DNA from: Algibacter pacificus
GTDB lineage: Bacteria > Bacteroidota > Bacteroidia > Flavobacteriales > Flavobacteriaceae
Length of the DNA stretch: 64,000 nucleotides
Assembly (NCBI RefSeq): GCF_008033385.1
Contig: NZ_VOGY01000007.1
Coordinates: forward strand, 62,001-126,000
Direction of reading: 5' to 3'
The notes beneath the pieces are model-generated. The model was not told where the DNA came from. It ran no database searches and saw only the letters and a program-made list of their open reading frames with translations. The translations under genes and the position numbers were made by a program. Each line of letters starts with the position of its first letter. The stretch's first letter is position 1. Below, piece by piece: positions 1-64,000 of this stretch.

Positions 1-2277
1 ACGTATGACAAAGATAGTTCTAACGGTTGGGGACCTAAAATTTCGGATGTTTCGGGTCAAACTTTTACAGATTTCAAAGGAGATGATGTTACGTTAACAG
101 CTAAACCTAATAATGTAGAAGATTTTTTTGAAACAGGAATCACTAAGATAAACACCTTAGCACTTTCTGGTGGAGATGCAAAATCAGACTATAGACTTTC
201 ATACACTAATACAGATGTACAAGGAATTGTACCTAACAGTATTTACAAAAAGAACAATTTTGCGATAAATGCAGGAAGAAATTTTACAGATAAATTTTCT
301 GTAAGAACAAACGTTAATTACATTAGTTCTTCATCTAATGGTAGAACTCAACAAGGATCTAATGATGGAAATGTAATTATTGATGATATTTTAGGTATGT
401 CTAGAACCATTTCATTCGATGATTTGAAAAACAATTACATTAATGAAGCTGGAGATCAAATACCTCTAACAGAAAGAACAAACAACCCATATTGGGTTTT
501 AAATCAAAACCCTTTCTCTATTGATGTAGAAAGATTTATTGGTAGTACTACATTTGATTATAAAATAACGGATAACCTGAAAATAGTAAATAGATTAGGT
601 ACAGATTTTTATAATGAATCTAGACAAAAAAAATATGCTGTTGGGAGTTTAGGAACCTTAGCTGGTAGTTTTACTAACTGGGATTACTATAACCAAATAA
701 TTAATAATGATTTATATTTAGCATATACAAAATCCAATACAGAAGGTGTTTCTGTAAACGCCATTCTTGGTCATAACGTGTATCAAACAAAATATGAACG
801 TACAACATTAACTGGGGATAACTTAACAGTGCCAGGTCTTTATGTACTAGGTAATGCTGAGGCATTAACAGGAACAGACTATAGTTCTAAACAAGAATTA
901 TATGGTATTTATGCCGATATTAATTTAGATTATAAAAACACTTACTTTTTAAACATAACTGGTAGAAACGACTGGAGTTCTACTTTGCCAGCTGATAACA
1001 ACTCTTACTTTTACCCATCGGTAAATGGAGCTGTTGTGTTTACTGAATTTATAGAAAATAAAGATATCTTTACATTTGGTAAAATTAGAGCTGGATATGC
1101 GGAAGTAGGATCAGACGCAAACCCTTACAGTCTTTTATTTGGTTTTATACCTTCTGACGACTACTACGTGCAATACAGTTTAAGTAACTCTTTACCACAA
1201 GGTGGGATTATCGGATTTGAAGCTCCAAGAGTACTTCCTAATGCCGATTTAAAACCACAAAGAAAAAAAGAGTATGAACTTGGTTTAGACCTTAAATTGT
1301 TTAGAAATATCGTTGGAATTGGATTTACATACTATAACTCTGATACATCAGACCAATTAATAAACATTGATGTCCCTGAAAGTACCGGATTTTTTAGCAA
1401 AACATTAAATGCAGGTAACGTTAATAATCAAGGTATAGAATTAGATGTTAACATATCACCATTCATCAACAGTTATGGTGACTTCCAATGGGACTTAGGA
1501 ATTGTATTTAATAAGAATACACAAAAAATAACAAGTTTAACAGAAGGCTTAGAAGAATTTCAATTACAAAGTGGTTGGTCTGGCCTAACTATTAAAGCTG
1601 CTCCAGGTGAAGAATTTGGTTTATACGGTACAAAGTTTAAGAGAACTGATGATGGTGAATATATAATCAACGCAGGGACTGGCTTAAAGGAAATTGAAAC
1701 CGGACAACGCTTAGGTGATACTGCTCCAGATTGGACAATGGGTATAAATAATACTTTCACTTATAAAAACTTCGGATTCGGATTTTTAATTGATATTAAA
1801 CAAGGTGGGACTTTATATTCAGGAACTACAGCTGCTTTAAGATCTTCAGGTTTAGCTATAGAAACCTTAGCTAATAGAGGAGAAACATTCATAGATACAG
1901 GTGTTAATGAAGTAATTAATGCTGATGGAACTGTAACCTATACAGAAAACACAAAGTCTGTTGAATCTATGGAAGACTATTGGGCACATCAAAGTGCAAC
2001 TTCAAATACAGAAGGTAATATTTTTGATGCCTCTTATGTTAAATTAAGAGAGGTTAGCTTTTCATATAGTGTACCAACTAAATTACTTGAAAATACAGGA
2101 ATTTCAAAACTAAGATTTGGAGTAGAGGCACGTAATCTATGGATTATAGATGACCATGTACCACACATTGATCCTGAAGTAAACTTTTTTGGTACAGGGG
2201 GACCTGGTGCAACTGTAGAGTTTGCAAGTGTGCCTTCTGTAAAATCAATTGGTTTTAATGTAAACTTAACCTTTTAA
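1..2277 (+). CDS. SusC/RagA-family TonB-linked outer membrane porin (5' end missing)
   Basis: The reading frame is open from the first base of the window, so the gene starts upstream. About 758 C-terminal residues are visible. They carry the alternating aromatic/polar pattern of a 22-strand TonB-dependent barrel and end in a terminal Phe (NVNLTF), typical of outer-membrane barrels. The signal peptide, carboxypeptidase-like domain and plug lie outside the window. A SusD-type lipoprotein gene follows 11 bp later, which is the classic SusC/SusD arrangement: SusC is the channel and SusD the lid that captures the ligand. The substrate cannot be told, because no glycosidase or peptidase gene follows. 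The first ATG in view (position 397) is internal to the barrel and is not the start. Confidence 0.93.
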   Translation, partial: TYDKDSSNGWGPKISDVSGQTFTDFKGDDVTLTAKPNNVEDFFETGITKINTLALSGGDAKSDYRLSYTNTDVQGIVPNSIYKKNNFAINAGRNFTDKFSVRTNVNYISSSSNGRTQQGSNDGNVIIDDILGMSRTISFDDLKNNYINEAGDQIPLTERTNNPYWVLNQNPFSIDVERFIGSTTFDYKITDNLKIVNRLGTDFYNESRQKKYAVGSLGTLAGSFTNWDYYNQIINNDLYLAYTKSNTEGVSVNAILGHNVYQTKYERTTLTGDNLTVPGLYVLGNAEALTGTDYSSKQELYGIYADINLDYKNTYFLNITGRNDWSSTLPADNNSYFYPSVNGAVVFTEFIENKDIFTFGKIRAGYAEVGSDANPYSLLFGFIPSDDYYVQYSLSNSLPQGGIIGFEAPRVLPNADLKPQRKKEYELGLDLKLFRNIVGIGFTYYNSDTSDQLINIDVPESTGFFSKTLNAGNVNNQGIELDVNISPFINSYGDFQWDLGIVFNKNTQKITSLTEGLEEFQLQSGWSGLTIKAAPGEEFGLYGTKFKRTDDGEYIINAGTGLKEIETGQRLGDTAPDWTMGINNTFTYKNFGFGFLIDIKQGGTLYSGTTAALRSSGLAIETLANRGETFIDTGVNEVINADGTVTYTENTKSVESMEDYWAHQSATSNTEGNIFDASYVKLREVSFSYSVPTKLLENTGISKLRFGVEARNLWIIDDHVPHIDPEVNFFGTGGPGATVEFASVPSVKSIGFNVNLTF

Positions 2278-2288
2278 AAAAAACACAG

Positions 2289-3764
2289 ATGAAAATTAAA
2301 AATATAATTTTATGTATAAGCGGTATTTTACTCACACTAACATCTTGTGATAGTGAAGAACTGCTAAAGGTAAATGAAGATCCAAATGTTGCAACCTCAA
2401 TCGACCCTGATTACCTTTTAGGTTTTGCAGCATATTCATGGACAGGAAACAGAACCGGAGGAGATTTATTTCTACCTGTAGGTTGGGCTAGTCAAGTCTT
2501 TTCAACAGGAGGAAACACAGGCTGGGGTTATGCCGAAGACAGATATGATATTAGCCCATACTCCACAGGAAACACATGGAAATCTTACTTTGTAAGTATT
2601 GGAAATAACTTAACCATTGCTATTGACCAAGCAGAATCTGCAGTCCCAGCAAATAACAATGGGGCAGCTCAATGTAAGCTCATGCTTGCTAATGCTATGT
2701 ATGAAAACACAATGATCTTTGGAGATATTCCTTATAGAGAAGCTTGGAAAGCTAGTGAATTTACAAATCCTACTTTTGATTCTCAAGAACAAATATTGAA
2801 TGATTTATTGCTACTGATTGATGAAGCAATAGCACAAATTGAACCAAATTCTTTAGTGAAAATTTCTAATAATGATCCTTTTTATAAAGGTGATATGGTG
2901 AAATGGCAAAAATACGGAACGTCATTAAAATTAAAAATTTTAATGACAATGGTGGACAAAGATCCGAGTAAAGCGAGTGATATAGGAACACTAGTTACCT
3001 CTTCAGATTTAATAACATCGTCTTCTGATAACTTCCAAATAGCTTATTATGATGAAACAAATTCTGAAAATCCAAAATTCAAAATATTCAAAAACTACTC
3101 AGGTGGTTTTAACGAATGGGTATTTGCTAACACTATAGGATTCACCTTTATGGATGATCGATCTGATCCAAGAATTCCAATATACTTTGACGCAAATGAC
3201 AACGGTGACTACATCCCTGTTGATACTGCTACAGATGCACTGATTGATGCAGATGCAAACTTACTATCTTCGCCGATAAGTGTAGATAATTTATGGAAAG
3301 CAGACTCTCCTGACTTAATTTTAAGTGCTTCAGAAATACAATTATTAAGAGCAGAAGTATACGCAAGAGGACTTGGTGTTACTGCGGACTTAACTATGGC
3401 TAATACCATATACAAAGCAGGTGTAAAAGAATCTCTAATGTATTATGGTGTATCTGAATCTGATGCTACAACATATGTTAATACTGATTTACCAGACATT
3501 TCTACAATGGCTTCCAATGATGCTAAAAAAGAAATTCATGTACAACAATGGATCGATTTTCAAGATAGAACACTTGAAGCATGGGTAAACTGGCGTAGAT
3601 CTGGATCTGAAGGTAATGAAGTACCGGATTTACAATTACCTGTAGGCGCACCTGCTGGAGGTTTATTTAGAAGATATCCTTATCCTCCAAATGAATTATC
3701 CGCTAATACAAGCGCTCCAACGGTAGAAGCTAAAATATACGATAATTTATGGTTTGACCTATAG
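2289..3764 (+). CDS. SusD/RagB-family nutrient-binding outer membrane lipoprotein
   Basis: The 491-residue protein begins with a lipoprotein signal; the lipobox LTSC places the lipidated cysteine at residue 20. The rest resembles the SusD-like family that pairs with SusC porins, with an early segment (NEDPN near residue 30) and a C-terminal region rich in Trp, Arg and Pro around DRTLEAWVNWRRSG. It is expected to sit on the outer face of the outer membrane as the hinged lid of the transporter encoded just upstream (11-bp gap, same operon). A strong terminator follows, so the pair ends the transcription unit. The ligand is unknown; a peptide or glycan is possible. Confidence 0.92.
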   Translation: MKIKNIILCISGILLTLTSCDSEELLKVNEDPNVATSIDPDYLLGFAAYSWTGNRTGGDLFLPVGWASQVFSTGGNTGWGYAEDRYDISPYSTGNTWKSYFVSIGNNLTIAIDQAESAVPANNNGAAQCKLMLANAMYENTMIFGDIPYREAWKASEFTNPTFDSQEQILNDLLLLIDEAIAQIEPNSLVKISNNDPFYKGDMVKWQKYGTSLKLKILMTMVDKDPSKASDIGTLVTSSDLITSSSDNFQIAYYDETNSENPKFKIFKNYSGGFNEWVFANTIGFTFMDDRSDPRIPIYFDANDNGDYIPVDTATDALIDADANLLSSPISVDNLWKADSPDLILSASEIQLLRAEVYARGLGVTADLTMANTIYKAGVKESLMYYGVSESDATTYVNTDLPDISTMASNDAKKEIHVQQWIDFQDRTLEAWVNWRRSGSEGNEVPDLQLPVGAPAGGLFRRYPYPPNELSANTSAPTVEAKIYDNLWFDL

Positions 3765-3785
3765 TCACTCATAATTTGATATAAT

Positions 3786-3823
3786 AAAAAAGCCTGGACA
3801 ATTAACGTTGTTCAGGCTTTTTT
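3786..3823 (+). terminator. Rho-independent terminator after the SusC/SusD genes
   Basis: A 10-bp stem (GCCTGGACAA with TTGTTCAGGC, one G-U pair) has a 6-nt loop and is followed by a run of six T. It lies 22 bp after the SusD stop codon. Confidence 0.85.
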
Positions 3824-3935
3824 CCTATATACTTTTAACTAAATTCTATTATTCTTACAACTACAAGCAGTTAGAAATTTCCACTACCCCAACCTTAAAC
3901 TCATTATATTTCAAACTTATAGACGCACTTCTTAT

Positions 3936-4595
3936 TTAGAACACCTCATATAACAAAGTCACAATCCTTCCTTTTCCATCTTTCAATACAAATTCCCCCA
4001 ATACTATTTGCTCCTTAATTAATAAATTAAACGGTGCTTTCAACAAATCAACACCACTCCCCTGTTTCAGTCTAATACCTTGCCCAGAAATAATATCTTT
4101 ATTCGGTATAAAGCCGCCTAAAGGCACATGTTCAGTTAAAATAATATATTTATAATGTGTAAGCTTTTTAACGACTGCTTGTATTTCTGCATTAGATAAA
4201 TGCTGTAATACTTGCCTTAAAATAACACAGTCTGCCATTGGGAGATCATCTTTAGCAATATCCAAACATTGGAATTCTAAATTATCGGCTTGATACCATT
4301 TTTTATTTCTTTCAATAAGCTTTTCCACAATATCGATAGCCCAATATTTTTTAGTGTATTTGATAAGTTTACTGCCAACGTTAAAATCCCCACAACCCAA
4401 ATCACAAACGGTCAAAGTACTATTATGTTTCTTCAAAAAAAACTGAATAACTTCTAAATACGGATTTACAATTTCGGCTTCGTGCGAGCCTGCTCCAGAA
4501 TAAAAATCAAACGCCTTTCCTCCCCAAAGGTTTAGTTCATAAATCTGACTCATAGCATCTTTCGTTGGCCATGGTTTTTTATTTCTTTTAGTCAC
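3936..4595 (-). CDS. Class I SAM-dependent methyltransferase
   Basis: The 219-residue protein carries the SAM-binding motif I (DLGCGD, residues 65-70) followed by an acidic motif II (AIDIVEK). A motif IV-like segment (CVILRQVLQHL) matches class I methyltransferases of the Methyltransf_11/25 type. No signal peptide or membrane segment is seen, so it is cytoplasmic. The ATG start is the only good one. The gene is isolated: 171 bp from the SusD gene on the other strand and about 95 bp from the cupin gene upstream. The methyl acceptor cannot be predicted. Confidence 0.8.
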   Translation of the reverse strand: MTKRNKKPWPTKDAMSQIYELNLWGGKAFDFYSGAGSHEAEIVNPYLEVIQFFLKKHNSTLTVCDLGCGDFNVGSKLIKYTKKYWAIDIVEKLIERNKKWYQADNLEFQCLDIAKDDLPMADCVILRQVLQHLSNAEIQAVVKKLTHYKYIILTEHVPLGGFIPNKDIISGQGIRLKQGSGVDLLKAPFNLLIKEQIVLGEFVLKDGKGRIVTLLYEVF

Positions 4596-4689
4596 ATTTT
4601 CAATTTTAAAAATCTATAAACACAAATTGCTAACTTAGTTTATGGGAACCAAAAGTTAGCAATTTATATTCTGTAATACAATTTTAAGA

Positions 4690-5517
4690 TTATTCGTCGT
4701 TGGTATTATGAGTTTTCAACCATTCTTCCCCATCTTTATCAACAAAGAAATCCATCCAAACATAATACATTTCATTATTAGCATTTACACTCACAGAATG
4801 GCTAGATCCGCGTGGAATATGAAGTAGCGAATACTCGGGAAAATCAACCTGAGCCTCATCGGCATAAACAACACTATGGTTATCGGTAAGCCCTAAAAAC
4901 AGTTGCTCTAGCATACCATGCACATGCGCACCAACTTTATCTGGCCCAATAGTTCTCACCGTTCCCATGGCAACTCTTGGAATATATTTATTAGGCAATA
5001 TCGTTCTACTAGTAGTTTGCGGACTCTTTATTGGTTCCGTATACGATTCGCAATCTGCAAACTTCTTAAAGTAAATAGTATTTATGTTTTCTTTAGGAAA
5101 TGTTTCAATATCCTCTAGATCTAATGCTGTTTGCAAGACCGTTATTTTAAGGTAATGTAATGTTTCATTGTTATTTGGTTTAAATTCAATATCATGAACA
5201 TTGTTGGGCGACATAATAGTTTCCGGAACAATATCATAAGTTTTGCCGCCAGATGTTAGTGTGGCATTACCTGTAATAAATAAATAGATTGTTTTGTTCA
5301 ACGTATCTACTTCTACTTTTTTAGTAATATCACTATTAATAGTAATGTGTTCGGTGGTTACCCCATCAATTTCATTATTTAAAATAGTTTTAGACTGCTC
5401 TTGCTGATTTGCTTTCAATTCCATATCGAGAATTTTGATTGGAATTTCTTGAGCATAAAGGGTTATAGCAGAAAAAAGAGTAACTGCTAAAATGGAAAAA
5501 TTTAGTTTAGTTTTCAT
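4690..5517 (-). CDS. Secreted cupin-domain protein
   Basis: The 275-residue protein has a signal peptide (cleavage likely after LYAQ, about residue 23), so it is exported to the periplasm. The C-terminal half holds a cupin with metal-ligand motifs: HxHxxxE (H198, H200, E204) and, in the second motif, H240 within PRGSSHS. Residues 70-150 resemble a weaker second cupin-like fold. It begins 1 nt after the stop codon of the RNA methylase gene, so the two are co-transcribed, although their functions look unrelated. Whether it is an enzyme or a sugar-binding protein is not clear from sequence. Confidence 0.75.
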   Translation of the reverse strand: MKTKLNFSILAVTLFSAITLYAQEIPIKILDMELKANQQEQSKTILNNEIDGVTTEHITINSDITKKVEVDTLNKTIYLFITGNATLTSGGKTYDIVPETIMSPNNVHDIEFKPNNNETLHYLKITVLQTALDLEDIETFPKENINTIYFKKFADCESYTEPIKSPQTTSRTILPNKYIPRVAMGTVRTIGPDKVGAHVHGMLEQLFLGLTDNHSVVYADEAQVDFPEYSLLHIPRGSSHSVSVNANNEMYYVWMDFFVDKDGEEWLKTHNTNDE

Positions 5518-5518
5518 A

Positions 5519-6058
5519 TTATTTAAATTGGTTAACCAATTTACTAAATAAATCCCAAACTACAACACCACAACTCACAGAAATATTTAAAGAATGCTTA
5601 GTCCCAAACTGAGGAATTTCAATAACTACATCACTAACACTTACAACATCTTGAGCTACTCCCTTAACTTCATTACCAAAAACCAGCGCATATTTAGTAT
5701 CTGTTTCTGGTGTAAAATTGTTTAACATGGTTGCCTTTTCAGCCTGTTCTATTGCACAAATTCTAACATTTTCTGCTTTAAGATTCTCAACCAAGTCCAT
5801 GGTATTTTCTACATATTCCCACGCCACTGTATCGGTACTTCCTAAGGCTGTTTTATGAATATCTTTATGCGGTGGCGTTGCTGTAATCCCGCAGAGATAA
5901 ATTTTTTCAATTAAAAAAGCATCGCTCGTTCTAAATACAGAGCCTACATTATTTAAACTTCTAATATTATCAAGTACAATAATAATAGGTGTTTTTGCTG
6001 TTTTTTTAAAGTCCTCAACACTTAATCGGTCTAATTCGCTGTTTTTTAATTTTCTCAT
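5519..6058 (-). CDS. SpoU/TrmH-family RNA 2'-O-methyltransferase
   Basis: All three SPOUT motifs are present: LDNIRSLNNVGSVFRTSD (motif 1, with the catalytic Arg and Asn), ALVFGNEVKGV (motif 2) and LNISVSCGVVVWD (motif 3). This defines a knotted SAM-dependent enzyme that methylates ribose 2'-OH in tRNA or rRNA. The ATG at 6058 is preferred. The longer frame begins with TTG at 6073, inside the T-run of the upstream terminator. The short length (179 residues) means only the catalytic domain, with no substrate-binding extension, as in many flavobacterial copies. The target nucleotide is unknown. Confidence 0.85.
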   Translation of the reverse strand: MRKLKNSELDRLSVEDFKKTAKTPIIIVLDNIRSLNNVGSVFRTSDAFLIEKIYLCGITATPPHKDIHKTALGSTDTVAWEYVENTMDLVENLKAENVRICAIEQAEKATMLNNFTPETDTKYALVFGNEVKGVAQDVVSVSDVVIEIPQFGTKHSLNISVSCGVVVWDLFSKLVNQFK

Positions 6059-6071
6059 AACACAAATATTC

Positions 6072-6100
6072 AAAAAAAAAGCTTCCTTTTTAAGGAAGCT
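6072..6100 (-). terminator. Terminator after the DUF1573 gene
   Basis: An 8-bp stem (GCTTCCTT with AAGGAAGC, loop TTT) is followed on the minus strand by nine T. It separates the DUF1573 gene from the downstream RNA methylase gene. Confidence 0.85.
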
Positions 6101-6132
6101 CTAAAATATTTTAAAACTGATAATTTAATAGT

Positions 6133-6564
6133 CTACTTTGCTACAGGTGGTTTTACTGTACCTTTAATTCTAACCACTTTCGTTGGAGCATTTACAGCAT
6201 TAGAAGTTAAGGTTATAGATTTAGAAAAACTTCCTGTTCTGTTTGTTGCATAACGTACTTTAATAACCGAAGATTCTCCTGGTGCAATAGCTTCTTTAGG
6301 CCAAGTTGGCACGGTACACCCACAAGATCCTTTTGCGTTAGAAATTACTAAAGGCGTATTACCGGTATTAGTAAATTTAAATTCTCTATTGCCATCGGCA
6401 TTATTTTCAATGGTTCCATAATCAATGATTTCCGTTTCAAACTCTATCTTTGCTCCATCCGCAGTAGTTTGAGTAGTTTCTACCTTTGCTGGTACTGAAT
6501 TTTGAGCTATCCCTGTTGCTGTTATTGCAAATAAAGCAAAACTTAATAAAAATAATTTTCTCAT
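6133..6564 (-). CDS. DUF1573 periplasmic protein
   Basis: The 143-residue protein has a signal peptide (MRKLFLLSF to GIAQ, cleavage near residue 21) and one DUF1573 domain (about residues 42-135). The hallmark motif is FTNTGNTPLVISNAKGSCGC, followed by a P-rich strand and a beta-sandwich end (VRIKGTVKPP). DUF1573 is an immunoglobulin/ASH-like fold very common in Bacteroidota. Its role is not established. The gene stands alone, with its own terminator downstream and the divergent mutS gene upstream. Confidence 0.88.
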   Translation of the reverse strand: MRKLFLLSFALFAITATGIAQNSVPAKVETTQTTADGAKIEFETEIIDYGTIENNADGNREFKFTNTGNTPLVISNAKGSCGCTVPTWPKEAIAPGESSVIKVRYATNRTGSFSKSITLTSNAVNAPTKVVRIKGTVKPPVAK

Positions 6565-6719
6565 TTTATATTATAATTTTTTTGAATAAATAAGATATCT
6601 CAAAATTACTAAAACAATACCCATTTAAACATCCATTTTTATTTTTAACATTATTTTATAACAACTTTTAATTTAGCTAAATTCGCATTCAAATATTTAT
6701 ACAAAAAAAACACTTTCCC

Positions 6720-9332
6720 TTGGCAAAAAAAGCAAAAAAAGTAACACCGTTAATGAAACAGTACAACGCCATCAAGGCTAAATACCCTGATGCTTTACTG
6801 CTCTTTAGAGTGGGCGATTTTTACGAAACCTTTGGGGCAGATGCCGTTAAAACCGCTGGTGTTTTAGGTATTATTTTAACCAAACGTGGTGCTGGAAGTG
6901 AAAGCGAAATTGAATTGGCAGGTTTTCCTCACCATTCACTTAACACGTATTTACCCAAATTGGTAAAGGCTGGCGAACGTGTTGCTATTTGCGACCAACT
7001 CGAAGACCCGAAACAAACCAAAAATATTGTAAAACGCGGGGTAACCGAATTGGTAACGCCAGGTGTTGCTTTAAACGACGAAGTTCTAATCTCTAAATCG
7101 AACAACTTTTTATGTTCGGTTTATTTCGATAAAAAGAATATTGGCATTTCCTTTTTAGATATTTCTACCGGTGAATTTTTAACCTCGCAAGGCAATGCGG
7201 AGTATATCGATAAGTTACTTCAAAATTTTTCTCCCAGTGAAGTTTTAGTTTCAAAACAGAAACGCGCGAAGTTCAACGAGACTTTTGGCGAAGATTTTCA
7301 TACCTTTTATTTAGAAGATTGGGTCTATCAAACCGATTACGCCTACGAAACTTTAATAAAACATTTTAACACCAAAACACTAAAAGGTTTTGGGATTGAA
7401 GACTTAAGTGAAGGGATTATTGCTTCCGGCTCAATTCTTCATTATTTAGGTGAAACCCAACATCATAAATTACAACATATAACCTCCATTGCGCGAATAG
7501 CAGAAGATGATTATGTATGGATGGATCGTTTTACCATTAGAAATTTAGAACTCTATAATTCCACCAACAACAACGCGGTAACGCTTTTAAACGTTATCGA
7601 TAAAACCACCTCACCCATGGGTGGTCGTTTGCTTAAACGTTGGTTAGCATTACCATTAAAAAGCGTTGATAAAATAAAACAGCGTCACGAGGTAGTGAAA
7701 TTTTTAACTTCGGAAGATGTGACGCTTCAAACCATTCAAAACCATATAAAAAGCATTGGCGATTTAGAACGGTTAATATCGAAAGTAGCAACAACTAAGG
7801 TAAATCCGCGCGAAGTAATTCAGCTTAAAAACTCTTTAGAAGCTATTGTTCCTATAAAAACATTAGCGTCCGACTGTGATAACGAATCCTTAAAAATTAT
7901 TGGAGACACATTGCAAAGTTGCGACGTACTTCGGGCGAAAATAAAAGAAACGTTAAATGAAGAAGCTCCGGTAAACGTATTAAAAGGTAACACGATTGCC
8001 TTAGGGTTTTCGAAGGAATTAGACGAATTACGCGCATTGTCAACCTCTGGAAAAGATTATTTAAATGATATGTTGGCCAGAGAAAGTGAACGTACTGGAA
8101 TTACATCGCTAAAAATAGCATCCAACAATGTATTTGGTTATTATATTGAAGTTAGAAATACCCACAAAGACAAAGTACCAGAGGAGTGGATTAGAAAACA
8201 AACCTTAGTAAACGCCGAGCGTTATATTACTGAAGAATTAAAAGAATACGAAGCCAAAATTTTAGGTGCCGAAGATAAAATACAAGCCATAGAGCAAAAA
8301 CTATTTGCCGAATTGGTAAGTTGGATGGCACAATATATAAAAGCGGTGCAGCAAAATGCCTATTTAATTGGACAAATAGATTGTTTGTGTGGTTTTGCTC
8401 AGTTGGCAAAAGACAATAATTACATCTATCCAATCATTGATAAATCGCACGATTTAGAAATTAAAGACGGGCGCCATCCGGTTATTGAAAAACAATTACC
8501 TATTGGTGATGCTTATATTGCTAACGATGTGTTTTTAGATAGAACCACCCAACAACTTATCATGATTACGGGACCTAACATGTCTGGTAAGTCGGCTATT
8601 TTACGCCAAACAGCCCTTATTGTACTTCTGGCACAAATGGGGAGTTTTGTACCTGCAAAAGAAGCCAGAATAGGTTTAGTGGATAAAATTTTTACACGTG
8701 TTGGTGCCAGTGATAATATTTCAATGGGCGAATCTACCTTTATGGTTGAAATGAATGAAACGGCTTCCATTCTAAATAACATCTCCGAACGCAGTTTAGT
8801 GCTTTTAGATGAAATTGGCCGTGGAACCAGTACTTACGATGGTATTTCGATTGCTTGGGCTATTAGTGAGTATTTGCACGAACATCCTGCAAAACCGAAA
8901 ACACTGTTTGCAACCCATTACCATGAGCTGAATGAAATGACAGAAACTTTTGGGCGTATTAAAAACTTCAACGTTTCGGTAAAAGAATTAAAAGACAATG
9001 TTCTTTTCTTAAGAAAGCTAGTTGAAGGAGGTAGCGCACATAGTTTTGGTATCCATGTTGCAAAAATGGCGGGCATGCCACAGCAAGTTTTGCACCGAGC
9101 TAACAAAATTTTACAAAAATTAGAACAGTCGCATTCTAGTGAAGAACTCACAAATAAAGTAAAATCGTTGGAAGATGATATGCAACTCAGTTTTTTTAAT
9201 TTAGACGATCCTTTATTAGAAAATATTAAAGAAGAAATTTTACACACTGATATTGACACACTTACACCAGTAGAAGCCCTCATGAAACTCAATGAAATTA
9301 AGCGTATGTTGGTTACTAAAAAACAGTCTTGA
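6720..9332 (+). CDS. mutS: DNA mismatch repair protein MutS
   Basis: The 870-residue protein is a full-length MutS. The N-terminal mismatch-binding domain holds the F-x-E motif in [10 protein letters not shown]. The lever/clamp domains follow. The C-terminal ABC ATPase has Walker A GPNMSGKS (about residues 618-625), a signature region around [14 protein letters not shown], Walker [11 protein letters not shown] (about 693-702) and FATHYHEL. It recognises mispairs and recruits MutL. The start is a TTG codon ([16 protein letters not shown]); no in-frame ATG lies upstream and the next ATG (codon 12) would remove conserved residues. The gene is followed by two tRNA genes with their own promoter. 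Confidence 0.97.
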
Positions 9333-9362
9333 AAAAAAAATTAATATTTTTCTCAAAAAGGC

Positions 9363-9392
9363 TTTGCAAACTCAATAAAAGTCTTAAATTTG
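9363..9392 (+). promoter_or_regulatory. Bacteroidota-type promoter for the tRNA-Gly/tRNA-Leu unit
   Basis: TTTG (9363-9366) and TAAATTTG (9385-9392) are separated by 18 bp. This matches the Bacteroidota sigma consensus TTTG-N17-23-TAnnTTTG exactly. Transcription should begin about 6 nt later, roughly 30 nt before tRNA-Gly. Confidence 0.8.
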
Positions 9393-9430
9393 CAACCGCA
9401 ATAGCAATATTGCTCGTTCTTTAAAAGACT

Positions 9431-9502
9431 GCGAAAGTAGCTCAGGGGTAGAGCATCACCTTGCCAAGGTGGGGGTCGCGGGTTCAAATCCCGTCTTTCG
9501 CT
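9431..9502 (+). tRNA. tRNA-Gly (GCC)
   Basis: The cloverleaf is complete: acceptor GCGAAAG with CTTTCGC, D arm, anticodon loop TTGCCAA, and a T arm containing GGTTCAAATCC. The anticodon GCC reads glycine codons GGC and GGU. The 3' CCA is not encoded. Confidence 0.97.
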
Positions 9503-9531
9503 CTGAGATTTTTCCTTTAAAATATTCCAAT

Positions 9532-9615
9532 GCTGAAGTGGTGGAATTGGTAGACACGTTGGACTTAAAATCCAATGTCCATTAGGACGTACGGGTTCAA
9601 GTCCCGTCTTCAGTA
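9532..9615 (+). tRNA. tRNA-Leu (TAA)
   Basis: This is a class II tRNA of 84 nt with a long variable arm. The anticodon loop CTTAAAA gives anticodon UAA, and the T arm contains GGTTCAAGTCC. Acceptor GCTGAAG pairs with CTTCAGT with one G-U end pair; the discriminator is A, as for leucine. It is co-transcribed with tRNA-Gly 29 nt upstream. Confidence 0.96.
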
Positions 9616-9616
9616 C

Positions 9617-9658
9617 TAACCTCTTGTTAATCTTATGATTTTCAAGAGGTTTTTTTAT
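9617..9658 (+). terminator. Terminator after the tRNA pair
   Basis: A 9-bp stem (AACCTCTTG with CAAGAGGTT) has a 16-nt loop and is followed by a run of seven T. It begins 2 nt after tRNA-Leu. Confidence 0.8.
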
Positions 9659-9974
9659 TTATCTCCTTTATATAGGTCTCAAAAAATTTTGAAATAGATA
9701 TAAACCTTCCATCTATAATCTATTTTGTACTTTCATAAATACGGTACACACCTAATACAACTTCCGCAATATATCTTTCATTTTTTAAAAACAAATCAAT
9801 AGAAAACTCTAAAAACCTTTAAAAAAGAAATACTTCTCCATCAAACCTCAACTTAATTAAAAAAGTTTTATTTTTATTAAAAGGCAGACCCGTTATAACC
9901 TCTATTTTAATTCGCACTTAATAGGATTACTTTATTTAGGGTTTCTACTTTACTAACTATTATATTTAAAACTT
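9659..9974. other. Gene-free stretch of about 315 bp
   Basis: This AT-rich spacer lies between the tRNA terminator and the glucosidase gene. I find no open frame, tRNA, hairpin or clear TAnnTTTG promoter. It presumably holds the glucosidase promoter, but I cannot place it. Confidence 0.6.
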
Positions 9975-12596
9975 ATGGCTGATAAAAATCCAGAATCAGA
10001 GCGCTTAGCAACCCCTAACAATTACAGAAACTGGAAAAACTGGGGACCTTATTTAGCCGAAAGGCAATGGGGAACTGTGAGAGAAGATTATAGTGAACAC
10101 GGAGAGTCTTGGGAGTTTATAGATCATGAAAAAGCCAGAAGCAATGCGTATAGATGGGGTGAAGAAGGTATTGGTGGCTTTTGCGATGCCAAAGAAATTT
10201 TGTGTATGGCTCCTGCTTTTTGGAACGGAAACGATACCATTTTAAAAGAACGCTTGTTCGGACTTACCAATAACCAAGGGAATCACGGCGAGGATGTTAA
10301 GGAACTCTATTTTCATCAAGTATCTACACCAACACATTCCTACAATAAATACCTCTATAAATATCCGCATAGTAAATTTCCTTACGGTGAATTAGTCGAA
10401 GGAAATAGAAAAAGTCGAGATGAAGATGAATACGAATTATTAGACACCGGCTGTTTTAAAGATAGTGCGTATTTCGATTGCTTTATTGAATACGCTAAAG
10501 GAGATATTAACGATATTCTTATGAAAGTTACCGTGATAAACCGAGGCTCGAAAGCAGCAGAAATTCACGTATTACCCCATGTTTGGTTTAGAAATTTTTG
10601 GAAACACAACAAAAAATTTCAACGCCCCATTATAAAATCGACCAAAACGGGTTACGCACACACAAGTAGTAGCCGAAATGGCAAATACCATTTATATTAC
10701 GAAAATGGAACACCGCTATTTTGTGAAAACGAAACCAACAACGAACTTATTTATAACGTAAAAAACGAAGTACCTTTTGTTAAAGACGGCATCCATGAGC
10801 ATGTTGTCAATCAAAAAGACACCGTAAACCCGAAGAAAGAGGGTTCTAAAATGGCGGTTTGGCACAAATTTAAATTGGAAGCAGGTGAAGAAAAAAGTGT
10901 TAAAATTCGACTTAGTCAAAATGAATTAGAGCATCCGTGGGAAGCCTTTGATACTATTTTTGACCAAAGAAAAGCCGAATGTGAAGATTTCTACGCAACC
11001 ATTATAAATAAAGATTTACCCGAAGCACGACAAGATCTCGCTAAAAAAGCTTTTTCTGGATTGTTATGGACTAAACAATTCTATTATTTTGATGTTTTTA
11101 AATGGCTCTTTGGTGGGCCGGGAGAAGGCAAACCCAACAGAACCAATATGCGAAATTATAGTTGGCAACATCTTACCAACAGGCATATTATTTCTATGCC
11201 CGACAAATGGGAATACCCCTGGTATGCCGCTTGGGATTTAGCTTTTCACATGGCTTCCTTTGTAGAAATCGACCCTTATTTTGCAAAAGATCAATTGTTA
11301 TTGGTACTTCAAGAAAACTATATGCACCCTAACGGACAAATTCCTGCTTACGAGTGGAATTTTAGTGATGTTAATCCACCTGTTCACTCCTACGCCGTTT
11401 GGAAAGTTTACGAAAAAGATAAAGAAAAAACCGGTAAAGGTGATATCCCGTTTTTAGAAAAAGCCTTTCAAAAACTTATGGTGAATTACACCTGGTGGGT
11501 AAATCAAAAAGATAAAAATGGTACCGACCTTTTTGAAGGTGGTTTTTTAGGCTTAGACAATATTGGGGTTTTCGATAGAAACCATATGCCTCCAGGTATT
11601 ACCAGAATGCAACAAGCCGATGCTACGAGCTGGATGGCCATGTTTTCTATAAATATGCTACACATGTCTTTAGAGCTTGCGAAAAACAATAAAGTTTACG
11701 AAGAGTCTGCGGCCAAATTTTTTAGACATTTTCTAAATATCGCTTGGGCCATGCACCATATTGGCAAAAAAGACATCTCACTTTGGGATGATGACGATAA
11801 TTTCTATTATGATGTGGTTGAAATGGATAACGGTAGCACCGACCGCCTTAGAGTACGCTCCTTAGTAGGTGTTATCCCAATGTTTGCCGTAGAAATTATT
11901 AATAAAGATTTATTTGAAGAATTAAAAGAATTTAGAAGACGAGCCAATAACATTATAAAAACACGTCCCGATTTAGCCTCCTTAATTTCAAATTTAGAAA
12001 AAGCCAACGAAGACGGAAACTTTATGTTTTCTATTATGCGAGGTTTCAGATTAGAACATTTGCTGAAGCGTTTATTGGATGAAGGTGAATTTTTATCCGA
12101 TTTTGGAATTCGATCTCTTTCTAAATACCACGAAAAATACCCGTTTGTTTTTCACCACCATGGGCACCATCAAATTCAATACGAACCTGGAGAAAGTCGT
12201 TCTAATATGTTTGGTGGTAATTCCAATTGGCGTGGCCCCATTTGGATGCCTTTAAATTATATGATTATTCAATCGTTGCGTAAATATTATACGTTTTATG
12301 GCGATAAATATATCTATGAATTCCCAACAGGTTCTGGCAACAAACTTAATTTAAAGCAAATTGCTAACGAACTGACTAAGCGATTAATAAAACTTTTTGA
12401 ACCTAATGAAGATGGTAAATACCAATATCATTCTGATGATCCCGATAAAGTTTTCACCAAAGATGACCATTTTAAAAAGGAACATTTTTTCTATGAATTT
12501 TTTGACGGCGATACTGGCCGAGGACTTGGCGCATCGCACCAAACTGGGTGGACATCGCTTATTTCGAATTTAATTATGGAAATGGACGAGGATTAA
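9975..12596 (+). CDS. GH63-like glucosidase (mannosyl-oligosaccharide glucosidase-related)
   Basis: The 873-residue protein matches the large bacterial and fungal family related to glycoside hydrolase family 63, annotated as glucosidase and resembling yeast YMR196W. The N-terminal beta-domain contains AERQWGTVREDYSEHGESWEFI and GGFCDAKEILCMAPAFWNGND. The C-terminal half is an (alpha/alpha)6-type barrel with PWYAAWDLAFHM (about residue 415), GGFLGLDNIGVFDRN and NSNWRGPIWMPLNYM. There is no signal peptide, so it is probably cytoplasmic and may act on stored or imported glucosides. The substrate is not known. It is a single-gene unit closed by a bidirectional terminator. Confidence 0.82.
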   Translation: MADKNPESERLATPNNYRNWKNWGPYLAERQWGTVREDYSEHGESWEFIDHEKARSNAYRWGEEGIGGFCDAKEILCMAPAFWNGNDTILKERLFGLTNNQGNHGEDVKELYFHQVSTPTHSYNKYLYKYPHSKFPYGELVEGNRKSRDEDEYELLDTGCFKDSAYFDCFIEYAKGDINDILMKVTVINRGSKAAEIHVLPHVWFRNFWKHNKKFQRPIIKSTKTGYAHTSSSRNGKYHLYYENGTPLFCENETNNELIYNVKNEVPFVKDGIHEHVVNQKDTVNPKKEGSKMAVWHKFKLEAGEEKSVKIRLSQNELEHPWEAFDTIFDQRKAECEDFYATIINKDLPEARQDLAKKAFSGLLWTKQFYYFDVFKWLFGGPGEGKPNRTNMRNYSWQHLTNRHIISMPDKWEYPWYAAWDLAFHMASFVEIDPYFAKDQLLLVLQENYMHPNGQIPAYEWNFSDVNPPVHSYAVWKVYEKDKEKTGKGDIPFLEKAFQKLMVNYTWWVNQKDKNGTDLFEGGFLGLDNIGVFDRNHMPPGITRMQQADATSWMAMFSINMLHMSLELAKNNKVYEESAAKFFRHFLNIAWAMHHIGKKDISLWDDDDNFYYDVVEMDNGSTDRLRVRSLVGVIPMFAVEIINKDLFEELKEFRRRANNIIKTRPDLASLISNLEKANEDGNFMFSIMRGFRLEHLLKRLLDEGEFLSDFGIRSLSKYHEKYPFVFHHHGHHQIQYEPGESRSNMFGGNSNWRGPIWMPLNYMIIQSLRKYYTFYGDKYIYEFPTGSGNKLNLKQIANELTKRLIKLFEPNEDGKYQYHSDDPDKVFTKDDHFKKEHFFYEFFDGDTGRGLGASHQTGWTSLISNLIMEMDED

Positions 12597-12620
12597 TTTC
12601 TTCTGAAAAACAAGATATAT

Positions 12621-12665
12621 ACGCCATTAGCTTATCTTAAAAGATATCCTAATGGCGTTATTATT
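12621..12665. terminator. Bidirectional terminator between the glucosidase and folK-dNK genes
   Basis: ACGCCATTAG (12621-12630) pairs perfectly with CTAATGGCGT (12649-12658), with a nested ATCTT/AAGAT helix inside. A T-rich tail follows on the plus strand. It sits between two convergent genes. Confidence 0.75.
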
Positions 12666-12671
12666 TTATAA

Positions 12672-13802
12672 TCATTCGGAGCAAATTTCACCTAAAACCC
12701 ACAAATAATCACTTCTATTGGAAACAAAATCCCGATTAGAAACATCAATAATTTTCACATTAAAGTCCTTCTGACTTTTAAGAAACTCTAAATATCCCGA
12801 GTTTATTTTATCCAAATAATCGTCGGCTATATTCTGCTCGTAATCGCGGCCACGTTTTTTAATATTTTCCTGTAAACGTTGGGTGTTTTGGTATAAATAA
12901 ATATATAATTCTGGTTTCGGAATGTCTTTATACATTAAGTAAAACAACTTGCGATACAAACTATACTCATCTGTATTCAAGGTTATTTTTGAAAAAATAA
13001 GCGATTTAAACACATCGTAATCACTAACAACAAATTGCTTAAATAAATCGAGCTGTGCTAAATCTTCCGATATTTGCTGATACCTATCCGCTAAAAAAGA
13101 CATTTCCAAGGTAAAAGCATAACGCTGTGCATCTTCGTAAAATTTTGGTAAAAACGGATTATCAGCAAAACGTTCCATAAGCAGTCTCGCATTAAAATCC
13201 TGAGCAATTTTATGAGCCAAACTTGTTTTCCCTGCACCAATATTGCCCTCTATCGCAATATAATTATATTTCGAAAAATCGATATCTATATTCGGGTTCG
13301 TCAAACTATCACTTATAGATTCCAAAACAGAATCGTCTTTACAAGTTTGTAATAATTCTGAAACGGTTTTCCCTAATTTAGCATGCTTCATTTTGGGAGC
13401 TACATCATTTAGCGGCAACAACACAAACTTACGCTTTTGCATTTCTGGGTGCGGCACTTGTAAGGTTTCGGTACTTATTATGTTATCTTCAGCAAAAACA
13501 ATATCTAAATCTATGACTCGTGCTTCGTAAGTATCTTTCAATTTTCGGGTTCTACCCAAATCAGTTTCAATAGTTAATAACATATCCAGCACCTCTCGGG
13601 GTTCTAATTCACTTTCTAAAACCAAGCAACAATTAAAAAAATCGTCACTTTCAAAACCAAAAGCAGGCGATTGATAGACTTTGGAAATCAACTTAATACT
13701 GCCTATTCGAGAATAAATAGCATCGACGGCCTGTTGTAAATTTTTTAATTTATCGCCTTTATTACTTCCTAAAGCAATATGAAATGTTGTTGGTTTCGTC
13801 AT
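12672..13802 (-). CDS. folK: FolK-deoxynucleoside kinase fusion protein
   Basis: Two enzymes occupy one 376-residue chain. Residues 1-150 are 2-amino-4-hydroxy-6-hydroxymethyldihydropteridine pyrophosphokinase (folate synthesis), with HIALGSNKGDK near the start and the signature RVIDLDIVF (95-103). Residues 180-376 are a deoxynucleoside kinase with P-loop GNIGAGKT (186-193), a DRYQQ segment for substrate binding and an Arg-rich lid (KKRGRDYE). It should both make the folate precursor and salvage a deoxynucleoside. The ATG at 13802 is chosen; an in-frame TTG four codons earlier is less likely. To my knowledge this fusion recurs in Flavobacteriia. Confidence 0.92.
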   Translation of the reverse strand: MTKPTTFHIALGSNKGDKLKNLQQAVDAIYSRIGSIKLISKVYQSPAFGFESDDFFNCCLVLESELEPREVLDMLLTIETDLGRTRKLKDTYEARVIDLDIVFAEDNIISTETLQVPHPEMQKRKFVLLPLNDVAPKMKHAKLGKTVSELLQTCKDDSVLESISDSLTNPNIDIDFSKYNYIAIEGNIGAGKTSLAHKIAQDFNARLLMERFADNPFLPKFYEDAQRYAFTLEMSFLADRYQQISEDLAQLDLFKQFVVSDYDVFKSLIFSKITLNTDEYSLYRKLFYLMYKDIPKPELYIYLYQNTQRLQENIKKRGRDYEQNIADDYLDKINSGYLEFLKSQKDFNVKIIDVSNRDFVSNRSDYLWVLGEICSE

Positions 13803-13875
13803 AAGTACTTGCAAAATAATGAAAACTAAATGGTTTCATTGTATATTTACACGAGGTATTTATTCACAACTTTAT

Positions 13876-14580
13876 ATGACTTTAAAAGACAAACTCGCTG
13901 CCCAACGAATTTACATGCTTTTGGGGGCTTTATTTATTACCTCATTGGTAGTTTCTAACCTTATTTTTCAGAAATTTTTCTATTGGTATCCCTTTAATAT
14001 TGAACTTTTTGGAGCCAAACTATTTGAGGTTTCCGTAGGCATACTGCCCTACCCCATCACTTTTTTAATCACCGATTTAATTAGTGAAATTTATGGAAAA
14101 AAGCGCGCCAATCAAGTCGTTAAAGCCGGCATTTTTGCCTCTTTCTTTTCGCTTTTAATTGTTTACATATCCAGTATGGTGCCAGCAACTCCATGGTCGC
14201 CAGTGGATAATAATTTATTTAACACCGTTTTTGGTAATACTATTTTAGCGGTTTTTGCGAGTATGATGGCTTATTTATTTGCTCAATTTATAGATATTCA
14301 AATCTATCATTTCTGGAAACAACTCACTAAAGGCAAACATTTATGGCTACGGAATAATTTTTCCACCTTCCTTTCTCAATTTGTCGATACATTTACCGTC
14401 GTTGGTTTACTATGCAGTTTCGGAATTATTGCATGGGACCGATTTTTAGGGTTACTTTTAAGTGGTTTTATATTTAAAATTATCGTTGCTTTCTTCGATA
14501 CACCTTTTCTATATCTTGGTGTGTTTTTGTTCCGAAAACGTTTCAATTTAAAAGTAAATGAAGAAATAGAATTACTTTAA
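13876..14580 (+). CDS. Queuosine-precursor transporter (YhhQ/VUT family)
   Basis: The 234-residue membrane protein has about six hydrophobic helices. It shows the family pattern of the YhhQ/DUF165 vitamin-uptake-like transporters: YPITFLITDLISEIYGKKRANQVV and SQFVDTFTVVGLLCSFG. Members import 7-cyano- or 7-aminomethyl-7-deazaguanine for tRNA queuosine modification. The start is set at ATG 13876, where the normal family N-terminus (MTLKDKLAAQRIYMLLG) begins. The longer frame from 13819 adds 19 poorly conserved residues. It is divergent from the folK fusion gene. Confidence 0.85.
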   Translation: MTLKDKLAAQRIYMLLGALFITSLVVSNLIFQKFFYWYPFNIELFGAKLFEVSVGILPYPITFLITDLISEIYGKKRANQVVKAGIFASFFSLLIVYISSMVPATPWSPVDNNLFNTVFGNTILAVFASMMAYLFAQFIDIQIYHFWKQLTKGKHLWLRNNFSTFLSQFVDTFTVVGLLCSFGIIAWDRFLGLLLSGFIFKIIVAFFDTPFLYLGVFLFRKRFNLKVNEEIELL

Positions 14581-14662
14581 TTTTTCGTTAAATTAAACTT
14601 AAACCCACTAAAAACAGCAACCTTTACCCACGTTTTTACGTATATTTTCACAAACAGCGACT

Positions 14663-17338
14663 ATGAAAAAAATATTGAAAATTTCAGGTATTATCCTAAT
14701 AACAATTATAATTTTATTAATTGCAATTCCTTTTGTGTTCCAAGGAAAAATTCAAGGCATGGTTAAGCAATTTATAAACGACAATGTCAATGCTCAAGTA
14801 GAATTTAGCGATGTAAACTTAAGTTTTATCCGCAGTTTTCCAGAAGCCTCTGTTGGAATAAACGATTTTGTAATTACCAATTTCGAACCTTTTAAAGGCG
14901 ACACTTTGGTAGCCGCAAAATCCATAGAATTTACGGTATCTATTCCCGAATTATTTAAAACAGCAAGCGAAGACCCCATTGTTATAAATAGTATTTCTAT
15001 AGACGAAGCCTTAGTGACCATAAAAACCAATGCCGAAGGCCAAACCAATTACGATATTGCAAAACCTACAGAAACCGAAACTTCTACTAACACAGAAAGT
15101 GGCAGCTTTGCTTTTAGCATAGACGATTACAGCATAGAAAATAGTGCCTTTTATTACATTGATGAAGCCTCTAAAATGACCATGCAAATTTCTGAATTAA
15201 ACCATAAAGGTAGCGGGATATTTTCCGGAGACACCTCGGAACTGGATACCGAAACAGACGCGAATGTGAGTTTCACCATGGATGGCACAAATTACCTAAA
15301 CCATAATGCTATAAAACTGGATGCTTTAATAGATTTAGACTTAAACAACAGTAAATATACCTTTAAAGAAAACACAGGTTACATCAACAAATTACCTATA
15401 GAATTTAATGGTTTTGTGAAATTATTGGATAATGGCCAAGAGATTGATATCACTTTTAAAAACCCAGAATCGGATTTTAAAAATTTCTTAGCTTTAATTC
15501 CGGAAGCTTATTCCGGAAGTCTCGATGGTGTTCAAACCAGTGGCGATTTCACCATTAACGGTGTGGTAAAAGGGATCAATTCCGATGAAACAATCCCAAC
15601 ATTAGATATTAATATCGCATCAAACAACGCGTCTTTTAAATATCCCGATTTACCAAAAAGCGTAAAAAACATTGTTATAAATACCACTATTAAAAACACT
15701 ACCGGTATTCTAGACGACACCTATATTGATATAAAAACATTGAATTTTAAAATTGATGATGATGTTTTTAAATCCTCCGCAAGTATAAAAAACATCACTA
15801 AAAACATGCTTGTAAATGCCAATTTAGACGGTGTTTTAAACTTAGCAAACATTTCGCAAGCCTATCCTGTGCAGTTAGAGAATGAACTCACCGGAATTTT
15901 AAAAGCCAAACTAAATACGGCTTTTGATATGAATGCTATTGAAACCAATGCTTTCGAACGTATTAAAAGCAGTGGAACAGCCAGCATTAGTAACTTTAAT
16001 TACGACTCGGAAGACATGGCAAACCCACTTACTATTTCCGAAGCCGATTTAACGTTTAATTCCCAATCCGTTACCCTTAATAAATTTAACGCGAAAATAG
16101 GCGAAAGCGATTTAAGCGCAAATGGAACAATTAATAACTTGCTTGGTTTTATGCTTAGCGACACTACTTTAAAAGGGAATTTCGATTTAAACTCAAACCT
16201 CTTTAAAATGAGTGATTTTATGTCGGAAACCGAAACCTCAACAAGCAGTAATACAACCGCAACCAGCAACGAAGCTATAAAAATTCCGGCTTTTTTAGAT
16301 TGCACCATAAATGCAAATGCTAAAACCGTGGTTTATGATAATTTAAACTTAACCAACGTCACCGGAAAACTCCTAATTAAAAACCAAAAAGCCACATTAA
16401 GCAATGTAACTTCAAGTATTTTCGATGGGGCACTTTCCGTGTCTGGAGATGTTTCTACAAAAGATGAAACGCCAACCTTTAATTTCAGTTTAGGCGCTGA
16501 TAATTTCGATATTTCAAAATCCTTTCAAGGCTTAGAACTATTGCAAAATCTGGCTCCAATTGCAAAAATATTACAAGGAAAACTTAATACAACCATTAAT
16601 TTATCGGGGAATTTAGATAATGAATTTATGCCAAATTTCAGCACACTTTCAGGTAGTGCCTTAGCCGAGTTATTAACTACAAATTTAGATCAAAACGAAA
16701 ACAGTCTATTAAGTAAACTGGAAAGCTCCATCAATTTTATCGACTTTAGCAAACTCGATTTAACCGACTTAAAAACAAAAATAGAATTTGCAAACGGACA
16801 AGTAAGCGTAAAGCCTTTCGACCTCAAATACAAAGATATTGCCATCACCGTTTCAGGTTCGCATGGTTTCGATAAAACCCTAAATTACAACGCCGTTTTT
16901 AATGTGCCTGCAAAATATTTAGGATCCGATGTCACATCGCTTCTCAGTAAAATCGATAGTGAAGACGCCAACAACATCACCATTCCGGTAACCGCAAATA
17001 TTGGCGGATCGTACACCAGCCCAACGGTAAAAACCGATTTAACCAGTGGCGTTTCAAACTTAACAAAACAACTGGTTGAAATAGAAAAACAAAAGCTACT
17101 TAACCAAGGAAAAGATAAAGTTACCGACCTTATTAGTGGCGTGATAAGCAAAAATAAAACAAAAACAGACTCCACTAAAACCGAGCAAACCAACGCTGTA
17201 AAAGACGTTTTGGACGGTATTCTTGGTCATAAAACCACCACAAAAACCGACTCCACAAAAACAACAAACACCACGAATGCCGTTAAAAATGTGCTTGGTG
17301 GCCTATTGAAGAAAAAAACAAAAGACACCGTAAATTAA
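14663..17338 (+). CDS. AsmA-like envelope protein
   Basis: The 891-residue protein has one N-terminal membrane anchor (about residues 7-27) and a long periplasmic region. It opens with the AsmA motif around QVEFSDVNLSFIRSFPEASVGINDFVI. The middle consists of repeated beta-strand-rich segments, and the C-terminal AsmA_2-like part contains LSGSALAELLT and NIGGSYTSPTVKTDLTSG. AsmA-like proteins are bridge-like and are linked to phospholipid transport or outer-membrane assembly. The tail (about residue 800 on) is low-complexity, rich in K, T and D, with a twice-used TDSTKT motif. It stands alone, with a dispersed repeat starting 5 bp after the stop. Confidence 0.85.
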   Translation: MKKILKISGIILITIIILLIAIPFVFQGKIQGMVKQFINDNVNAQVEFSDVNLSFIRSFPEASVGINDFVITNFEPFKGDTLVAAKSIEFTVSIPELFKTASEDPIVINSISIDEALVTIKTNAEGQTNYDIAKPTETETSTNTESGSFAFSIDDYSIENSAFYYIDEASKMTMQISELNHKGSGIFSGDTSELDTETDANVSFTMDGTNYLNHNAIKLDALIDLDLNNSKYTFKENTGYINKLPIEFNGFVKLLDNGQEIDITFKNPESDFKNFLALIPEAYSGSLDGVQTSGDFTINGVVKGINSDETIPTLDINIASNNASFKYPDLPKSVKNIVINTTIKNTTGILDDTYIDIKTLNFKIDDDVFKSSASIKNITKNMLVNANLDGVLNLANISQAYPVQLENELTGILKAKLNTAFDMNAIETNAFERIKSSGTASISNFNYDSEDMANPLTISEADLTFNSQSVTLNKFNAKIGESDLSANGTINNLLGFMLSDTTLKGNFDLNSNLFKMSDFMSETETSTSSNTTATSNEAIKIPAFLDCTINANAKTVVYDNLNLTNVTGKLLIKNQKATLSNVTSSIFDGALSVSGDVSTKDETPTFNFSLGADNFDISKSFQGLELLQNLAPIAKILQGKLNTTINLSGNLDNEFMPNFSTLSGSALAELLTTNLDQNENSLLSKLESSINFIDFSKLDLTDLKTKIEFANGQVSVKPFDLKYKDIAITVSGSHGFDKTLNYNAVFNVPAKYLGSDVTSLLSKIDSEDANNITIPVTANIGGSYTSPTVKTDLTSGVSNLTKQLVEIEKQKLLNQGKDKVTDLISGVISKNKTKTDSTKTEQTNAVKDVLDGILGHKTTTKTDSTKTTNTTNAVKNVLGGLLKKKTKDTVN

Positions 17339-17342
17339 ACTA

Positions 17343-17537
17343 TTTTGGGCGTTACCCTTGCTTCGCTGAAAAAAGCGAAACAAGGGTCGCGCTTTCACTA
17401 CTCAATCTTTTTTATGCTTAAAGTATAGTAAAACCAATTATGTTTTGCTTAACCAAACGGTTTGTATTTATCAATAACCAAAAGCCACATAAAAAAGGAT
17501 TTCAAACAAACCGATTCAATCGCTAACGCAACTATCA
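17343..17537 (+). repeat. Dispersed intergenic element, copy 1
   Basis: This copy starts with TTTTGGGCGTTACCC and ends with CAATCGCTAACGCAACTATCAG, both shared with the copies at 28091, 41276 and 53455. After the start comes a hairpin at 17354-17387 (ACCCTTG arm pairing with CAAGGGT, nested TCGCT/AGCGA). An inner inverted repeat (AATCTTTTTTATG at 17404-17416 with CATAAAAAAGGAT at 17488-17500) encloses about 71 bp. No coding frame runs through it. Confidence 0.75.
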
Positions 17538-17558
17538 GCGAAGTAAAGTAAAAGCAGT

Positions 17559-17996
17559 TTATTCTTGCTCCTTTGTTATTTTATGGTAATAAAAAGCAGG
17601 TAGCAATACAATTAAAATAATAGGCTGAATTAAAAAGCGCCTTAAATTAAAAAACAGGTAATAATCGGATTGCTTTGGGTTAATTACAAAATAGAGATAG
17701 CCGCAAATTAACACCACAAATGCCAAAGTATAAATTATTGCAGAAAACCGAATCATACTGCTATCTTTAAAAGCGACATAAAGAATTCCTAAAGAAATAA
17801 TACTATTGAGCGCATATCGCAACGTCGTAAAACTTACTAATTTTAACACTTCACGACGCGGACTATCAATATATAAATAGTCCTTATGAAAAAAACTTAA
17901 ATAAGGATCGTAAAATAATTCATTTTCAAACCATCGAATTACAACCAATAGTCCAAACAATAAAAAAGCTAAAATATAACGGCTTGTTTTACCCAT
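17559..17996 (-). CDS. Exosortase F system-associated membrane protein
   Basis: The 145-residue protein has about four transmembrane helices. It carries an N-terminal stretch (RWFENELFYDPYLSFF) typical of the small proteins encoded next to exosortase F in Flavobacteriia. Its ATG overlaps the end of the xrtF gene by 8 bp, so the two are translationally coupled. Its biochemical role is unknown; the conserved pairing suggests it assists or regulates the exosortase in the inner membrane. Confidence 0.85.
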   Translation of the reverse strand: MGKTSRYILAFLLFGLLVVIRWFENELFYDPYLSFFHKDYLYIDSPRREVLKLVSFTTLRYALNSIISLGILYVAFKDSSMIRFSAIIYTLAFVVLICGYLYFVINPKQSDYYLFFNLRRFLIQPIILIVLLPAFYYHKITKEQE

Positions 17997-18540
17997 GTTT
18001 TTTATTTAATTTAGAAAACCGATTCACCCAAAAAACCCAAAGTAAAAACACAACACCATAAATAATAGCAGGAAATACCACTTCGTGTAAAACATCGGCT
18101 TGTTTTGGATAACTATAAATCCCGATGGATAAAATTACAATACGTATAATATTAACCACATAAATAAGCACGCTTCCGGCAAGTATATAAAAAAAGGTTG
18201 TTTTTAATTTTCCGGAAAAAGCAATAATAAATGAAGTAAATAAAATGAGTATGCTTACGCCATTGCAGCCTTCAATAATTCTTGCCACATACACGTTATT
18301 CAAAATCAGTTTTAAAGATGGCTCCGCCTCGTGGGGTAAAATTTGAGTGGCATATCCTAAATTATTTAGTATATCGCTACTTTGTAATCCAACCAAATGC
18401 GTAAAATAATCCGGATAAAAATTAGATCCATCCGAAAATTGCAAGTAAAATTTATAAAGCACAGAAAACAGAATATACACCAACAAAAATGTAAGTATAA
18501 ACCTAATAACCGATTTGTATTTTATAAAAAGTAGTTTCAA
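17989..18540 (-). CDS. xrtF: Exosortase family protein XrtF
   Basis: The 183-residue integral membrane protein has about six helices. The exosortase catalytic triad is in order: Cys92 in RIIEGCNGVS, Arg133 in NIIRIVILS, and His152 in VLHEVVFPA. Exosortases are membrane transpeptidases that cleave C-terminal sorting signals of exported proteins. XrtF is the Flavobacteriia type and normally has the small partner found immediately downstream here. No obvious substrate with a matching C-terminal signal is encoded in this window. Confidence 0.9.
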   Translation of the reverse strand: MKLLFIKYKSVIRFILTFLLVYILFSVLYKFYLQFSDGSNFYPDYFTHLVGLQSSDILNNLGYATQILPHEAEPSLKLILNNVYVARIIEGCNGVSILILFTSFIIAFSGKLKTTFFYILAGSVLIYVVNIIRIVILSIGIYSYPKQADVLHEVVFPAIIYGVVFLLWVFWVNRFSKLNKKHG

Positions 18541-18612
18541 TCCTAAAAATGCCTAATAACAAGTACCGAAATTACATCTTTTTAAATACTTTTACCAAAA
18601 CTTTTTTATTTT

Positions 18613-19068
18613 ATGATTTTAGAAACTTTAAAACCCCAAGTACAAGCCATTATTTCTAACAGCGAAAGCGACAAAGATGAGCGTTTATTAAAAATTTGCG
18701 AGTTGCTTAAAGAAAATATTTCATACTACAATTGGGTAGGCTTCTATTTTAGAAATGGCAAAAAAGAAGAATTACTACTGGGGCCATATGTTGGCGCGCC
18801 AACAGACCACACGGTTATTCCGTTTGGAAAAGGAATTTGCGGGCAGGTAGCAGTAAGCAACGAAAACTTTGTAGTTCCGGATGTAGCCGCTCAAGATAAT
18901 TACATTGCCTGTAGCATCACAGTAAAAGCAGAAATTGTAGTGCCTATTTTTGTTAACGGCGAAAATATTGGTCAAATTGATATCGACTCGAACACGCCCG
19001 ATCCTTTTACTGCTGACGATGAGCATTTTTTAGAGTTTGTTTGCTCTCAAGTTGCTAGCATTTTATAG
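18613..19068 (+). CDS. GAF-domain protein of the free methionine-(R)-sulfoxide reductase type
   Basis: The 151-residue single GAF domain is close to fRMsr (YebR/MsrC), which reduces free methionine-R-sulfoxide. Two of the three functional cysteines are present: Cys76 in GKGICG and Cys100 in YIACSITVKAEIVVPI (the catalytic one). The first cysteine of the E. coli enzyme aligns with His66 (TDHTVIP), so the recycling chemistry may differ. GAF features WVGFYF and GQIDIDS are clear. It is cytoplasmic and divergent from xrtF. It could be an active fRMsr with two cysteines or a GAF sensor. Confidence 0.8.
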   Translation: MILETLKPQVQAIISNSESDKDERLLKICELLKENISYYNWVGFYFRNGKKEELLLGPYVGAPTDHTVIPFGKGICGQVAVSNENFVVPDVAAQDNYIACSITVKAEIVVPIFVNGENIGQIDIDSNTPDPFTADDEHFLEFVCSQVASIL

Positions 19069-19228
19069 TAAATTTACAACTCGAATACTCCGGCTTTAAA
19101 TCGTTTTTTTAGGTCTAAATTTATGAGTCTTTAAGTTTCCTTTCTACTTATTAACAACTTCGTTTTTTAGTAAAAAAAAGCCTTGGTTTTTTTCAGAATA
19201 CACCTCCTGTTTTTTAAAGTAAAATACC

Positions 19229-19236
19229 TACTTTTG
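19229..19236 (+). promoter_or_regulatory. Possible purH promoter -7 element
   Basis: TACTTTTG matches TAnnTTTG, about 87 bp before purH. A TTTG -33 element at the right spacing is not evident, so this is a modest call. Confidence 0.4.
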
Positions 19237-19322
19237 CAAATATTTTAAATTTTCAGTGTAAAACCCTGAAAAACAATAAAATTTCAAATTTAAAAAGGAT
19301 TCTTAAACACAACACAACTCTA

Positions 19323-20855
19323 ATGAGCAACGAAAAAACCATTAAATCGGCACTAATTTCTGTATTTAGTAAAGACGGATTAGAACCTATTGTAAGAAAG
19401 TTAAACGAACAAGGCGTAACCATTTATTCTACTGGTGGAACCGAAAAATTTATTAACGATTTAGGCATCGATGTTGTTCCTGTTGAAGATGTGACGTCTT
19501 ACCCTTCTATTCTTGGTGGTCGTGTAAAAACATTGCACCCTAAAGTTTTTGGAGGTATTTTAAACAGACAAAACCATGCTGGTGATGTTGCTGAATTAGC
19601 AGAATATGAAATCCCACAAATTGATGTAGTGATCGTCGATTTATATCCATTTGAAAAAACAGTAGCTTCCGGAGCTAGCCAACAAGATATTATTGAAAAA
19701 ATTGATATCGGAGGAATCTCTTTAATTCGTGCAGCAGCTAAAAACTTTGCCGATGTTATTTGTGTATCTTCAGTTGATGATTATGCTGAATTTTTAGACA
19801 TCATTTCAGAAAATAACGGAAGTATTTCAGAAGAAAACAGAAAACGTTTTGCAGGAAAAGCATTTAATGTGTCTTCGCATTACGATACTGCTATTTTTAA
19901 CTACTTCAACCAAAATAATGAAGAAACCGTTTTAAAAATTAGCGAAACAAACGGTAAGGTGTTACGTTACGGCGAAAACCCACACCAAAAAGGATTTTTC
20001 TATGGAAAATTCGATGAGTTATTCACTAAACTTCACGGAAAAGAATTAAGCTATAACAACCTTTTGGATGTTGATGCGGCAGTAAACTTAATGTTAGAGT
20101 TTAAAAATGATGCCCCAACATTTGCCATTTTAAAACATAACAATGCTTGTGGATTAGCACAACGCGACACCTTACACCAAGCCTATGTAGATGCCTTAGC
20201 TGGCGATCCTGTTTCTGCTTTTGGTGGTGTTTTAATTAGCAACAAAGAAATTGATTTAGCAACAGCTGAAGAAATTCACAGTTTATTCTGCGAAGTAGTC
20301 ATTGCACCATCATTTGCTACCGATGCTTTAGAGGTATTGAAAGGTAAAAAGAACAGAATTTTATTAGAAATTCACGATATAGACATGCCTAAAACAAACG
20401 TAAGAAGTTGTTTAAACGGCGTTTTAGTTCAAGATAGAAACAACATTACAGATCAGGCTGAAGATTTAAAAACAGTCACCACTTTAACACCAACAAGCGA
20501 ACAAGTAGACGATTTACTTTTTGCTTCTAAAATTTGTAAGCATACTAAATCTAATACTATTGTTTTAACAAAAAACAAACAATTATTAGCCAGTGGAACT
20601 GGACAAACTAGCCGTGTAGATGCTTTAGAACAAGCCATACACAAAGCACAAACTTTTAAATTCGATTTAAATGGTGCTGCCATGGCGAGTGATGCATTCT
20701 TCCCATTCCCAGATTGTGTAGAAATTGCTAAAAATGCAGGAATTGCTTCGGTAATTCAACCAGGTGGCTCAATAAAAGATCAATTAAGTATCGATTATTG
20801 CAATGCCAATGATGTTGCGATGGTTATGACAGGAACACGCCACTTTAAACACTAA
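19323..20855 (+). CDS. purH: Bifunctional AICAR formyltransferase/IMP cyclohydrolase
   Basis: The 510-residue protein is a complete PurH, catalysing the last two steps of purine synthesis. The N-terminal MGS-like cyclohydrolase domain (about 1-190) has SVFSKDGLEPIVRKL, YSTGGT, GGRVKTLHPKVFGGIL and IDIGGISLIRAAAKN. The C-terminal formyltransferase domain holds RYGENPHQKG, AILKHNNACG (catalytic Lys-His) and DPVSAFGGV. It is cytoplasmic and transcribed alone. It ends 3 bp before an unusual long palindrome. Confidence 0.96.
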   Translation: MSNEKTIKSALISVFSKDGLEPIVRKLNEQGVTIYSTGGTEKFINDLGIDVVPVEDVTSYPSILGGRVKTLHPKVFGGILNRQNHAGDVAELAEYEIPQIDVVIVDLYPFEKTVASGASQQDIIEKIDIGGISLIRAAAKNFADVICVSSVDDYAEFLDIISENNGSISEENRKRFAGKAFNVSSHYDTAIFNYFNQNNEETVLKISETNGKVLRYGENPHQKGFFYGKFDELFTKLHGKELSYNNLLDVDAAVNLMLEFKNDAPTFAILKHNNACGLAQRDTLHQAYVDALAGDPVSAFGGVLISNKEIDLATAEEIHSLFCEVVIAPSFATDALEVLKGKKNRILLEIHDIDMPKTNVRSCLNGVLVQDRNNITDQAEDLKTVTTLTPTSEQVDDLLFASKICKHTKSNTIVLTKNKQLLASGTGQTSRVDALEQAIHKAQTFKFDLNGAAMASDAFFPFPDCVEIAKNAGIASVIQPGGSIKDQLSIDYCNANDVAMVMTGTRHFKH

Positions 20856-20919
20856 TTTTTTACGGACGGTTTAAACTTTTATCATGAAACTAAAGTTTAA
20901 ACCGTCCGTAAACTAATTT
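20851..20919. repeat. 21-bp perfect inverted repeat flanked by 8-bp direct repeats
   Basis: The arms 20859-20879 and 20892-20912 are perfect reverse complements over 21 bp (each containing the TACGGACGG/CCGTCCGTA core), with a 12-bp loop. ACTAATTT is found on both sides (20851-20858 and 20912-20919). It could be the purH terminator, but no T-run follows. The direct repeats also fit a very small transposed element. Confidence 0.7.
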
Positions 20920-21046
20920 ACTACGTATAACTTTAGAATACTTTTGGTAAATCGAATTTTTGAGGTCTGTAAAACTTAGATATTTAGTAAGTTTTAAGTA
21001 CTTTTACAGGATTCGTTTTCTAACCACAATTAATTATTAATAGCAC

Positions 21047-22075
21047 ATGGGATTTTTTGACTTCCTTACCGAAGATATAGCCATTGATTTAGGTACCGCA
21101 AACACGCTTATTATTCATAACGATAAAGTAGTTGTAGATGCACCATCTATCGTAGCACGAGATAGAATTTCTGGAAAAATTATTGCCGTTGGGCAAGAAG
21201 CCAGTTTAATGCAAGGTAAAACCCATGAAAATATAAAAACCATCCGTCCGTTAAAAGACGGTGTTATTGCAGATTTTGATGCTTCAGAACAAATGATAAG
21301 TATGTTTATCAAAAACATACCCGCATTAAAAAAGGCATTTTTTACACCCGCTTTACGCATGGTAATTTGTATTCCTTCTGGAATTACAGAAGTAGAAATG
21401 CGAGCGGTAAAAGAAAGTGCCGAACGCGTCAACGGTAAAGAAGTATACTTAATTCACGAACCTATGGCTGCTGCCATTGGTATTGGCGTAGATATTATGC
21501 AACCAAAAGGTAACATGATTGTGGATATAGGAGGAGGAACAACCGAAATTGCGGTTATTGCACTTGGTGGTATTGTTTGCGATAAATCGGTTAAAATTGC
21601 AGGCGATGTTTTTACAAACGATATTGTGTATTACATGCGTACCCAACACAACTTATATGTGGGAGAACGTACTGCTGAAAAAATAAAAATTCAAATTGGT
21701 GCTGCTACAGAAGACTTAGAATTACCTCCAGAAGATATGAGCGTGCAAGGACGTGATTTACTAACTGGAAAACCTAAACAAGTACAAATTTCATATAGAG
21801 AAATAGCAAAGGCTTTAGATAAATCTATTTTACGTATTGAAGATGCCGTAATGGAAACCTTATCTCAAACCCCTCCAGAATTAGCGGCCGATATTTACAA
21901 CACAGGTATTTATTTAGCAGGTGGTGGCTCTATGCTTCGCGGTTTGGATAAACGTTTATCTTTAAAAACAGATTTACCTGTTTATATTGCTGAAGATCCT
22001 TTACGTGCTGTAGTACGTGGTACTGGTATTACACTTAAAAGTTTACCTAAATACAAAAGTGTATTGATAAAATAA
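21047..22075 (+). CDS. mreB: Rod-shape actin homolog MreB
   Basis: The 342-residue protein is a full-length MreB of the actin/Hsp70 fold. It has the phosphate-1 motif IDLGTANTLI near residue 10, phosphate-2 MIVDIGGGTTEIAVIALGG and the adenosine motif IYLAGGGSMLRGL. It polymerises under the inner membrane and directs lateral wall synthesis. It opens the cluster mreB-mreC-mreD-pbp2-rodA, in which the later genes overlap or nearly touch. The short N-terminus (MGFFDFLTED) is the membrane-contacting helix seen in many MreBs. Confidence 0.97.
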   Translation: MGFFDFLTEDIAIDLGTANTLIIHNDKVVVDAPSIVARDRISGKIIAVGQEASLMQGKTHENIKTIRPLKDGVIADFDASEQMISMFIKNIPALKKAFFTPALRMVICIPSGITEVEMRAVKESAERVNGKEVYLIHEPMAAAIGIGVDIMQPKGNMIVDIGGGTTEIAVIALGGIVCDKSVKIAGDVFTNDIVYYMRTQHNLYVGERTAEKIKIQIGAATEDLELPPEDMSVQGRDLLTGKPKQVQISYREIAKALDKSILRIEDAVMETLSQTPPELAADIYNTGIYLAGGGSMLRGLDKRLSLKTDLPVYIAEDPLRAVVRGTGITLKSLPKYKSVLIK

Positions 22076-22098
22076 AAGCATAAAATAGGTCTCACCAC

Positions 22099-22920
22099 AT
22101 GCAACAGATTATTAATTTTATAATAAGAAACAAAAACTTTTTGTTATTCTTGTTGCTGTTTTCTATTTCCATTGTATTTACAATTCAGTCGCATTCATAT
22201 CATAAAAGCAAATTTATAAACTCGGCCAATTTTTTAACAGGTGGCGTTTATAATTCTGTAAATAACATCTCAAATTATTTTAGCCTAAAATATCAAAACA
22301 ATTTATTAACTGAAGAAAACAATCATTTAAAATCCCTATTATACAATCGCACAGAAAAAGATTCGATTTATATTGACAGTGTCACTTTCGATAATCAATA
22401 TAAATTTACCTCGGCGAATATAATTAAAAACAGCTACTCACTTTCAGATAACATTTTACTTTTAAATAAAGGAGCAAATGATAACATACACGAAGATTTT
22501 GGCGTTATTTCTAGCCATGGTATTTTAGGAATTATAAATGAAACAAGTGAAAATTTTTCAACAGTTATTTCTATTTTAAACACCACCAGTAACATTAGTG
22601 CCAAATTGAAATCGAGCAATCATTACGGCTCATTAAAATGGAACACAAAAGATCCAAGAATAACACAACTAGTTGATATTCCTAAAATAGCAAGTTTTAA
22701 AGTAGGCGATACCATTATTACCTCGGGCTTATCTTCCATTTTCCCTAAAGGCATTCCTATTGGTACTGTTCACGATTTTAAACTCGATAATACCGAAAAT
22801 TATTATGAAATAAATGTGTTATTATTTAACGACATGACCAATATTGAGCATGTTTATATTATAGAAAACCTAAACCTTCCAGAAATTAGTAACCTTTTAA
22901 ACGGCAACAGCAATGAATAG
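22099..22920 (+). CDS. mreC: Rod shape-determining protein MreC
   Basis: The 273-residue protein has one N-terminal transmembrane helix (about 14-30). A short coiled coil (NLLTEENNHLKSLLYNR) follows, then the periplasmic double beta-barrel domain of MreC, with SHGILGIINETSENFS and GDTIITSGLSSIFPKGIPIGTV. It is the periplasmic scaffold linking MreB to PBP2. It starts 23 bp after mreB and overlaps mreD by 8 bp. Confidence 0.94.
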   Translation: MQQIINFIIRNKNFLLFLLLFSISIVFTIQSHSYHKSKFINSANFLTGGVYNSVNNISNYFSLKYQNNLLTEENNHLKSLLYNRTEKDSIYIDSVTFDNQYKFTSANIIKNSYSLSDNILLLNKGANDNIHEDFGVISSHGILGIINETSENFSTVISILNTTSNISAKLKSSNHYGSLKWNTKDPRITQLVDIPKIASFKVGDTIITSGLSSIFPKGIPIGTVHDFKLDNTENYYEINVLLFNDMTNIEHVYIIENLNLPEISNLLNGNSNE

Positions 22921-23419
22921 TTTATTTTTCGCCCAAGCAAGCCGGTTTATAATATTGGTGTTTTTTCAGGTATTAATATTCAATCATATTAATTTTCTGG
23001 GCTATATAAACCCTTATATTTATATTCTATTTATTGCATTTTTCCCCGTTAGAAATAACCGGATGACTATCATTCTTATTAGTTTTTTCTTAGGGTTATC
23101 TATTGATTTATTTTTAGATACTGGCGGTATTCACGCTGCTGCATGTGTATTTACAGCATACATTAGACCTGTTCTTTTAAAATCATCTTTCGGAATGATT
23201 TACGAACACCAAACCATTCGATTCAACACCGTAGATTTTGAAGCCAAGCTTAGCTACATTTCACTACTTACATTAACGCATCACTTGATACTTTTTTGTT
23301 TAGAAATTTTTAGCATTTCAAAAGTAATTTTAACACTTCAAAAAACTTTATTCTCAAGTATATTTAGTATAATACTAATTATATTAATAACCATTATTTT
23401 TAGTAAAAAAATGAAATGA
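22913..23419 (+). CDS. mreD: Rod shape-determining protein MreD
   Basis: The 168-residue polytopic inner-membrane protein has about five helices. The MreD pattern is visible in NPYIYILFIAFFPV and FFLGLSIDLFLDTGGIHAAA. It belongs to the elongasome. The start overlaps the end of mreC and its stop overlaps the pbp2 start by 4 bp (ATGA), indicating translational coupling. Confidence 0.9.
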   Translation: MNSLFFAQASRFIILVFFQVLIFNHINFLGYINPYIYILFIAFFPVRNNRMTIILISFFLGLSIDLFLDTGGIHAAACVFTAYIRPVLLKSSFGMIYEHQTIRFNTVDFEAKLSYISLLTLTHHLILFCLEIFSISKVILTLQKTLFSSIFSIILIILITIIFSKKMK

Positions 23420-25353
23420 GAAAATTTTTGCTTTTCGCTTCCATAATACTTGCGGGAATTATATTTATCTCTCGGCTTTTTTATCTTCAAATTTACAGCC
23501 CGCGTTCGCAGAGCATTTATGATGATAACGCCATTAGAAAAGTTTGGGATTACCCTAAGCGTGGTTTTGTGTACGACAGAAATGGTTCGCTATTAGTTTC
23601 TAATCAACCCTCATACGACGTCATGGTTATCCCCCGTGAAGTAGAACCTCTCGACACTTTAGAGTTTTGTAAGCTTTTAAAAATAAATAAAAAAGAATTT
23701 TTAAAAACTTTTAATAAAGCCAAAAGCTATTCACCAAGGTTACCATCGGTTTTTGTTCCGCAATTATCCAAATCTGATTATGCGGTATTACAAGAAAAAA
23801 TGCGAAAATTTAAAGGATTCTACATCCAAAAACGCTCTCTTAGACATTATGAAACCACTATTGGCGCAAATGTTTTAGGTGATATTGGAGAAGTTAATAA
23901 TGCCATTATTAACCGTGATGATTATTACCAAATGGGAGACCTTATTGGTAAGCAAGGTGTTGAAGCTTCATACGAAAAAACATTACGAGGTGTTAAAGGT
24001 TTAAAATTTATTCAAAAAGATCGTTTTAACCGAAACATTGGTCCGTATAAAGATGGCGCCCTAGATAGAGCTCCAGAACAAGGTAAAGACATAAAGATCA
24101 CTATTGATGCCGACTTACAAGCCTATGGCGAACTACTTATGCAAAATAAACGCGGCGGCATAATAGCCATTGAACCGGCATCTGGTGAAATTTTGGCCAT
24201 GATTTCTGCTCCAACCTACGATCCTAATATTTTAGTAGGGCGAAGTCGTTCTAAAAATTTCACGAAACTCTATAACGATTCGATAGCAAAGCCTCTTTTT
24301 AACCGAAGTTTACAAGGGGTTTACGAACCTGGTTCGCCCTTTAAATTAATGAATGCTTTAATTGCCTTGCAAGAAAAAGTAATTACACCAAACGAAACGG
24401 TAACTTGCTATGCTGGTTATAAATATGGAGGTCGATTTATGAAATGTCACTGCCACAGTGGTACTAGAAACGATCTCGTTGGAGGGATCCAACGCTCTTG
24501 CAATGCTTATTTTGCATCAACTTATCGAAAAATTCTTGATAAAAACGGTAATGCTTCCGACGGTATAGATACTTGGAGCAAACATGCCAAAAGTTTTGGA
24601 CTTGGAGATTTTTTACACAACGATTTATACGTAGGTCAAAAAGGTAGAATTCCAGACCGAGCTTATTATAAACATATTTACCCAAACACCTTTTATTCTA
24701 CCTATACTATTTCTAACGCTATTGGCCAGGGTGAAGTAGCAACTACACCAATCCAATTAGCAAATATGGCTGCGGCCATTGCAAACCGCGGCTTTTATTA
24801 CACACCACATATTATTAAAAATATTGAAAACGAAACCCTTCCAGAACAATTTACTAAACCAAAATACACCTCAATAGACCAAGAGAATTTTGAACCGGTT
24901 ATCGAAGGCATGTACCAAGTTTACAAACAAGGAACGGCAGCCTCTTTACAAGTAAAGGACATTGATATTTGCGGAAAAACAGGAACGGTAGAAAACTTTG
25001 TTAAAATTGATAGTGTTAGAACACAACTTACAGACCATTCGATATTTTTAGCTTTTGCCCCAAAAGATAATCCTAAAATAGCTATTGCTGTTTTTGTTGA
25101 AAATGGCTATTGGGGAAGTCGATTTGCCGGACGAATTGCAAGTTTAATGATTGAAAAGCACATTAAAAAAGAAATAACACGAACCGATCTAGAAGAATGG
25201 ATTTTACAGCACAGTCTTGAAAAAGAATACGCCAAACCTTACTCTGGAAAACCCTTTGGCATAAACCAACAAACTACTTTAGAAGTTGTTGATAATAAAG
25301 AATACAACCGCCTAAAAACAAAGCTGAACGACATTAATAACACAGCAAATTAA
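23416..25353 (+). CDS. mrdA: Penicillin-binding protein 2 (elongasome transpeptidase)
   Basis: The 645-residue class B PBP has an N-terminal membrane anchor (about 5-25) and a dimerisation/pedestal domain with RGFVYDRNGSLL. The transpeptidase domain has SxxK at Ser307-Lys310 (PGSPFK), SxN at 361-363 (SCN) and KTG at 521-523. It crosslinks peptidoglycan during elongation with its partner RodA, whose start codon overlaps its stop by 1 bp. The usual Thr after the catalytic Ser is Pro here (SPFK rather than STFK), an uncommon variant. Confidence 0.96.
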   Translation: MRKFLLFASIILAGIIFISRLFYLQIYSPRSQSIYDDNAIRKVWDYPKRGFVYDRNGSLLVSNQPSYDVMVIPREVEPLDTLEFCKLLKINKKEFLKTFNKAKSYSPRLPSVFVPQLSKSDYAVLQEKMRKFKGFYIQKRSLRHYETTIGANVLGDIGEVNNAIINRDDYYQMGDLIGKQGVEASYEKTLRGVKGLKFIQKDRFNRNIGPYKDGALDRAPEQGKDIKITIDADLQAYGELLMQNKRGGIIAIEPASGEILAMISAPTYDPNILVGRSRSKNFTKLYNDSIAKPLFNRSLQGVYEPGSPFKLMNALIALQEKVITPNETVTCYAGYKYGGRFMKCHCHSGTRNDLVGGIQRSCNAYFASTYRKILDKNGNASDGIDTWSKHAKSFGLGDFLHNDLYVGQKGRIPDRAYYKHIYPNTFYSTYTISNAIGQGEVATTPIQLANMAAAIANRGFYYTPHIIKNIENETLPEQFTKPKYTSIDQENFEPVIEGMYQVYKQGTAASLQVKDIDICGKTGTVENFVKIDSVRTQLTDHSIFLAFAPKDNPKIAIAVFVENGYWGSRFAGRIASLMIEKHIKKEITRTDLEEWILQHSLEKEYAKPYSGKPFGINQQTTLEVVDNKEYNRLKTKLNDINNTAN

Positions 25354-26630
25354 TGGTTAGAGAAACGAACAGACATTTTAAATTTGATTGGATTACCATT
25401 ATTCTATTTTTTCTATTGGTTAGCTTTGGTTGGCTTAACATTTTGTCGGCATCGCATATAGGCAGCACTGTAGATTATTTCGATTTTTCACAACCTTATG
25501 GAAAACAACTTATTTTCATCTTACTAACCCTCGGATTAATTGTTCTATTATTGGCTATAGATGCTAAGTTTTACGAAAGATTTTCCAGCCTAATTTATGT
25601 TATTTCAATGCTCTCATTGGTTGGACTTTTTATATTCGGAAAAAACGTAAATGGGGCCACCTCGTGGTATGGTATTGGGGGCATGACACTGCAGCCCAGT
25701 GAGTTTGCCAAAGTAGCTACAGCATTGGCCGTAGCCAAATATATTAGTGATTTAAACACAAACATAAAAAACTTTGGCGATCAACTAAAAACATTTGCAA
25801 TAATTATTACTCCTGCCCTACTCGTACTACTTCAAAATGACACAGGGAGTACTATTGTTTACGGCGCATTCTTTTTTGTTCTGTATCGAGAAGGCTTACC
25901 AAAATATTATTTAAGCATAGCTATTTCCATTATTTTACTCTCTATTTTATCCTTAAAATTTGGAGCCGTAATTACATCTGCAATAGCTATTGCTGTCATT
26001 ATGGCTTATCATTTTTTAAGTAAAAAGAAACTTAGGCTCTATGAATCAATGCTTATTCTTATTGCATCACTATCGATTTCTATAGGCGTAAAGTTCTTCT
26101 ATCAAAATGTGTTACAACCCCACCAACAAGATCGAATAAGCCTGTGGTTGCGTTTAGAAAAAGACCCCGCTAAACTCCAACGCATGAAACAAACCTTTGC
26201 TTATAATTTAAACGAATCTGAAAAAGCAATAAGCTCTGGTGGACTTTCTGGAACAGGATTTATGGAAGGCACTCGAACCACAGGCAAATTTGTCCCCGAG
26301 CAACACACCGATTATATTTTTAGTACCGTTGGCGAAGAGTGGGGCTTTATAGGCAGTACATTGGTAGTCATCGTTTTTGTTTTGCTTTTACTCCGTATTT
26401 TACACCTTGCCGAATTACAAAAATCGCAATTCAGTCGGGTTTACGGGTATAGCGTAGCTGGCATTATTTTTATTCACTTCCTTATTAATATCGGGATGGT
26501 TATGGGGTTAATTCCCACAATAGGGATTCCACTACCTCTTTTTAGTTATGGTGGATCGGGGCTTTGGGCTTTTACCATTTTAATATTTATTTTTATTAAA
26601 TTAGATTCCAACAGAATTAACGAGTGGTAA
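25353..26630 (+). CDS. rodA: Peptidoglycan glycosyltransferase RodA
   Basis: The 425-residue SEDS-family polytopic protein has about ten transmembrane helices. It includes QPSEFAKVATALAVAKYIS, the acidic loop around EQHTDYIFSTVGEEWGF, and the final GIPLPLFSYGGSGLWA motif. RodA polymerises lipid II into glycan strands together with PBP2. Its frame begins on the last base of the pbp2 stop (TAATG). Confidence 0.96.
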   Translation: MVRETNRHFKFDWITIILFFLLVSFGWLNILSASHIGSTVDYFDFSQPYGKQLIFILLTLGLIVLLLAIDAKFYERFSSLIYVISMLSLVGLFIFGKNVNGATSWYGIGGMTLQPSEFAKVATALAVAKYISDLNTNIKNFGDQLKTFAIIITPALLVLLQNDTGSTIVYGAFFFVLYREGLPKYYLSIAISIILLSILSLKFGAVITSAIAIAVIMAYHFLSKKKLRLYESMLILIASLSISIGVKFFYQNVLQPHQQDRISLWLRLEKDPAKLQRMKQTFAYNLNESEKAISSGGLSGTGFMEGTRTTGKFVPEQHTDYIFSTVGEEWGFIGSTLVVIVFVLLLLRILHLAELQKSQFSRVYGYSVAGIIFIHFLINIGMVMGLIPTIGIPLPLFSYGGSGLWAFTILIFIFIKLDSNRINEW

Positions 26631-26664
26631 ATTACCAATCGCTCAGCTTTTTAGGTTTACGCTT

Positions 26665-27300
26665 ATGAAAAAACAGCTTTTTATACTATCCCTAATACTC
26701 ATGCTAGCCGCCTGCACGAGCTGTAAAACCTTTGTAAACCAAAGTTTTTCACCAAAAGAATTAAGTCTCATTAACGCTTCCGATAGTTTAACACCTATGC
26801 GGATTTACAAAATAACCAACCAAACAGACTCGCTTTTACTCCGTTCAAAAAGTACATTTATAAAACCAGACCCAAAAAACAGTATTCTTAAAACCTTTAT
26901 AAACAGACTATACAACACGGTTCGCGATAGCATATCCATGGGTGTAGGCATTGCAGCACCCCAAGTTGGCATTCTTAAAAATATTATTTGGGTGCAACGT
27001 TTCGATAAAGAAAACTTACCTTTCGAAGTGTATTTAAACCCCAAAATCACAAACTATTCGCAAAAAAAACAATCCGTAAAAGAAGGCTGTTTATCTATTC
27101 CAAATCGTAGTGATATGCTCAACAGCCGATCCTTTTTCATAGATATCGAATACGATACCATGAACGCCGAGCATAAATCAGAAACCATTAGCAATTTTAC
27201 AGCTGTGATATTTCAACATGAAATCGATCATTTAAATGGTATTCTATATTTAGATCATTTAAAAAACGACATTTCAAAGGCCAAAAAAAACAAAAAATAA
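26665..27300 (+). CDS. Lipoprotein-type peptide deformylase homolog
   Basis: The 211-residue protein contains all three peptide deformylase motifs: GVGIAAPQ (Gln100), EGCLS (metal ligand Cys142) and HEIDH (His185, Glu186, His189). It also has an N-terminal lipoprotein signal with lipobox LAAC, making Cys17 the likely lipidated residue, and about 25 extra residues before the catalytic core. A normal deformylase is cytoplasmic and acts on nascent chains, whereas this one should be exported and membrane-anchored. It lies 34 bp after rodA and 1 bp before murI, within a cell-wall cluster. A periplasmic amidase or deformylase role is inferred, not known. Confidence 0.85.
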   Translation: MKKQLFILSLILMLAACTSCKTFVNQSFSPKELSLINASDSLTPMRIYKITNQTDSLLLRSKSTFIKPDPKNSILKTFINRLYNTVRDSISMGVGIAAPQVGILKNIIWVQRFDKENLPFEVYLNPKITNYSQKKQSVKEGCLSIPNRSDMLNSRSFFIDIEYDTMNAEHKSETISNFTAVIFQHEIDHLNGILYLDHLKNDISKAKKNKK

Positions 27301-27301
27301 T

Positions 27302-28081
27302 ATGTGTAAAAAACCCATTGGTATTTTCGATTCTGGAGTTGGAGGCACTTCCATTTGGCACGAAATAAACCAGCTTTTACCCAACGAAAACACAATTTAT
27401 CTAGCCGATAGTAAAAATGCGCCCTACGGTTCAAAAGGAAAAGATGCTATAATCGATTTAAGCATAAAAAACACCGAATATTTACTCAACCAAAATTGTA
27501 AAATAATTGTAGTTGCTTGTAATACAGCAACCACAAATGCTATAGATTATCTGCGCAAAAATTATCCAGTTCCGTTTATAGGCATAGAACCCGCCATAAA
27601 ACCCGCTGCCCTGCAAACCAAAACAAACGCCATTGGTATTTTAGCAACCCAAGGCACATTAAGCAGTGCTTTATTCTCTAAAACAGCCAGTATGTTTTCT
27701 AAAAGCGTTAACATTATTGAGCAAGTTGGCGACGGTATAGTAGATCTTATTGAAACCGGAAAATTACAATCGCCAGAAATGAAAGCCCTGCTCACCATAT
27801 ACCTCACCCCTTTGATAAATGCCAACATCGACCACCTCGTTTTAGGCTGTACGCACTACCCGTATTTAATGCCTTTACTACTCGATATCCTTCCAAAACA
27901 CGTAAAAATAATAGATTCTGGACAAGCCGTAGCACGGCAAACTAAAACTGTTTTACAACAAAATAATTTATTAAACACAGAAATAAACACCAAAAAAAAC
28001 ACGTTTTTAACCAACGGAAACCCCAAAATAATATCCACCCTTTTAAAAAGCACATACCTCGTAGAAACGTGTAACTTTTAA
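27302..28081 (+). CDS. murI: Glutamate racemase
   Basis: The 259-residue protein makes D-glutamate for peptidoglycan. It carries the N-terminal motif IGIFDSGVGGTS (Asp10, Ser11) and the two catalytic cysteines: Cys73 in VACNTATTNA and Cys183 in LGCTHYPYL. It is cytoplasmic and follows the deformylase-like gene by 1 bp, closing the mreB-to-murI cluster. A dispersed repeat follows 9 bp after its stop. Confidence 0.96.
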   Translation: MCKKPIGIFDSGVGGTSIWHEINQLLPNENTIYLADSKNAPYGSKGKDAIIDLSIKNTEYLLNQNCKIIVVACNTATTNAIDYLRKNYPVPFIGIEPAIKPAALQTKTNAIGILATQGTLSSALFSKTASMFSKSVNIIEQVGDGIVDLIETGKLQSPEMKALLTIYLTPLINANIDHLVLGCTHYPYLMPLLLDILPKHVKIIDSGQAVARQTKTVLQQNNLLNTEINTKKNTFLTNGNPKIISTLLKSTYLVETCNF

Positions 28082-28090
28082 TTAAAATAA

Positions 28091-28197
28091 TTTTGGGCGT
28101 TACCCTTCGGGTCGCGCTTTCCAATACAAGTCCTCGCAATCCCGATTCCATCGGGACTACTGTGGGCTTTCCATTACAATCGCTAACGCAACCATCT
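28091..28197 (+). repeat. Dispersed intergenic element, copy 2
   Basis: It starts TTTTGGGCGTTACCC and ends CAATCGCTAACGCAACCATC, matching copy 1. The first hairpin is minimal (ACCC-TTC-GGGT). The interior has a different hairpin (CCCGAT-TCC-ATCGGG at 28141-28155) and a second GGGCTTTCC module. It is the shorter form of the element, 107 bp. Confidence 0.75.
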
Positions 28198-28325
28198 ACC
28201 AATTACGGTATTTATCCTAAACTATTGTCTTTTTTGTTTTTTCAGTAAAAAACTATTTTCTTTCCTCAATAAATTTTAACCAAAAAGTAACTCCACTTTT
28301 AAAATTCAAACTAAATAGGAATTTA

Positions 28326-28333
28326 TATATTTG
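28326..28333 (+). promoter_or_regulatory. Likely rpe promoter -7 element
   Basis: TATATTTG matches TAnnTTTG, 40 bp before the rpe start. No clear TTTG -33 partner is visible. Confidence 0.5.
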
Positions 28334-28373
28334 CACAAATTATTAAAAACACAACCATTTACATCATACGCCT

Positions 28374-29036
28374 ATGAATTCAAAACTAATTGCTCCATCT
28401 ATGCTTGCTGCCGATTTCGGCAACCTTCAACGCGACACCGAAATGGTAAATAATAGCGATGCCGATTGGTTTCATATCGATGTAATGGACGGGCATTTTG
28501 TACCAAACATTTCTTATGGAATGCCAGTAATTGCAGCCATAAAAAAACACGCTACAAAACCGTTGGATGTGCATTTAATGATTGAAAAGCCCGAACGCTA
28601 TATTGAAGAATTTGCAAAAGTAGGCGCCGATATTATTACCGTACACCACGAATCTACCGTGCATTTGCACCGTACCCTTACACAAATTGAAGACGCCGGT
28701 TGTAAAGCTGGTGTGGTTTTAAACCTAACCACTCCGGTTTCTGTTTTAGAAGATATCTTACCTAAATGCCATATGGTACTGCTTATGTCTATTAACCCTG
28801 GTTTTGGAGGCCAAAAATTTGAAGACATGACCTATAATCGCGTAAAAAAATTGCGCGCCATGATAGACCAACAAGGTTTAAACACCCGAATAGAAATTGA
28901 TGGCGGCGTTACCGATAAAAACATTAAACAACTGGCTAAAGCAGGTGCCGATGTTTTTGTAGCCGGAAGCCATGTCTTTAAAAGTGAAAACCAAACAGAA
29001 ACTATTAAGCAATTAAAAATGCTTGCTAATTCCTAA
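28374..29036 (+). CDS. rpe: Ribulose-phosphate 3-epimerase
   Basis: The 220-residue TIM-barrel enzyme interconverts ribulose-5-phosphate and xylulose-5-phosphate in the pentose phosphate pathway. Diagnostic motifs are PSMLAADFGNL, HIDVMDGHFVPN (metal-binding His and catalytic Asp), LMSINPGFGGQKF, and EIDGGVTDKNI (second catalytic Asp). It is a single gene; its stop overlaps that of the convergent CBS gene by 4 bp. Confidence 0.96.
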   Translation: MNSKLIAPSMLAADFGNLQRDTEMVNNSDADWFHIDVMDGHFVPNISYGMPVIAAIKKHATKPLDVHLMIEKPERYIEEFAKVGADIITVHHESTVHLHRTLTQIEDAGCKAGVVLNLTTPVSVLEDILPKCHMVLLMSINPGFGGQKFEDMTYNRVKKLRAMIDQQGLNTRIEIDGGVTDKNIKQLAKAGADVFVAGSHVFKSENQTETIKQLKMLANS

Positions 29037-29452
29037 GCCTCTTTTAAAAAATAGTTTAACAAATCTCTAGTAGTAACAATACCCAACAAAACACCGTCCT
29101 TTTCAATAGGTAAAGAGTGAAACCCTTTATTAGCTAAAATTGAAGTTACCTCTTTTATAGTGGTTTCTGGATCTATGGTGGTAATATCTTTCGCCATAAC
29201 CTGGTCTATAGTAAAGTTATTAGGCACCTCGCTATCTAAACTGTGTTTATCGCCTGCAATAACTTTAGGTATACTAATACGCATTAAATCGGTATAACTT
29301 ATCATCCCGATAATGCACTCGCCTTCAACCACAGGAATGTGCTTAACTCGATACCTATTAAAAAGCATTTCGGCGCGTTTTAAATCATCTTCTCTAGTTA
29401 AACCTATAATTTTTTTAGTCATTATGGTCGATATGGGTGTGTTCAATGTCAT
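29033..29452 (-). CDS. CBS-domain pair protein
   Basis: The 139-residue protein consists of two CBS motifs: about residues 8-60 (RVKHIPVVEGECIIGMISYTDLMRI) and 78-136 (GFHSLPIEKDGVLLGIVTTRDLL). Such stand-alone Bateman modules bind adenine nucleotides and act as regulators, but the partner is not evident. An FNR/CRP-like palindrome lies about 58 bp upstream of its start (see 29504-29515). Confidence 0.85.
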   Translation of the reverse strand: MTLNTPISTIMTKKIIGLTREDDLKRAEMLFNRYRVKHIPVVEGECIIGMISYTDLMRISIPKVIAGDKHSLDSEVPNNFTIDQVMAKDITTIDPETTIKEVTSILANKGFHSLPIEKDGVLLGIVTTRDLLNYFLKEA

Positions 29453-29503
29453 AATCTAATGTTTTAAAAAAGTAAATTTAAACAAGAAAAATAAAGGAAT
29501 ATA

Positions 29504-29515
29504 TGATATATATCA
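29504..29515 (-). promoter_or_regulatory. FNR/CRP-like palindrome upstream of the CBS gene
   Basis: TGATATATATCA is a perfect 12-bp palindrome of the form TGAT-N4-ATCA, the core of CRP/FNR-family operators. On the minus strand a near-consensus -7 box TAAATTTA lies at 29473-29480. That would put the palindrome centre near -41.5 from the expected start site. Confidence 0.35.
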
Positions 29516-29551
29516 CATAACCTAAAAGCTCAAAAGCTAAACCTATAAATT

Positions 29552-29592
29552 AAAAAAGCGAAACATATTATAAATAAACATGCCTCGCTTTA
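29552..29592 (-). terminator. Terminator after tRNA-Arg
   Basis: AAAGCGA/TCGCTTT forms a 7-bp stem with a 23-nt loop and is followed on the minus strand by a T-run. It begins 7 nt after the tRNA. Confidence 0.6.
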
Positions 29593-29598
29593 ATTTAG

Positions 29599-29672
29599 TG
29601 ACCGCGAAGGGATTCGAACCCCCAACCCTCAGAGCCGAAATCTGATATTCTATCCAGTTGAACTACGCAGCC
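29599..29672 (-). tRNA. tRNA-Arg (TCG)
   Basis: A 74-nt cloverleaf is read on the minus strand. Acceptor GGCTGCG pairs with CGCGGTC (two G-U pairs) and the anticodon stem is TCAGA/TCTGA. The anticodon loop TTTCGGC gives UCG, which reads CGA and probably other CGN codons. The T arm contains GGTTCGAATCC. CCA is not encoded. Confidence 0.95.
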
Positions 29673-29695
29673 ATTTTCCGTTTAAACGATATATT

Positions 29696-30145
29696 TTAAC
29701 TTAATTTTTGTTTTACTATTGATGAAATGGTTTTACCATCGGCTTGACCTGCAAGTTTACCACTTACAATGCCCATAACTTTACCCATATCTTTCATGCC
29801 TTCTGCGCCTACTTGAGCTATGGTAGCTATAACTACTTTTTCAATTTCATCTTCCGATAAGGCTTCGGGCAAAAACTGAGAAATAACATCAGCCTCTGCA
29901 ATTTCAGGAGCAGCTAAATCTTCTCTTCCTTGTTCTAAATAAACGGCTGCACTATCACGACGTTGTTTTACTTGTTTTTGAAGTATTTTAAGTTCTTGAT
30001 CTTCAGTTAAATCTTCTTTAGCTCCACTTTCTGTTTGTGCCAACAAAATGGCCGATTTTACAGCACGTAAAGCTGCAAGTGCGGTTTGATCTTTAGATTT
30101 CATTGCGTTTTTAAGCGCCGTCATTACTTCGTCTTGTAAACCCAT
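29696..30145 (-). CDS. GatB/YqeY domain protein
   Basis: The 149-residue protein is of the YqeY type, with MGLQDEVMTALKNAMKSKD at the start and the GatB/YqeY domain with QFLPEALSEDEIEKVV and DMGKVMGIVSGKLAGQADG. The domain resembles the tRNA-interacting tail of the GatB amidotransferase subunit. The stand-alone protein's function is not established. It is encoded 24 bp upstream of tRNA-Arg on the same strand, so the tRNA may be co-transcribed with it. Confidence 0.9.
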   Translation of the reverse strand: MGLQDEVMTALKNAMKSKDQTALAALRAVKSAILLAQTESGAKEDLTEDQELKILQKQVKQRRDSAAVYLEQGREDLAAPEIAEADVISQFLPEALSEDEIEKVVIATIAQVGAEGMKDMGKVMGIVSGKLAGQADGKTISSIVKQKLS

Positions 30146-30337
30146 TGTTCAATTTATTTAGTATGCGAAGATAAAAAAAACTTAGTATTATCAACTACTA
30201 TTCTAACATAAACTCGATACAGAAAGCATATTAAAATAACGGCCTACTTTATAATAAAAATAAAATAACTTCAATAAAATTAGGTTTTCACAAAAATTCT
30301 ATTAAATTAATCCAGAGTCTAATTCTAAAAATACTAC

Positions 30338-31201
30338 ATGAGGCAATTAAAAATTACGAAACAAGTTACCAACCGCGAGTCAAAATCCTTAGACAAATAC
30401 CTCCAAGACATAAGTAAAATACCATTAATTACAGCAGAAGAAGAGGTAGAATTAGCCCAATTAATAAAAAAAGGCGACCAAAAAGCTCTAGATACGCTCA
30501 CAACGGCCAATTTAAGGTTTGTAGTTTCTGTCTCAAAACAATATCAAAATCAAGGTTTAAGTTTGCCCGATTTAATCAATGAAGGCAATGCTGGCCTGGT
30601 AAAAGCGGCGAAACGCTTTGATGAAACTCGAGGTTTTAAATTCATCTCTTATGCCGTTTGGTGGATTCGTCAAGCAATTCTTCAAGCTTTAGCCGAACAA
30701 TCTCGAATAGTTAGATTACCTTTGAACAAAATTGGCTCGATTAATAAAATTAATAAAGCCTATTCATTTTTAGAACAAGAAAACGAAAGAGCACCAAGTG
30801 CGCAGGAAATTGCTAGTAAATTAGATCTTACGTTAAGCGATGTTAAACAGTCTATGAAAATTTCGGGACGCCATGTTTCAATGGATGCTCCGTTTCAAGA
30901 AGGTGAAACATCAAATTTGTATGATGTAATAAATTCTGGCGAATCACCAAAACCAGATTCTGGTTTAATGCAGGATGCCTTAAATATTGAAGTTAACCGG
31001 GCTTTAAATTCCCTTTCGGAAAAAGAAGCAGAGGTTATTCGCCATTATTACGGCATAAGTAGAAAACAACCCATGAGCCTCCAAGAAATTGGCGACTCTT
31101 TTGGTTTAACACGAGAACGTGTAAGACAAATAAAAGAAAAAGGCATTCGTAGATTGCGACAAGCCTCGAAAAGTAAAGTATTAAAAACGTATTTAGGATA
31201 A
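30338..31201 (+). CDS. rpoD: Primary sigma factor RpoD (short Bacteroidota type)
   Basis: The 287-residue sigma-70 factor covers regions 1.2 ([15 protein letters not shown]), 2 ([28 protein letters not shown] and [14 protein letters not shown]), 3 (HVSMDAPF) and 4 ([29 protein letters not shown]). It lacks region 1.1 and the long non-conserved insert, as is usual for Bacteroidota primary sigma factors that recognise TTTG/TAnnTTTG promoters. Such promoters are seen in this window. rpsU follows by 37 bp. Confidence 0.95.
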
Positions 31202-31238
31202 GCCTAAAACTTAAAATCAATTATTAAAAAGAGTATCT

Positions 31239-31433
31239 ATGTTAAAGATTATTGTAAAAGATGGTGAAAATATAGAGCGTGCCTTAAAACGCTACAAAAG
31301 AAAACACCGTAACATTAAAGTAATGCAAAATTTACGTGAGGGGCAATTTTTCACCAAACCATCGGTTAAACATCGTCGTCAAATTCAAAAAGCAGCTTAC
31401 ATTCAAAATTTAAGAGACCAAGAAGAAGTATAG
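31239..31433 (+). CDS. rpsU: 30S ribosomal protein S21
   Basis: The 64-residue basic protein has the S21 pattern: IIVKDGENIERALKRYKRK, then KPSVKHRRQIQKAAYIQ. It is co-located with rpoD, echoing the ancient rpsU-rpoD association known in other phyla though in the reverse order. A terminator follows. Confidence 0.96.
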   Translation: MLKIIVKDGENIERALKRYKRKHRNIKVMQNLREGQFFTKPSVKHRRQIQKAAYIQNLRDQEEV

Positions 31434-31455
31434 TCTTTTATAGTTTGAAGCTTAT

Positions 31456-31493
31456 AAAAAATCCCATTCGATTTATTCGTAATGGGATTTTTT
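31456..31493. terminator. Bidirectional terminator between rpsU and the DUF2797 gene
   Basis: AAAAAATCCCATT and AATGGGATTTTTT form a stem of about 13 bp with a 12-nt loop. The A/T runs give it T-tracts on both strands, serving both convergent genes. Confidence 0.85.
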
Positions 31494-31494
31494 A

Positions 31495-32286
31495 TTATAA
31501 CGTGATTCTTACCACCAAGCCTTCATTAGAACGAATATTAAAAACGATACCATCTTCAAAAATAAGATACTGTCCTTTAATGCCCACTAAGGTCCCTGTG
31601 TACTTTAAATCTTTTTTAATATTTAAACTCTTTGGCTTCTCTGGGTATTTATTTACCGGAAATTGAATATGTGTTTCTTGATTATTTTCTATAAAATAAG
31701 GTTTCGCTTCCTCTGGTATATATTGTTTTAAACGATCGCGCCATTCCAATAAATTTTCGTCTTCAATATCGTTTTTAAGCATTTTACGCCAGTTTGTTTT
31801 ATCTGCCACATAATCTTTTAAAGCCACCTCTGTAATACCAGCTAAATACCTGTTAGGTACTTCTACAATTTCAAGTGCTTCGTGTGCTCCCTGATCAATC
31901 CACCGTGTTGGTACTTGAGTTTTTCTAGTAACCCCCACTTTTACATTGCTAGAATTTGCCAAATACACAATATGCGGTTGCAATTGCACCTTTTTTTCGT
32001 ATTCTAAATCGCGATCTTCTTTACCTAAATGCGCGGTACTTAATTCGGGACGCATAATCCAATCGCCGGTTTGTGCTAAGTTATAAAAACACTGTTTATC
32101 ATAACCTTGACGAAAAATAGGTTTATCCATTCCACAGTTTAAACATTGGTATTTTACAAACTCAATATTCAAGGTTTTTCCAAGTAATTGATTCATGTTT
32201 AAGAAATCAGATTCGAAAACCAAATAGTATTGAATAGGAGTGGTAAATTCCGTTTCCATTTTTGTTAAAACACCTTCGTAAGTCAT
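31495..32286 (-). CDS. DUF2797 protein
   Basis: The 263-residue protein is of the DUF2797 family. A possible zinc knuckle (Cys48, Cys51, Cys66 in YQCLNCGMDKP and YDKQCF) is followed by HIVYLANSSNVKVGVTRKTQVPTRWIDQGA, which resembles a GIY-YIG-like core, and by a C-terminal beta domain (TGTLVGIKGQYLIFEDG). The function is unknown, though the GIY-YIG resemblance makes a nuclease or nucleic-acid role conceivable. It is divergent from the GH3 gene, with only 45 bp between the starts. Confidence 0.85.
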   Translation of the reverse strand: MTYEGVLTKMETEFTTPIQYYLVFESDFLNMNQLLGKTLNIEFVKYQCLNCGMDKPIFRQGYDKQCFYNLAQTGDWIMRPELSTAHLGKEDRDLEYEKKVQLQPHIVYLANSSNVKVGVTRKTQVPTRWIDQGAHEALEIVEVPNRYLAGITEVALKDYVADKTNWRKMLKNDIEDENLLEWRDRLKQYIPEEAKPYFIENNQETHIQFPVNKYPEKPKSLNIKKDLKYTGTLVGIKGQYLIFEDGIVFNIRSNEGLVVRITL

Positions 32287-32331
32287 AAAAAAAAGTCTTA
32301 TTTTTAATAAAAATTAAAGATAAAAATAAAA

Positions 32332-33846
32332 ATGTCAATTCTCATGGTAAATTCAATTGCATCTTGGTTTTTAAAAAAACGATTTCATCAAATAGAATTG
32401 TTTTTAAAATATCCAAATGAAGTACAAAATGAATTGCTACAAAGTTTGTTACATACGGCTAAATACACGGAATTAGGTAAAAAATACGATTTTAAATCTA
32501 TAAAAAATTACCAAACTTTTGCTGAACGTATTCCTATACAAAATTATGACAATTGGCAAGATATTATTGAGAGATCCCGTAAAGGGGAAAATAATTTATT
32601 TTGGCCAACACCTATAAAATGGTTTGCAAAATCGAGTGGTACAACCAGAGCAAAAAGCAAGTTTATTCCGGTAAGTCAAGAATCTTTAGAAGATTGCCAC
32701 TATGCCGCAAGCAAAGATTTGTTATGTATGTATTTAAACAACAACGAAGATTCGCAATTATTTACAGGAAAAAGTTTACGCTTAGGCGGAAGTAAGGAGT
32801 TATATAAACGAAATGGCACTTCTTTTGGCGATTTATCAGCCATATTGATTGATAATATGCCATTTTGGGCAGAATATAGCAGTACTCCCAGTAACAAAGT
32901 ATCATTAATGAGTAATTGGGAACACAAAATGCAAGCTATTGTTGATGAAACCATACACGAAAATGTTACCAGTCTAGCTGGTGTACCATCCTGGATGTTA
33001 GTCCTGTTAAACAATGTATTGGAAACTACCCACAAGAAAAGCCTTCATGATGTTTGGCCTAACTTAGAAGTTTATTTTCATGGTGGCGTGAGCTTTTCAC
33101 CTTACATAGACCAATACCAGAAAATACTTCCAAAATCGGACTTTAAATATTATGAAATTTATAATGCTTCGGAAGGATTTTTTGCTATTCAAGATCGAAA
33201 TGATTCTGATGAATTACTACTTATGTTAGATTATGGTATTTTTTACGAGTTTATACCTATGGATATCTATGCCACGCCCGAGGAAAAAGCAATTCCTTTA
33301 AGCGAAGTAGAACTATATAAAAACTACGCCGTTATTATTACCACCAATGCTGGATTATGGCGTTATAAAATTGGCGATACGGTTCGCTTTACTAATTTAA
33401 GTCCGTACAGAATTAAAATATCTGGACGTACCAAACACCATATTAATGTTTTTGGCGAAGAGCTTATTATGGAAAATGCACAGGATGCCCTAAAGCAAGT
33501 TTGTGCAAAAACAGAAGCTGAAATAGTAGATTATACCGCTGCTCCTATTTTTATGGAAGGCAGAGAAAAAGGAGCTCACGAATGGCTTATTGAATTTAAA
33601 ACACCTCCTAATGATATCGAATATTTTAATGAATCTTTTGATAATGCTTTAAAGTCTTTAAACTCAGATTATGAAGCAAAACGCTTTAATAATATTACTT
33701 TAAACAGGCCTAAAATTAACGTAGCGAGAAAAAATTTATTTCATGATTGGCTTAAGAAAAACAACAAACTAGGCGGCCAACATAAAGTCCCCAGACTCTC
33801 AAATACCAGAGATTATTTAGAAGAATTATTACTATTAAATTCTTAA
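32332..33846 (+). CDS. GH3-family acyl-adenylating enzyme
   Basis: The 504-residue protein belongs to the GH3 (auxin-responsive promoter) family of ATP-dependent acyl-acid amido synthetases. Visible are the phosphate-binding motif FAKSSGTTRAKSKFIPVS (about residue 100), the segment YNASEGFFAIQD, and NAGLWRYKIGDTVRF with SGRTKHHINVFGEEL. Plant members join amino acids to hormones, while the substrate of the Bacteroidota members is not established. It is cytoplasmic and a single-gene unit. The start at ATG 32332 is kept; a second ATG four codons later is possible. Confidence 0.9.
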   Translation: MSILMVNSIASWFLKKRFHQIELFLKYPNEVQNELLQSLLHTAKYTELGKKYDFKSIKNYQTFAERIPIQNYDNWQDIIERSRKGENNLFWPTPIKWFAKSSGTTRAKSKFIPVSQESLEDCHYAASKDLLCMYLNNNEDSQLFTGKSLRLGGSKELYKRNGTSFGDLSAILIDNMPFWAEYSSTPSNKVSLMSNWEHKMQAIVDETIHENVTSLAGVPSWMLVLLNNVLETTHKKSLHDVWPNLEVYFHGGVSFSPYIDQYQKILPKSDFKYYEIYNASEGFFAIQDRNDSDELLLMLDYGIFYEFIPMDIYATPEEKAIPLSEVELYKNYAVIITTNAGLWRYKIGDTVRFTNLSPYRIKISGRTKHHINVFGEELIMENAQDALKQVCAKTEAEIVDYTAAPIFMEGREKGAHEWLIEFKTPPNDIEYFNESFDNALKSLNSDYEAKRFNNITLNRPKINVARKNLFHDWLKKNNKLGGQHKVPRLSNTRDYLEELLLLNS

Positions 33847-33861
33847 AATAACCCTATAACA

Positions 33862-33904
33862 TATCAATAAAAAACCACGCTTATGGCATGGTTTTTTATT
33901 GATA
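33862..33904. terminator. Bidirectional terminator between the GH3 gene and clpX
   Basis: Two 19-nt arms (33862-33880 and 33886-33904) pair with a single C-A mismatch around a 5-nt loop. The A/T runs inside the stem provide T-tracts on both strands. Confidence 0.85.
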
Positions 33905-33926
33905 TATGTAAAACTAAATCTTCTTA

Positions 33927-35159
33927 TTAAGACACTGCTTTCAATTTCTTAAGAGCTGTTTTAGTCAATTTATCTTCAGCGTAAGCTTTAGTAACTTTTA
34001 ATTCTTTATCCTCGCTACTTGGTAATTCAAACATAGCATCGGTTAAAATTTCTTCACATAAAGAACGTAATCCTCTAGCTCCTAATTTATATTCAATGGC
34101 TTTTCCTACAATAAAATCTAAAGCACCATCGGTTATAGAAAAATCTACTTCATCCATAGTAAACAGTTTTTTATACTGCTTAATAATAGCATTTTTAGGC
34201 TGTGTTAAAATAGCTCTTAATGTTTTTGCGTCTAAAGGATCCATGTAAGTTAGGACAGGAAGACGACCAATAATTTCCGGAATTAACCCAAAATCCTTTA
34301 AATCTTTAGGAATAATATATTGCAATAAATGGTTTTTATCTACCACATCATCAGAAATTGATGCGCTATAACCAACCGCTTGCATATTTAAACGTTTAGA
34401 AATAACACGTTCGATTCCATCAAAAGCACCACCGGCAATAAACAAGATATTTTCGGTATTCACTTCAATAAATTTTTGATCTGGATGCTTACGTCCTCCT
34501 TTTGGTGGTACATTAACAACCGTTCCTTCTAATAATTTAAGTAAAGCTTGCTGAACACCTTCACCAGAAACATCTCTAGTAATCGAAGGGTTGTCACTTT
34601 TACGAGCTATTTTATCGATTTCATCAATAAAAACAATCCCTTTTTCGGCCTTTTCTAAATTGTAATCTGCCGCTTGTAATAAACGGGTTAAAATACTTTC
34701 AACATCTTCACCAACATAACCAGCTTCGGTTAACACCGTAGCATCGACAATAGCTAAAGGCACATTAAGCATTTTAGCTATGGTTTTAGCCATTAAAGTT
34801 TTACCGGTACCGGTTTGCCCAACCATAATGATGTTACTTTTTTGAATTTCAATATCATCATTTGTTGGAGGCTGCAATAAACGTTTGTAGTGATTATATA
34901 CCGCAACAGACATCACTTTTTTAGTCATGTCTTGCCCAATAATATATTCATCTAAAAACGATTTAATATCTAAAGGCTTACGCAACTTTAATTCAGCCGA
35001 TAAATCGCCGCCATCGCTTTGTTTAGATTCCTCTATAACAATGCCATGCGCCTGCTCTATACATCTATCGCAAATGTGTGCATCTAATCCTGCTATTAAT
35101 AAGTTTGTTTCGGATTTTTTACGACCACAAAACGAACATTCTAATTCTTCTTTTGCCAT
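33927..35159 (-). CDS. clpX: ClpX unfoldase subunit of the ClpXP protease
   Basis: The 410-residue protein has an N-terminal zinc-binding domain with Cys8, Cys11, Cys30 and Cys33, an AAA+ core with Walker A GQTGTGKT (114-121) and Walker [11 protein letters not shown], and the sensor-2 motif [13 protein letters not shown]. It unfolds substrates for ClpP. It is downstream of clpP on the same strand (72-bp gap) in the tig-clpP-clpX set. Confidence 0.97.
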
Positions 35160-35231
35160 TAATTTTTTTTTCAGAGGTTAAAAACCCTCAAATTACTTTA
35201 TATCAACACTTTAAAATTAGCGTTTTTTTTA

Positions 35232-35906
35232 TTAATTACGCGCCAAAATCTCGTCAATCATACCGTATTCTTTAGCTTTATCTGCTTTCATCCAGTAATC
35301 TCTATCACTATCTTCGTAAACTTTGTCGTAATCCTGCCCAGAGTGCTTACTTATAATATTATATAGCTCTTCTTTTAATATTAAAATTTCTCTAGCCGTA
35401 ATTTCAATATCACTAGCTTGTCCTTGGGCACCACCTAAAGGTTGGTGTATCATAACACGAGAATGTGTTAAACCACTACGTTTACCTTTGGCACCTGCAC
35501 ATAATAAAACCGCTCCCATAGAAGCCGCCATACCTGTACAAATAGTTGCTACATCTGGCTTTATAAATTGCATGGTATCGTAAATACCTAAACCAGCGTA
35601 TACACTTCCTCCTGGAGAGTTGATGTACATTTGAATATCTTTGTTAGCATCTACACTTTCTAAAAACAATAACTGTGCTTGTACAATATTAGCAATATTA
35701 TCGTCTATTCCTGTTCCTAAAAAAAGGATACGATCCATCATTAATCTTGAAAACACATCCAATTGAGAAATGTTTAACTGACGTTCCTCAATAATATAAG
35801 GCGTCATGTTTTGGGGCATCATACTACTTACAATTTTATTGTAATATGTACTGCTTATTCCTTGATCTTTTATCGCGAATTTTTCAAATTCTTTTGCGTA
35901 ATCCAT
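35232..35906 (-). CDS. clpP: ATP-dependent Clp protease proteolytic subunit
   Basis: The 224-residue serine protease has the complete triad: Ser129 (GMAASMGA), His154 (VMIHQPLGG) and Asp203 (DRDYWM). The N-terminal extension (about 30 residues) is longer than in E. coli and may be a propeptide. It forms the ClpP chamber and works with the ClpX encoded next to it. The ATG at 35906 follows a 129-bp spacer after tig that contains the tig terminator. Confidence 0.97.
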
Positions 35907-35976
35907 ATCTTATTATATTATTTTTTTCGATTAACACTTTGATTGACATCTAAATGTGTTAAAACCTGTATTTTGA

Positions 35977-36013
35977 ACAAAAAAGCGCCTAAATCAAATA
36001 GATTTAAGCGCCT
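35977..36013 (-). terminator. Terminator after tig
   Basis: GCGCCTAAATC pairs with GATTTAAGCGC (one mismatch) around a 5-nt loop. A T-run follows on the minus strand. Confidence 0.75.
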
Positions 36014-36035
36014 AAGATAAACATTTATTATTTAT

Positions 36036-37364
36036 TTATTTGTCGCCATAAACTTCTTTAACAAAGTTTTCGTAACTTAATTCTTTAACTTCAAGGTTTG
36101 CTTTTTCTTTGTAAACCGATAATAATTTCTGACTTACTAATTGCTCTGAAATACGACGTGCTTCTTTTTGATCTGATAATACACGCGCAGCAATATCGTC
36201 TAATTCTTTATCTGAAGGATTTAATTGACCAAATTGAGCCATTTGTCCTTTAATCATTTCTTTGGCATGATTTTTAATATCGTCCATAGTAACTTGCACG
36301 TTATTACTTTCGATTAATTTACCTTCAATTAATTGGTAACGTAAGCTTTTTTCAGACTTCTCATACTCTTCCTTAGCTTGGTCTGCATCAATTGGTTGCT
36401 CACCTGCAGTTTGCATCCATTTTGTTAAAAACTCTGCTGGTAAATCGAATTTAGTATTTTCAACTAAATATTCAGTCACATCGTTTAATAACTTTTGGTC
36501 TGCTTGTTGTGCAAATTGCTTTTCAGCATCTTCTTTTATTTTAGCTCTAACTTCTGAAACCGATTTTACTGTACCTTCTCCAAAAAGCTTATCGAATAAG
36601 TCTTGATCTAAATCGGCTAATTCTCTTTTATTAATTTCAGAAATAGTAAAAGACACTTCTATATCTAAACCATGAACTTCATCGTGACCTAATTTTAATG
36701 CATGCATTAAATCGTGATCATCTTCAAAAAGACCTTTGGTTTGTAACACAATAACATCTCCTGCTTTTGCACCAATAAATTGTTTTGCTGTTGCTTCGCC
36801 TTTAAATTTATCTAAAGTTAAAGTTACTGTATTATCAACTTCTTTTTCTTCGTTAGTATAAGTTCCGGTAATTTCGCTATCGGCATCCACAACATCTTGA
36901 GGAACTAACTCACCGTATTGTTTTTGAATACGCTCAATTTGCTCGTCAATCATTTTATCATCTGCAATAATATTGTATTGCGTGATCGCTTTATCCCCTT
37001 TTATCTCTACTTCAAATTCTGGTGCTAAACCTAATTCAAATTCAAATGAAAACTTATCGGCATCCCAATCAATTTCATCTTGAGTTTTTGGTAATGGTTG
37101 CCCAAGAACATCCAATTTCTCTTCGGTTAAATACTTGTTTAAAGCATCTTGTAAAAGCTTGTTTACTTCATCAACTAAAACCGCTTTTCCGTATTGTTTT
37201 TTAACCATTCCCATTGGCACATGCCCTTTTCTAAATCCAGGAATATTTGCTGTTTTGCGGTAATCTGTTAATATTTTTTCAACTTTATCGCTATAATCTT
37301 CTTTTGCGATATCTACTTTTACCACAGCATTTAATGCATCAACGTTTTCTCTTGTAATATTCAT
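36036..37364 (-). CDS. tig: Trigger factor chaperone
   Basis: The 442-residue protein has the ribosome-binding N-terminal domain with its signature loop (IPGFRKGHVPMGMVKKQYG), a central PPIase-like domain (about 150-240), and the C-terminal helical arms. The central domain lacks clear FKBP catalytic residues, as in other Bacteroidota. It binds nascent chains at the ribosome. It heads the tig-clpP-clpX series and has a good upstream promoter. Confidence 0.93.
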   Translation of the reverse strand: MNITRENVDALNAVVKVDIAKEDYSDKVEKILTDYRKTANIPGFRKGHVPMGMVKKQYGKAVLVDEVNKLLQDALNKYLTEEKLDVLGQPLPKTQDEIDWDADKFSFEFELGLAPEFEVEIKGDKAITQYNIIADDKMIDEQIERIQKQYGELVPQDVVDADSEITGTYTNEEKEVDNTVTLTLDKFKGEATAKQFIGAKAGDVIVLQTKGLFEDDHDLMHALKLGHDEVHGLDIEVSFTISEINKRELADLDQDLFDKLFGEGTVKSVSEVRAKIKEDAEKQFAQQADQKLLNDVTEYLVENTKFDLPAEFLTKWMQTAGEQPIDADQAKEEYEKSEKSLRYQLIEGKLIESNNVQVTMDDIKNHAKEMIKGQMAQFGQLNPSDKELDDIAARVLSDQKEARRISEQLVSQKLLSVYKEKANLEVKELSYENFVKEVYGDK

Positions 37365-37514
37365 TTTTAATGATATAAGCCTGAAAAGGCATTTAACAAT
37401 TAGGTTTAAAAACCTTATATAATTTTTAGTTTCCTATTTTAAATTGAAAATTATTATTTCTGAAAAAATAATCTAATATTTTATTAAAAAATTTTCGCAA
37501 TTAAAAACGGGATG

Positions 37515-37545
37515 CAAAAGTACAATATTTTTAAATCCCAACAAA
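37515..37545 (-). promoter_or_regulatory. Bacteroidota-type promoter for tig
   Basis: Read on the minus strand, TTTG (37545-37542) and TACTTTTG (37522-37515) are 19 bp apart, fitting TTTG-N19-TAnnTTTG. The predicted leader before the tig ATG is about 145 nt. Confidence 0.75.
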
Positions 37546-37658
37546 GTTTTTAATTTGCTGATTTTATGAGGTTTCCTTTACACACACCACATAACGACAA
37601 GTCCGTTTATCGCTCTACAAGATTATCCGTTTAGAAACTAGAAAAGTTACCCTAATTT

Positions 37659-38012
37659 TTAGGACTCCTTGGTATCCTTTCCAATAAAAGATTGTAAAAG
37701 GGATTGAAGTATAGATAAAAGCACGCTAAACAATATAGCCCACCAAATACTATCTACTGAAAACCCACCAATAAACTCACTTGCTAAAAGGATTATTAAG
37801 CCATTTATTACCAACAAAAACAGTCCTAAAGTAAGTACGGTTACTGGTAATGTAAAAATGACTAAAATAGGTTTCACCAAAAGGTTTAAAATGGATAACA
37901 CTACAGCTACAATGACGGCAGACAGATAACCATCTACATGAACGCCCGAAAGCACATTGGCTAATACAAATACGGCTATCGCATTTACTAAAAGTTTAAT
38001 TATTATATTCAT
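37659..38012 (-). CDS. Four-helix membrane protein of the phage-holin IV (Mycobacterium type) family
   Basis: The 117-residue protein has four hydrophobic helices. The pattern LNLLVKPILVIFTLPVTVLTLGLFLLVINGLIILLA is typical of the family often named phage holin superfamily IV. No phage genes are near, so it is a chromosomal membrane protein of unknown function rather than a lysis protein. The gene follows the alpha/beta hydrolase gene by 12 bp. Confidence 0.85.
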   Translation of the reverse strand: MNIIIKLLVNAIAVFVLANVLSGVHVDGYLSAVIVAVVLSILNLLVKPILVIFTLPVTVLTLGLFLLVINGLIILLASEFIGGFSVDSIWWAILFSVLLSILQSLLQSFIGKDTKES

Positions 38013-38024
38013 AATATTTATGTT

Positions 38025-38804
38025 TTAAGATTTAACAAAATGAATCAAAGCCTCAAAAAAATCTTTCGGATTTTCGGCATGCAACCAATGTCCAGCGTTT
38101 GAAATGGTAACAATGTTAACATCTGAAAAATGATTTTTAATATTACTTTCATCGCCAACACCAATATATTCCGAGCGATCGCCACGTAAAAATAAGGTTG
38201 GTTTATTAAAAGTATCATAGCTTGGTAAAGCTTCACCTACTTCGGAAACTTCTTCTTTTAAAACTTCAAGATTAATTCGTAATGCCAGTTTTCCTTTTTC
38301 TATCCAATACAAATTTTTCAATAAAAACATACGCGTTCCAGCATCATCAACATAAGTACTTAAAGCCATATCGGCTTCTGCTCTTGTTTTTATAATATCA
38401 AAATTCATAGCACTTAATCCATCCAAAATACTATCGTGATGCACAGGATAAAAACGCGGAGAAATATCGGCAACTATTAATTTTGAAACCATTTCGGGAT
38501 ATTCGCAAGCAAAAAGCATCGCCGTTTTTCCACCCATAGAATGCCCAAGTATAATAACATCATCCAGGTGATGTGCTTCGCAATAGATTTTTAAATCTTT
38601 AGCCAGCAATTCATAACTAAAATTTGCATCCCAAAAACTTCTACCGTGATTACGTTGATCTACTAAATGCACCTCGAAACCTTGTTCTGCAAGATGTTTT
38701 CCATGGGTTTTCCAATTATCACTCATCCCTAAAAAACCATGTAAAATTATAAATGGTTTTCCTTCACCTAAAATATTTGAATGCAACAATCTTTTTTCTT
38801 CCAT
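38025..38804 (-). CDS. Alpha/beta-fold hydrolase (YbfF-type esterase)
   Basis: The 259-residue cytoplasmic hydrolase resembles E. coli YbfF. The oxyanion motif is LHGFLGMSDNW, the nucleophile elbow GHSMGG has Ser89, and the catalytic His is near 239 (NAGHWLHAENP). DQRNHGRS is also typical of the family. These are acyl esterases with broad in vitro activity; the natural substrate is unknown. It is probably co-transcribed with the membrane protein downstream. Confidence 0.88.
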   Translation of the reverse strand: MEEKRLLHSNILGEGKPFIILHGFLGMSDNWKTHGKHLAEQGFEVHLVDQRNHGRSFWDANFSYELLAKDLKIYCEAHHLDDVIILGHSMGGKTAMLFACEYPEMVSKLIVADISPRFYPVHHDSILDGLSAMNFDIIKTRAEADMALSTYVDDAGTRMFLLKNLYWIEKGKLALRINLEVLKEEVSEVGEALPSYDTFNKPTLFLRGDRSEYIGVGDESNIKNHFSDVNIVTISNAGHWLHAENPKDFFEALIHFVKS

Positions 38805-38921
38805 ATACTTTTTATCCTTTCAAAACTCGTAACAGCGTAACTTATTCCATTACTACTTATTCAGCCTTTCCTCTAAATTCTGAACTCTTTTTTCTATATT
38901 CTAATATCTACCTTCTAGGAT

Positions 38922-39635
38922 TTACTTCAATTTTCGTAAATACATTTGTATTACATTCTCTACGCCTAAATATAAACTTTCAGCAATTAAGGCATGCCCG
39001 ATAGAAACCTCTAATAATCCGGGGATATTTTGTTTAAAAAAAGCCGTATTATCCAGAGATAAATCGTGTCCCGCATTAATACCTAAACCTAAATTATTTG
39101 CCAATTCGGCACTTTCAATATAAGGTTTTATTGCACCCTCGTTACCTAAACCATATTGATGCGCAAAGGCTTCGGTATATAATTCTATTCGGTCTGTTCC
39201 TGTAGCTTTAGCGCCTTCAATCTGTTCCAAAACAGGATCTACAAAAATAGAGGTTCTAATACCATTGTTTTGAAATTCCTTAATAACATCAACCAAAAAA
39301 TCTTTATGTTTTATGGTATCCCAACCCGCATTACTAGTAATAGCATCTTCGGCATCTGGCACCAAAGTTACTTGTGTCGGTTTTACTTCTAAAACTAATT
39401 TAAGGAACGATTCTACAGGATTACCTTCTATATTATATTCTGTGTAAACCACCGATTTTAAATCTCGGGCATCCTGATATCTAATATGGCGTTCATCTGG
39501 TCTAGGGTGTATAGTAACGCCTTCGGCACCAAAACGTTGCACATCTTTAGCAAACTCAACAACATTAGGCACATCGCCTCCTCTAGAGTTTCTTAATGTG
39601 GCTATCTTATTTATATTAACACTTAACTTTGTCAT
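38922..39635 (-). CDS. pdxJ: Pyridoxine 5'-phosphate synthase
   Basis: The 237-residue TIM-barrel enzyme is the ring-closing enzyme of vitamin B6 synthesis. It matches PdxJ throughout: LSVNINKIATLRNSRGG, HPRPDERHI, VTLVPDAEDAITSNAGW, RIELYTEAFA, and the C-terminal GINAGHDLS and EVSIGHALIAE. It is divergent from the CBS-nadK cluster. Confidence 0.96.
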   Translation of the reverse strand: MTKLSVNINKIATLRNSRGGDVPNVVEFAKDVQRFGAEGVTIHPRPDERHIRYQDARDLKSVVYTEYNIEGNPVESFLKLVLEVKPTQVTLVPDAEDAITSNAGWDTIKHKDFLVDVIKEFQNNGIRTSIFVDPVLEQIEGAKATGTDRIELYTEAFAHQYGLGNEGAIKPYIESAELANNLGLGINAGHDLSLDNTAFFKQNIPGLLEVSIGHALIAESLYLGVENVIQMYLRKLK

Positions 39636-39721
39636 AAATCCATTTTAAAACACAAAAATACAAAGTAGAACAGCCATAATTGCTATTTTTTTGATTAATT
39701 TGCATACCTATAAAAGGCGTT

Positions 39722-40381
39722 ATGAAACTTTCGGAATACATTATAAACGACATAAAACCACTAAAAAACACCAGCAAAATTGGTGAATTGCAACTACTGT
39801 TCAACCAGTTAACCTTTTCCCATATCCCGGTATTAAATGCAGAAGGCACTTATTTGGGTAGTTTTTCCGAAACAGACGCCCATTGTTTCGACAGTCAAAA
39901 ACAACTATTAGAATACCAGTATACCTTCGAAGATTTTTTTGTTCGCGACACCACCGTTTGGCTAGACGTTTTAGAAGCATTTGCTAAAAATTCTACCAAT
40001 ATTATGCCTGTTTTAAGCGAACAAAACAAATACTTAGGCTATTATGAAGTTAATGATGTTATTAACATGTTTAGCGACTCGCCTTTTTTCTCAGATCCAG
40101 GCGGAATTATAGTGGTTGAAAAAACAATTAACGATTATTCCTTTAGTGAAATTAGTCAAATTGTAGAATCTAACGGTGGTAAATTACTTGGCGCCTTTAT
40201 ATCAAAAATGAATAGCAATTTAATACAAGTGACACTAAAAGTAGGTAACACCGGACTTAATGATATTATTCAAACCTTTAGACGATACAGTTATATTATT
40301 GTTTCTGGTCACGAAGAAGATAGTTATATGGAAAGCCTAAAAGAACGATCGGATTATTTAAATAAGTACTTAGACATATAA
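39722..40381 (+). CDS. CBS-domain protein with a C-terminal regulatory domain
   Basis: The 219-residue protein has two CBS motifs in the first 130 residues (FSHIPVLNAEGTYLGSFSETD and TNIMPVLSEQNKYLGYYEVNDV). A C-terminal domain (about 130-215) looks ACT-like (GGIIVVEKTINDYSFSEISQIVESNGGKLLG). The arrangement recalls AcuB-type regulators. It lies 2 bp upstream of nadK, a pairing I recall as common in Bacteroidota, suggesting that it senses nucleotides, but no function is proven. Confidence 0.82.
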   Translation: MKLSEYIINDIKPLKNTSKIGELQLLFNQLTFSHIPVLNAEGTYLGSFSETDAHCFDSQKQLLEYQYTFEDFFVRDTTVWLDVLEAFAKNSTNIMPVLSEQNKYLGYYEVNDVINMFSDSPFFSDPGGIIVVEKTINDYSFSEISQIVESNGGKLLGAFISKMNSNLIQVTLKVGNTGLNDIIQTFRRYSYIIVSGHEEDSYMESLKERSDYLNKYLDI

Positions 40382-40383
40382 CT

Positions 40384-41271
40384 ATGAAAGTTGCAATTTT
40401 TGGACGCTTTTACAACAAAACTACTACAACTTCTGTAGAAACCCTGCTTCATTATTTACTAAAAAAGGAATTCGATGCTTATATAGAAACCGAATTCTCG
40501 AACCTTATAAAAAATGAATCGCAAAACGGAAACGACTATTCCTCTTTTAAAACCTTCGACGCACTCGATAGCAGCTTCGATTTACTCGTTAGTATTGGTG
40601 GCGATGGTACCATCCTGCGCGCCATTACATACGTAAAAAACCTAGACATCCCCATTATTGGTATCAATACTGGCCGCCTTGGATTTTTGGCAACCATACA
40701 AGTAAATCAAATAGAAAATGCCATGCAAAACATTATCGATGGCAACTATAAAATATCCGAACGCACTTTACTTTCAGTAGAAACATCGCCGGAAAACAAC
40801 GAAATAACCACCATGAATTTCGCCCTAAACGAAATTTCTGTAAGTCGAAAAAACACAACCTCCATGATAACCGTGGAAACCTATTTGGACGACGAATTCC
40901 TAACCACCTATTGGAGCGACGGCCTCATTGTATCCACCCCAACAGGATCTACCGGATACTCCCTAAGTTGCGGTGGCCCAGTAATAACACCAGGCGCCAA
41001 CAGTTTTGCACTAACCCCAATTGCACCACATAATTTAAGCGCGCGCCCTTTAATAATACCCGATTCCACAGAAATACAACTAAAAGTAAACGGCCGCGAA
41101 GAACAACATTTAGTATCCCTAGATTCACGAATTGCAACCTTAGACAACGGCACCATTATTAAAATAAAAAAAGCCGATTTCAAAATAAAAATGATCGATT
41201 TACCAAGCGAAAGCTTTCTTGTCACCCTTAGAAAAAAACTACTTTGGGGCGAAGACAAACGCAATCAATAA
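40384..41271 (+). CDS. nadK: NAD kinase
   Basis: The 295-residue protein phosphorylates NAD to NADP. The GGDG motif (residues 72-75) lies in SIGGDGTILRA, followed by GINTGRLGFLA, the ALNEISVSR segment (NE/D motif), and the glycine-rich PTGSTGYSLSCGGPV near residue 190. It follows the CBS gene by 2 bp. A dispersed repeat starts 4 bp after its stop. Confidence 0.96.
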   Translation: MKVAIFGRFYNKTTTTSVETLLHYLLKKEFDAYIETEFSNLIKNESQNGNDYSSFKTFDALDSSFDLLVSIGGDGTILRAITYVKNLDIPIIGINTGRLGFLATIQVNQIENAMQNIIDGNYKISERTLLSVETSPENNEITTMNFALNEISVSRKNTTSMITVETYLDDEFLTTYWSDGLIVSTPTGSTGYSLSCGGPVITPGANSFALTPIAPHNLSARPLIIPDSTEIQLKVNGREEQHLVSLDSRIATLDNGTIIKIKKADFKIKMIDLPSESFLVTLRKKLLWGEDKRNQ

Positions 41272-41275
41272 TTAA

Positions 41276-41440
41276 TTTTGGGCGTTACCACAAGGGTCGG
41301 GCTTTCCGCTATATCTTTTTACGGCGTGTTCTGTTTTTCCTTTAAAGCTTCGTTTAAATTAAAAATCCGTTTATCAGTAAAACCACAGACTTCATTTCCG
41401 TAAAAAGGATGCCGCTGCAATCCCTAACGCACCCATCAGC
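41276..41440 (+). repeat. Dispersed intergenic element, copy 3
   Basis: It starts TTTTGGGCGTTACC and ends CAATCCCTAACGCACCCATCAG. The inner inverted repeat ATCTTTTTACGG (41313-41324) pairs with CCGTAAAAAGGAT (41398-41410) around about 73 bp. Compared with copy 1, both arms have changed together (TTTATG/CATAAA versus TTACGG/CCGTAA). The element fills nearly half of the 370-bp gap between nadK and porG. The rest of that gap is AT-rich, with one promoter element. Confidence 0.75.
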
Positions 41441-41616
41441 AATGGATTATACTTAGCACAAACAGCATTTTTTTTTCAACATACATTATTTAAAAGATCT
41501 CCTTTTCATCCCGTAATCAAAAACGTTATCATAGCAAATAAAACAATAATTTTTAATAAAAACAGTTCTACATCCATACTGTTAACATCAAATTATAACA
41601 GTCCATTCTTATTTAT

Positions 41617-41624
41617 TATATTTG
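41617..41624 (+). promoter_or_regulatory. Likely promoter -7 element for porG-uppS-bamA
   Basis: TATATTTG matches TAnnTTTG, 17 bp before the porG start. No clear TTTG -33 element is seen. Confidence 0.5.
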
Positions 41625-41641
41625 CAAACTTTTAAACATCT

Positions 41642-42328
41642 ATGAGATATTTAATTATATTGATATTAAGCTTATTATGCTCACAAATAAACAACGCTCA
41701 AATTAATGAAATTGGGGTGTTTGCTGGAGGCAGCAATTTAATTGGAGACGTTGGAGCCACAACTTATATTGCACCAAATAGTCTAACCTTGGGGCTATTA
41801 TATAAATATAACCGAAGCGCAAGACACTCGTACAGACTTTCTGTAATACACGCCAACCTAAGAGCTCAAGATAGCGATTCCAGCGATCCGAGACGTTTAG
41901 AACGCGGGTATTCCGTAGATACTAAAATACTAGAATTTGCAGCCGGCATAGAATTTACTTTTGTAGATTTCAATCTTCATGAAGGCCGCACCATAGGAAC
42001 TCCTTATATATATAGTGGCATTACGGCAACACGGCATAGCAATAATTATTATTTAAACAATACTCAAATGTCTGAAGGGGCTAAAGGTTGGGCCGCAGGT
42101 ATTCCTATGACTTTAGGTTACAAAACAAATATTTTAGGTAAATTTATCCTCGGTTTCGAAATTGGAGCTCGATATACCTTTACAGATAATTTAGATGGTA
42201 ATTTTCCAGAAAACGAAAGCAACCAACTATATCGGTTTGGAAATATAAATAATAATGACTGGTACACATTTACAGGAATTACCTTAACTTACACCTTTGG
42301 AATTAAACCCTGCTATTGTAACGATTAA
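41642..42328 (+). CDS. porG: PorG-like outer membrane beta-barrel (DUF6089)
   Basis: The 228-residue protein has a signal peptide (cleavage near residue 20, after NNAQ) followed by about eight beta strands of a small outer-membrane barrel (GVFAGGSNLIGDVG, TPYIYSGITATRH, TFTGITLTYTFGI). It is of the DUF6089 family, which includes PorG, a type IX secretion component in Porphyromonas. The gene order porG-uppS-bamA-ompH-ompH matches what I recall for P. gingivalis, which supports orthology. The stop is directly followed by the uppS ATG. Its role in type IX secretion here is inferred. Confidence 0.75.
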   Translation: MRYLIILILSLLCSQINNAQINEIGVFAGGSNLIGDVGATTYIAPNSLTLGLLYKYNRSARHSYRLSVIHANLRAQDSDSSDPRRLERGYSVDTKILEFAAGIEFTFVDFNLHEGRTIGTPYIYSGITATRHSNNYYLNNTQMSEGAKGWAAGIPMTLGYKTNILGKFILGFEIGARYTFTDNLDGNFPENESNQLYRFGNINNNDWYTFTGITLTYTFGIKPCYCND

Positions 42329-43069
42329 ATGAATTTGAAAGAAAACATACAACTCGAAAAACTACCAAAACACATTGCCATAATTATGGATGGAAATGGG
42401 CGTTGGGCAAAAAAACAAGGGATGATTCGCGCCTTTGGGCACGAAAACGGCACAAAATCTGTAAGAACAACCGTAGAAGCTTGTGCAGAATTGGGCGTAG
42501 AAAACCTTACACTTTATGCCTTTTCTACAGAAAACTGGAACCGACCTAAACTAGAAGTGCAAACACTTATGAAACTTTTAGTGTCCGCTTTAAGAAAAGA
42601 AATTAAAACATTACAAGACAATAATATTAAACTCCTCGCTATAGGTAACTTAACAACCTTGCCTCAAAAAGCCTACAAAGAACTACATGAGGTAATAAAC
42701 AAAACTAAAAACAACTCGCGAATGACACTAACCCTAGCACTTAGCTACGGTTCGCGCGAAGAAATCATAAATACTGTTAAGGAGATTAGTATTAAAGTTA
42801 AAAATAATATAATTTCGCCCGAAATAATTGATGAATCAATTATTAATGAGCATCTTTACACGCAAAATTTACCAGATGTAGATTTGTTAATAAGAACTAG
42901 TGGCGAGCAACGTATAAGTAATTTCTTGCTTTGGCAAATTGCCTATGCCGAATTATATTTTACAAATGTACTTTGGCCAGATTTCACAAAGGAACATTTG
43001 TATGAAGCTATTATTGAATATCAAAAAAGAGAACGAAGATTTGGGAAAACAAGTGAACAACTTAGTTAA
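42329..43069 (+). CDS. uppS: Isoprenyl transferase (undecaprenyl diphosphate synthase)
   Basis: The 246-residue cis-prenyltransferase makes the lipid carrier for peptidoglycan. Motifs present are IAIIMDGNGRWAKKQG with catalytic Asp21, the FSTENWNRP segment, and RTSGEQRISNFLLWQIAYAELYF. It begins immediately after the porG stop and overlaps the start of bamA. Confidence 0.96.
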   Translation: MNLKENIQLEKLPKHIAIIMDGNGRWAKKQGMIRAFGHENGTKSVRTTVEACAELGVENLTLYAFSTENWNRPKLEVQTLMKLLVSALRKEIKTLQDNNIKLLAIGNLTTLPQKAYKELHEVINKTKNNSRMTLTLALSYGSREEIINTVKEISIKVKNNIISPEIIDESIINEHLYTQNLPDVDLLIRTSGEQRISNFLLWQIAYAELYFTNVLWPDFTKEHLYEAIIEYQKRERRFGKTSEQLS

Positions 43070-45653
43070 TTTACTAGCTTTTAAAACATACTCCAAATGC
43101 TACTTAGCATTTCTAATTATTGCAAGTTGTTTTAATATTCAAGCACAAGATTTAGATTATAAAAATGGTAAAACATATACCTTAGGCAAAATTACGGTTA
43201 CTGGTAACACAAATTTCAACGACCAAACTATTGTAGCATACTCTGGTTTAAGTAAAGGAAAAGAAATTAAAATCCCAGGGGAAGACATTCGTGATGCCAT
43301 TAAAAAGCTATGGAAGTCCAATCTTTTTAACGATATAGAGGTTTATATTACCGATATAAAAGATAATGTGGCATCCTTAGAAATTCATCTATCCGATTTA
43401 CCTCAACTTAACGAACTGAAAATTTACGGCGTTAAAAACGGAAAAAAAGAAGGCATTATTGAGGATAATAAATTAAAAAGAGGTACTAAAGTTACCGAAA
43501 ACCTAATTACTACTACAAAAAATTATCTAACCAATAAATACAAAAAAGATGGTTTTTTAAACACCAAAGTACATATTAATACTATTGAAGTTCAAGATTC
43601 TATTCAAACGAGTAGAGTAAATATGGTGCTTAATATTGACAAAGGCGAAAAAGTTAAAATTGACGATATTATATTCAGTGGTGATTCTGTTCTAAGCGAA
43701 AAAAAGCTTAGAAAAAGCATGAAAAACACCAAAAAGAAAAATCCTATTCGCCTTCTAAAACGTTCTAAATACATTGAAGAGGATTATAAAGAAGATTTGG
43801 TAAGTTTAATAGATACCTACAAAGAAAACGGATATAGAGATGCTCGTGTACTTTCAGACAGTATCATAGTTAACGATGACAAAACCATTTCACTTAAAAT
43901 TAATTTAGAAGAAGGTGATAAATACACCTTTGGGGACATTACTTTTATAGGAAACACAATTTATTCAAACCAACAACTAAGTCGTTTATTACGTATCAAT
44001 AAAGGCGATACTTATGATGGGGTTACCCTCTCTAAACGTATTGCAGATGACACAAAACCAGATGCCAACGACATTACAAATTTATATCAAAACAACGGGT
44101 ATTTATTTTCTAATATTAACGCTGTAGAGGTAAGTGCCGACAACAATATTATCGATATGGAAATTAGAATAACCGAAGGGAAACCGGCTTATTTTAATAG
44201 TGTATCGGTTGTAGGAAATGATAAAACAAACGATCACGTTGTATACAGAGAAATTCGTACACGCCCAGGACAATTATACAGTAAAGCCAACGTAGTACGT
44301 ACCGTAAGAGAGCTTGGTCAATTAGGCTTCTTCGATGCTCAAGAAATTACACCCAACTTTAACAACCCAAATCCAAACGAAGGAACAATCGATATGGAAT
44401 ATGTGGTTAAAGAAACTGGATCGAGCCAAATTGAATTACAAGGTGGCTACGGTGGTGGTGGCTTTATTGGAACTTTAGGACTATCATTCAATAACTTTTC
44501 AATCAAAGACATGTTCAAAAAAGAGGCTTACAAACCAATACCTATGGGAGATGGTCAAAAACTAGCACTTCGTTTACAAGCCAGCCAGTTTTACCAAACC
44601 TATAGTTTCTCTTTTTCCGAACCTTGGCTAGGCGGAAAACGCCCCGTGCAATTTTCAACTTCGTTATCGCATACCAAACAGTTTTTATATGATTACACCT
44701 CGTATAAAGCAGATAAAAGTAGAAGTTTTAATATTACAGGTATTACTGTTGGCTTAGCAAAACGTTTATCAGTACCAGATGATTTCTTTGTACTATCGCA
44801 ATCATTAAGTTACCAACGTTACGATTTAAATAATTATACAACGAGCTTATTTACTTTTGGAAATGGTTTTTCTAATAATCTATCTTACTCAATAGGTTTA
44901 AGCAGAAATAACACCAGTGTAGATCCCGTTTATCCAACGGCCGGTTCCAACTTCTCAATTACAGGAAAATTCTCGTTACCGTATTCATTATTTAATGGTA
45001 TAGATTATTCGGCTTTAAAAGAAGATAGAGATGCTAACTTTAACAGCCAATCGGATACAACTTTAAGCATTGCTGCACGCCAGGCGGCCGCAGATGAAGT
45101 TTCTAGAATAGATCAAGAACGATACAACTGGCTAGAATTTTATAAAGTCAACTTTAAAGGCACATGGTACACGCAAATTACCAAAGACTTGGTATTACGT
45201 CCTAATGTTGAATTTGGCTTCTTAGGGGCTTACAATCAAGATAGAGGCGTGATTCCTTTTGAAAGATACTTTTTAGGTGGTGATGGATTAGCAAATTACA
45301 GTTTAGATGGTCGTGAAGTTGTACAATTACGTGGTTACCCTAACCAATCTCTTTCTAGCGAAGATGGAGGATCTATTTACAATAAATTCTCTTTAGAGTT
45401 ACGCTACCCAATTACATTAAAAGCGTCGGCAAAAATATATGCTTTAAGTTTCATTGAAGGAGGAGCATCTTTCGATAATTTTAGAGATTTTAGCCCTTTT
45501 GATTTAAAACGTTCTGCTGGTTTAGGTATTCGCATTTTTATGCCAGCCTTTGGTTTATTAGGTATCGATTTTGGTCATGGATTTGATTCTATCGATGATA
45601 GTGGCGTTAAAAACGGCTGGGAAACTCACTTCATTATTGGTCAACAATTTTAA
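43053..45653 (+). CDS. bamA: Outer membrane protein assembly factor BamA
   Basis: The Omp85 protein has five POTRA repeats (LGKITVTGNTNFND; VKIDDIIFSGD; YTFGDITFIGNT; FNSVSVVGND) followed by a 16-strand barrel with the conserved FxRYFLGGDG and LRGYPN loops, ending in a terminal Phe. It inserts barrels into the outer membrane. The start is uncertain because no ATG precedes the signal peptide closely. The GTG at 43053, inside uppS (17-bp overlap), gives a normal signal peptide ending FNIQAQ and about 866 residues. ATG 43002 would add 17 residues. The order with porG, uppS and ompH fits an outer-membrane biogenesis operon. Confidence 0.93.
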   Translation: MNNLVNLLAFKTYSKCYLAFLIIASCFNIQAQDLDYKNGKTYTLGKITVTGNTNFNDQTIVAYSGLSKGKEIKIPGEDIRDAIKKLWKSNLFNDIEVYITDIKDNVASLEIHLSDLPQLNELKIYGVKNGKKEGIIEDNKLKRGTKVTENLITTTKNYLTNKYKKDGFLNTKVHINTIEVQDSIQTSRVNMVLNIDKGEKVKIDDIIFSGDSVLSEKKLRKSMKNTKKKNPIRLLKRSKYIEEDYKEDLVSLIDTYKENGYRDARVLSDSIIVNDDKTISLKINLEEGDKYTFGDITFIGNTIYSNQQLSRLLRINKGDTYDGVTLSKRIADDTKPDANDITNLYQNNGYLFSNINAVEVSADNNIIDMEIRITEGKPAYFNSVSVVGNDKTNDHVVYREIRTRPGQLYSKANVVRTVRELGQLGFFDAQEITPNFNNPNPNEGTIDMEYVVKETGSSQIELQGGYGGGGFIGTLGLSFNNFSIKDMFKKEAYKPIPMGDGQKLALRLQASQFYQTYSFSFSEPWLGGKRPVQFSTSLSHTKQFLYDYTSYKADKSRSFNITGITVGLAKRLSVPDDFFVLSQSLSYQRYDLNNYTTSLFTFGNGFSNNLSYSIGLSRNNTSVDPVYPTAGSNFSITGKFSLPYSLFNGIDYSALKEDRDANFNSQSDTTLSIAARQAAADEVSRIDQERYNWLEFYKVNFKGTWYTQITKDLVLRPNVEFGFLGAYNQDRGVIPFERYFLGGDGLANYSLDGREVVQLRGYPNQSLSSEDGGSIYNKFSLELRYPITLKASAKIYALSFIEGGASFDNFRDFSPFDLKRSAGLGIRIFMPAFGLLGIDFGHGFDSIDDSGVKNGWETHFIIGQQF

Positions 45654-45741
45654 TCTCTATTATATTTTGGCACGATATTTTCTATTAACACTTTGATGAT
45701 TTGAATATGAATTGAAATTTTTATGATTAAATTTCGTTAAT

Positions 45742-45772
45742 TTTGAAATGAATAGCGAAAATGTTTATTTTG
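45742..45772 (+). promoter_or_regulatory. Possible promoter for the ompH pair
   Basis: TTTG (45742-45745) is followed after 19 bp by TTATTTTG (45765-45772), one mismatch from TAnnTTTG. It lies in the 230-bp gap between bamA and the first ompH. Confidence 0.5.
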
Positions 45773-45904
45773 CAAGCTATTATAGCAGGTAAAATTAATA
45801 AATTCAATCACATAAAAAACAATTCATAAAAGTGACAGCAACAAAATTAATCGTCTGTCGTTTTTATAATTTATAGACTATAAATGATAAAAATATTTAA
45901 ACAG

Positions 45905-46888
45905 ATGAAAAACAACGTTCTTTTTTTATTGACCCTAGTTTTTATATTGCCCCTGTCGTTCCATGCGCAACGGGGAGTAAGTCTTGCCTATATTGATAGT
46001 GAATATATTTTAGAAAATGTACCCGAATATCAAGAAGCAACAAAACAACTAAATGATAAAGCTGATAAATGGAAAAATGAAATTCAAGAGCAATTAGCTG
46101 CTATTGAACAAAAACGAAAAGACTTAAGTAACGAAAAAGCCTTATTGACAACAGAACTCATTAAAGAACGCGAAGAAGATATTACTTTTGAAGAAAATGA
46201 AATTTTAGATTATCAACAAAAACGTTTTGGTCCAAATGGCGATTTGTTTATTCAACAAAGACAATTAATGCAACCTGTTCAAGACCAGATTTTTGCAGCT
46301 GTACAAACCATTGTTGCTGCTAGAAAATACCAAATAGTATTGGATAAAGCCAATGGAGGTATGCTTTATGTCGCAAATTCTTTAGATATTAGCGACCAGG
46401 TTTTAAGAAGTATAACTAGAACATCAAAAAGAAAACAAGTACAAAACAAAGCTGAACGTAGAGCAGCAGAAAAAGAAGATATCGTTCCTGAAGTAAACCT
46501 AGAACTAGAAGCAAGACAAAAAGCACTGGAAGAAAAAAAAGCAGAAAGAGAAAAGGCTATTGAAGCCGCTAGACAAAAAAAATTAGATGCCCGAGCTGCT
46601 AAAATTAAAGCCGCAGCCGATAGACGACAAGCTATATTAGATGCACGTAAAAAAGCAACAGAAGCCAAAACAACAGAAACAACTGAAACAACTGAAACAG
46701 AAAATACTGGTAAAACTGAGGCTAAAACAAAAATAGAGCAAACTAAAAAAACAAGAGCTGAACTTATTGAAGAAAACAGATTAAAAAAATTAAAAGCACG
46801 CGAAGAACGTATTAAAGCCTTAGAAGCCAAAAGAAAAAAAATATTAGAAGATCGCCAAAAGGCAAAAGATAGTTTAAACAACAATTAA
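45905..46888 (+). CDS. OmpH/Skp-family periplasmic chaperone, long form
   Basis: The protein (327 residues from ATG 45905) has a signal peptide ending SFHAQ and an OmpH/Skp domain in the first 170 residues (LAYIDSEYILENVPEYQEA, EFQ-like coiled coil, IVLDKANGGMLYV). The remaining about 130 residues are a long charged K/E/A-rich coiled coil. Skp proteins hold unfolded barrels on their way to BamA. An in-frame ATG seven codons earlier (45884) is possible, but the chosen start gives a cleaner signal peptide. Skp is normally about 160 residues, so the tail is an extension. Confidence 0.9.
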   Translation: MKNNVLFLLTLVFILPLSFHAQRGVSLAYIDSEYILENVPEYQEATKQLNDKADKWKNEIQEQLAAIEQKRKDLSNEKALLTTELIKEREEDITFEENEILDYQQKRFGPNGDLFIQQRQLMQPVQDQIFAAVQTIVAARKYQIVLDKANGGMLYVANSLDISDQVLRSITRTSKRKQVQNKAERRAAEKEDIVPEVNLELEARQKALEEKKAEREKAIEAARQKKLDARAAKIKAAADRRQAILDARKKATEAKTTETTETTETENTGKTEAKTKIEQTKKTRAELIEENRLKKLKAREERIKALEAKRKKILEDRQKAKDSLNNN

Positions 46889-46918
46889 TAATTTATAACA
46901 CACAAATACTATTTACAA

Positions 46919-47425
46919 ATGAAACATTTTAAAACACTTTTATTAGCAACGGCTTTATGTATTGGAACTATAAGTTTCACTCAAGCTCAATCTAAGATTG
47001 CTCATATAAATACTCAAGAATTAATTAAAGCAATGCCAGAAATGAAAGCGGCACAAGCAGAATTAGAAGCTTTAAGCAAAACATATCAAACAGATATGCA
47101 AAGTTCTGTTACCGAATTTCAAAACTTACAAAAACAATACGAAGCAGAAGCTAAAAACAAAACAGATGAAGAAAACCAAAAACGTATTTTAGAGTTACAA
47201 GAAAAACAACAACGTTTGCAACAATTTCAAGCAGATGCTCAAAAAGATTTACAATCTAAAGAAATAGCTCTTTTACAACCTATAACAGAAAAAGCAAAAG
47301 CAGCTATCTTAAAAGTTTCAAGAGCTCAAGGATTTGACTATGTTTTAGACTCTGGAGTTGGTGTAACGATTCTTGCTGATGGTAAAGATTTATTAAACGA
47401 TGTAAAAAAGGATTTAGGTATCTAA
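46919..47425 (+). CDS. OmpH/Skp-family periplasmic chaperone
   Basis: The 168-residue protein has a signal peptide (cleavage after TQAQ), a normal-length OmpH domain with KIAHINTQELIKAMPEMK, and a long coiled coil through the middle. The domain ends in AAILKVSRAQGFDYVLDSG. It is 30 bp downstream of the longer paralog and closes the unit with a strong terminator. It probably escorts unfolded outer-membrane proteins to BamA. Confidence 0.93.
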   Translation: MKHFKTLLLATALCIGTISFTQAQSKIAHINTQELIKAMPEMKAAQAELEALSKTYQTDMQSSVTEFQNLQKQYEAEAKNKTDEENQKRILELQEKQQRLQQFQADAQKDLQSKEIALLQPITEKAKAAILKVSRAQGFDYVLDSGVGVTILADGKDLLNDVKKDLGI

Positions 47426-47444
47426 TTTCTTCATTTATAAAAAT

Positions 47445-47479
47445 AAAAAACCTGTAAATTTAGTTTTACAGGTTTTTTT
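47445..47479 (+). terminator. Terminator after the ompH pair
   Basis: AAAAAACCTGTAAA pairs with TTTACAGGTTTTTT around a 6-nt loop. A T-run follows. Confidence 0.9.
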
Positions 47480-47687
47480 ATGCCCTAAACCGAACTAAGC
47501 TATTTTAAAAAATACAGGTGAGCCCTTTACTTCAATTCTAAAAACACACATCCTGCACAGCTTAATTATACACATACTTTATAAAATGGTAAACGACATT
47601 CTAATCGCTATCTGTATTAAACAACATCAAAAAGATTCAACTTAAATTTAAGATAAACCTTTTTAATCAACATTAAAGCGTTAACGT

Positions 47688-48065
47688 TTACTCATTATTA
47701 TTGTCATCTTGATCATCTTTATGATCGTCAATAACATCAATATCTCTATAACGACAACACGGGTGCAAAGAAGCATAGGCTTCATCTGTGGCTTTAAGCC
47801 CCATAGTGTCATGACCAACCGCTAAAACACTAGACTTAATAGAATCTAGATTAGTTTTTCGCGCATCATAAATTAAACTTAACTCATGGGTTTTTACACT
47901 CCACACTGCCGATTTAACGCCCTTGGTTCTAATGGCACCTTTTTCTATTCTCGCTTTGCACATGGCACAAACCCCATCCACTTCAATAGTTGCTCTTTCA
48001 TTTTTATTCTGTGAAAAACTTAGTGTTGTGGTTAATAGTATTGCAATAATTAATAGTTTTTTCAT
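47688..48065 (-). CDS. Periplasmic heavy-metal-associated (HMA) domain protein
   Basis: The 125-residue protein has a signal peptide (cleavage after SFSQ, about residue 19). One HMA domain has the metal-binding motif GVCAMCKARIE (Cys33, Cys36). The C-terminal end adds a vicinal pair, Cys103-Cys104 (HPCCRY), and a tail rich in Asp, His and Asn. This suggests capture of a soft metal such as copper in the periplasm. It is the last gene of a four-gene minus-strand set, 24 bp after the TonB receptor. The metal is not determined. Confidence 0.88.
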   Translation of the reverse strand: MKKLLIIAILLTTTLSFSQNKNERATIEVDGVCAMCKARIEKGAIRTKGVKSAVWSVKTHELSLIYDARKTNLDSIKSSVLAVGHDTMGLKATDEAYASLHPCCRYRDIDVIDDHKDDQDDNNNE

Positions 48066-48089
48066 AATATATATTTTAAGTTGTTATTA

Positions 48090-50330
48090 TTAAATAATTT
48101 TAAATCGTAATCCCATATAGTAATTAGAACCAAAAATTGGTCCGTAAACAAAAGTGGAGTCGAAATTTGCTCCAAAAGGATCATCGGCCCCTAGAATAGG
48201 CTGGTCTTGCCTTACATTGGTAATATTTTCACCGCCTAAATACACTTCAAACTTAGGCGAAAACACATGAGTAACCTGCGCATTTAACGTGCCTATAGTT
48301 GGAGAATATTCGGGTAATTGATATTGAAACGGATTGGATGCTGTAGATGAAAAGCGTTGCTGACTTACCCAATTAAACGTGGCATCAAATTTCCAATGTG
48401 CATTGTTTATACCTTTTGCCACCGTTTCATAAGAAGCATTGGCGAAAAACCGGTTTTTAGGAACCAAAGGCTTCTCTAGTTTACCCGATTTATAATCGGT
48501 TTTAACATCATAAAATTTATATGCCAATCGTAAATCGAACAGATTAAATGGATTGTAATTTAGTTCTGCTTGAAAACTATTCGCATAACTTTTACCTTCT
48601 AAATTATAAAAACTAATGTCTTGCGGATTTTCATAATCGACCACCACTTGATTTTTAAAATCTGTTTTATAATAATCGAAAGTCACATCGGCTTTTCTTC
48701 CAAATAAATTAAAACCTTGAAGATAGGACACGCCGTAATTCCATGCAATTTCAGGATCTAAACCATAAATATTTCCACCCGTATTCAAAATATTAATAGA
48801 TCTTGAGGTTGCAAACATTTGCTGGTTTTCGGTAAAAATATTAGCACTTCTTTTTCCGCGTCCAAAAGACGCTCGAATAGCCGATTTTTCCCATGGCGTA
48901 TAACGCGCATGTACCCGCGGTGTAACAAAATTACCCAATAAATTATGATGATCTACTCGCAGTCCTGCAGTAACATTCAATTTATCTAAATTATCAAAGT
49001 TGTATTCAAAAAAGGCACCAACCGAATGTTCTGTACGTCCATAATCCTCGAGGTTTACCATTTCATCATAATGATCGTAAGTATAGCTTACACCCGTTTT
49101 TACTTTATGGCGAGAATCACTAATTATACTGTTATAAATAGCATTGGCATACAGGCTATTGTGTGTAATATCATATTGGTTTAATCCAAAATAAGAATCC
49201 TGAACATGGTGACTAAAAGCCGTTTGCACACCAATACTTTGATAAGGAATTTCTGGATTGACATAACCTAGTTTTGATGAAATTTCATAACGCTTCGTAT
49301 CAATTTCACTACCCCAAGCATTTTCAGTTAACTTATCTGTTTCTGGGTCAAAATCCAATTCACCCATTTGTTTTTCATCGTTTAAAACCTTCAAATTAAT
49401 AAAACTAACCCATCCTTTTTCTAAATTAGTATACTGCCAACGGTTCATCAGATTTATTTGACTATACAATGGCATATCCAAAAAATTATCATGGTTAACA
49501 TCGTGTCGTTGATTGTGCGCATTACCATGCAAATACAAACCAGTGCTCCATTTATTAGATACTTTAGTATTCAAATGTGTGTTTAACTCAAAACGTCCAG
49601 CCACATTCCCAAAGAGATTAACAAACAACTTATTATCGGTTGTTGGTTTTACTAATTCCGTATTAATCTGTCCGGCAATACTTTCATAACCATTCACCAC
49701 CGAGCCAGCGCCTTTGGTTATTTGAATACTTTCAACCCAAGTACCAGGAATAAAACTCAATCCAAAAGCTTGCGATGCCCCCCGAATAGACGGGATATTT
49801 TCGGTGGCTATTAAAATATACGGACTTGTAAGGCCCAGCATTTTTATTTGTCGCGTACCCGAAACGGCATCGGCAAAATTAACATCAATAGAGGGATTGG
49901 TTTCAAAACTTTCGGCTAAATTACAGCAGGCCGCTTTTAAAAGTTCGCCACTGCTAACCGTAAAAACATTCTGAGATTGCATATAGGATTTTGAGGTGGC
50001 CTGTTTTCTAGACGTGAGCGTAACAGCATCCAAATCACTCGTTGGACGTAACCAATGTTTTATAGCCTTAGCAGAATTTACGGTTATCGTATCGGTTTTA
50101 AAACCTACGTAACTCACAATTAATTTTTTATAATTAGCCTCATAAGGCAGGCTAAATTTACCATCCATATCGGTAACCGCACCAATACTCGTGTCTAGCC
50201 AATATACGTTTGCACCGGCTAAAGCAAGCGATTTGTTATTCTCATTAGCTTCCAAAATAGTCCCTGTTATTTTCTTTTGAGAAAACAGCACTAACGGAAA
50301 GCATAACATAATATATAGTATATGTTTCAT
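48090..50330 (-). CDS. TonB-dependent receptor with an N-terminal carboxypeptidase-like domain
   Basis: The 746-residue protein has a signal peptide (ending VLFSQ), a CarboxypepD-like domain (about 20-95; SLALAGANVYWLDTSIGAVTDMDGKFSLPY), a plug (about 115-230; GTWVESIQITKGAGSVVNGYESIAGQI), and a 22-strand barrel. An unusual vicinal cysteine pair, Cys135-Cys136, sits at the start of the plug (LKAACCNLAESF). Its neighbours are HMA-type proteins, so it may import a metal or metal complex across the outer membrane. That role is inferred from context. Confidence 0.9.
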   Translation of the reverse strand: MKHILYIMLCFPLVLFSQKKITGTILEANENNKSLALAGANVYWLDTSIGAVTDMDGKFSLPYEANYKKLIVSYVGFKTDTITVNSAKAIKHWLRPTSDLDAVTLTSRKQATSKSYMQSQNVFTVSSGELLKAACCNLAESFETNPSIDVNFADAVSGTRQIKMLGLTSPYILIATENIPSIRGASQAFGLSFIPGTWVESIQITKGAGSVVNGYESIAGQINTELVKPTTDNKLFVNLFGNVAGRFELNTHLNTKVSNKWSTGLYLHGNAHNQRHDVNHDNFLDMPLYSQINLMNRWQYTNLEKGWVSFINLKVLNDEKQMGELDFDPETDKLTENAWGSEIDTKRYEISSKLGYVNPEIPYQSIGVQTAFSHHVQDSYFGLNQYDITHNSLYANAIYNSIISDSRHKVKTGVSYTYDHYDEMVNLEDYGRTEHSVGAFFEYNFDNLDKLNVTAGLRVDHHNLLGNFVTPRVHARYTPWEKSAIRASFGRGKRSANIFTENQQMFATSRSINILNTGGNIYGLDPEIAWNYGVSYLQGFNLFGRKADVTFDYYKTDFKNQVVVDYENPQDISFYNLEGKSYANSFQAELNYNPFNLFDLRLAYKFYDVKTDYKSGKLEKPLVPKNRFFANASYETVAKGINNAHWKFDATFNWVSQQRFSSTASNPFQYQLPEYSPTIGTLNAQVTHVFSPKFEVYLGGENITNVRQDQPILGADDPFGANFDSTFVYGPIFGSNYYMGLRFKII

Positions 50331-50365
50331 ATTTATTTTATAGTAATTTGGAAAACAACCTGGCT

Positions 50366-51079
50366 TTAAGCAGACATTACTAACATCATAATAGCCATAA
50401 CAATCATAATGCTGTTTTCAATAAAAGTGGCTTTGGTCATTGGCAATTTTAAAGCCGTCCCCAAACAAGCACACTGAATAGATTTTTTATCTAAAAGCGT
50501 TTTTATTACGCCAATCGTGGTGATTCCTAAAATGATTAAAGTAATAATTAATGCCGCCGAAATCTCGATACGCATTAAAAACATAACACCCAAAACCACC
50601 TCGATAAAAGGATAAACCCAACCGTAAAAAGGAACTGCTTTTGCAAGCGGATCGTACATTTTAAAACTTTCCGGAAACCCTTTTAAATCTAGCAATTTAA
50701 AAAAGCTAAAGACCACATAAAATAGCCCCATAAAATCGAGCATAAATCCTGTACCATTCCAAGGCGAATAATTTAATAAAATAGCAGCAACAGTGATATA
50801 TCCAAAAATTAAGAACAGTGGAAACAGTTGTTTTAACTCAGATGTTTCTGAGGACATAACATTCTTTTCACCCGTCTCATTTTTAGTTATTGTGTATTTA
50901 TTAGACAGTGCTTTTTGAAACGTTTCTATTGAAATATGCTGTTCCATGTCGATTACAGCTTCCAATGTTTCTAGTGAAACCGTGGCCGTTTTAACCCATG
51001 GCATGGCATTCAATTTATCTTCTACCGATGTACGGCAGCCGTTGCAAGTCATGCCTGCAACTTTATAAGTATGTATCAT
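50366..51079 (-). CDS. HMA domain fused to a MauE/DoxX-like membrane protein
   Basis: Residues 1-66 form an HMA domain with GMTCNGC (Cys12, Cys15) and the usual babbab pattern. Residues 80-237 are a four-helix MauE/DoxX-like membrane unit with YPFIEVVLGVMFL and a further pair, Cys203-x-Cys205 (QCACLG), between helices 3 and 4. This joins a metal-binding head to a redox-associated membrane part. It could pass electrons or metal ions across the inner membrane. It has no signal peptide, so the HMA head would be cytoplasmic. It is 35 bp upstream of the receptor gene. Confidence 0.88.
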   Translation of the reverse strand: MIHTYKVAGMTCNGCRTSVEDKLNAMPWVKTATVSLETLEAVIDMEQHISIETFQKALSNKYTITKNETGEKNVMSSETSELKQLFPLFLIFGYITVAAILLNYSPWNGTGFMLDFMGLFYVVFSFFKLLDLKGFPESFKMYDPLAKAVPFYGWVYPFIEVVLGVMFLMRIEISAALIITLIILGITTIGVIKTLLDKKSIQCACLGTALKLPMTKATFIENSIMIVMAIMMLVMSA

Positions 51080-51155
51080 TTTTTGAAATGTATTTGAATA
51101 ATTTTAGAGCATGATGAAATCTACGCTTTCGCGGAAAAAACAAGGATCCTATTTA

Positions 51156-51545
51156 TCAAATAATGAAAACTTGGTCTAGTACCAGAATATCGGCAACCAA
51201 AAGAGGTGGAGCATAATCTTTATGCGGAACAACCTGTGTTTCTAACCCCTCAAAAAGATTAATAAATGTATAAGAAAATGCGGTGATAAACTGCTGTTGA
51301 ATAAAATCTAAATCGTCGAACGATGATACCTTTAAATCTTTCTGTCCTTTAACAACATCGACCTCATCTTTACAACAGGATTTTTTTTCGAGAACAACTC
51401 CCGAATCCTTGCCACATTTTTGAGCTTCGGAAAACAAAGACACATCAACTAAAACATCTCCACAAAAATGCTTTTCAATGGTAAAAGACACCGTTGAAAA
51501 CAGTACTAAAAATGTCATTAGTACAGAAAAACTTTTATGTAGCAT
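51156..51545 (-). CDS. HYC_CC_PP-family envelope protein
   Basis: The 129-residue protein has an N-terminal hydrophobic segment (signal or anchor, about 5-22). It shows the three family hallmarks: H-F-C at 26-28 (KHFCGD), C-C at 57-58 (KKSCCKDE), and P-P at 113-114 (YAPPLL). Cys44 is a further cysteine. The family's function is unknown; it commonly lies next to HMA and TonB-receptor genes in Flavobacteriia. The start is ATG 51545; a GTG four codons earlier is the alternative. It is the first gene of the four-gene set. Confidence 0.85.
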   Translation of the reverse strand: MLHKSFSVLMTFLVLFSTVSFTIEKHFCGDVLVDVSLFSEAQKCGKDSGVVLEKKSCCKDEVDVVKGQKDLKVSSFDDLDFIQQQFITAFSYTFINLFEGLETQVVPHKDYAPPLLVADILVLDQVFII

Positions 51546-51561
51546 TATTTTTATCACGCAA

Positions 51562-51569
51562 CAAAATTA
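51562..51569 (-). promoter_or_regulatory. Likely promoter -7 element for the cysteine-rich cluster
   Basis: On the minus strand TAATTTTG matches TAnnTTTG and lies 16 bp before the ATG of the HYC_CC_PP gene. A -33 element is not clear. Confidence 0.5.
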
Positions 51570-51686
51570 CAAAAAACAATAGTTCCTTTTACCAGTTTCA
51601 CTTTCTTTAACATTTACAAACGCTATTTTTAGATTATTTTAAAGAATGAATTATAAAACACCACACATTTAAGACGGCTTTTTTTA

Positions 51687-51694
51687 TACCTTTG
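51687..51694 (+). promoter_or_regulatory. Promoter -7 element abutting the rlmB start codon
   Basis: TACCTTTG matches TAnnTTTG and ends 4 bp before the rlmB ATG. Transcription would start at or almost at the ATG, implying a leaderless or near-leaderless message. Confidence 0.5.
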
Positions 51695-51698
51695 CAGC

Positions 51699-52439
51699 AT
51701 GCAAGAACAAACACAAATTTTTGGTATTAGAGCCATTATAGAGGCCATTAACGCTAACGAAACTATTGATAAAGTATTCCTTCAAAAAGGATTGGATGGC
51801 GATTTATTTAATGAATTAGAATCTTTATTAAATAAAAAATCGGTTAACAAATCTTATGTTCCTGTAGAAAAACTGAATAGATTAACCAAAGGCAACCACC
51901 AAGGTGCCGTGGCGCAAATATCTCCCATTGAATTTCATGATATGGAAACTTTAATTGAAGAAGTTGTGCAATCGGGAAAAACACCTCTTTTTTTATTACT
52001 CGACCAGTTGAGTGATGTACGTAATTTTGGTGCTATTATCCGTACGGCAGAATGTACAGGGGTTAACGGAATAATCATTCAGAAAAAAGGTGGCGCTCCA
52101 GTAAATGGCGACACGATTAAAACCAGTGCTGGCGCGGTGTTTAAAATTCCCATTTGTAAAGTAGACCATATTAAAGATGCCGTGTTTTACATGCAAGCAT
52201 CGGATATAAAAGTGATTGCAGCAACCGAAAAAACAAACAATACCTTATACGATGTTTCTTTTGTGGAACCTTGCGCAATTATTATGGGATCGGAAGGTAG
52301 AGGGATTAATCCTTCCACGTTAAAAGTGGTTGATGCTAAAGCGAAACTCCCTTTATTGGGTGACATTGAATCGCTAAATGTTTCCGTGGCTTGTGGTGCT
52401 TTTTTATACGAAGCCGTAAGACAGCGCATGGCTAAATAG
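51699..52439 (+). CDS. rlmB: 23S rRNA (guanosine-2'-O)-methyltransferase RlmB
   Basis: The 246-residue TrmH-family enzyme carries an N-terminal substrate-binding domain (IFGIRAIIEAINANETIDKVF) and the SPOUT domain: motif 1 LLLDQLSDVRNFGAIIRTAE, motif 2 AIIMGSEGRGIN, motif 3 LNVSVACGAFLYEAV. RlmB methylates a conserved G in the 23S rRNA peptidyltransferase region. The stop is followed without a gap by a 7-bp tandem repeat. Confidence 0.9.
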   Translation: MQEQTQIFGIRAIIEAINANETIDKVFLQKGLDGDLFNELESLLNKKSVNKSYVPVEKLNRLTKGNHQGAVAQISPIEFHDMETLIEEVVQSGKTPLFLLLDQLSDVRNFGAIIRTAECTGVNGIIIQKKGGAPVNGDTIKTSAGAVFKIPICKVDHIKDAVFYMQASDIKVIAATEKTNNTLYDVSFVEPCAIIMGSEGRGINPSTLKVVDAKAKLPLLGDIESLNVSVACGAFLYEAVRQRMAK

Positions 52440-52502
52440 TTGTTGGTTGTTGGTTGTTGGTTGTTGGTTGTTGGTTGTTGGTTGTTGGTTGTTGGTTGTT
52501 GG
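52440..52502. repeat. 7-bp tandem repeat (TTGTTGG) x 9
   Basis: Nine perfect head-to-tail copies of TTGTTGG occupy 63 bp, starting on the base after the rlmB stop codon. It lies between rlmB and the convergent rhomboid gene. Confidence 0.95.
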
Positions 52503-52565
52503 AAAATAACCAATTCATTCTGAAAGCAAAAACAACTTATTAAAAACTTCCAAACCAAACACGGC

Positions 52566-52628
52566 AACTGCGACTGTGACTGCGACTGCGACTGCGACTG
52601 CGACTGAGACTGCGACTGCGACTGCGAC
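52566..52628. repeat. 6-bp tandem repeat (GACTGC) x about 10
   Basis: Ten near-perfect copies of GACTGC plus a partial GAC follow head to tail. Three copies vary (AACTGC, GACTGT, GACTGA). It lies 63 bp after the 7-bp repeat and 29 bp past the rhomboid stop. Confidence 0.95.
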
Positions 52629-52657
52629 AAAATCAAAAAATCAACCTAAGCCACCAA

Positions 52658-53395
52658 TTACTCCTCTTTATTTTCTTTAAAAATATACTTAACAGAAAGC
52701 GGCTTTGGCTCCTCCTCTATTTCTAGTGCTTCTTGAGTTTCAATAAAATTTCCATGTTCGTCAAAGTGCTGTAAAAAAGGATCGTTTTCTTCGTTATAAT
52801 TTTCCTGCTCCCAAGCATATCCTTTTGGTTTTGCGATTTCTTTTTTAAAAACAAGTGCAAATACTAAACCTGTAATTAAACCCGAAAGATGCCCTTCCCA
52901 TGAAATGCCTTCTTCTATGGGGAAGGTGTACCAAATCATGCTTCCGTACAGAAAAATGACTAAAAGTGATAAAGCTATTAAGCGATAGTGTTTGGCAAAA
53001 ATCCCTTTAAAAAAAGTAAAACTGAATAAGACATAAATAAGTCCGCTAGCCCCAATATGATAAGATGGCCGTCCAATACACCAGGTTAAAAACCCCGACA
53101 TTAAAACACCTAAAAACAAAACACGCCAAGCAATAGGGCGGTAAAAATAAAACAAGGCTGTAGAAAGCACAAAAAGCGGTATGGTATTATGATAAATATG
53201 CTCAATATTACCGTGTAAAAACGGACTAAAAACAATGCCACGGAGTCCTTTAAAGGTTTGTGGATAAATGCCGTATTTACTTAGGTTAAAGCCAAAACGA
53301 ACTTCGAACCAAAAGACGAGCCAAATGCTAAGCACGAAAAACACCGGATATGCAATGACTCCCGGTGAGAATTTAAAATGTTCGTGCTGTTTCAT
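52658..53395 (-). CDS. Rhomboid-family intramembrane serine protease
   Basis: The 245-residue membrane protein has about six helices. The catalytic Ser117 lies in HIGASGLIYV, the catalytic His169 in WEGHLSGLITG, and the first conserved element HGNIEHIYHN near 61-70. The last about 60 residues form an acidic cytoplasmic tail (NYNEENDPFLQHFDE, EALEIEEEPK). Rhomboids cleave transmembrane proteins inside the bilayer; the substrate is unknown. It is alone, with a dispersed repeat upstream. Confidence 0.93.
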   Translation of the reverse strand: MKQHEHFKFSPGVIAYPVFFVLSIWLVFWFEVRFGFNLSKYGIYPQTFKGLRGIVFSPFLHGNIEHIYHNTIPLFVLSTALFYFYRPIAWRVLFLGVLMSGFLTWCIGRPSYHIGASGLIYVLFSFTFFKGIFAKHYRLIALSLLVIFLYGSMIWYTFPIEEGISWEGHLSGLITGLVFALVFKKEIAKPKGYAWEQENYNEENDPFLQHFDEHGNFIETQEALEIEEEPKPLSVKYIFKENKEE

Positions 53396-53454
53396 AATGA
53401 TGAATATAGCAAATAATTAACCAACTTAGGGTGATGTGCTAAATTGGCAGATTA

Positions 53455-53549
53455 ACCCCGCGTGAGGGATTGAACGGCCTGTTTGAGCTCCCGACCTTAG
53501 GAGGAGCGAGTAGTGAAAGCCGGACCCTTTTAGGGGCACGCCCAAAAAA
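53455..53549 (-). repeat. Dispersed intergenic element, copy 4 (inverted)
   Basis: On the minus strand it reads from TTTTTTGGGCGTGCCCC through AGGGTCCGGCTTTC to TTCAATCCCTCACGCGG. Both ends match copies 1-3. The GCCCCT-AAA-AGGGT hairpin replaces the ACCC/GGGT stem of copies 1 and 2 with different bases. It lies between the divergent rhomboid and rarA genes. Confidence 0.7.
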
Positions 53550-53609
53550 TGTAAAAATAGACTATTGAAGTATTCTAATTTCACGGGAATTTACTTTAAT
53601 TTTACAGTT

Positions 53610-54887
53610 ATGAACGCACCTTTAGCAGAACGATTACGCCCACAGACCTTAACGGATTATGTTAGTCAAGCCCATTTGGTGGGGAAAAACGGCGCCTTAA
53701 CGCAACATTTAAAAGTAGGATTAATTCCGTCGATGTTATTTTGGGGTCCTCCGGGAACTGGAAAAACGACCTTGGCAAACATTATTGCAACGGAATCTGG
53801 ACGGCCATTTTATACGCTAAGTGCTATAAATTCGGGTGTTAAGGATATTCGGGAGGTGATTGATAAAGCCAAACAAAGCGGCGGATTGTTTACCACGAAA
53901 AACCCCATATTGTTTATTGATGAAATCCATAGATTTAGTAAATCGCAACAAGATTCGTTGTTGCAAGCGGTTGAAAAAGGTTGGATTACATTGATTGGCG
54001 CTACAACCGAAAACCCAAGTTTTGAGGTGATTCCCGCGCTTTTATCGCGTTGCCAAGTGTATATTTTAAATGCTTTTGATAAAAAAGATTTAGAAACTTT
54101 GCTGAACCGCGCGATTGAAAAAGACGCCTTGTTATCGAAAAAACATATTATTTTAAAAGAAACCTCGGCATTACTGCGTATTTCGGGTGGCGACGGACGT
54201 AAACTGCTGAACATTTTTGAGCTGTTTATAAATAGTTTTGATACCGATACGATTACGGTTACCAATGAAGTCGTTTTGGACAGAATACAAAACAACACGG
54301 CGCGCTATGATAAAACGGGCGAGCAGCATTACGATATTATTTCGGCGTTTATAAAATCGATTCGTGGTAGCGATCCTAACGGCGCTGTGTATTGGTTAGC
54401 GCGCATGATTGAAGGTGGCGAGGATGTAAAATTTATTGCGAGACGTTTGCTTATTTCGGCTTCGGAAGATATTGGAAATGCCAACCCAACGGCCTTGGTT
54501 ATTGCTAATAACACCTTTCAGGCAGTGAGTACCATTGGATATCCAGAATCGCGTATTATACTTAGCCAATGTGCAACATATTTGGCCTGTTCTCCTAAAA
54601 GCAATGCGGCTTATATGGCTATTGGTAAAGCCCAACAATTGGTTAAACAAACAGGCGATTTAGGAGTTCCGCTAGAGCTTAGGAATGCACCAACCAAACT
54701 GATGAAAGAATTGGGTTATGGTGATAATTATAAATACGCACATAACTACAAAAATAATTTTGCCGAGCAAGAATTCTTGCCTAAAGACATTGAAAACACC
54801 ACGTTTTACGAACCTGGAGATAATGCGCGAGAAAATGCACACCGCGATTTTTTAAAACAACGCTGGAAGGATAAATACGGCTATTAA
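53610..54887 (+). CDS. rarA: Replication-associated recombination protein A (MgsA/RarA)
   Basis: The 425-residue AAA+ ATPase has Walker A GPPGTGKT (46-53), Walker B LFIDEIHRF (about 105-113), and sensor motif GATTENPSFEV. The C-terminal RarA tetramerisation domain has DPNGAVYWLARMIEGGED and YLACSPKSNAAYMAIGKA. It acts at stalled replication forks. The ATG at 53610 gives the family N-terminus MNAPLAERLRP; the upstream TTG at 53565 is rejected. Confidence 0.95.
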   Translation: MNAPLAERLRPQTLTDYVSQAHLVGKNGALTQHLKVGLIPSMLFWGPPGTGKTTLANIIATESGRPFYTLSAINSGVKDIREVIDKAKQSGGLFTTKNPILFIDEIHRFSKSQQDSLLQAVEKGWITLIGATTENPSFEVIPALLSRCQVYILNAFDKKDLETLLNRAIEKDALLSKKHIILKETSALLRISGGDGRKLLNIFELFINSFDTDTITVTNEVVLDRIQNNTARYDKTGEQHYDIISAFIKSIRGSDPNGAVYWLARMIEGGEDVKFIARRLLISASEDIGNANPTALVIANNTFQAVSTIGYPESRIILSQCATYLACSPKSNAAYMAIGKAQQLVKQTGDLGVPLELRNAPTKLMKELGYGDNYKYAHNYKNNFAEQEFLPKDIENTTFYEPGDNARENAHRDFLKQRWKDKYGY

Positions 54888-54952
54888 AAACACACAACAC
54901 GTTAAAAATTAAGACAATAAAAACTAATATTTTATTCTATTTGAATATTTTG

Positions 54953-54960
54953 TATGTTTG
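54953..54960 (+). promoter_or_regulatory. Likely promoter -7 element for the DUF5723 gene
   Basis: TATGTTTG matches TAnnTTTG, with TTTA 18 bp upstream (54931-54934) as a 3-of-4 match for the -33 box. It lies 33 bp before the start codon. Confidence 0.5.
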
Positions 54961-54993
54961 ACCCGCTATTAATTATTCATACAAATATAAAAT

Positions 54994-56349
54994 ATGATAA
55001 ACTTAAAAAAACTAACCTTAGCTATGCTATGCATAGCGGGTTACACCAACTTACAAGCGCAAAGCTATGTAGGTTTTGATGTTGATAATTATGCGGGTGT
55101 GCATGGTTTAATCTCTAACCCATCGAATGTTGTGGACTCCCGACTTAAAACCGATGTTAATTTATTTTCCGCGAGTGCTTTTGGTGGGAGTGATTATTTT
55201 GGCATTAGTTTAAGTGATGCCGTAAATTCGGACGAAGGCTTCGATTTTGATACAAGTGCTGAAAAATACCCAACAAATGCTAACAATTTCTTTTTGAATG
55301 TTGACATTTTAGGCCCCTCTTTTATGTTTAACCTAACGCCAAAAAACAGTATTGGTTTTGTAAGCCGTGTACGTGCTTTTATGAACATTAACAATATTAA
55401 CGGTGAACTTTATGAAACGGTTGCTGATGATTTTGAAAATACTGATGCTTTTGATTTCGATTTACAAAACCTATCTGGAACCATCCATGCTTGGGCTGAA
55501 GTTGGTTTAGTTTACGGACGTGTTTTAGTGGATAACGAAAAAAGCTTTTTAAAAGGTGGTGTAACTTTAAAATACCTACAAGGTGCCGGAAGTTTATTTT
55601 TAAGTAGCCCTGGATTAAAAGGAAGATATGACAGTAATGTCGAGAAAGACCTAACCACCAGCGGTAACTTAAATTATGGCACCACTCAAGATTTCGATAA
55701 CGATGATATTAGTCTTGATAATTTAGGTTCTGGTTTTGGTGCCGATATTGGATTTACTTACGAGTTTAGAGGTAACGATTATACCGATCAAGATTTTGAA
55801 ACCTTAAAAGATAAAAACAAATACAAGTTAAAAATTGGAGCTTCTATTACCGATATTGGGTCAATAAGTTATGATGAAACGACTGTAAGCACTTATGATT
55901 TAGGAACTGCCGATGCTCCAAAAAGCGTGGATACCGATAATGCAGACAATGATACAGAACAGTTTTTAAAAGACAAATACGATGCAACTGACAAAGTTAT
56001 CGATCAAGAAATCAAACTTCCAACGGCATTACATTTATTGGTAGATTACCACATTAAAAGTAAGTTGTACGTGAGTTTACAAGGGAATTTCTCTTTAATA
56101 GATTCCAGTAAAGCGAATGCTAATACTATTATTAATGCCGTAACAGTGGCACCACGTTTAGAAACCAAATGGTTTAGCGTGTACTCGCCAATAAGCATGA
56201 GAAAATATGATGAATTTGCTTGGGGTGCTGGTTTACGTTTAGGTCCATTAATGGTTGGATCTGGATCGGTATTATCGAATTTAGTATCGGGGAGTACTGC
56301 AAAATCTACAGATGTTTTTGTCGGTTTAAAAATCCCTATTTACCAATAA
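54994..56349 (+). CDS. DUF5723 outer membrane protein
   Basis: The 451-residue protein has a signal peptide (ending NLQAQ, about residue 23) and an N-terminal GLISNPSNVVDSRLKTDVNLFSA-type segment, as in the DUF5723 family. A run of amphipathic beta strands follows (GGVTLKYLQGAG, FGADIGFTYEF, WGAGLRLGPLMVGSG). It is expected to be an outer-membrane barrel related to the FadL/PorV type. Aspartate-rich loops (about 240-330) suggest calcium binding or surface exposure. The function is unknown. It is convergent with a second DUF5723 gene cluster. Confidence 0.85.
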   Translation: MINLKKLTLAMLCIAGYTNLQAQSYVGFDVDNYAGVHGLISNPSNVVDSRLKTDVNLFSASAFGGSDYFGISLSDAVNSDEGFDFDTSAEKYPTNANNFFLNVDILGPSFMFNLTPKNSIGFVSRVRAFMNINNINGELYETVADDFENTDAFDFDLQNLSGTIHAWAEVGLVYGRVLVDNEKSFLKGGVTLKYLQGAGSLFLSSPGLKGRYDSNVEKDLTTSGNLNYGTTQDFDNDDISLDNLGSGFGADIGFTYEFRGNDYTDQDFETLKDKNKYKLKIGASITDIGSISYDETTVSTYDLGTADAPKSVDTDNADNDTEQFLKDKYDATDKVIDQEIKLPTALHLLVDYHIKSKLYVSLQGNFSLIDSSKANANTIINAVTVAPRLETKWFSVYSPISMRKYDEFAWGAGLRLGPLMVGSGSVLSNLVSGSTAKSTDVFVGLKIPIYQ

Positions 56350-56373
56350 AACGTATTTATATTTACTTTTAAA

Positions 56374-56406
56374 TAAAAAAAGCCCCTTTTAATGGGGCTT
56401 TTTTAT
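56374..56406 (+). terminator. Terminator after the DUF5723 gene
   Basis: AAAAAAGCCCC pairs with GGGGCTTTTTT (loop TTTTAATG-like, about 8 nt). The A and T runs could serve both strands of this convergent junction. Confidence 0.85.
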
Positions 56407-56434
56407 GCGTTCTATTTAAAAACTTAACACGATA

Positions 56435-57274
56435 TTAAAACTTAATATTTAAAGTTTCTGTTGTTAGTACCTTGTTTTCTAGGTGTTCTAAAACCCAAGT
56501 ATTTCCATTTTTATAGATAATAGCCGATTGTCCTTCTACTAAAAACACCTCGTTTAATTGTGTTTTTTGAATGCGGTACAACACTTTTGGCGCACTATCG
56601 ACTAACTGAAACCCGTTTTTAATAGCCTGTGCGTATAACACATTAGTTGCACTGCTTTCGCTCATGGAAACCTGTTCTGTGATGGTTACTGAAGTTTCTT
56701 CTGGCGCTTCTGTTTCATTAACGACCTCAACGGCTTTCTCTTTTTTAAGTGTATTAATTTCTTCTTTTAGTTTTTCTATTTCTTTTGTTTTTTCAGCGGC
56801 CACAACTTGGGGTGTTGAGGCTGATAACTGACTTGCTTTAGGTTCGTATTTATAGTCTAAATCTTTAAACGAAAGGAAGGCATTACGAGTGGCTTCAACA
56901 TAAGATTTATCGAATTCCTTTTTCCTACTTTCCCCAACTTGCGAGGTGTAAACCACTCTATCATTACAATCGGTAAGCTCTACGGTTAGTTTTGTTTTAA
57001 ACATTCCTGGCGCTTTTAATAGATCGGCATCTAATGCTAAACAACGGTTTCTCATTAAATCTTCAGGATAATCTTCACCCTCAATAAAAGCTTCAAATCC
57101 GTATTTGTTAAATAGGAATTTAGACAAATCATTCAATTGATATTGATTGGCTTCTTTTAAAAAATCGAATTTCTTAGAAACAATAACATATTTGTAATTG
57201 TTTAATTCTGTTTGAGCGAAAGCGCTAGTTATAAATAAACAAGCGAAAATGGTGGTTAAAAATTTTGTCTTCAT
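56435..57274 (-). CDS. Secreted protein of unknown function
   Basis: The 279-residue protein has a clear signal peptide (ending SAFAQ, about residue 21). The first 130 residues form a compact domain with NNYKYVIVSKKFDFLKEAN and NRCLALDADL, followed by a basic/acidic coiled coil (about 165-185, EIEKLKEEINTLKKEK). A C-terminal beta domain (about 210-279) is built from repeated short strands. I do not recognise a named family. Its ATG overlaps the stop of the DUF5723 gene by 4 bp, so the two are coupled and it is probably an envelope partner of that protein. Confidence 0.7.
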   Translation of the reverse strand: MKTKFLTTIFACLFITSAFAQTELNNYKYVIVSKKFDFLKEANQYQLNDLSKFLFNKYGFEAFIEGEDYPEDLMRNRCLALDADLLKAPGMFKTKLTVELTDCNDRVVYTSQVGESRKKEFDKSYVEATRNAFLSFKDLDYKYEPKASQLSASTPQVVAAEKTKEIEKLKEEINTLKKEKAVEVVNETEAPEETSVTITEQVSMSESSATNVLYAQAIKNGFQLVDSAPKVLYRIQKTQLNEVFLVEGQSAIIYKNGNTWVLEHLENKVLTTETLNIKF

Positions 57275-58683
57275 TTCTTTTTAAATATATAATTAAATCC
57301 TAATTGTAAAGATACATGCTGTGCATCATAAATATTTTTGTAGGCTAATAAATTATCGGCCATTATATAAAAATTAGCTCCCCAAATGTGTGCTGAAACC
57401 CCAAGACCTACATTACTAAACGAATAAGAATCTATAGTGTACGCCGCTTTTAAACGCAACCCATTAAACAAACGGCGGTAATAATACGCGGTTAGCGCCA
57501 ATTGTGGTTGCTTAGGTCTATTTATGCCGTACAACTGCAAACCAACGGCATTTTGATAGCCTGTATCATCAGGTATACAACTACAGGTTTTGCTTCGTTT
57601 TTCTCCAAAGGCATAATTTAATGAGGCATTAAACTTCACTGGCCGCCAAGTAGTATATTTTGTTCTTGTTGTATCAACTATAAAGGTATCCTCAAAGTCA
57701 TCTTCAATAGTATCCCAATAATCATCAGCTGTTTGTCCGTCCTCGGCTTCTGGGAAAAGTGGATTTACACCGCTATATGTAAATTCACCATTTACAACGT
57801 AATTTTCCACATCTTTAGTATGACTAATAAACCCGATATCGAGCACACTGGCATCTAAACTCCATTGGTTATTTAGTTGGTAAGTAAACCCTAAATCGAC
57901 CCCCAAACCTAAATTACCACCAAAAAACGCACGCTTTTTCAATGTGTCGATATTATCGTTAACATCTACATTGTCATCGTCAATTAAACTTGCAATTCCT
58001 GAGGTTTGCACCGCTATCCCGAAATCGAACTCATGATCGTAATAATTATCTTCTCCCCGAGTTGTAATAAAGCCGCCTTTATTTTTAGTTGAATGTATAT
58101 TGGCGAGACTAGAGTATATTTTTCCACGGATCCCGTAAGTGAATTTTTTATTCACTTTTTTATTATATCCCAAATGAAATACCGAAAGTACATCGGCCGT
58201 TCCACTTAAATGATTAGCCTTAAATAATTGATTGATGTTATTTTTATTCCCTTCCAAAGCTAAAGTAGCAAAATCTTTTGGAAAGTATAACATAAAATCG
58301 AGCTCTTGATAAAGCCCAAAACTGAGGTATTCGTTTTTCTCGAACCTATTCCCCACAGCAACACCTCCCGAAAAAATTTCTAATTGTTGATTAACAGTAT
58401 AAAAATCGTTTGGGTTCATACTACTAACAGCCGTCCTTAGCTTGTCGTTAAAATCGATATTATCATCACTAAAAACATCATAAACAGTACTTCCTGTCGT
58501 TCCCAGATCCACATGAATTTGTGATAACAATGGCACTCCCACATACCAATCATTGGTTACTTTCCCTCCGGGGTTTTGCATGAGTGCTTGTGGAATTTCA
58601 GAAAAACCATAGAGTAATTGTTTGTTTTGGGAAAAGGTAAACAAACCGATATGCAAGATAATTATTAGAATGATTTCTCGCAT
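57271..58683 (-). CDS. DUF5723 outer membrane protein
   Basis: The 470-residue protein has a signal peptide (ending FTFSQ), the segment PQALMQNPGGKVTNDWYVGVPLLSQIHVD, and repeated beta strands (LGLGVDLGFTYQLNNQWSLDASVLDIGF) typical of DUF5723. It resembles the convergent 54994 protein in type, so there are two such barrels within 4 kb. A CSC motif (KTCSCIPDD, near 355) is a possible disulfide. The gene lies 2 bp after the lipoprotein gene and overlaps the next gene by 4 bp. Confidence 0.8.
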   Translation of the reverse strand: MREIILIIILHIGLFTFSQNKQLLYGFSEIPQALMQNPGGKVTNDWYVGVPLLSQIHVDLGTTGSTVYDVFSDDNIDFNDKLRTAVSSMNPNDFYTVNQQLEIFSGGVAVGNRFEKNEYLSFGLYQELDFMLYFPKDFATLALEGNKNNINQLFKANHLSGTADVLSVFHLGYNKKVNKKFTYGIRGKIYSSLANIHSTKNKGGFITTRGEDNYYDHEFDFGIAVQTSGIASLIDDDNVDVNDNIDTLKKRAFFGGNLGLGVDLGFTYQLNNQWSLDASVLDIGFISHTKDVENYVVNGEFTYSGVNPLFPEAEDGQTADDYWDTIEDDFEDTFIVDTTRTKYTTWRPVKFNASLNYAFGEKRSKTCSCIPDDTGYQNAVGLQLYGINRPKQPQLALTAYYYRRLFNGLRLKAAYTIDSYSFSNVGLGVSAHIWGANFYIMADNLLAYKNIYDAQHVSLQLGFNYIFKKK

Positions 58684-58685
58684 TT

Positions 58686-59240
58686 CTAGTCTACCAAATT
58701 AATTTGAAATGCGGCGTAGGATTTACAGGCAACACGCCCTAAGCTGTCCGTATCTATAGGCGTTCCATTCCGCAAACGTAAGGTATAGGCAATTCTTACG
58801 GTTTGTTTTAGGGCTAAAAGGTCTTCATTTTCAAACACCTCGGTATAAGTAGATACTGTATCGGTATGATCTGCAGAAGCATTTTCCTGAACGGTAAAAC
58901 TGTGTACCACAGTATTTGTAATATCAATAAAATCTATGGTAAAAGCAAAGGCTCTGTTTATGGTGTTTTGTGTTTCAAACACTAGCTCAACTCGTTTTAA
59001 ATGATTGGATGTAAATTGATATCTAAAAAACTCGATATCTATAAAATCTTGAGAAGTAGATACCTCCACCCCATTCGCCAAAAACCGACTTGCTGGTTCA
59101 TTAAAATGAATGAAGCTAGCTTCGAATTCTGGAGTCACCTCTAAATCTTCCACTTGATTGAAATCTATAGATTTTGTACACGAGAAAATGAACATACTCG
59201 AACATAGAAAAAAAGCAATTTTATATTTAAAAGTATTCAT
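58686..59240 (-). CDS. Predicted lipoprotein of unknown function
   Basis: The 184-residue protein has a lipoprotein signal with lipobox IFSC (Cys21). The mature part is beta-rich (DLEVTPEFEASFIHF, VELVFETQNTINRAFAFTIDFID) with no family I recognise. It is the first gene of an envelope operon with DUF5723 and the 279-residue secreted protein (2-bp gap downstream). It is probably anchored in a membrane and may interact with the barrel protein. Confidence 0.7.
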   Translation of the reverse strand: MNTFKYKIAFFLCSSMFIFSCTKSIDFNQVEDLEVTPEFEASFIHFNEPASRFLANGVEVSTSQDFIDIEFFRYQFTSNHLKRVELVFETQNTINRAFAFTIDFIDITNTVVHSFTVQENASADHTDTVSTYTEVFENEDLLALKQTVRIAYTLRLRNGTPIDTDSLGRVACKSYAAFQINLVD

Positions 59241-59280
59241 TAAGGTGTCAAACGATTTAAAACAGGGTTTAGTGTATAGG

Positions 59281-59970
59281 CTATAAATAATGCTTTAAAC
59301 TCATTAAATTATCAACTTTCTTAATGTTTTCATTTAATTCTGTATTATTAACATCGAAAAAAATAACATCCATCCCTATATTTTTTGCACCGAGAATATC
59401 GGCTTCAAAACTATCGCCAATCATAATGCTACGTTCTGCTTTTGTATTGGCCTGCTCTAAGGCATGATTAAATATTTTAGGATTTGGCTTTTTTACACCC
59501 ACCATTTCAGAATTTGTAACGGTATCAAAATAGTGTAAAATATTAGATTTTTGCATCTTTTTATGCTGAACCTCATCAAAACCGTTAGTAATAATATGCA
59601 AACTATACTGTGTTTTTAAATAATCGAGAATTTCAAAAGTGTTATCAAACAAATGATTAAAACTTGATAAATGCTCTAAATAATCATGAGATAATTTATG
59701 CACCATATCCACCTCTTGCTCAATATTTAAAGCCAAAAAAGTGTCGTTTAAACGACCAAAACGCAAGTTTTCTCTAGTTACCTTTTCTTCCCTATAAAGT
59801 TTCCAATATTTAAAATTAATAGGAACATAGTGTTCTAAAAACGTATCAATTTCAACGTCTATATCATTTATTTCGAATATTTTCTCGAATGTTAATGCCG
59901 AATTTTTATCGAAATCCCAAAGGGTGTGGTCTAAATCGAAAAACACATCGGTAATGGTATTAATCTTCAT
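59281..59970 (-). CDS. YjjG-family noncanonical pyrimidine nucleotidase
   Basis: The 229-residue HAD-superfamily hydrolase has motif I FFDLDHTLWDFDKN (nucleophile Asp12, Asp14), motif II IITNGF, motif III Lys in GVKKPNPKIF, and motif IV IGDSFEADILGAKN. YjjG removes phosphate from altered pyrimidine nucleotides. Its start overlaps the end of the deacetylase-like gene by 11 bp, giving a coupled pair. Confidence 0.9.
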   Translation of the reverse strand: MKINTITDVFFDLDHTLWDFDKNSALTFEKIFEINDIDVEIDTFLEHYVPINFKYWKLYREEKVTRENLRFGRLNDTFLALNIEQEVDMVHKLSHDYLEHLSSFNHLFDNTFEILDYLKTQYSLHIITNGFDEVQHKKMQKSNILHYFDTVTNSEMVGVKKPNPKIFNHALEQANTKAERSIMIGDSFEADILGAKNIGMDVIFFDVNNTELNENIKKVDNLMSLKHYL

Positions 59971-61264
59971 AATCTGCGGAATCTAAAATAATATTAAACA
60001 ATTCTTTAAAGCCTTGCCATCTATAACCTTCACTTAAGGTATAATTATGAAATACGGAAACAAACTCACCATTCACCTGTTTTACTTCATTAATAATATT
60101 ATTCAACACCCGCTTTTTATCTAATAATGATTTATATTTTAATAACGCAAAATCCATGAGGTGATAGGGACAAATTTTAAGTGGTGTTTGTACTTCGTAG
60201 TCTAAATCGTAAAATAAAAACGGTGTACAGGTGCCTGCTCTAAATCCAATTTCATTAGCATAGCCCATGGTATAATCTTCACGTATATTTAACTCTATTA
60301 ACCCTCTATAACTTTCTGGCAAGTTTAATTTAGAAAAAGACTGCCTGGTGGCTTTTAAGGGCTTATTAATAATTTCTTCCATTTTATTTTTTTCTTTCTT
60401 CAAAATATCTGGTTTATCTATTGCGAAAAAAGACACTTTTAATCCAACATGACAGTAGTCTGCAACGTGTTTTATAAGGGATATAAAGCCTTTATTGTTT
60501 GCACTAATTCCCTTATCGTAAGTAGAATATTCGCCCAATAAAAAGAAAAAAACAAATTTAAATTTAGACTGTTTTTGTTTATTTATATAGTATTTAAACG
60601 AATCGAATGGATCGTGTTTCAAATTCATAAGCACCATAAAGCGCGTGTATAGGGCTTTAAATTTTAGTTTAAAAACATCTTTTATAGTGCCACCAACGGT
60701 TCTAATAATACCATTTAATTTATAAAGGTAGGGGTTAGGAATATCGATAACTGGTTTTATACGATATGTTTTTACTGGAAATTTAAATTCTGGAAATTGT
60801 TTCTCTATGGCTTTTTTAAATCTATAAGCCCAGATATCTACAACGGGTTGCTTTAAAAATTGATGTTTAAAAGCTAAGCTTTCGGAGGCGGTAAACCTAC
60901 CAAATTCATCTTTTACATGAGGTAAATATTCTTCATATCGAGATAATAAATAAAATGCTGCGGCAAATATATCGAAAGGCAAACCACTATTTTCTCCAAT
61001 ATAAAAAAAGCATTTAGTGTTTTCCCAGGGTTGGATATTAATATCGACATCGCTTAAACCTTGCTCAAATAATAAATCGTTACTTTTTATAAAAAACTCA
61101 TTACCAAGTGCTTGTTTGGTGTAAGACATTTTTATACTATCGTGGGCTATAAAACTTTCTATTTTTGTGGTAAAAGTAACCTCTATGCCTAGTATTCGTG
61201 TACAAATATGCTTAAAAACATACTTTAATCGTGGGGATATTTTATGAGTATATACTAATAACAT
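59960..61264 (-). CDS. Polysaccharide deacetylase-like protein
   Basis: The 434-residue protein is of the Bacteroidota family annotated as polysaccharide deacetylase. An N-terminal region (FDIFAAAFYLLSRYEEYLPHVKDEFGRF, near 105-135) precedes a deacetylase-like barrel (KPVIDIPNPYLYK, FKFVFFFLLGEYSTYDKG, GLKVSFF, ATRQSFSKLNLPESYRGL). The usual D-x-D of the active strand appears as IDIPN, so the metal site may be altered. It has no signal peptide, so a cytoplasmic location is likely. The substrate is unknown. Confidence 0.75.
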   Translation of the reverse strand: MLLVYTHKISPRLKYVFKHICTRILGIEVTFTTKIESFIAHDSIKMSYTKQALGNEFFIKSNDLLFEQGLSDVDINIQPWENTKCFFYIGENSGLPFDIFAAAFYLLSRYEEYLPHVKDEFGRFTASESLAFKHQFLKQPVVDIWAYRFKKAIEKQFPEFKFPVKTYRIKPVIDIPNPYLYKLNGIIRTVGGTIKDVFKLKFKALYTRFMVLMNLKHDPFDSFKYYINKQKQSKFKFVFFFLLGEYSTYDKGISANNKGFISLIKHVADYCHVGLKVSFFAIDKPDILKKEKNKMEEIINKPLKATRQSFSKLNLPESYRGLIELNIREDYTMGYANEIGFRAGTCTPFLFYDLDYEVQTPLKICPYHLMDFALLKYKSLLDKKRVLNNIINEVKQVNGEFVSVFHNYTLSEGYRWQGFKELFNIILDSADYED

Positions 61265-61303
61265 AACTATTTGAATAAGGCTTTCCTATTATTAAATGAA
61301 AAT

Positions 61304-62002
61304 TTACAACACATTTTCATCGGCGAAACTAAAGTATGCTTTTTCAGTAATAATTAGGTGATCTAACACCTTTATATCTAAACTTTGTGCGGCAATTTTT
61401 AATTTTTGTGTGATATTTTTGTCGGCTTCGCTAGGCTTTAATGTTCCAGAAGGGTGGTTGTGCGCCAAAATTAACCCTAAAGCACCAACTTCGAGCGCGT
61501 TTTTAAGAACTAACCGAACATCAACTAAGGTGCCTGTAATACCACCTTTACTTAATTGATTTTTCTGAATGACTTTATTGGAATTATTCAAATAAATTAT
61601 CCAAAACTCTTCGTGATTGAGATCGCCAATAACCGGTTGCATCAGTTCGAACACCGATTTACTAGAAGTAATTTTCTTTTTCTCTAAAGCTTCTTCACCA
61701 CGCCTTCTGCGTCCTAATTCTAATGCCGCAATAATACTAATCGCTTTGGCTTCCCCAATACCTTTGAATGCCATAAGTTGTTTTACAGAAAGCTTTCCCA
61801 GGGCACTCAAGTTATTTTCTGTACTGGCTAATATACGTTTGCATAGTGCTACGGCACTTTCTTCACGATTACCCGAACCAATTAAAATAGCCACTAATTC
61901 CGCATCGCTTAAAGCGGCTTTTCCTTTGTAGAGTAATTTTTCTCGAGGTTGGTCGTCCTGACTCCAATTTTTTATAGAAAATGCACGTTCTTTATTCCTC
62001 AT
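61304..62002 (-). CDS. radC: RadC/JAB1 metalloprotease-fold protein
   Basis: The 232-residue protein has an N-terminal helix-hairpin-helix region (about 65-95, MAFKGIGEAKAISIIAALELG) and a JAB/MPN metal site HNHPSG with His181, His183 and Asp194 (SEAD). It matches full-length RadC, whose role in repair is disputed. It lies between the hybrid kinase and the deacetylase-like gene on the same strand. Confidence 0.94.
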   Translation of the reverse strand: MRNKERAFSIKNWSQDDQPREKLLYKGKAALSDAELVAILIGSGNREESAVALCKRILASTENNLSALGKLSVKQLMAFKGIGEAKAISIIAALELGRRRRGEEALEKKKITSSKSVFELMQPVIGDLNHEEFWIIYLNNSNKVIQKNQLSKGGITGTLVDVRLVLKNALEVGALGLILAHNHPSGTLKPSEADKNITQKLKIAAQSLDIKVLDHLIITEKAYFSFADENVL

Positions 62003-62043
62003 TCTATAAATCTACATATTTTTTTTATACCATAGCTATAAAT

Positions 62044-63765
62044 TTAAGTAGAACTATATGATTTTAAAACAGCATATAACTTACTTGCTTCAAAAGGTTT
62101 ACCTATAAAACCATTCATTTTATATTGTTTGGTTTTTTCTTTTATATCGGTTTGCGCCAATGCGGTTAAAGCAATAATTGGAATATTTGCTATTTTGGGG
62201 TCTGGCAATTCTCGAATATATTTTGTAGCCTCGTAACCATTCATTATTGGCATTTGCAAATCCATTAATATTAAATCGAAATCACAAAGAGCCTTATCTA
62301 TTAGTTTTGTTACTTCCTCTCCATTTTCGGCAACTGTAAAATTAACGTTCCAATTTAAAAACATTTTTTTTAAAACAAACACGTTCATTTTACTATCTTC
62401 TGCAACTAAAACATTTATGTTTAATGGTTTATATGTAGGTTTTAAATCGATGTTTTTATTATTAAATGAGTCACTTTTTTTATCTAACTTAAAATCTATT
62501 TTGAAAAAAAACATAGATCCTTTTCCTAATTCACTTACAAGTTTTAAATCGCTATTTTGTAGTTTTAATAAGCGCCTACAAATAGAAAGCCCAAGTCCTG
62601 TTCCCCCATATTTAATAGCCGTTTCGGAACTGGCTTGAACAAAACTTTCAAAAATTGCTTCTTGCTTACTTTTAGTAATACCAATTCCTGTATCGATAAC
62701 TTTAAATTCAAGAGAGATTCTATTAGCAACTTCCTCTAGTTTTTTTATACTGAGCGTTACACTGCCATGCGCTGTAAATTTAAATGAATTACTTAATAAG
62801 TTTTGAATAATTTGGGTTAAAACGACTTGATCTCCAATAATGTTTTTGGGCAGGTTATTTTCTTTTATCAATTTAAAAACGAGTCCTTTTTTATTGGCTT
62901 GGTAATCGAATTGTTCTTTAATTTTATCTAAAAAAGTCAACAAATTAAATTCGCGTTGTATAATTTCTACTTTACCCGATTTTATTTTATCAAAATCTAA
63001 TAAATCATTAATTAAATCAAGCAAGTGTTCGCTAGAGTATTTTAACCCTTTAAGGGTTTCCTCTTGGTGTGGCAAATATGTTTCCATTAACAAAACATTA
63101 GACAAACCGGTTACTGCATTTAGTGGTGTTCTAATTTCGTGAGACATGGTAGAGAGAAACTCATCTTTAGATATGCTGGCTTTATGTAGTTGTATTTCTA
63201 TTTCTTTTAAATTGGTTATATCGATAATGGTTCCTATAAAACCATGCTCTTTATTTTCTGTATTATAAAAAATTTTTGCAGTTAACTCGAACCAAATATC
63301 TTTATTTGGTGTTTTTAATTTAAACGTAAAAACGGTCTTATTTTTCCTAAAAAATCTATAGTTACTTTTATTTTCATTTATATCTGTATTGGATATAAAT
63401 TCTTTATAATTTCGCCCTAAACTCTCTTTTACCGAATACCCAGTATATTTTTCCCATGCCACATTTAAATAGGTAAAATTCCCTTTCAAATCAGTTTCAA
63501 AAATAATACCGCCAATATTATCTACAATATGCTCTAATTTAGACGCTGTAGTATCGCGTTCTTTAATTAATTGTTTATTTACAGCCAAAAGCTCCTTAGA
63601 GCTTAACTCTAAAATATTTTCTAACCTATAAATATCTTCATCAAAACTAGTATAAGCGGCGCTTACTGCTTCTAAAAAGCATTTAAAATTAAGATTATCA
63701 ATAGGGTTTACTCTAGATTTTTTTAATTGACGTCTTAACAGTTTATGATAGCCTTTGTTTAACAT
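62044..63765 (-). CDS. Hybrid sensor histidine kinase (PAS-HisKA-HATPase-REC)
   Basis: The 573-residue protein has an N-terminal helical segment (about 1-70) and a PAS domain (about 75-190; FETDLKGNFTYLNVAWEKYTGY). HisKA carries phospho-acceptor His209 (MSHEIRTPLNA), the ATPase has N-box Asn326, DTGIGI (358-363) and GGTGLGLSI (387-395), and the receiver has phospho-acceptor Asp502 (LILMDLQMP). No membrane span is seen, so sensing is cytoplasmic. It starts inside the last 7 bp of the FIST gene, suggesting that the FIST protein supplies its signal. Confidence 0.93.
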   Translation of the reverse strand: MLNKGYHKLLRRQLKKSRVNPIDNLNFKCFLEAVSAAYTSFDEDIYRLENILELSSKELLAVNKQLIKERDTTASKLEHIVDNIGGIIFETDLKGNFTYLNVAWEKYTGYSVKESLGRNYKEFISNTDINENKSNYRFFRKNKTVFTFKLKTPNKDIWFELTAKIFYNTENKEHGFIGTIIDITNLKEIEIQLHKASISKDEFLSTMSHEIRTPLNAVTGLSNVLLMETYLPHQEETLKGLKYSSEHLLDLINDLLDFDKIKSGKVEIIQREFNLLTFLDKIKEQFDYQANKKGLVFKLIKENNLPKNIIGDQVVLTQIIQNLLSNSFKFTAHGSVTLSIKKLEEVANRISLEFKVIDTGIGITKSKQEAIFESFVQASSETAIKYGGTGLGLSICRRLLKLQNSDLKLVSELGKGSMFFFKIDFKLDKKSDSFNNKNIDLKPTYKPLNINVLVAEDSKMNVFVLKKMFLNWNVNFTVAENGEEVTKLIDKALCDFDLILMDLQMPIMNGYEATKYIRELPDPKIANIPIIALTALAQTDIKEKTKQYKMNGFIGKPFEASKLYAVLKSYSST

Positions 63766-64000
63766 TCTTTAAGTGTTGTTATGGTCATTGTTTGATGGTG
63801 TAATTCGCAGGGAGACCACTCACCAAAAGGAGCTATTTCTCCATAAGAATAAACCCCAGTTATTTTTGGATCTCTTCCAACAACCTCTTGGACGATCTCT
63901 ACCTCCTCTTCTACTAATTGTTTTAAAATCAATCTTCTGCCTAAACAGCTTATTAATATTGCCAATTCTACCTCTTCTTTTAACTGTTGGGTAACCGCAA
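63759..64000 (-). CDS. FIST-domain signal protein, C-terminal end only
   Basis: The frame is open to the window edge, so the N-terminal part is missing. The visible about 80 residues match the end of the FIST_C domain: AILISCLGRRLILKQ, then GVYSYGEIAPFGEW and CELHHQTMTITTLKE. FIST (F-box and intracellular signal transduction) proteins bind small molecules and often act with sensor kinases. Here the gene overlaps a hybrid kinase gene by 7 bp. The start lies beyond the window. Confidence 0.88.
   Translation of the reverse strand, partial: AVTQQLKEEVELAILISCLGRRLILKQLVEEEVEIVQEVVGRDPKITGVYSYGEIAPFGEWSPCELHHQTMTITTLKEC

Follow-up and report, generated by a model that had tools for sequence, protein, structure and literature searches.

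The window, a stretch of 64,000 nucleotides of Algibacter pacificus DNA (contig NZ_VOGY01000007.1), contains four genes on the same strand (47688-51557, -), whose open reading frames follow one another with intergenic gaps of 24-76 nt. In the direction of transcription these encode an HYC_CC_PP protein, a fusion of an HMA domain with a MauE membrane domain, a TonB-dependent receptor and a second HMA protein. The first-pass annotation of this DNA had proposed precisely this set, and both the reading frames and the family assignments are borne out by profile scores that exceed the cut-offs of the respective families (Table 1). It had also predicted a shared promoter ahead of HYC_CC_PP. The box TAATTTTG is indeed present there, and its position is conserved, with the TAnnTTTG motif lying upstream of 75 of 95 HYC genes as against 24 expected from shuffling, in most cases at a similar distance from the start codon. 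Beyond the last gene lies a terminator-like hairpin, which is weak evidence when taken alone, as shuffled sequence yields on average as many hairpins as this region.

Table 1. Features of the four-gene operon (positions within the window)
Feature	Position	Strand	Remarks
HYC_CC_PP protein	51156..51557	-	133 aa, GTG start; NF047658, 133.9 bits (cut-off 28)
HMA-MauE fusion	50366..51079	-	237 aa; Pfam MauE (PF07291), 64.7 bits (cut-off 27); HMA (PF00403), 40.8 bits (cut-off 24.8), CxxC present
TonB-dependent receptor	48090..50330	-	746 aa; Pfam barrel, 94.9 bits; CarbopepD_reg_2, 51.9 bits; Plug, 31.2 bits (barrel and Plug above Pfam cut-offs)
Plug Cys135-Cys136 codons, motif AACCNLAESF	49923..49928	-	sequence; 120/121 receptors
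Periplasmic HMA protein	47688..48065	-	125 aa, signal peptide; Pfam HMA (PF00403), 32.8 bits (cut-off 24.8), CxxC present
HMA tail Cys103-Cys104 codons	47754..47759	-	sequence; 26/26 orthologs
TAnnTTTG (-7) promoter box TAATTTTG	51562..51569	-	4 nt 5' of HYC_CC_PP start codon
Terminator-like hairpin	47445..47478	-	14-bp stem, then T run; between operon and convergent gene

Paired cysteines had been claimed for all four proteins, and every pair that was named is found in the sequence. The HYC_CC_PP protein consists of an N-terminal signal or anchor followed by H30-x-C32 (the HFC motif), C48, C61-C62 and a PP near the C-terminus; in its orthologs, an ATG or GTG start codon occupies the corresponding position. 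The HMA-MauE fusion combines an HMA domain (residues 4-60, C12xxC15) with a MauE membrane domain (116-234, C203xC205), and the receptor comprises a signal peptide, a CarbopepD_reg_2 domain (21-89), a plug (119-220) with the CC pair at 135-136, and the barrel. The last protein carries CxMC at 33-36 and the tail CC at 103-104, within a D/H-rich tail that is otherwise variable among orthologs.

The anticipated conservation of these pairs was also observed: against a background of mean column identities of 0.60-0.75 in the operon families, all cysteines of HYC_CC_PP and of the HMA protein, together with the plug CC, are retained in 26/26 orthologs, and those of HMA-MauE in at least 15/16. As a signal, however, the pairs are of unequal value. 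The plug CC, the HMA tail CC and the HYC cysteines stand, but the CxxC of the HMA domains and the CxC of MauE are typical of their families and should not be counted; the latter is uninformative because another MauE protein of the same genome has an equivalent CGC. Within HYC_CC_PP, C32, C48, C61 and C62 are invariant in 44 sequences from across the phylum, and H30 and P117-P118 are kept in at least 90% of them. The plug CC, which is the only conserved cysteine pair of the receptor, fully deserves the description of unusual that it had been given: it occurs in 120 of 121 receptors across Bacteroidota, the remaining one being truncated, as opposed to 0/30 of the other plugs of this genome, among which a cysteine of any kind is seen in 1/30. 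The motif AACCNLxESF provides a recognizable marker of the receptor.

Co-occurrence of the families, which the first-pass annotation had chosen beforehand as the test of its proposal, was recovered in the form of one operon across Bacteroidota, and the attempt at refutation thereby failed. Its composition needs to be revised in one respect, namely that HMA-MauE is optional, being present in 25 of the 65 Flavobacteriaceae loci and in 1 of a further 56; other loci lack it or have a CopA-type ATPase in its stead. The core of the operon is the receptor with the HMA protein, mostly preceded by HYC_CC_PP. The HMA gene adjoins the receptor in all 65 Flavobacteriaceae loci, and HYC_CC_PP is found in 57 of these and is also recovered across the phylum, where the curated NF047658 model gives 42-60 bits for distant operon members, confirming some of them. 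In 12 relatives the HMA moiety is fused to the N-terminus of the receptor, with two HMA domains in seven cases and one in the others. Judged from these gene arrangements, the receptor and the HMA protein appear to form a functional unit. The receptor itself is a single copy gene, present in 95/150 Flavobacteriaceae genomes and 107/395 genomes of the phylum. Algibacter luteus and Polaribacter sp. Hel1_85 are examples of laboratory marine flavobacteria that have the operon.

The metal handled by this unit is very probably copper, because of the genomic contexts of its paralogs, the ATPases found in its operons and the natural HMA-receptor fusions. In the present genome, paralogous HYC and HMA genes enclose a CusA-CusC-CusB and a CusA-CusC-CopA-CusB cluster, both of which end with the same type of HMA protein with a CC tail; this tail CC also recurs in the HMA-receptor fusions. 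The Cu(I) motif CPC is present in every P1B ATPase encoded within 4 kb of the receptor (7/7), and some of these ATPases occupy exactly the slot of HMA-MauE. The soft-metal reading of the first-pass annotation is thus supported and narrowed to copper by the Cus clusters, the CPC motifs and the fusions, and the relay of thiolates that it envisaged across the envelope would be a further step. A different soft or transition metal, such as silver, mercury or zinc, might in principle be considered, since CxxC sites accept Hg, Zn, Cd and Ag as well, and the HMA domains yield weak, sub-threshold scores with MerP and MerTP profiles (about 20 and 27-32 bits, as against curated cut-offs of 92.55 and 180 bits). 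Given that every linked P-type ATPase is of the CPC class, that the linked RND systems resemble CusA closely, and that inspection of the listed operons, as distinct from a dedicated mer search, brought no mercury-specific gene to notice, we regard this as very improbable. The layout of MerT/MerP and MerTP systems is comparable in that a periplasmic HMA protein accompanies an inner-membrane protein with an HMA domain; however, MauE is unrelated to MerT by profiles, and the window operon includes an outer-membrane receptor.

The same contexts place the hitherto uncharacterized HYC_CC_PP family in copper handling, as its genes precede either the receptor operon or CusA in the examined loci: in all 14 examined cases away from a receptor, CusA-CusC follows directly. 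A literature search for a paper naming HYC_CC_PP returned none, and the operon gives the family its first functional setting. An AlphaFold model of the protein (pTM 0.42) retrieved no structural relative.

The presence of a MauE domain with the CxC of its family raises the alternative that the operon is primarily a thiol-redox circuit, in which HMA-MauE would act as MauE does together with the thioredoxin MauD, moving electrons over the inner membrane so that the paired cysteines stay reduced, and copper would be secondary. A TlpA/thioredoxin-like gene does occur in three distant operons (L120, L127 and L141), all of which are devoid of HMA-MauE, and no MauD-type thioredoxin gene was found in the window operon. 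The receptor, the HMA protein and their cysteine pairs persist where HMA-MauE is missing, and the linkage to HMA, Cus and CopA indicates a metal; a redox circuit as the principal function is accordingly quite improbable. The two ideas are nevertheless compatible, in the form of redox support for a copper system.

A second question concerns the direction of transport. Because HYC_CC_PP, HMA and sometimes CopA also belong to efflux systems, some of the operon's genes could have a detoxifying role. In its strong form, this would make the operon a module induced by excess copper, with HYC_CC_PP and HMA scavenging for CusCBA and the receptor importing a chelator or acting as a sensor. Such a role would agree with the paralogs that surround CusCBA and CopA genes, with the seven loci that have a CPC ATPase in or beside the operon, and with a Haliscomenobacter plasmid on which a CusA/CzcA gene is found close to the receptor. 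Against it, TonB-dependent receptors are importers, and members of the family occur in single copy on the chromosome: among 72,556 plasmid records just four have the receptor, and one of these four contains housekeeping genes of chromosomal type. Furthermore, 11 of 13 streamlined genomes (1.3-2.6 Mb; several are incomplete, at 66-99%) retain the receptor and HMA in the absence of CusA and P1B-ATPases, and all 13 have the COX1 haem-copper oxidase. This retention alongside an oxidase favors import over detoxification, which we consider rather unlikely as the main function. The import reading draws additionally on the TonB-type fold of the receptor and on a PepSY_TM-like gene in 3 of about 120 loci. 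Supply of the oxidase cannot be the sole role of the receptor, because three genomes without COX1 (G381, G490 and G494) carry it, in one case beside a CPC ATPase; COX1 itself, found in 372 of 395 phylum genomes, is too widespread for a link with the receptor to be tested. Taken together, the operon is probably a chromosomal copper-handling system of Bacteroidota, built around a TonB receptor and a periplasmic HMA chaperone, that most likely serves copper uptake.

Passage of copper across the outer membrane of Gram-negative bacteria is poorly known, and the characterized receptors, OprC and CrtA, are from Proteobacteria. OprC of Pseudomonas binds copper at a CxxxM site in the plug and an HxM site in the barrel (PMC8610252). 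The window receptor resembles the OprC/NosA family (TIGR01778) in being a TonB-dependent receptor with cysteine in the plug and ties to copper acquisition, but it lacks the CxxxM-HxM site, has a dedicated HMA partner, and is not matched by TIGR01778 (cut-off 472 bits) at E-values up to 10; it is not a member of that family. The same genome encodes two OprC-like receptors (L159 and L160), both with the CxxxM-HxM motif. A first alignment that equated the plug CC with the CxxxM position was rejected as misaligned upon checking the conserved plug KG motif, which the CC precedes by 69 residues in the window receptor, as against 21 in the OprC-like L159. CrtA (BfrG) of Bordetella is a copper-importing receptor encoded with a PepSY_TM protein (PMC12914433, PMC13038864), and neither Cys nor Met is conserved in its family (PMC12914433). 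The present family shares with it the receptor type, the implication in copper supply and, in few loci, the PepSY_TM partner, which accompanies most CrtA loci; it differs in its invariant cysteine pair and in the HMA and HYC_CC_PP partners, which are not described for CrtA, and does not belong to the CrtA family. The CusCBA clusters of Bacteroidota likewise begin with HYC_CC_PP, and those of this genome finish with the HMA protein that has the CC tail; in contrast, CusA, CusB and CusC are all absent from the window operon, and its central machine is the TonB receptor. A copper inventory of Bizionia names an OprC-like receptor as the sole uptake receptor (PMC11213822), and no description of the receptor-HMA-HYC_CC_PP system was found in the set of papers searched. 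The operon represents a widespread candidate copper receptor system in a phylum that is dominant in the sea and the gut.

From these patterns we infer copper as the ligand, the inward direction, the order of hand-over and the roles of HYC_CC_PP and HMA-MauE, which could be combined as follows: 1) The receptor would carry copper, ionic or chelated, over the outer membrane. 2) Copper would then enter the periplasm by way of the vicinal plug cysteines or close to them. 3) The HMA protein, with its CxMC and CC tail, would receive and buffer it and supply the copper proteins of the envelope. 4) HYC_CC_PP might be a small copper-thiolate protein, either exported or anchored in the membrane, that is common to the receptor system and Cus efflux, perhaps a buffer or adaptor. 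5) In loci that have it, HMA-MauE might serve as an inner-membrane carrier of Cu(I) or as the electron source that keeps the cysteines reduced. In its most specific version, which we offer tentatively, the receptor imports Cu(I) through the outer membrane and has a chaperone of its own, dedicated or built in; the plug CC passes the metal straight on to an HMA domain, which depending on the lineage is either tethered to the receptor or free, and HYC_CC_PP is an envelope component shared by copper import and Cus efflux. In the AlphaFold model of one natural HMA-receptor fusion (L124), whose Foldseek matches are PfeA, FepA, BtuB and OprC, the HMA domain and the barrel are well predicted, and the plug and linker have pLDDT values of about 30-50, at which the position of the CC is unreadable. 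Where chaperone and receptor are fused, as in certain lineages, a single polypeptide allows the hand-over to be tested.

The four genes that the first-pass annotation had proposed as a metal-handling system, each product carrying paired cysteines, were borne out in reading frames, order and cysteine pairs by the sequence and by profile matches. They form a real and conserved operon, apparently undescribed so far, which we interpret as a copper operon of a known kind, in which a TonB-dependent metal receptor has its own chaperone. Among 150 Flavobacteriaceae genomes, 95 have the receptor, in single copy, and across the phylum it is present in 107 of 395 (E <= 1e-80). An HMA gene lies beside it in all 65 Flavobacteriaceae loci. 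The HYC_CC_PP gene (HYC) lies upstream in 57 of the 65, whereas chance, estimated from genome size, would place one or two HYC genes that near (6 kb or less) in about 1% of genomes; 25 of these loci were reached via HYC, so that the sampling favours it, and the other 40 (L079-L118) were fetched via the receptor, largely for showing no strong nearby HYC match in a first search, with HYC still found in 32. Outside the family, HMA is adjacent or fused in 45 of 56 loci and HYC is detected by profile in 35, with further HYC-like proteins spotted by eye. The receptor, HMA and usually HYC recur as proposed; HMA-MauE is an optional member (25/65 loci, and 1/56 outside the family). Insertions in the operon, seen at L059:8292-10277 and also in L117, encode an additional HMA protein, a protein with NHL repeats and one of 255 residues that matches no Pfam family. 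In Parabacteroides distasonis, a 68-kb 'plasmid' (NZ_OY725762.1, L299), on which ftsK, smpB, metH and trxB accompany the receptor, looks to be a piece of the chromosome that was misassembled.

Features of the operon and of two further receptors of A. pacificus (C1 and C4, contigs of its genome)
Feature	Position	Strand	Remark
Four-gene set	47688-51557	minus	single set, intergenic gaps 24 to 76 nt
TAnnTTTG box	51562-51569	minus	directly 5' of HYC_CC_PP
Hairpin and T run	47445-47478	minus	3' of the HMA gene
L159, TonB receptor	C4:183948-185840		OprC signature CxxxM-HxM; 242 bits to TIGR01778, under its cut-off
L160, TonB receptor	C1:463828-465579		OprC signature CxxxM-HxM

The proposed cysteine pairs differ in what they reveal. 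The HMA CxxC and MauE CxC are family-typical; the sole other MauE protein of the genome has CGC at the equivalent place. In contrast, the plug CC, the HMA tail CC and the HYC cysteines are informative and conserved in orthologs. CC135-136 of the plug is invariant in 26 of 26 close orthologs and, among receptors from the Flavobacteriaceae and from the phylum at large, present in 120 of 121, the exception being truncated by a contig end. Often the protein, of about 745 residues, has no other cysteine, and a CC is absent from all 30 other plug domains of the genome. The plug CC is missing from remoter relatives, which score 277-287 bits against the receptor profile and belong to another subfamily. 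CC103-104 of the HMA tail is likewise found in 26/26 orthologs, and also in the HMA proteins closing the Cus clusters, while C32, C48, C61 and C62 of HYC are invariant across 44 sequences with identity down to 15-25%. In many HYC proteins the conserved PP is followed, at the extreme C-terminus, by a conserved hydrophobic F-[LI]-I, perhaps a signal for binding or targeting.

Of the evidence for receptor and HMA working together, the strongest comes from natural HMA-receptor fusions, which retain the plug CC. Seven of them, which all come from a single family within the same order, carry tandem double HMA domains. In several of these double-HMA loci (L167-L173) the genes upstream include a two-component system, a lipoprotein-like gene in which HRCD/HRCE motifs recur, and a gene for a Cys-rich protein with WQPPK at its end.

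Several associations argue for copper as the ligand: 1) in A. pacificus, paralogous HYC and HMA genes flank a CusA-CusC-CusB cluster (L039) and a CusA-CusC-CopA-CusB cluster (L040); 2) wherever HYC lies away from the receptor, CusA and CusC are the next genes (14/14 loci); 3) all seven P1B ATPases lying 4 kb or less from the receptor bear the Cu(I) motif CPC, and some occupy the HMA-MauE slot; 4) YHS-domain proteins adjoin the receptor in L135 and L147, and the L114 operon includes an AraC-type regulator whose N-terminus has CxxCK. Short AraC-type regulators with N-terminal MVCDRCK, within or beside the receptor operon (L114:1772-2338, L134:4718-5284), are candidate copper sensors.

TonB-type receptors are an importing class, to which the central operon protein belongs by Pfam match and by structure comparison of a modelled relative. 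In a set of 13 genomes (1.3-2.6 Mb) that carry the receptor, 11 lack both CusA (E <= 1e-60) and P1B ATPases (E <= 1e-40), some of these absences being possibly false because several genomes are incomplete, and all 13 keep the COX1 haem-copper oxidase. In three loci, a PepSY_TM protein, of the kind whose gene accompanies that of the copper receptor CrtA (PMC12914433, PMC13038864), lies 3' of the operon. On these three grounds import is favoured as the direction. Two observations speak against import as the sole role: HYC and HMA also occur with efflux genes, and COX1 is absent from three of the genomes that carry the receptor.

Two further receptors of the genome carry an OprC-type site (see table), so A. 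pacificus probably has three copper-linked receptors. The window receptor, though a TonB receptor by family, is not a member of OprC, NosA or CrtA; it has neither a CxxxM-HxM site nor a TIGR01778 match, and its CC precedes the plug KG motif by 69 residues, whereas the CxxxM of the OprC-like L159 does so by 21. Beyond the genes forming one copper-linked unit, we infer that copper would enter via the receptor and pass the plug near CC135-136, after which the HMA domain, free or tethered, would take over. HYC may be an envelope copper-thiolate protein common to the operon and Cus efflux. HMA-MauE might carry Cu(I) across the inner membrane, or else keep cysteines reduced, the latter fitting the thioredoxin-like genes in three distant operons. 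Structure prediction resolved neither the receptor plug nor HYC.

The promoter predicted upstream of HYC also held: its box recurs upstream of 75 of 95 HYC genes, where shuffling would lead one to expect 24, at a nearly constant spacing from the start codon in most. That start is probably the GTG at 51557, since orthologs begin with ATG or GTG at the same position, and the operon mRNA would then have almost no leader. In the window (51557-51569) and ortholog upstream regions, the HYC start codon often lies 4-9 nt past the -7 promoter box, suggesting a leaderless or nearly leaderless HYC mRNA. Near the operon, between convergent genes, are two short tandem repeats, perfect or nearly so: GTTGTTG x9 (52439-52502) and ACTGCG x10 (52567-52628).
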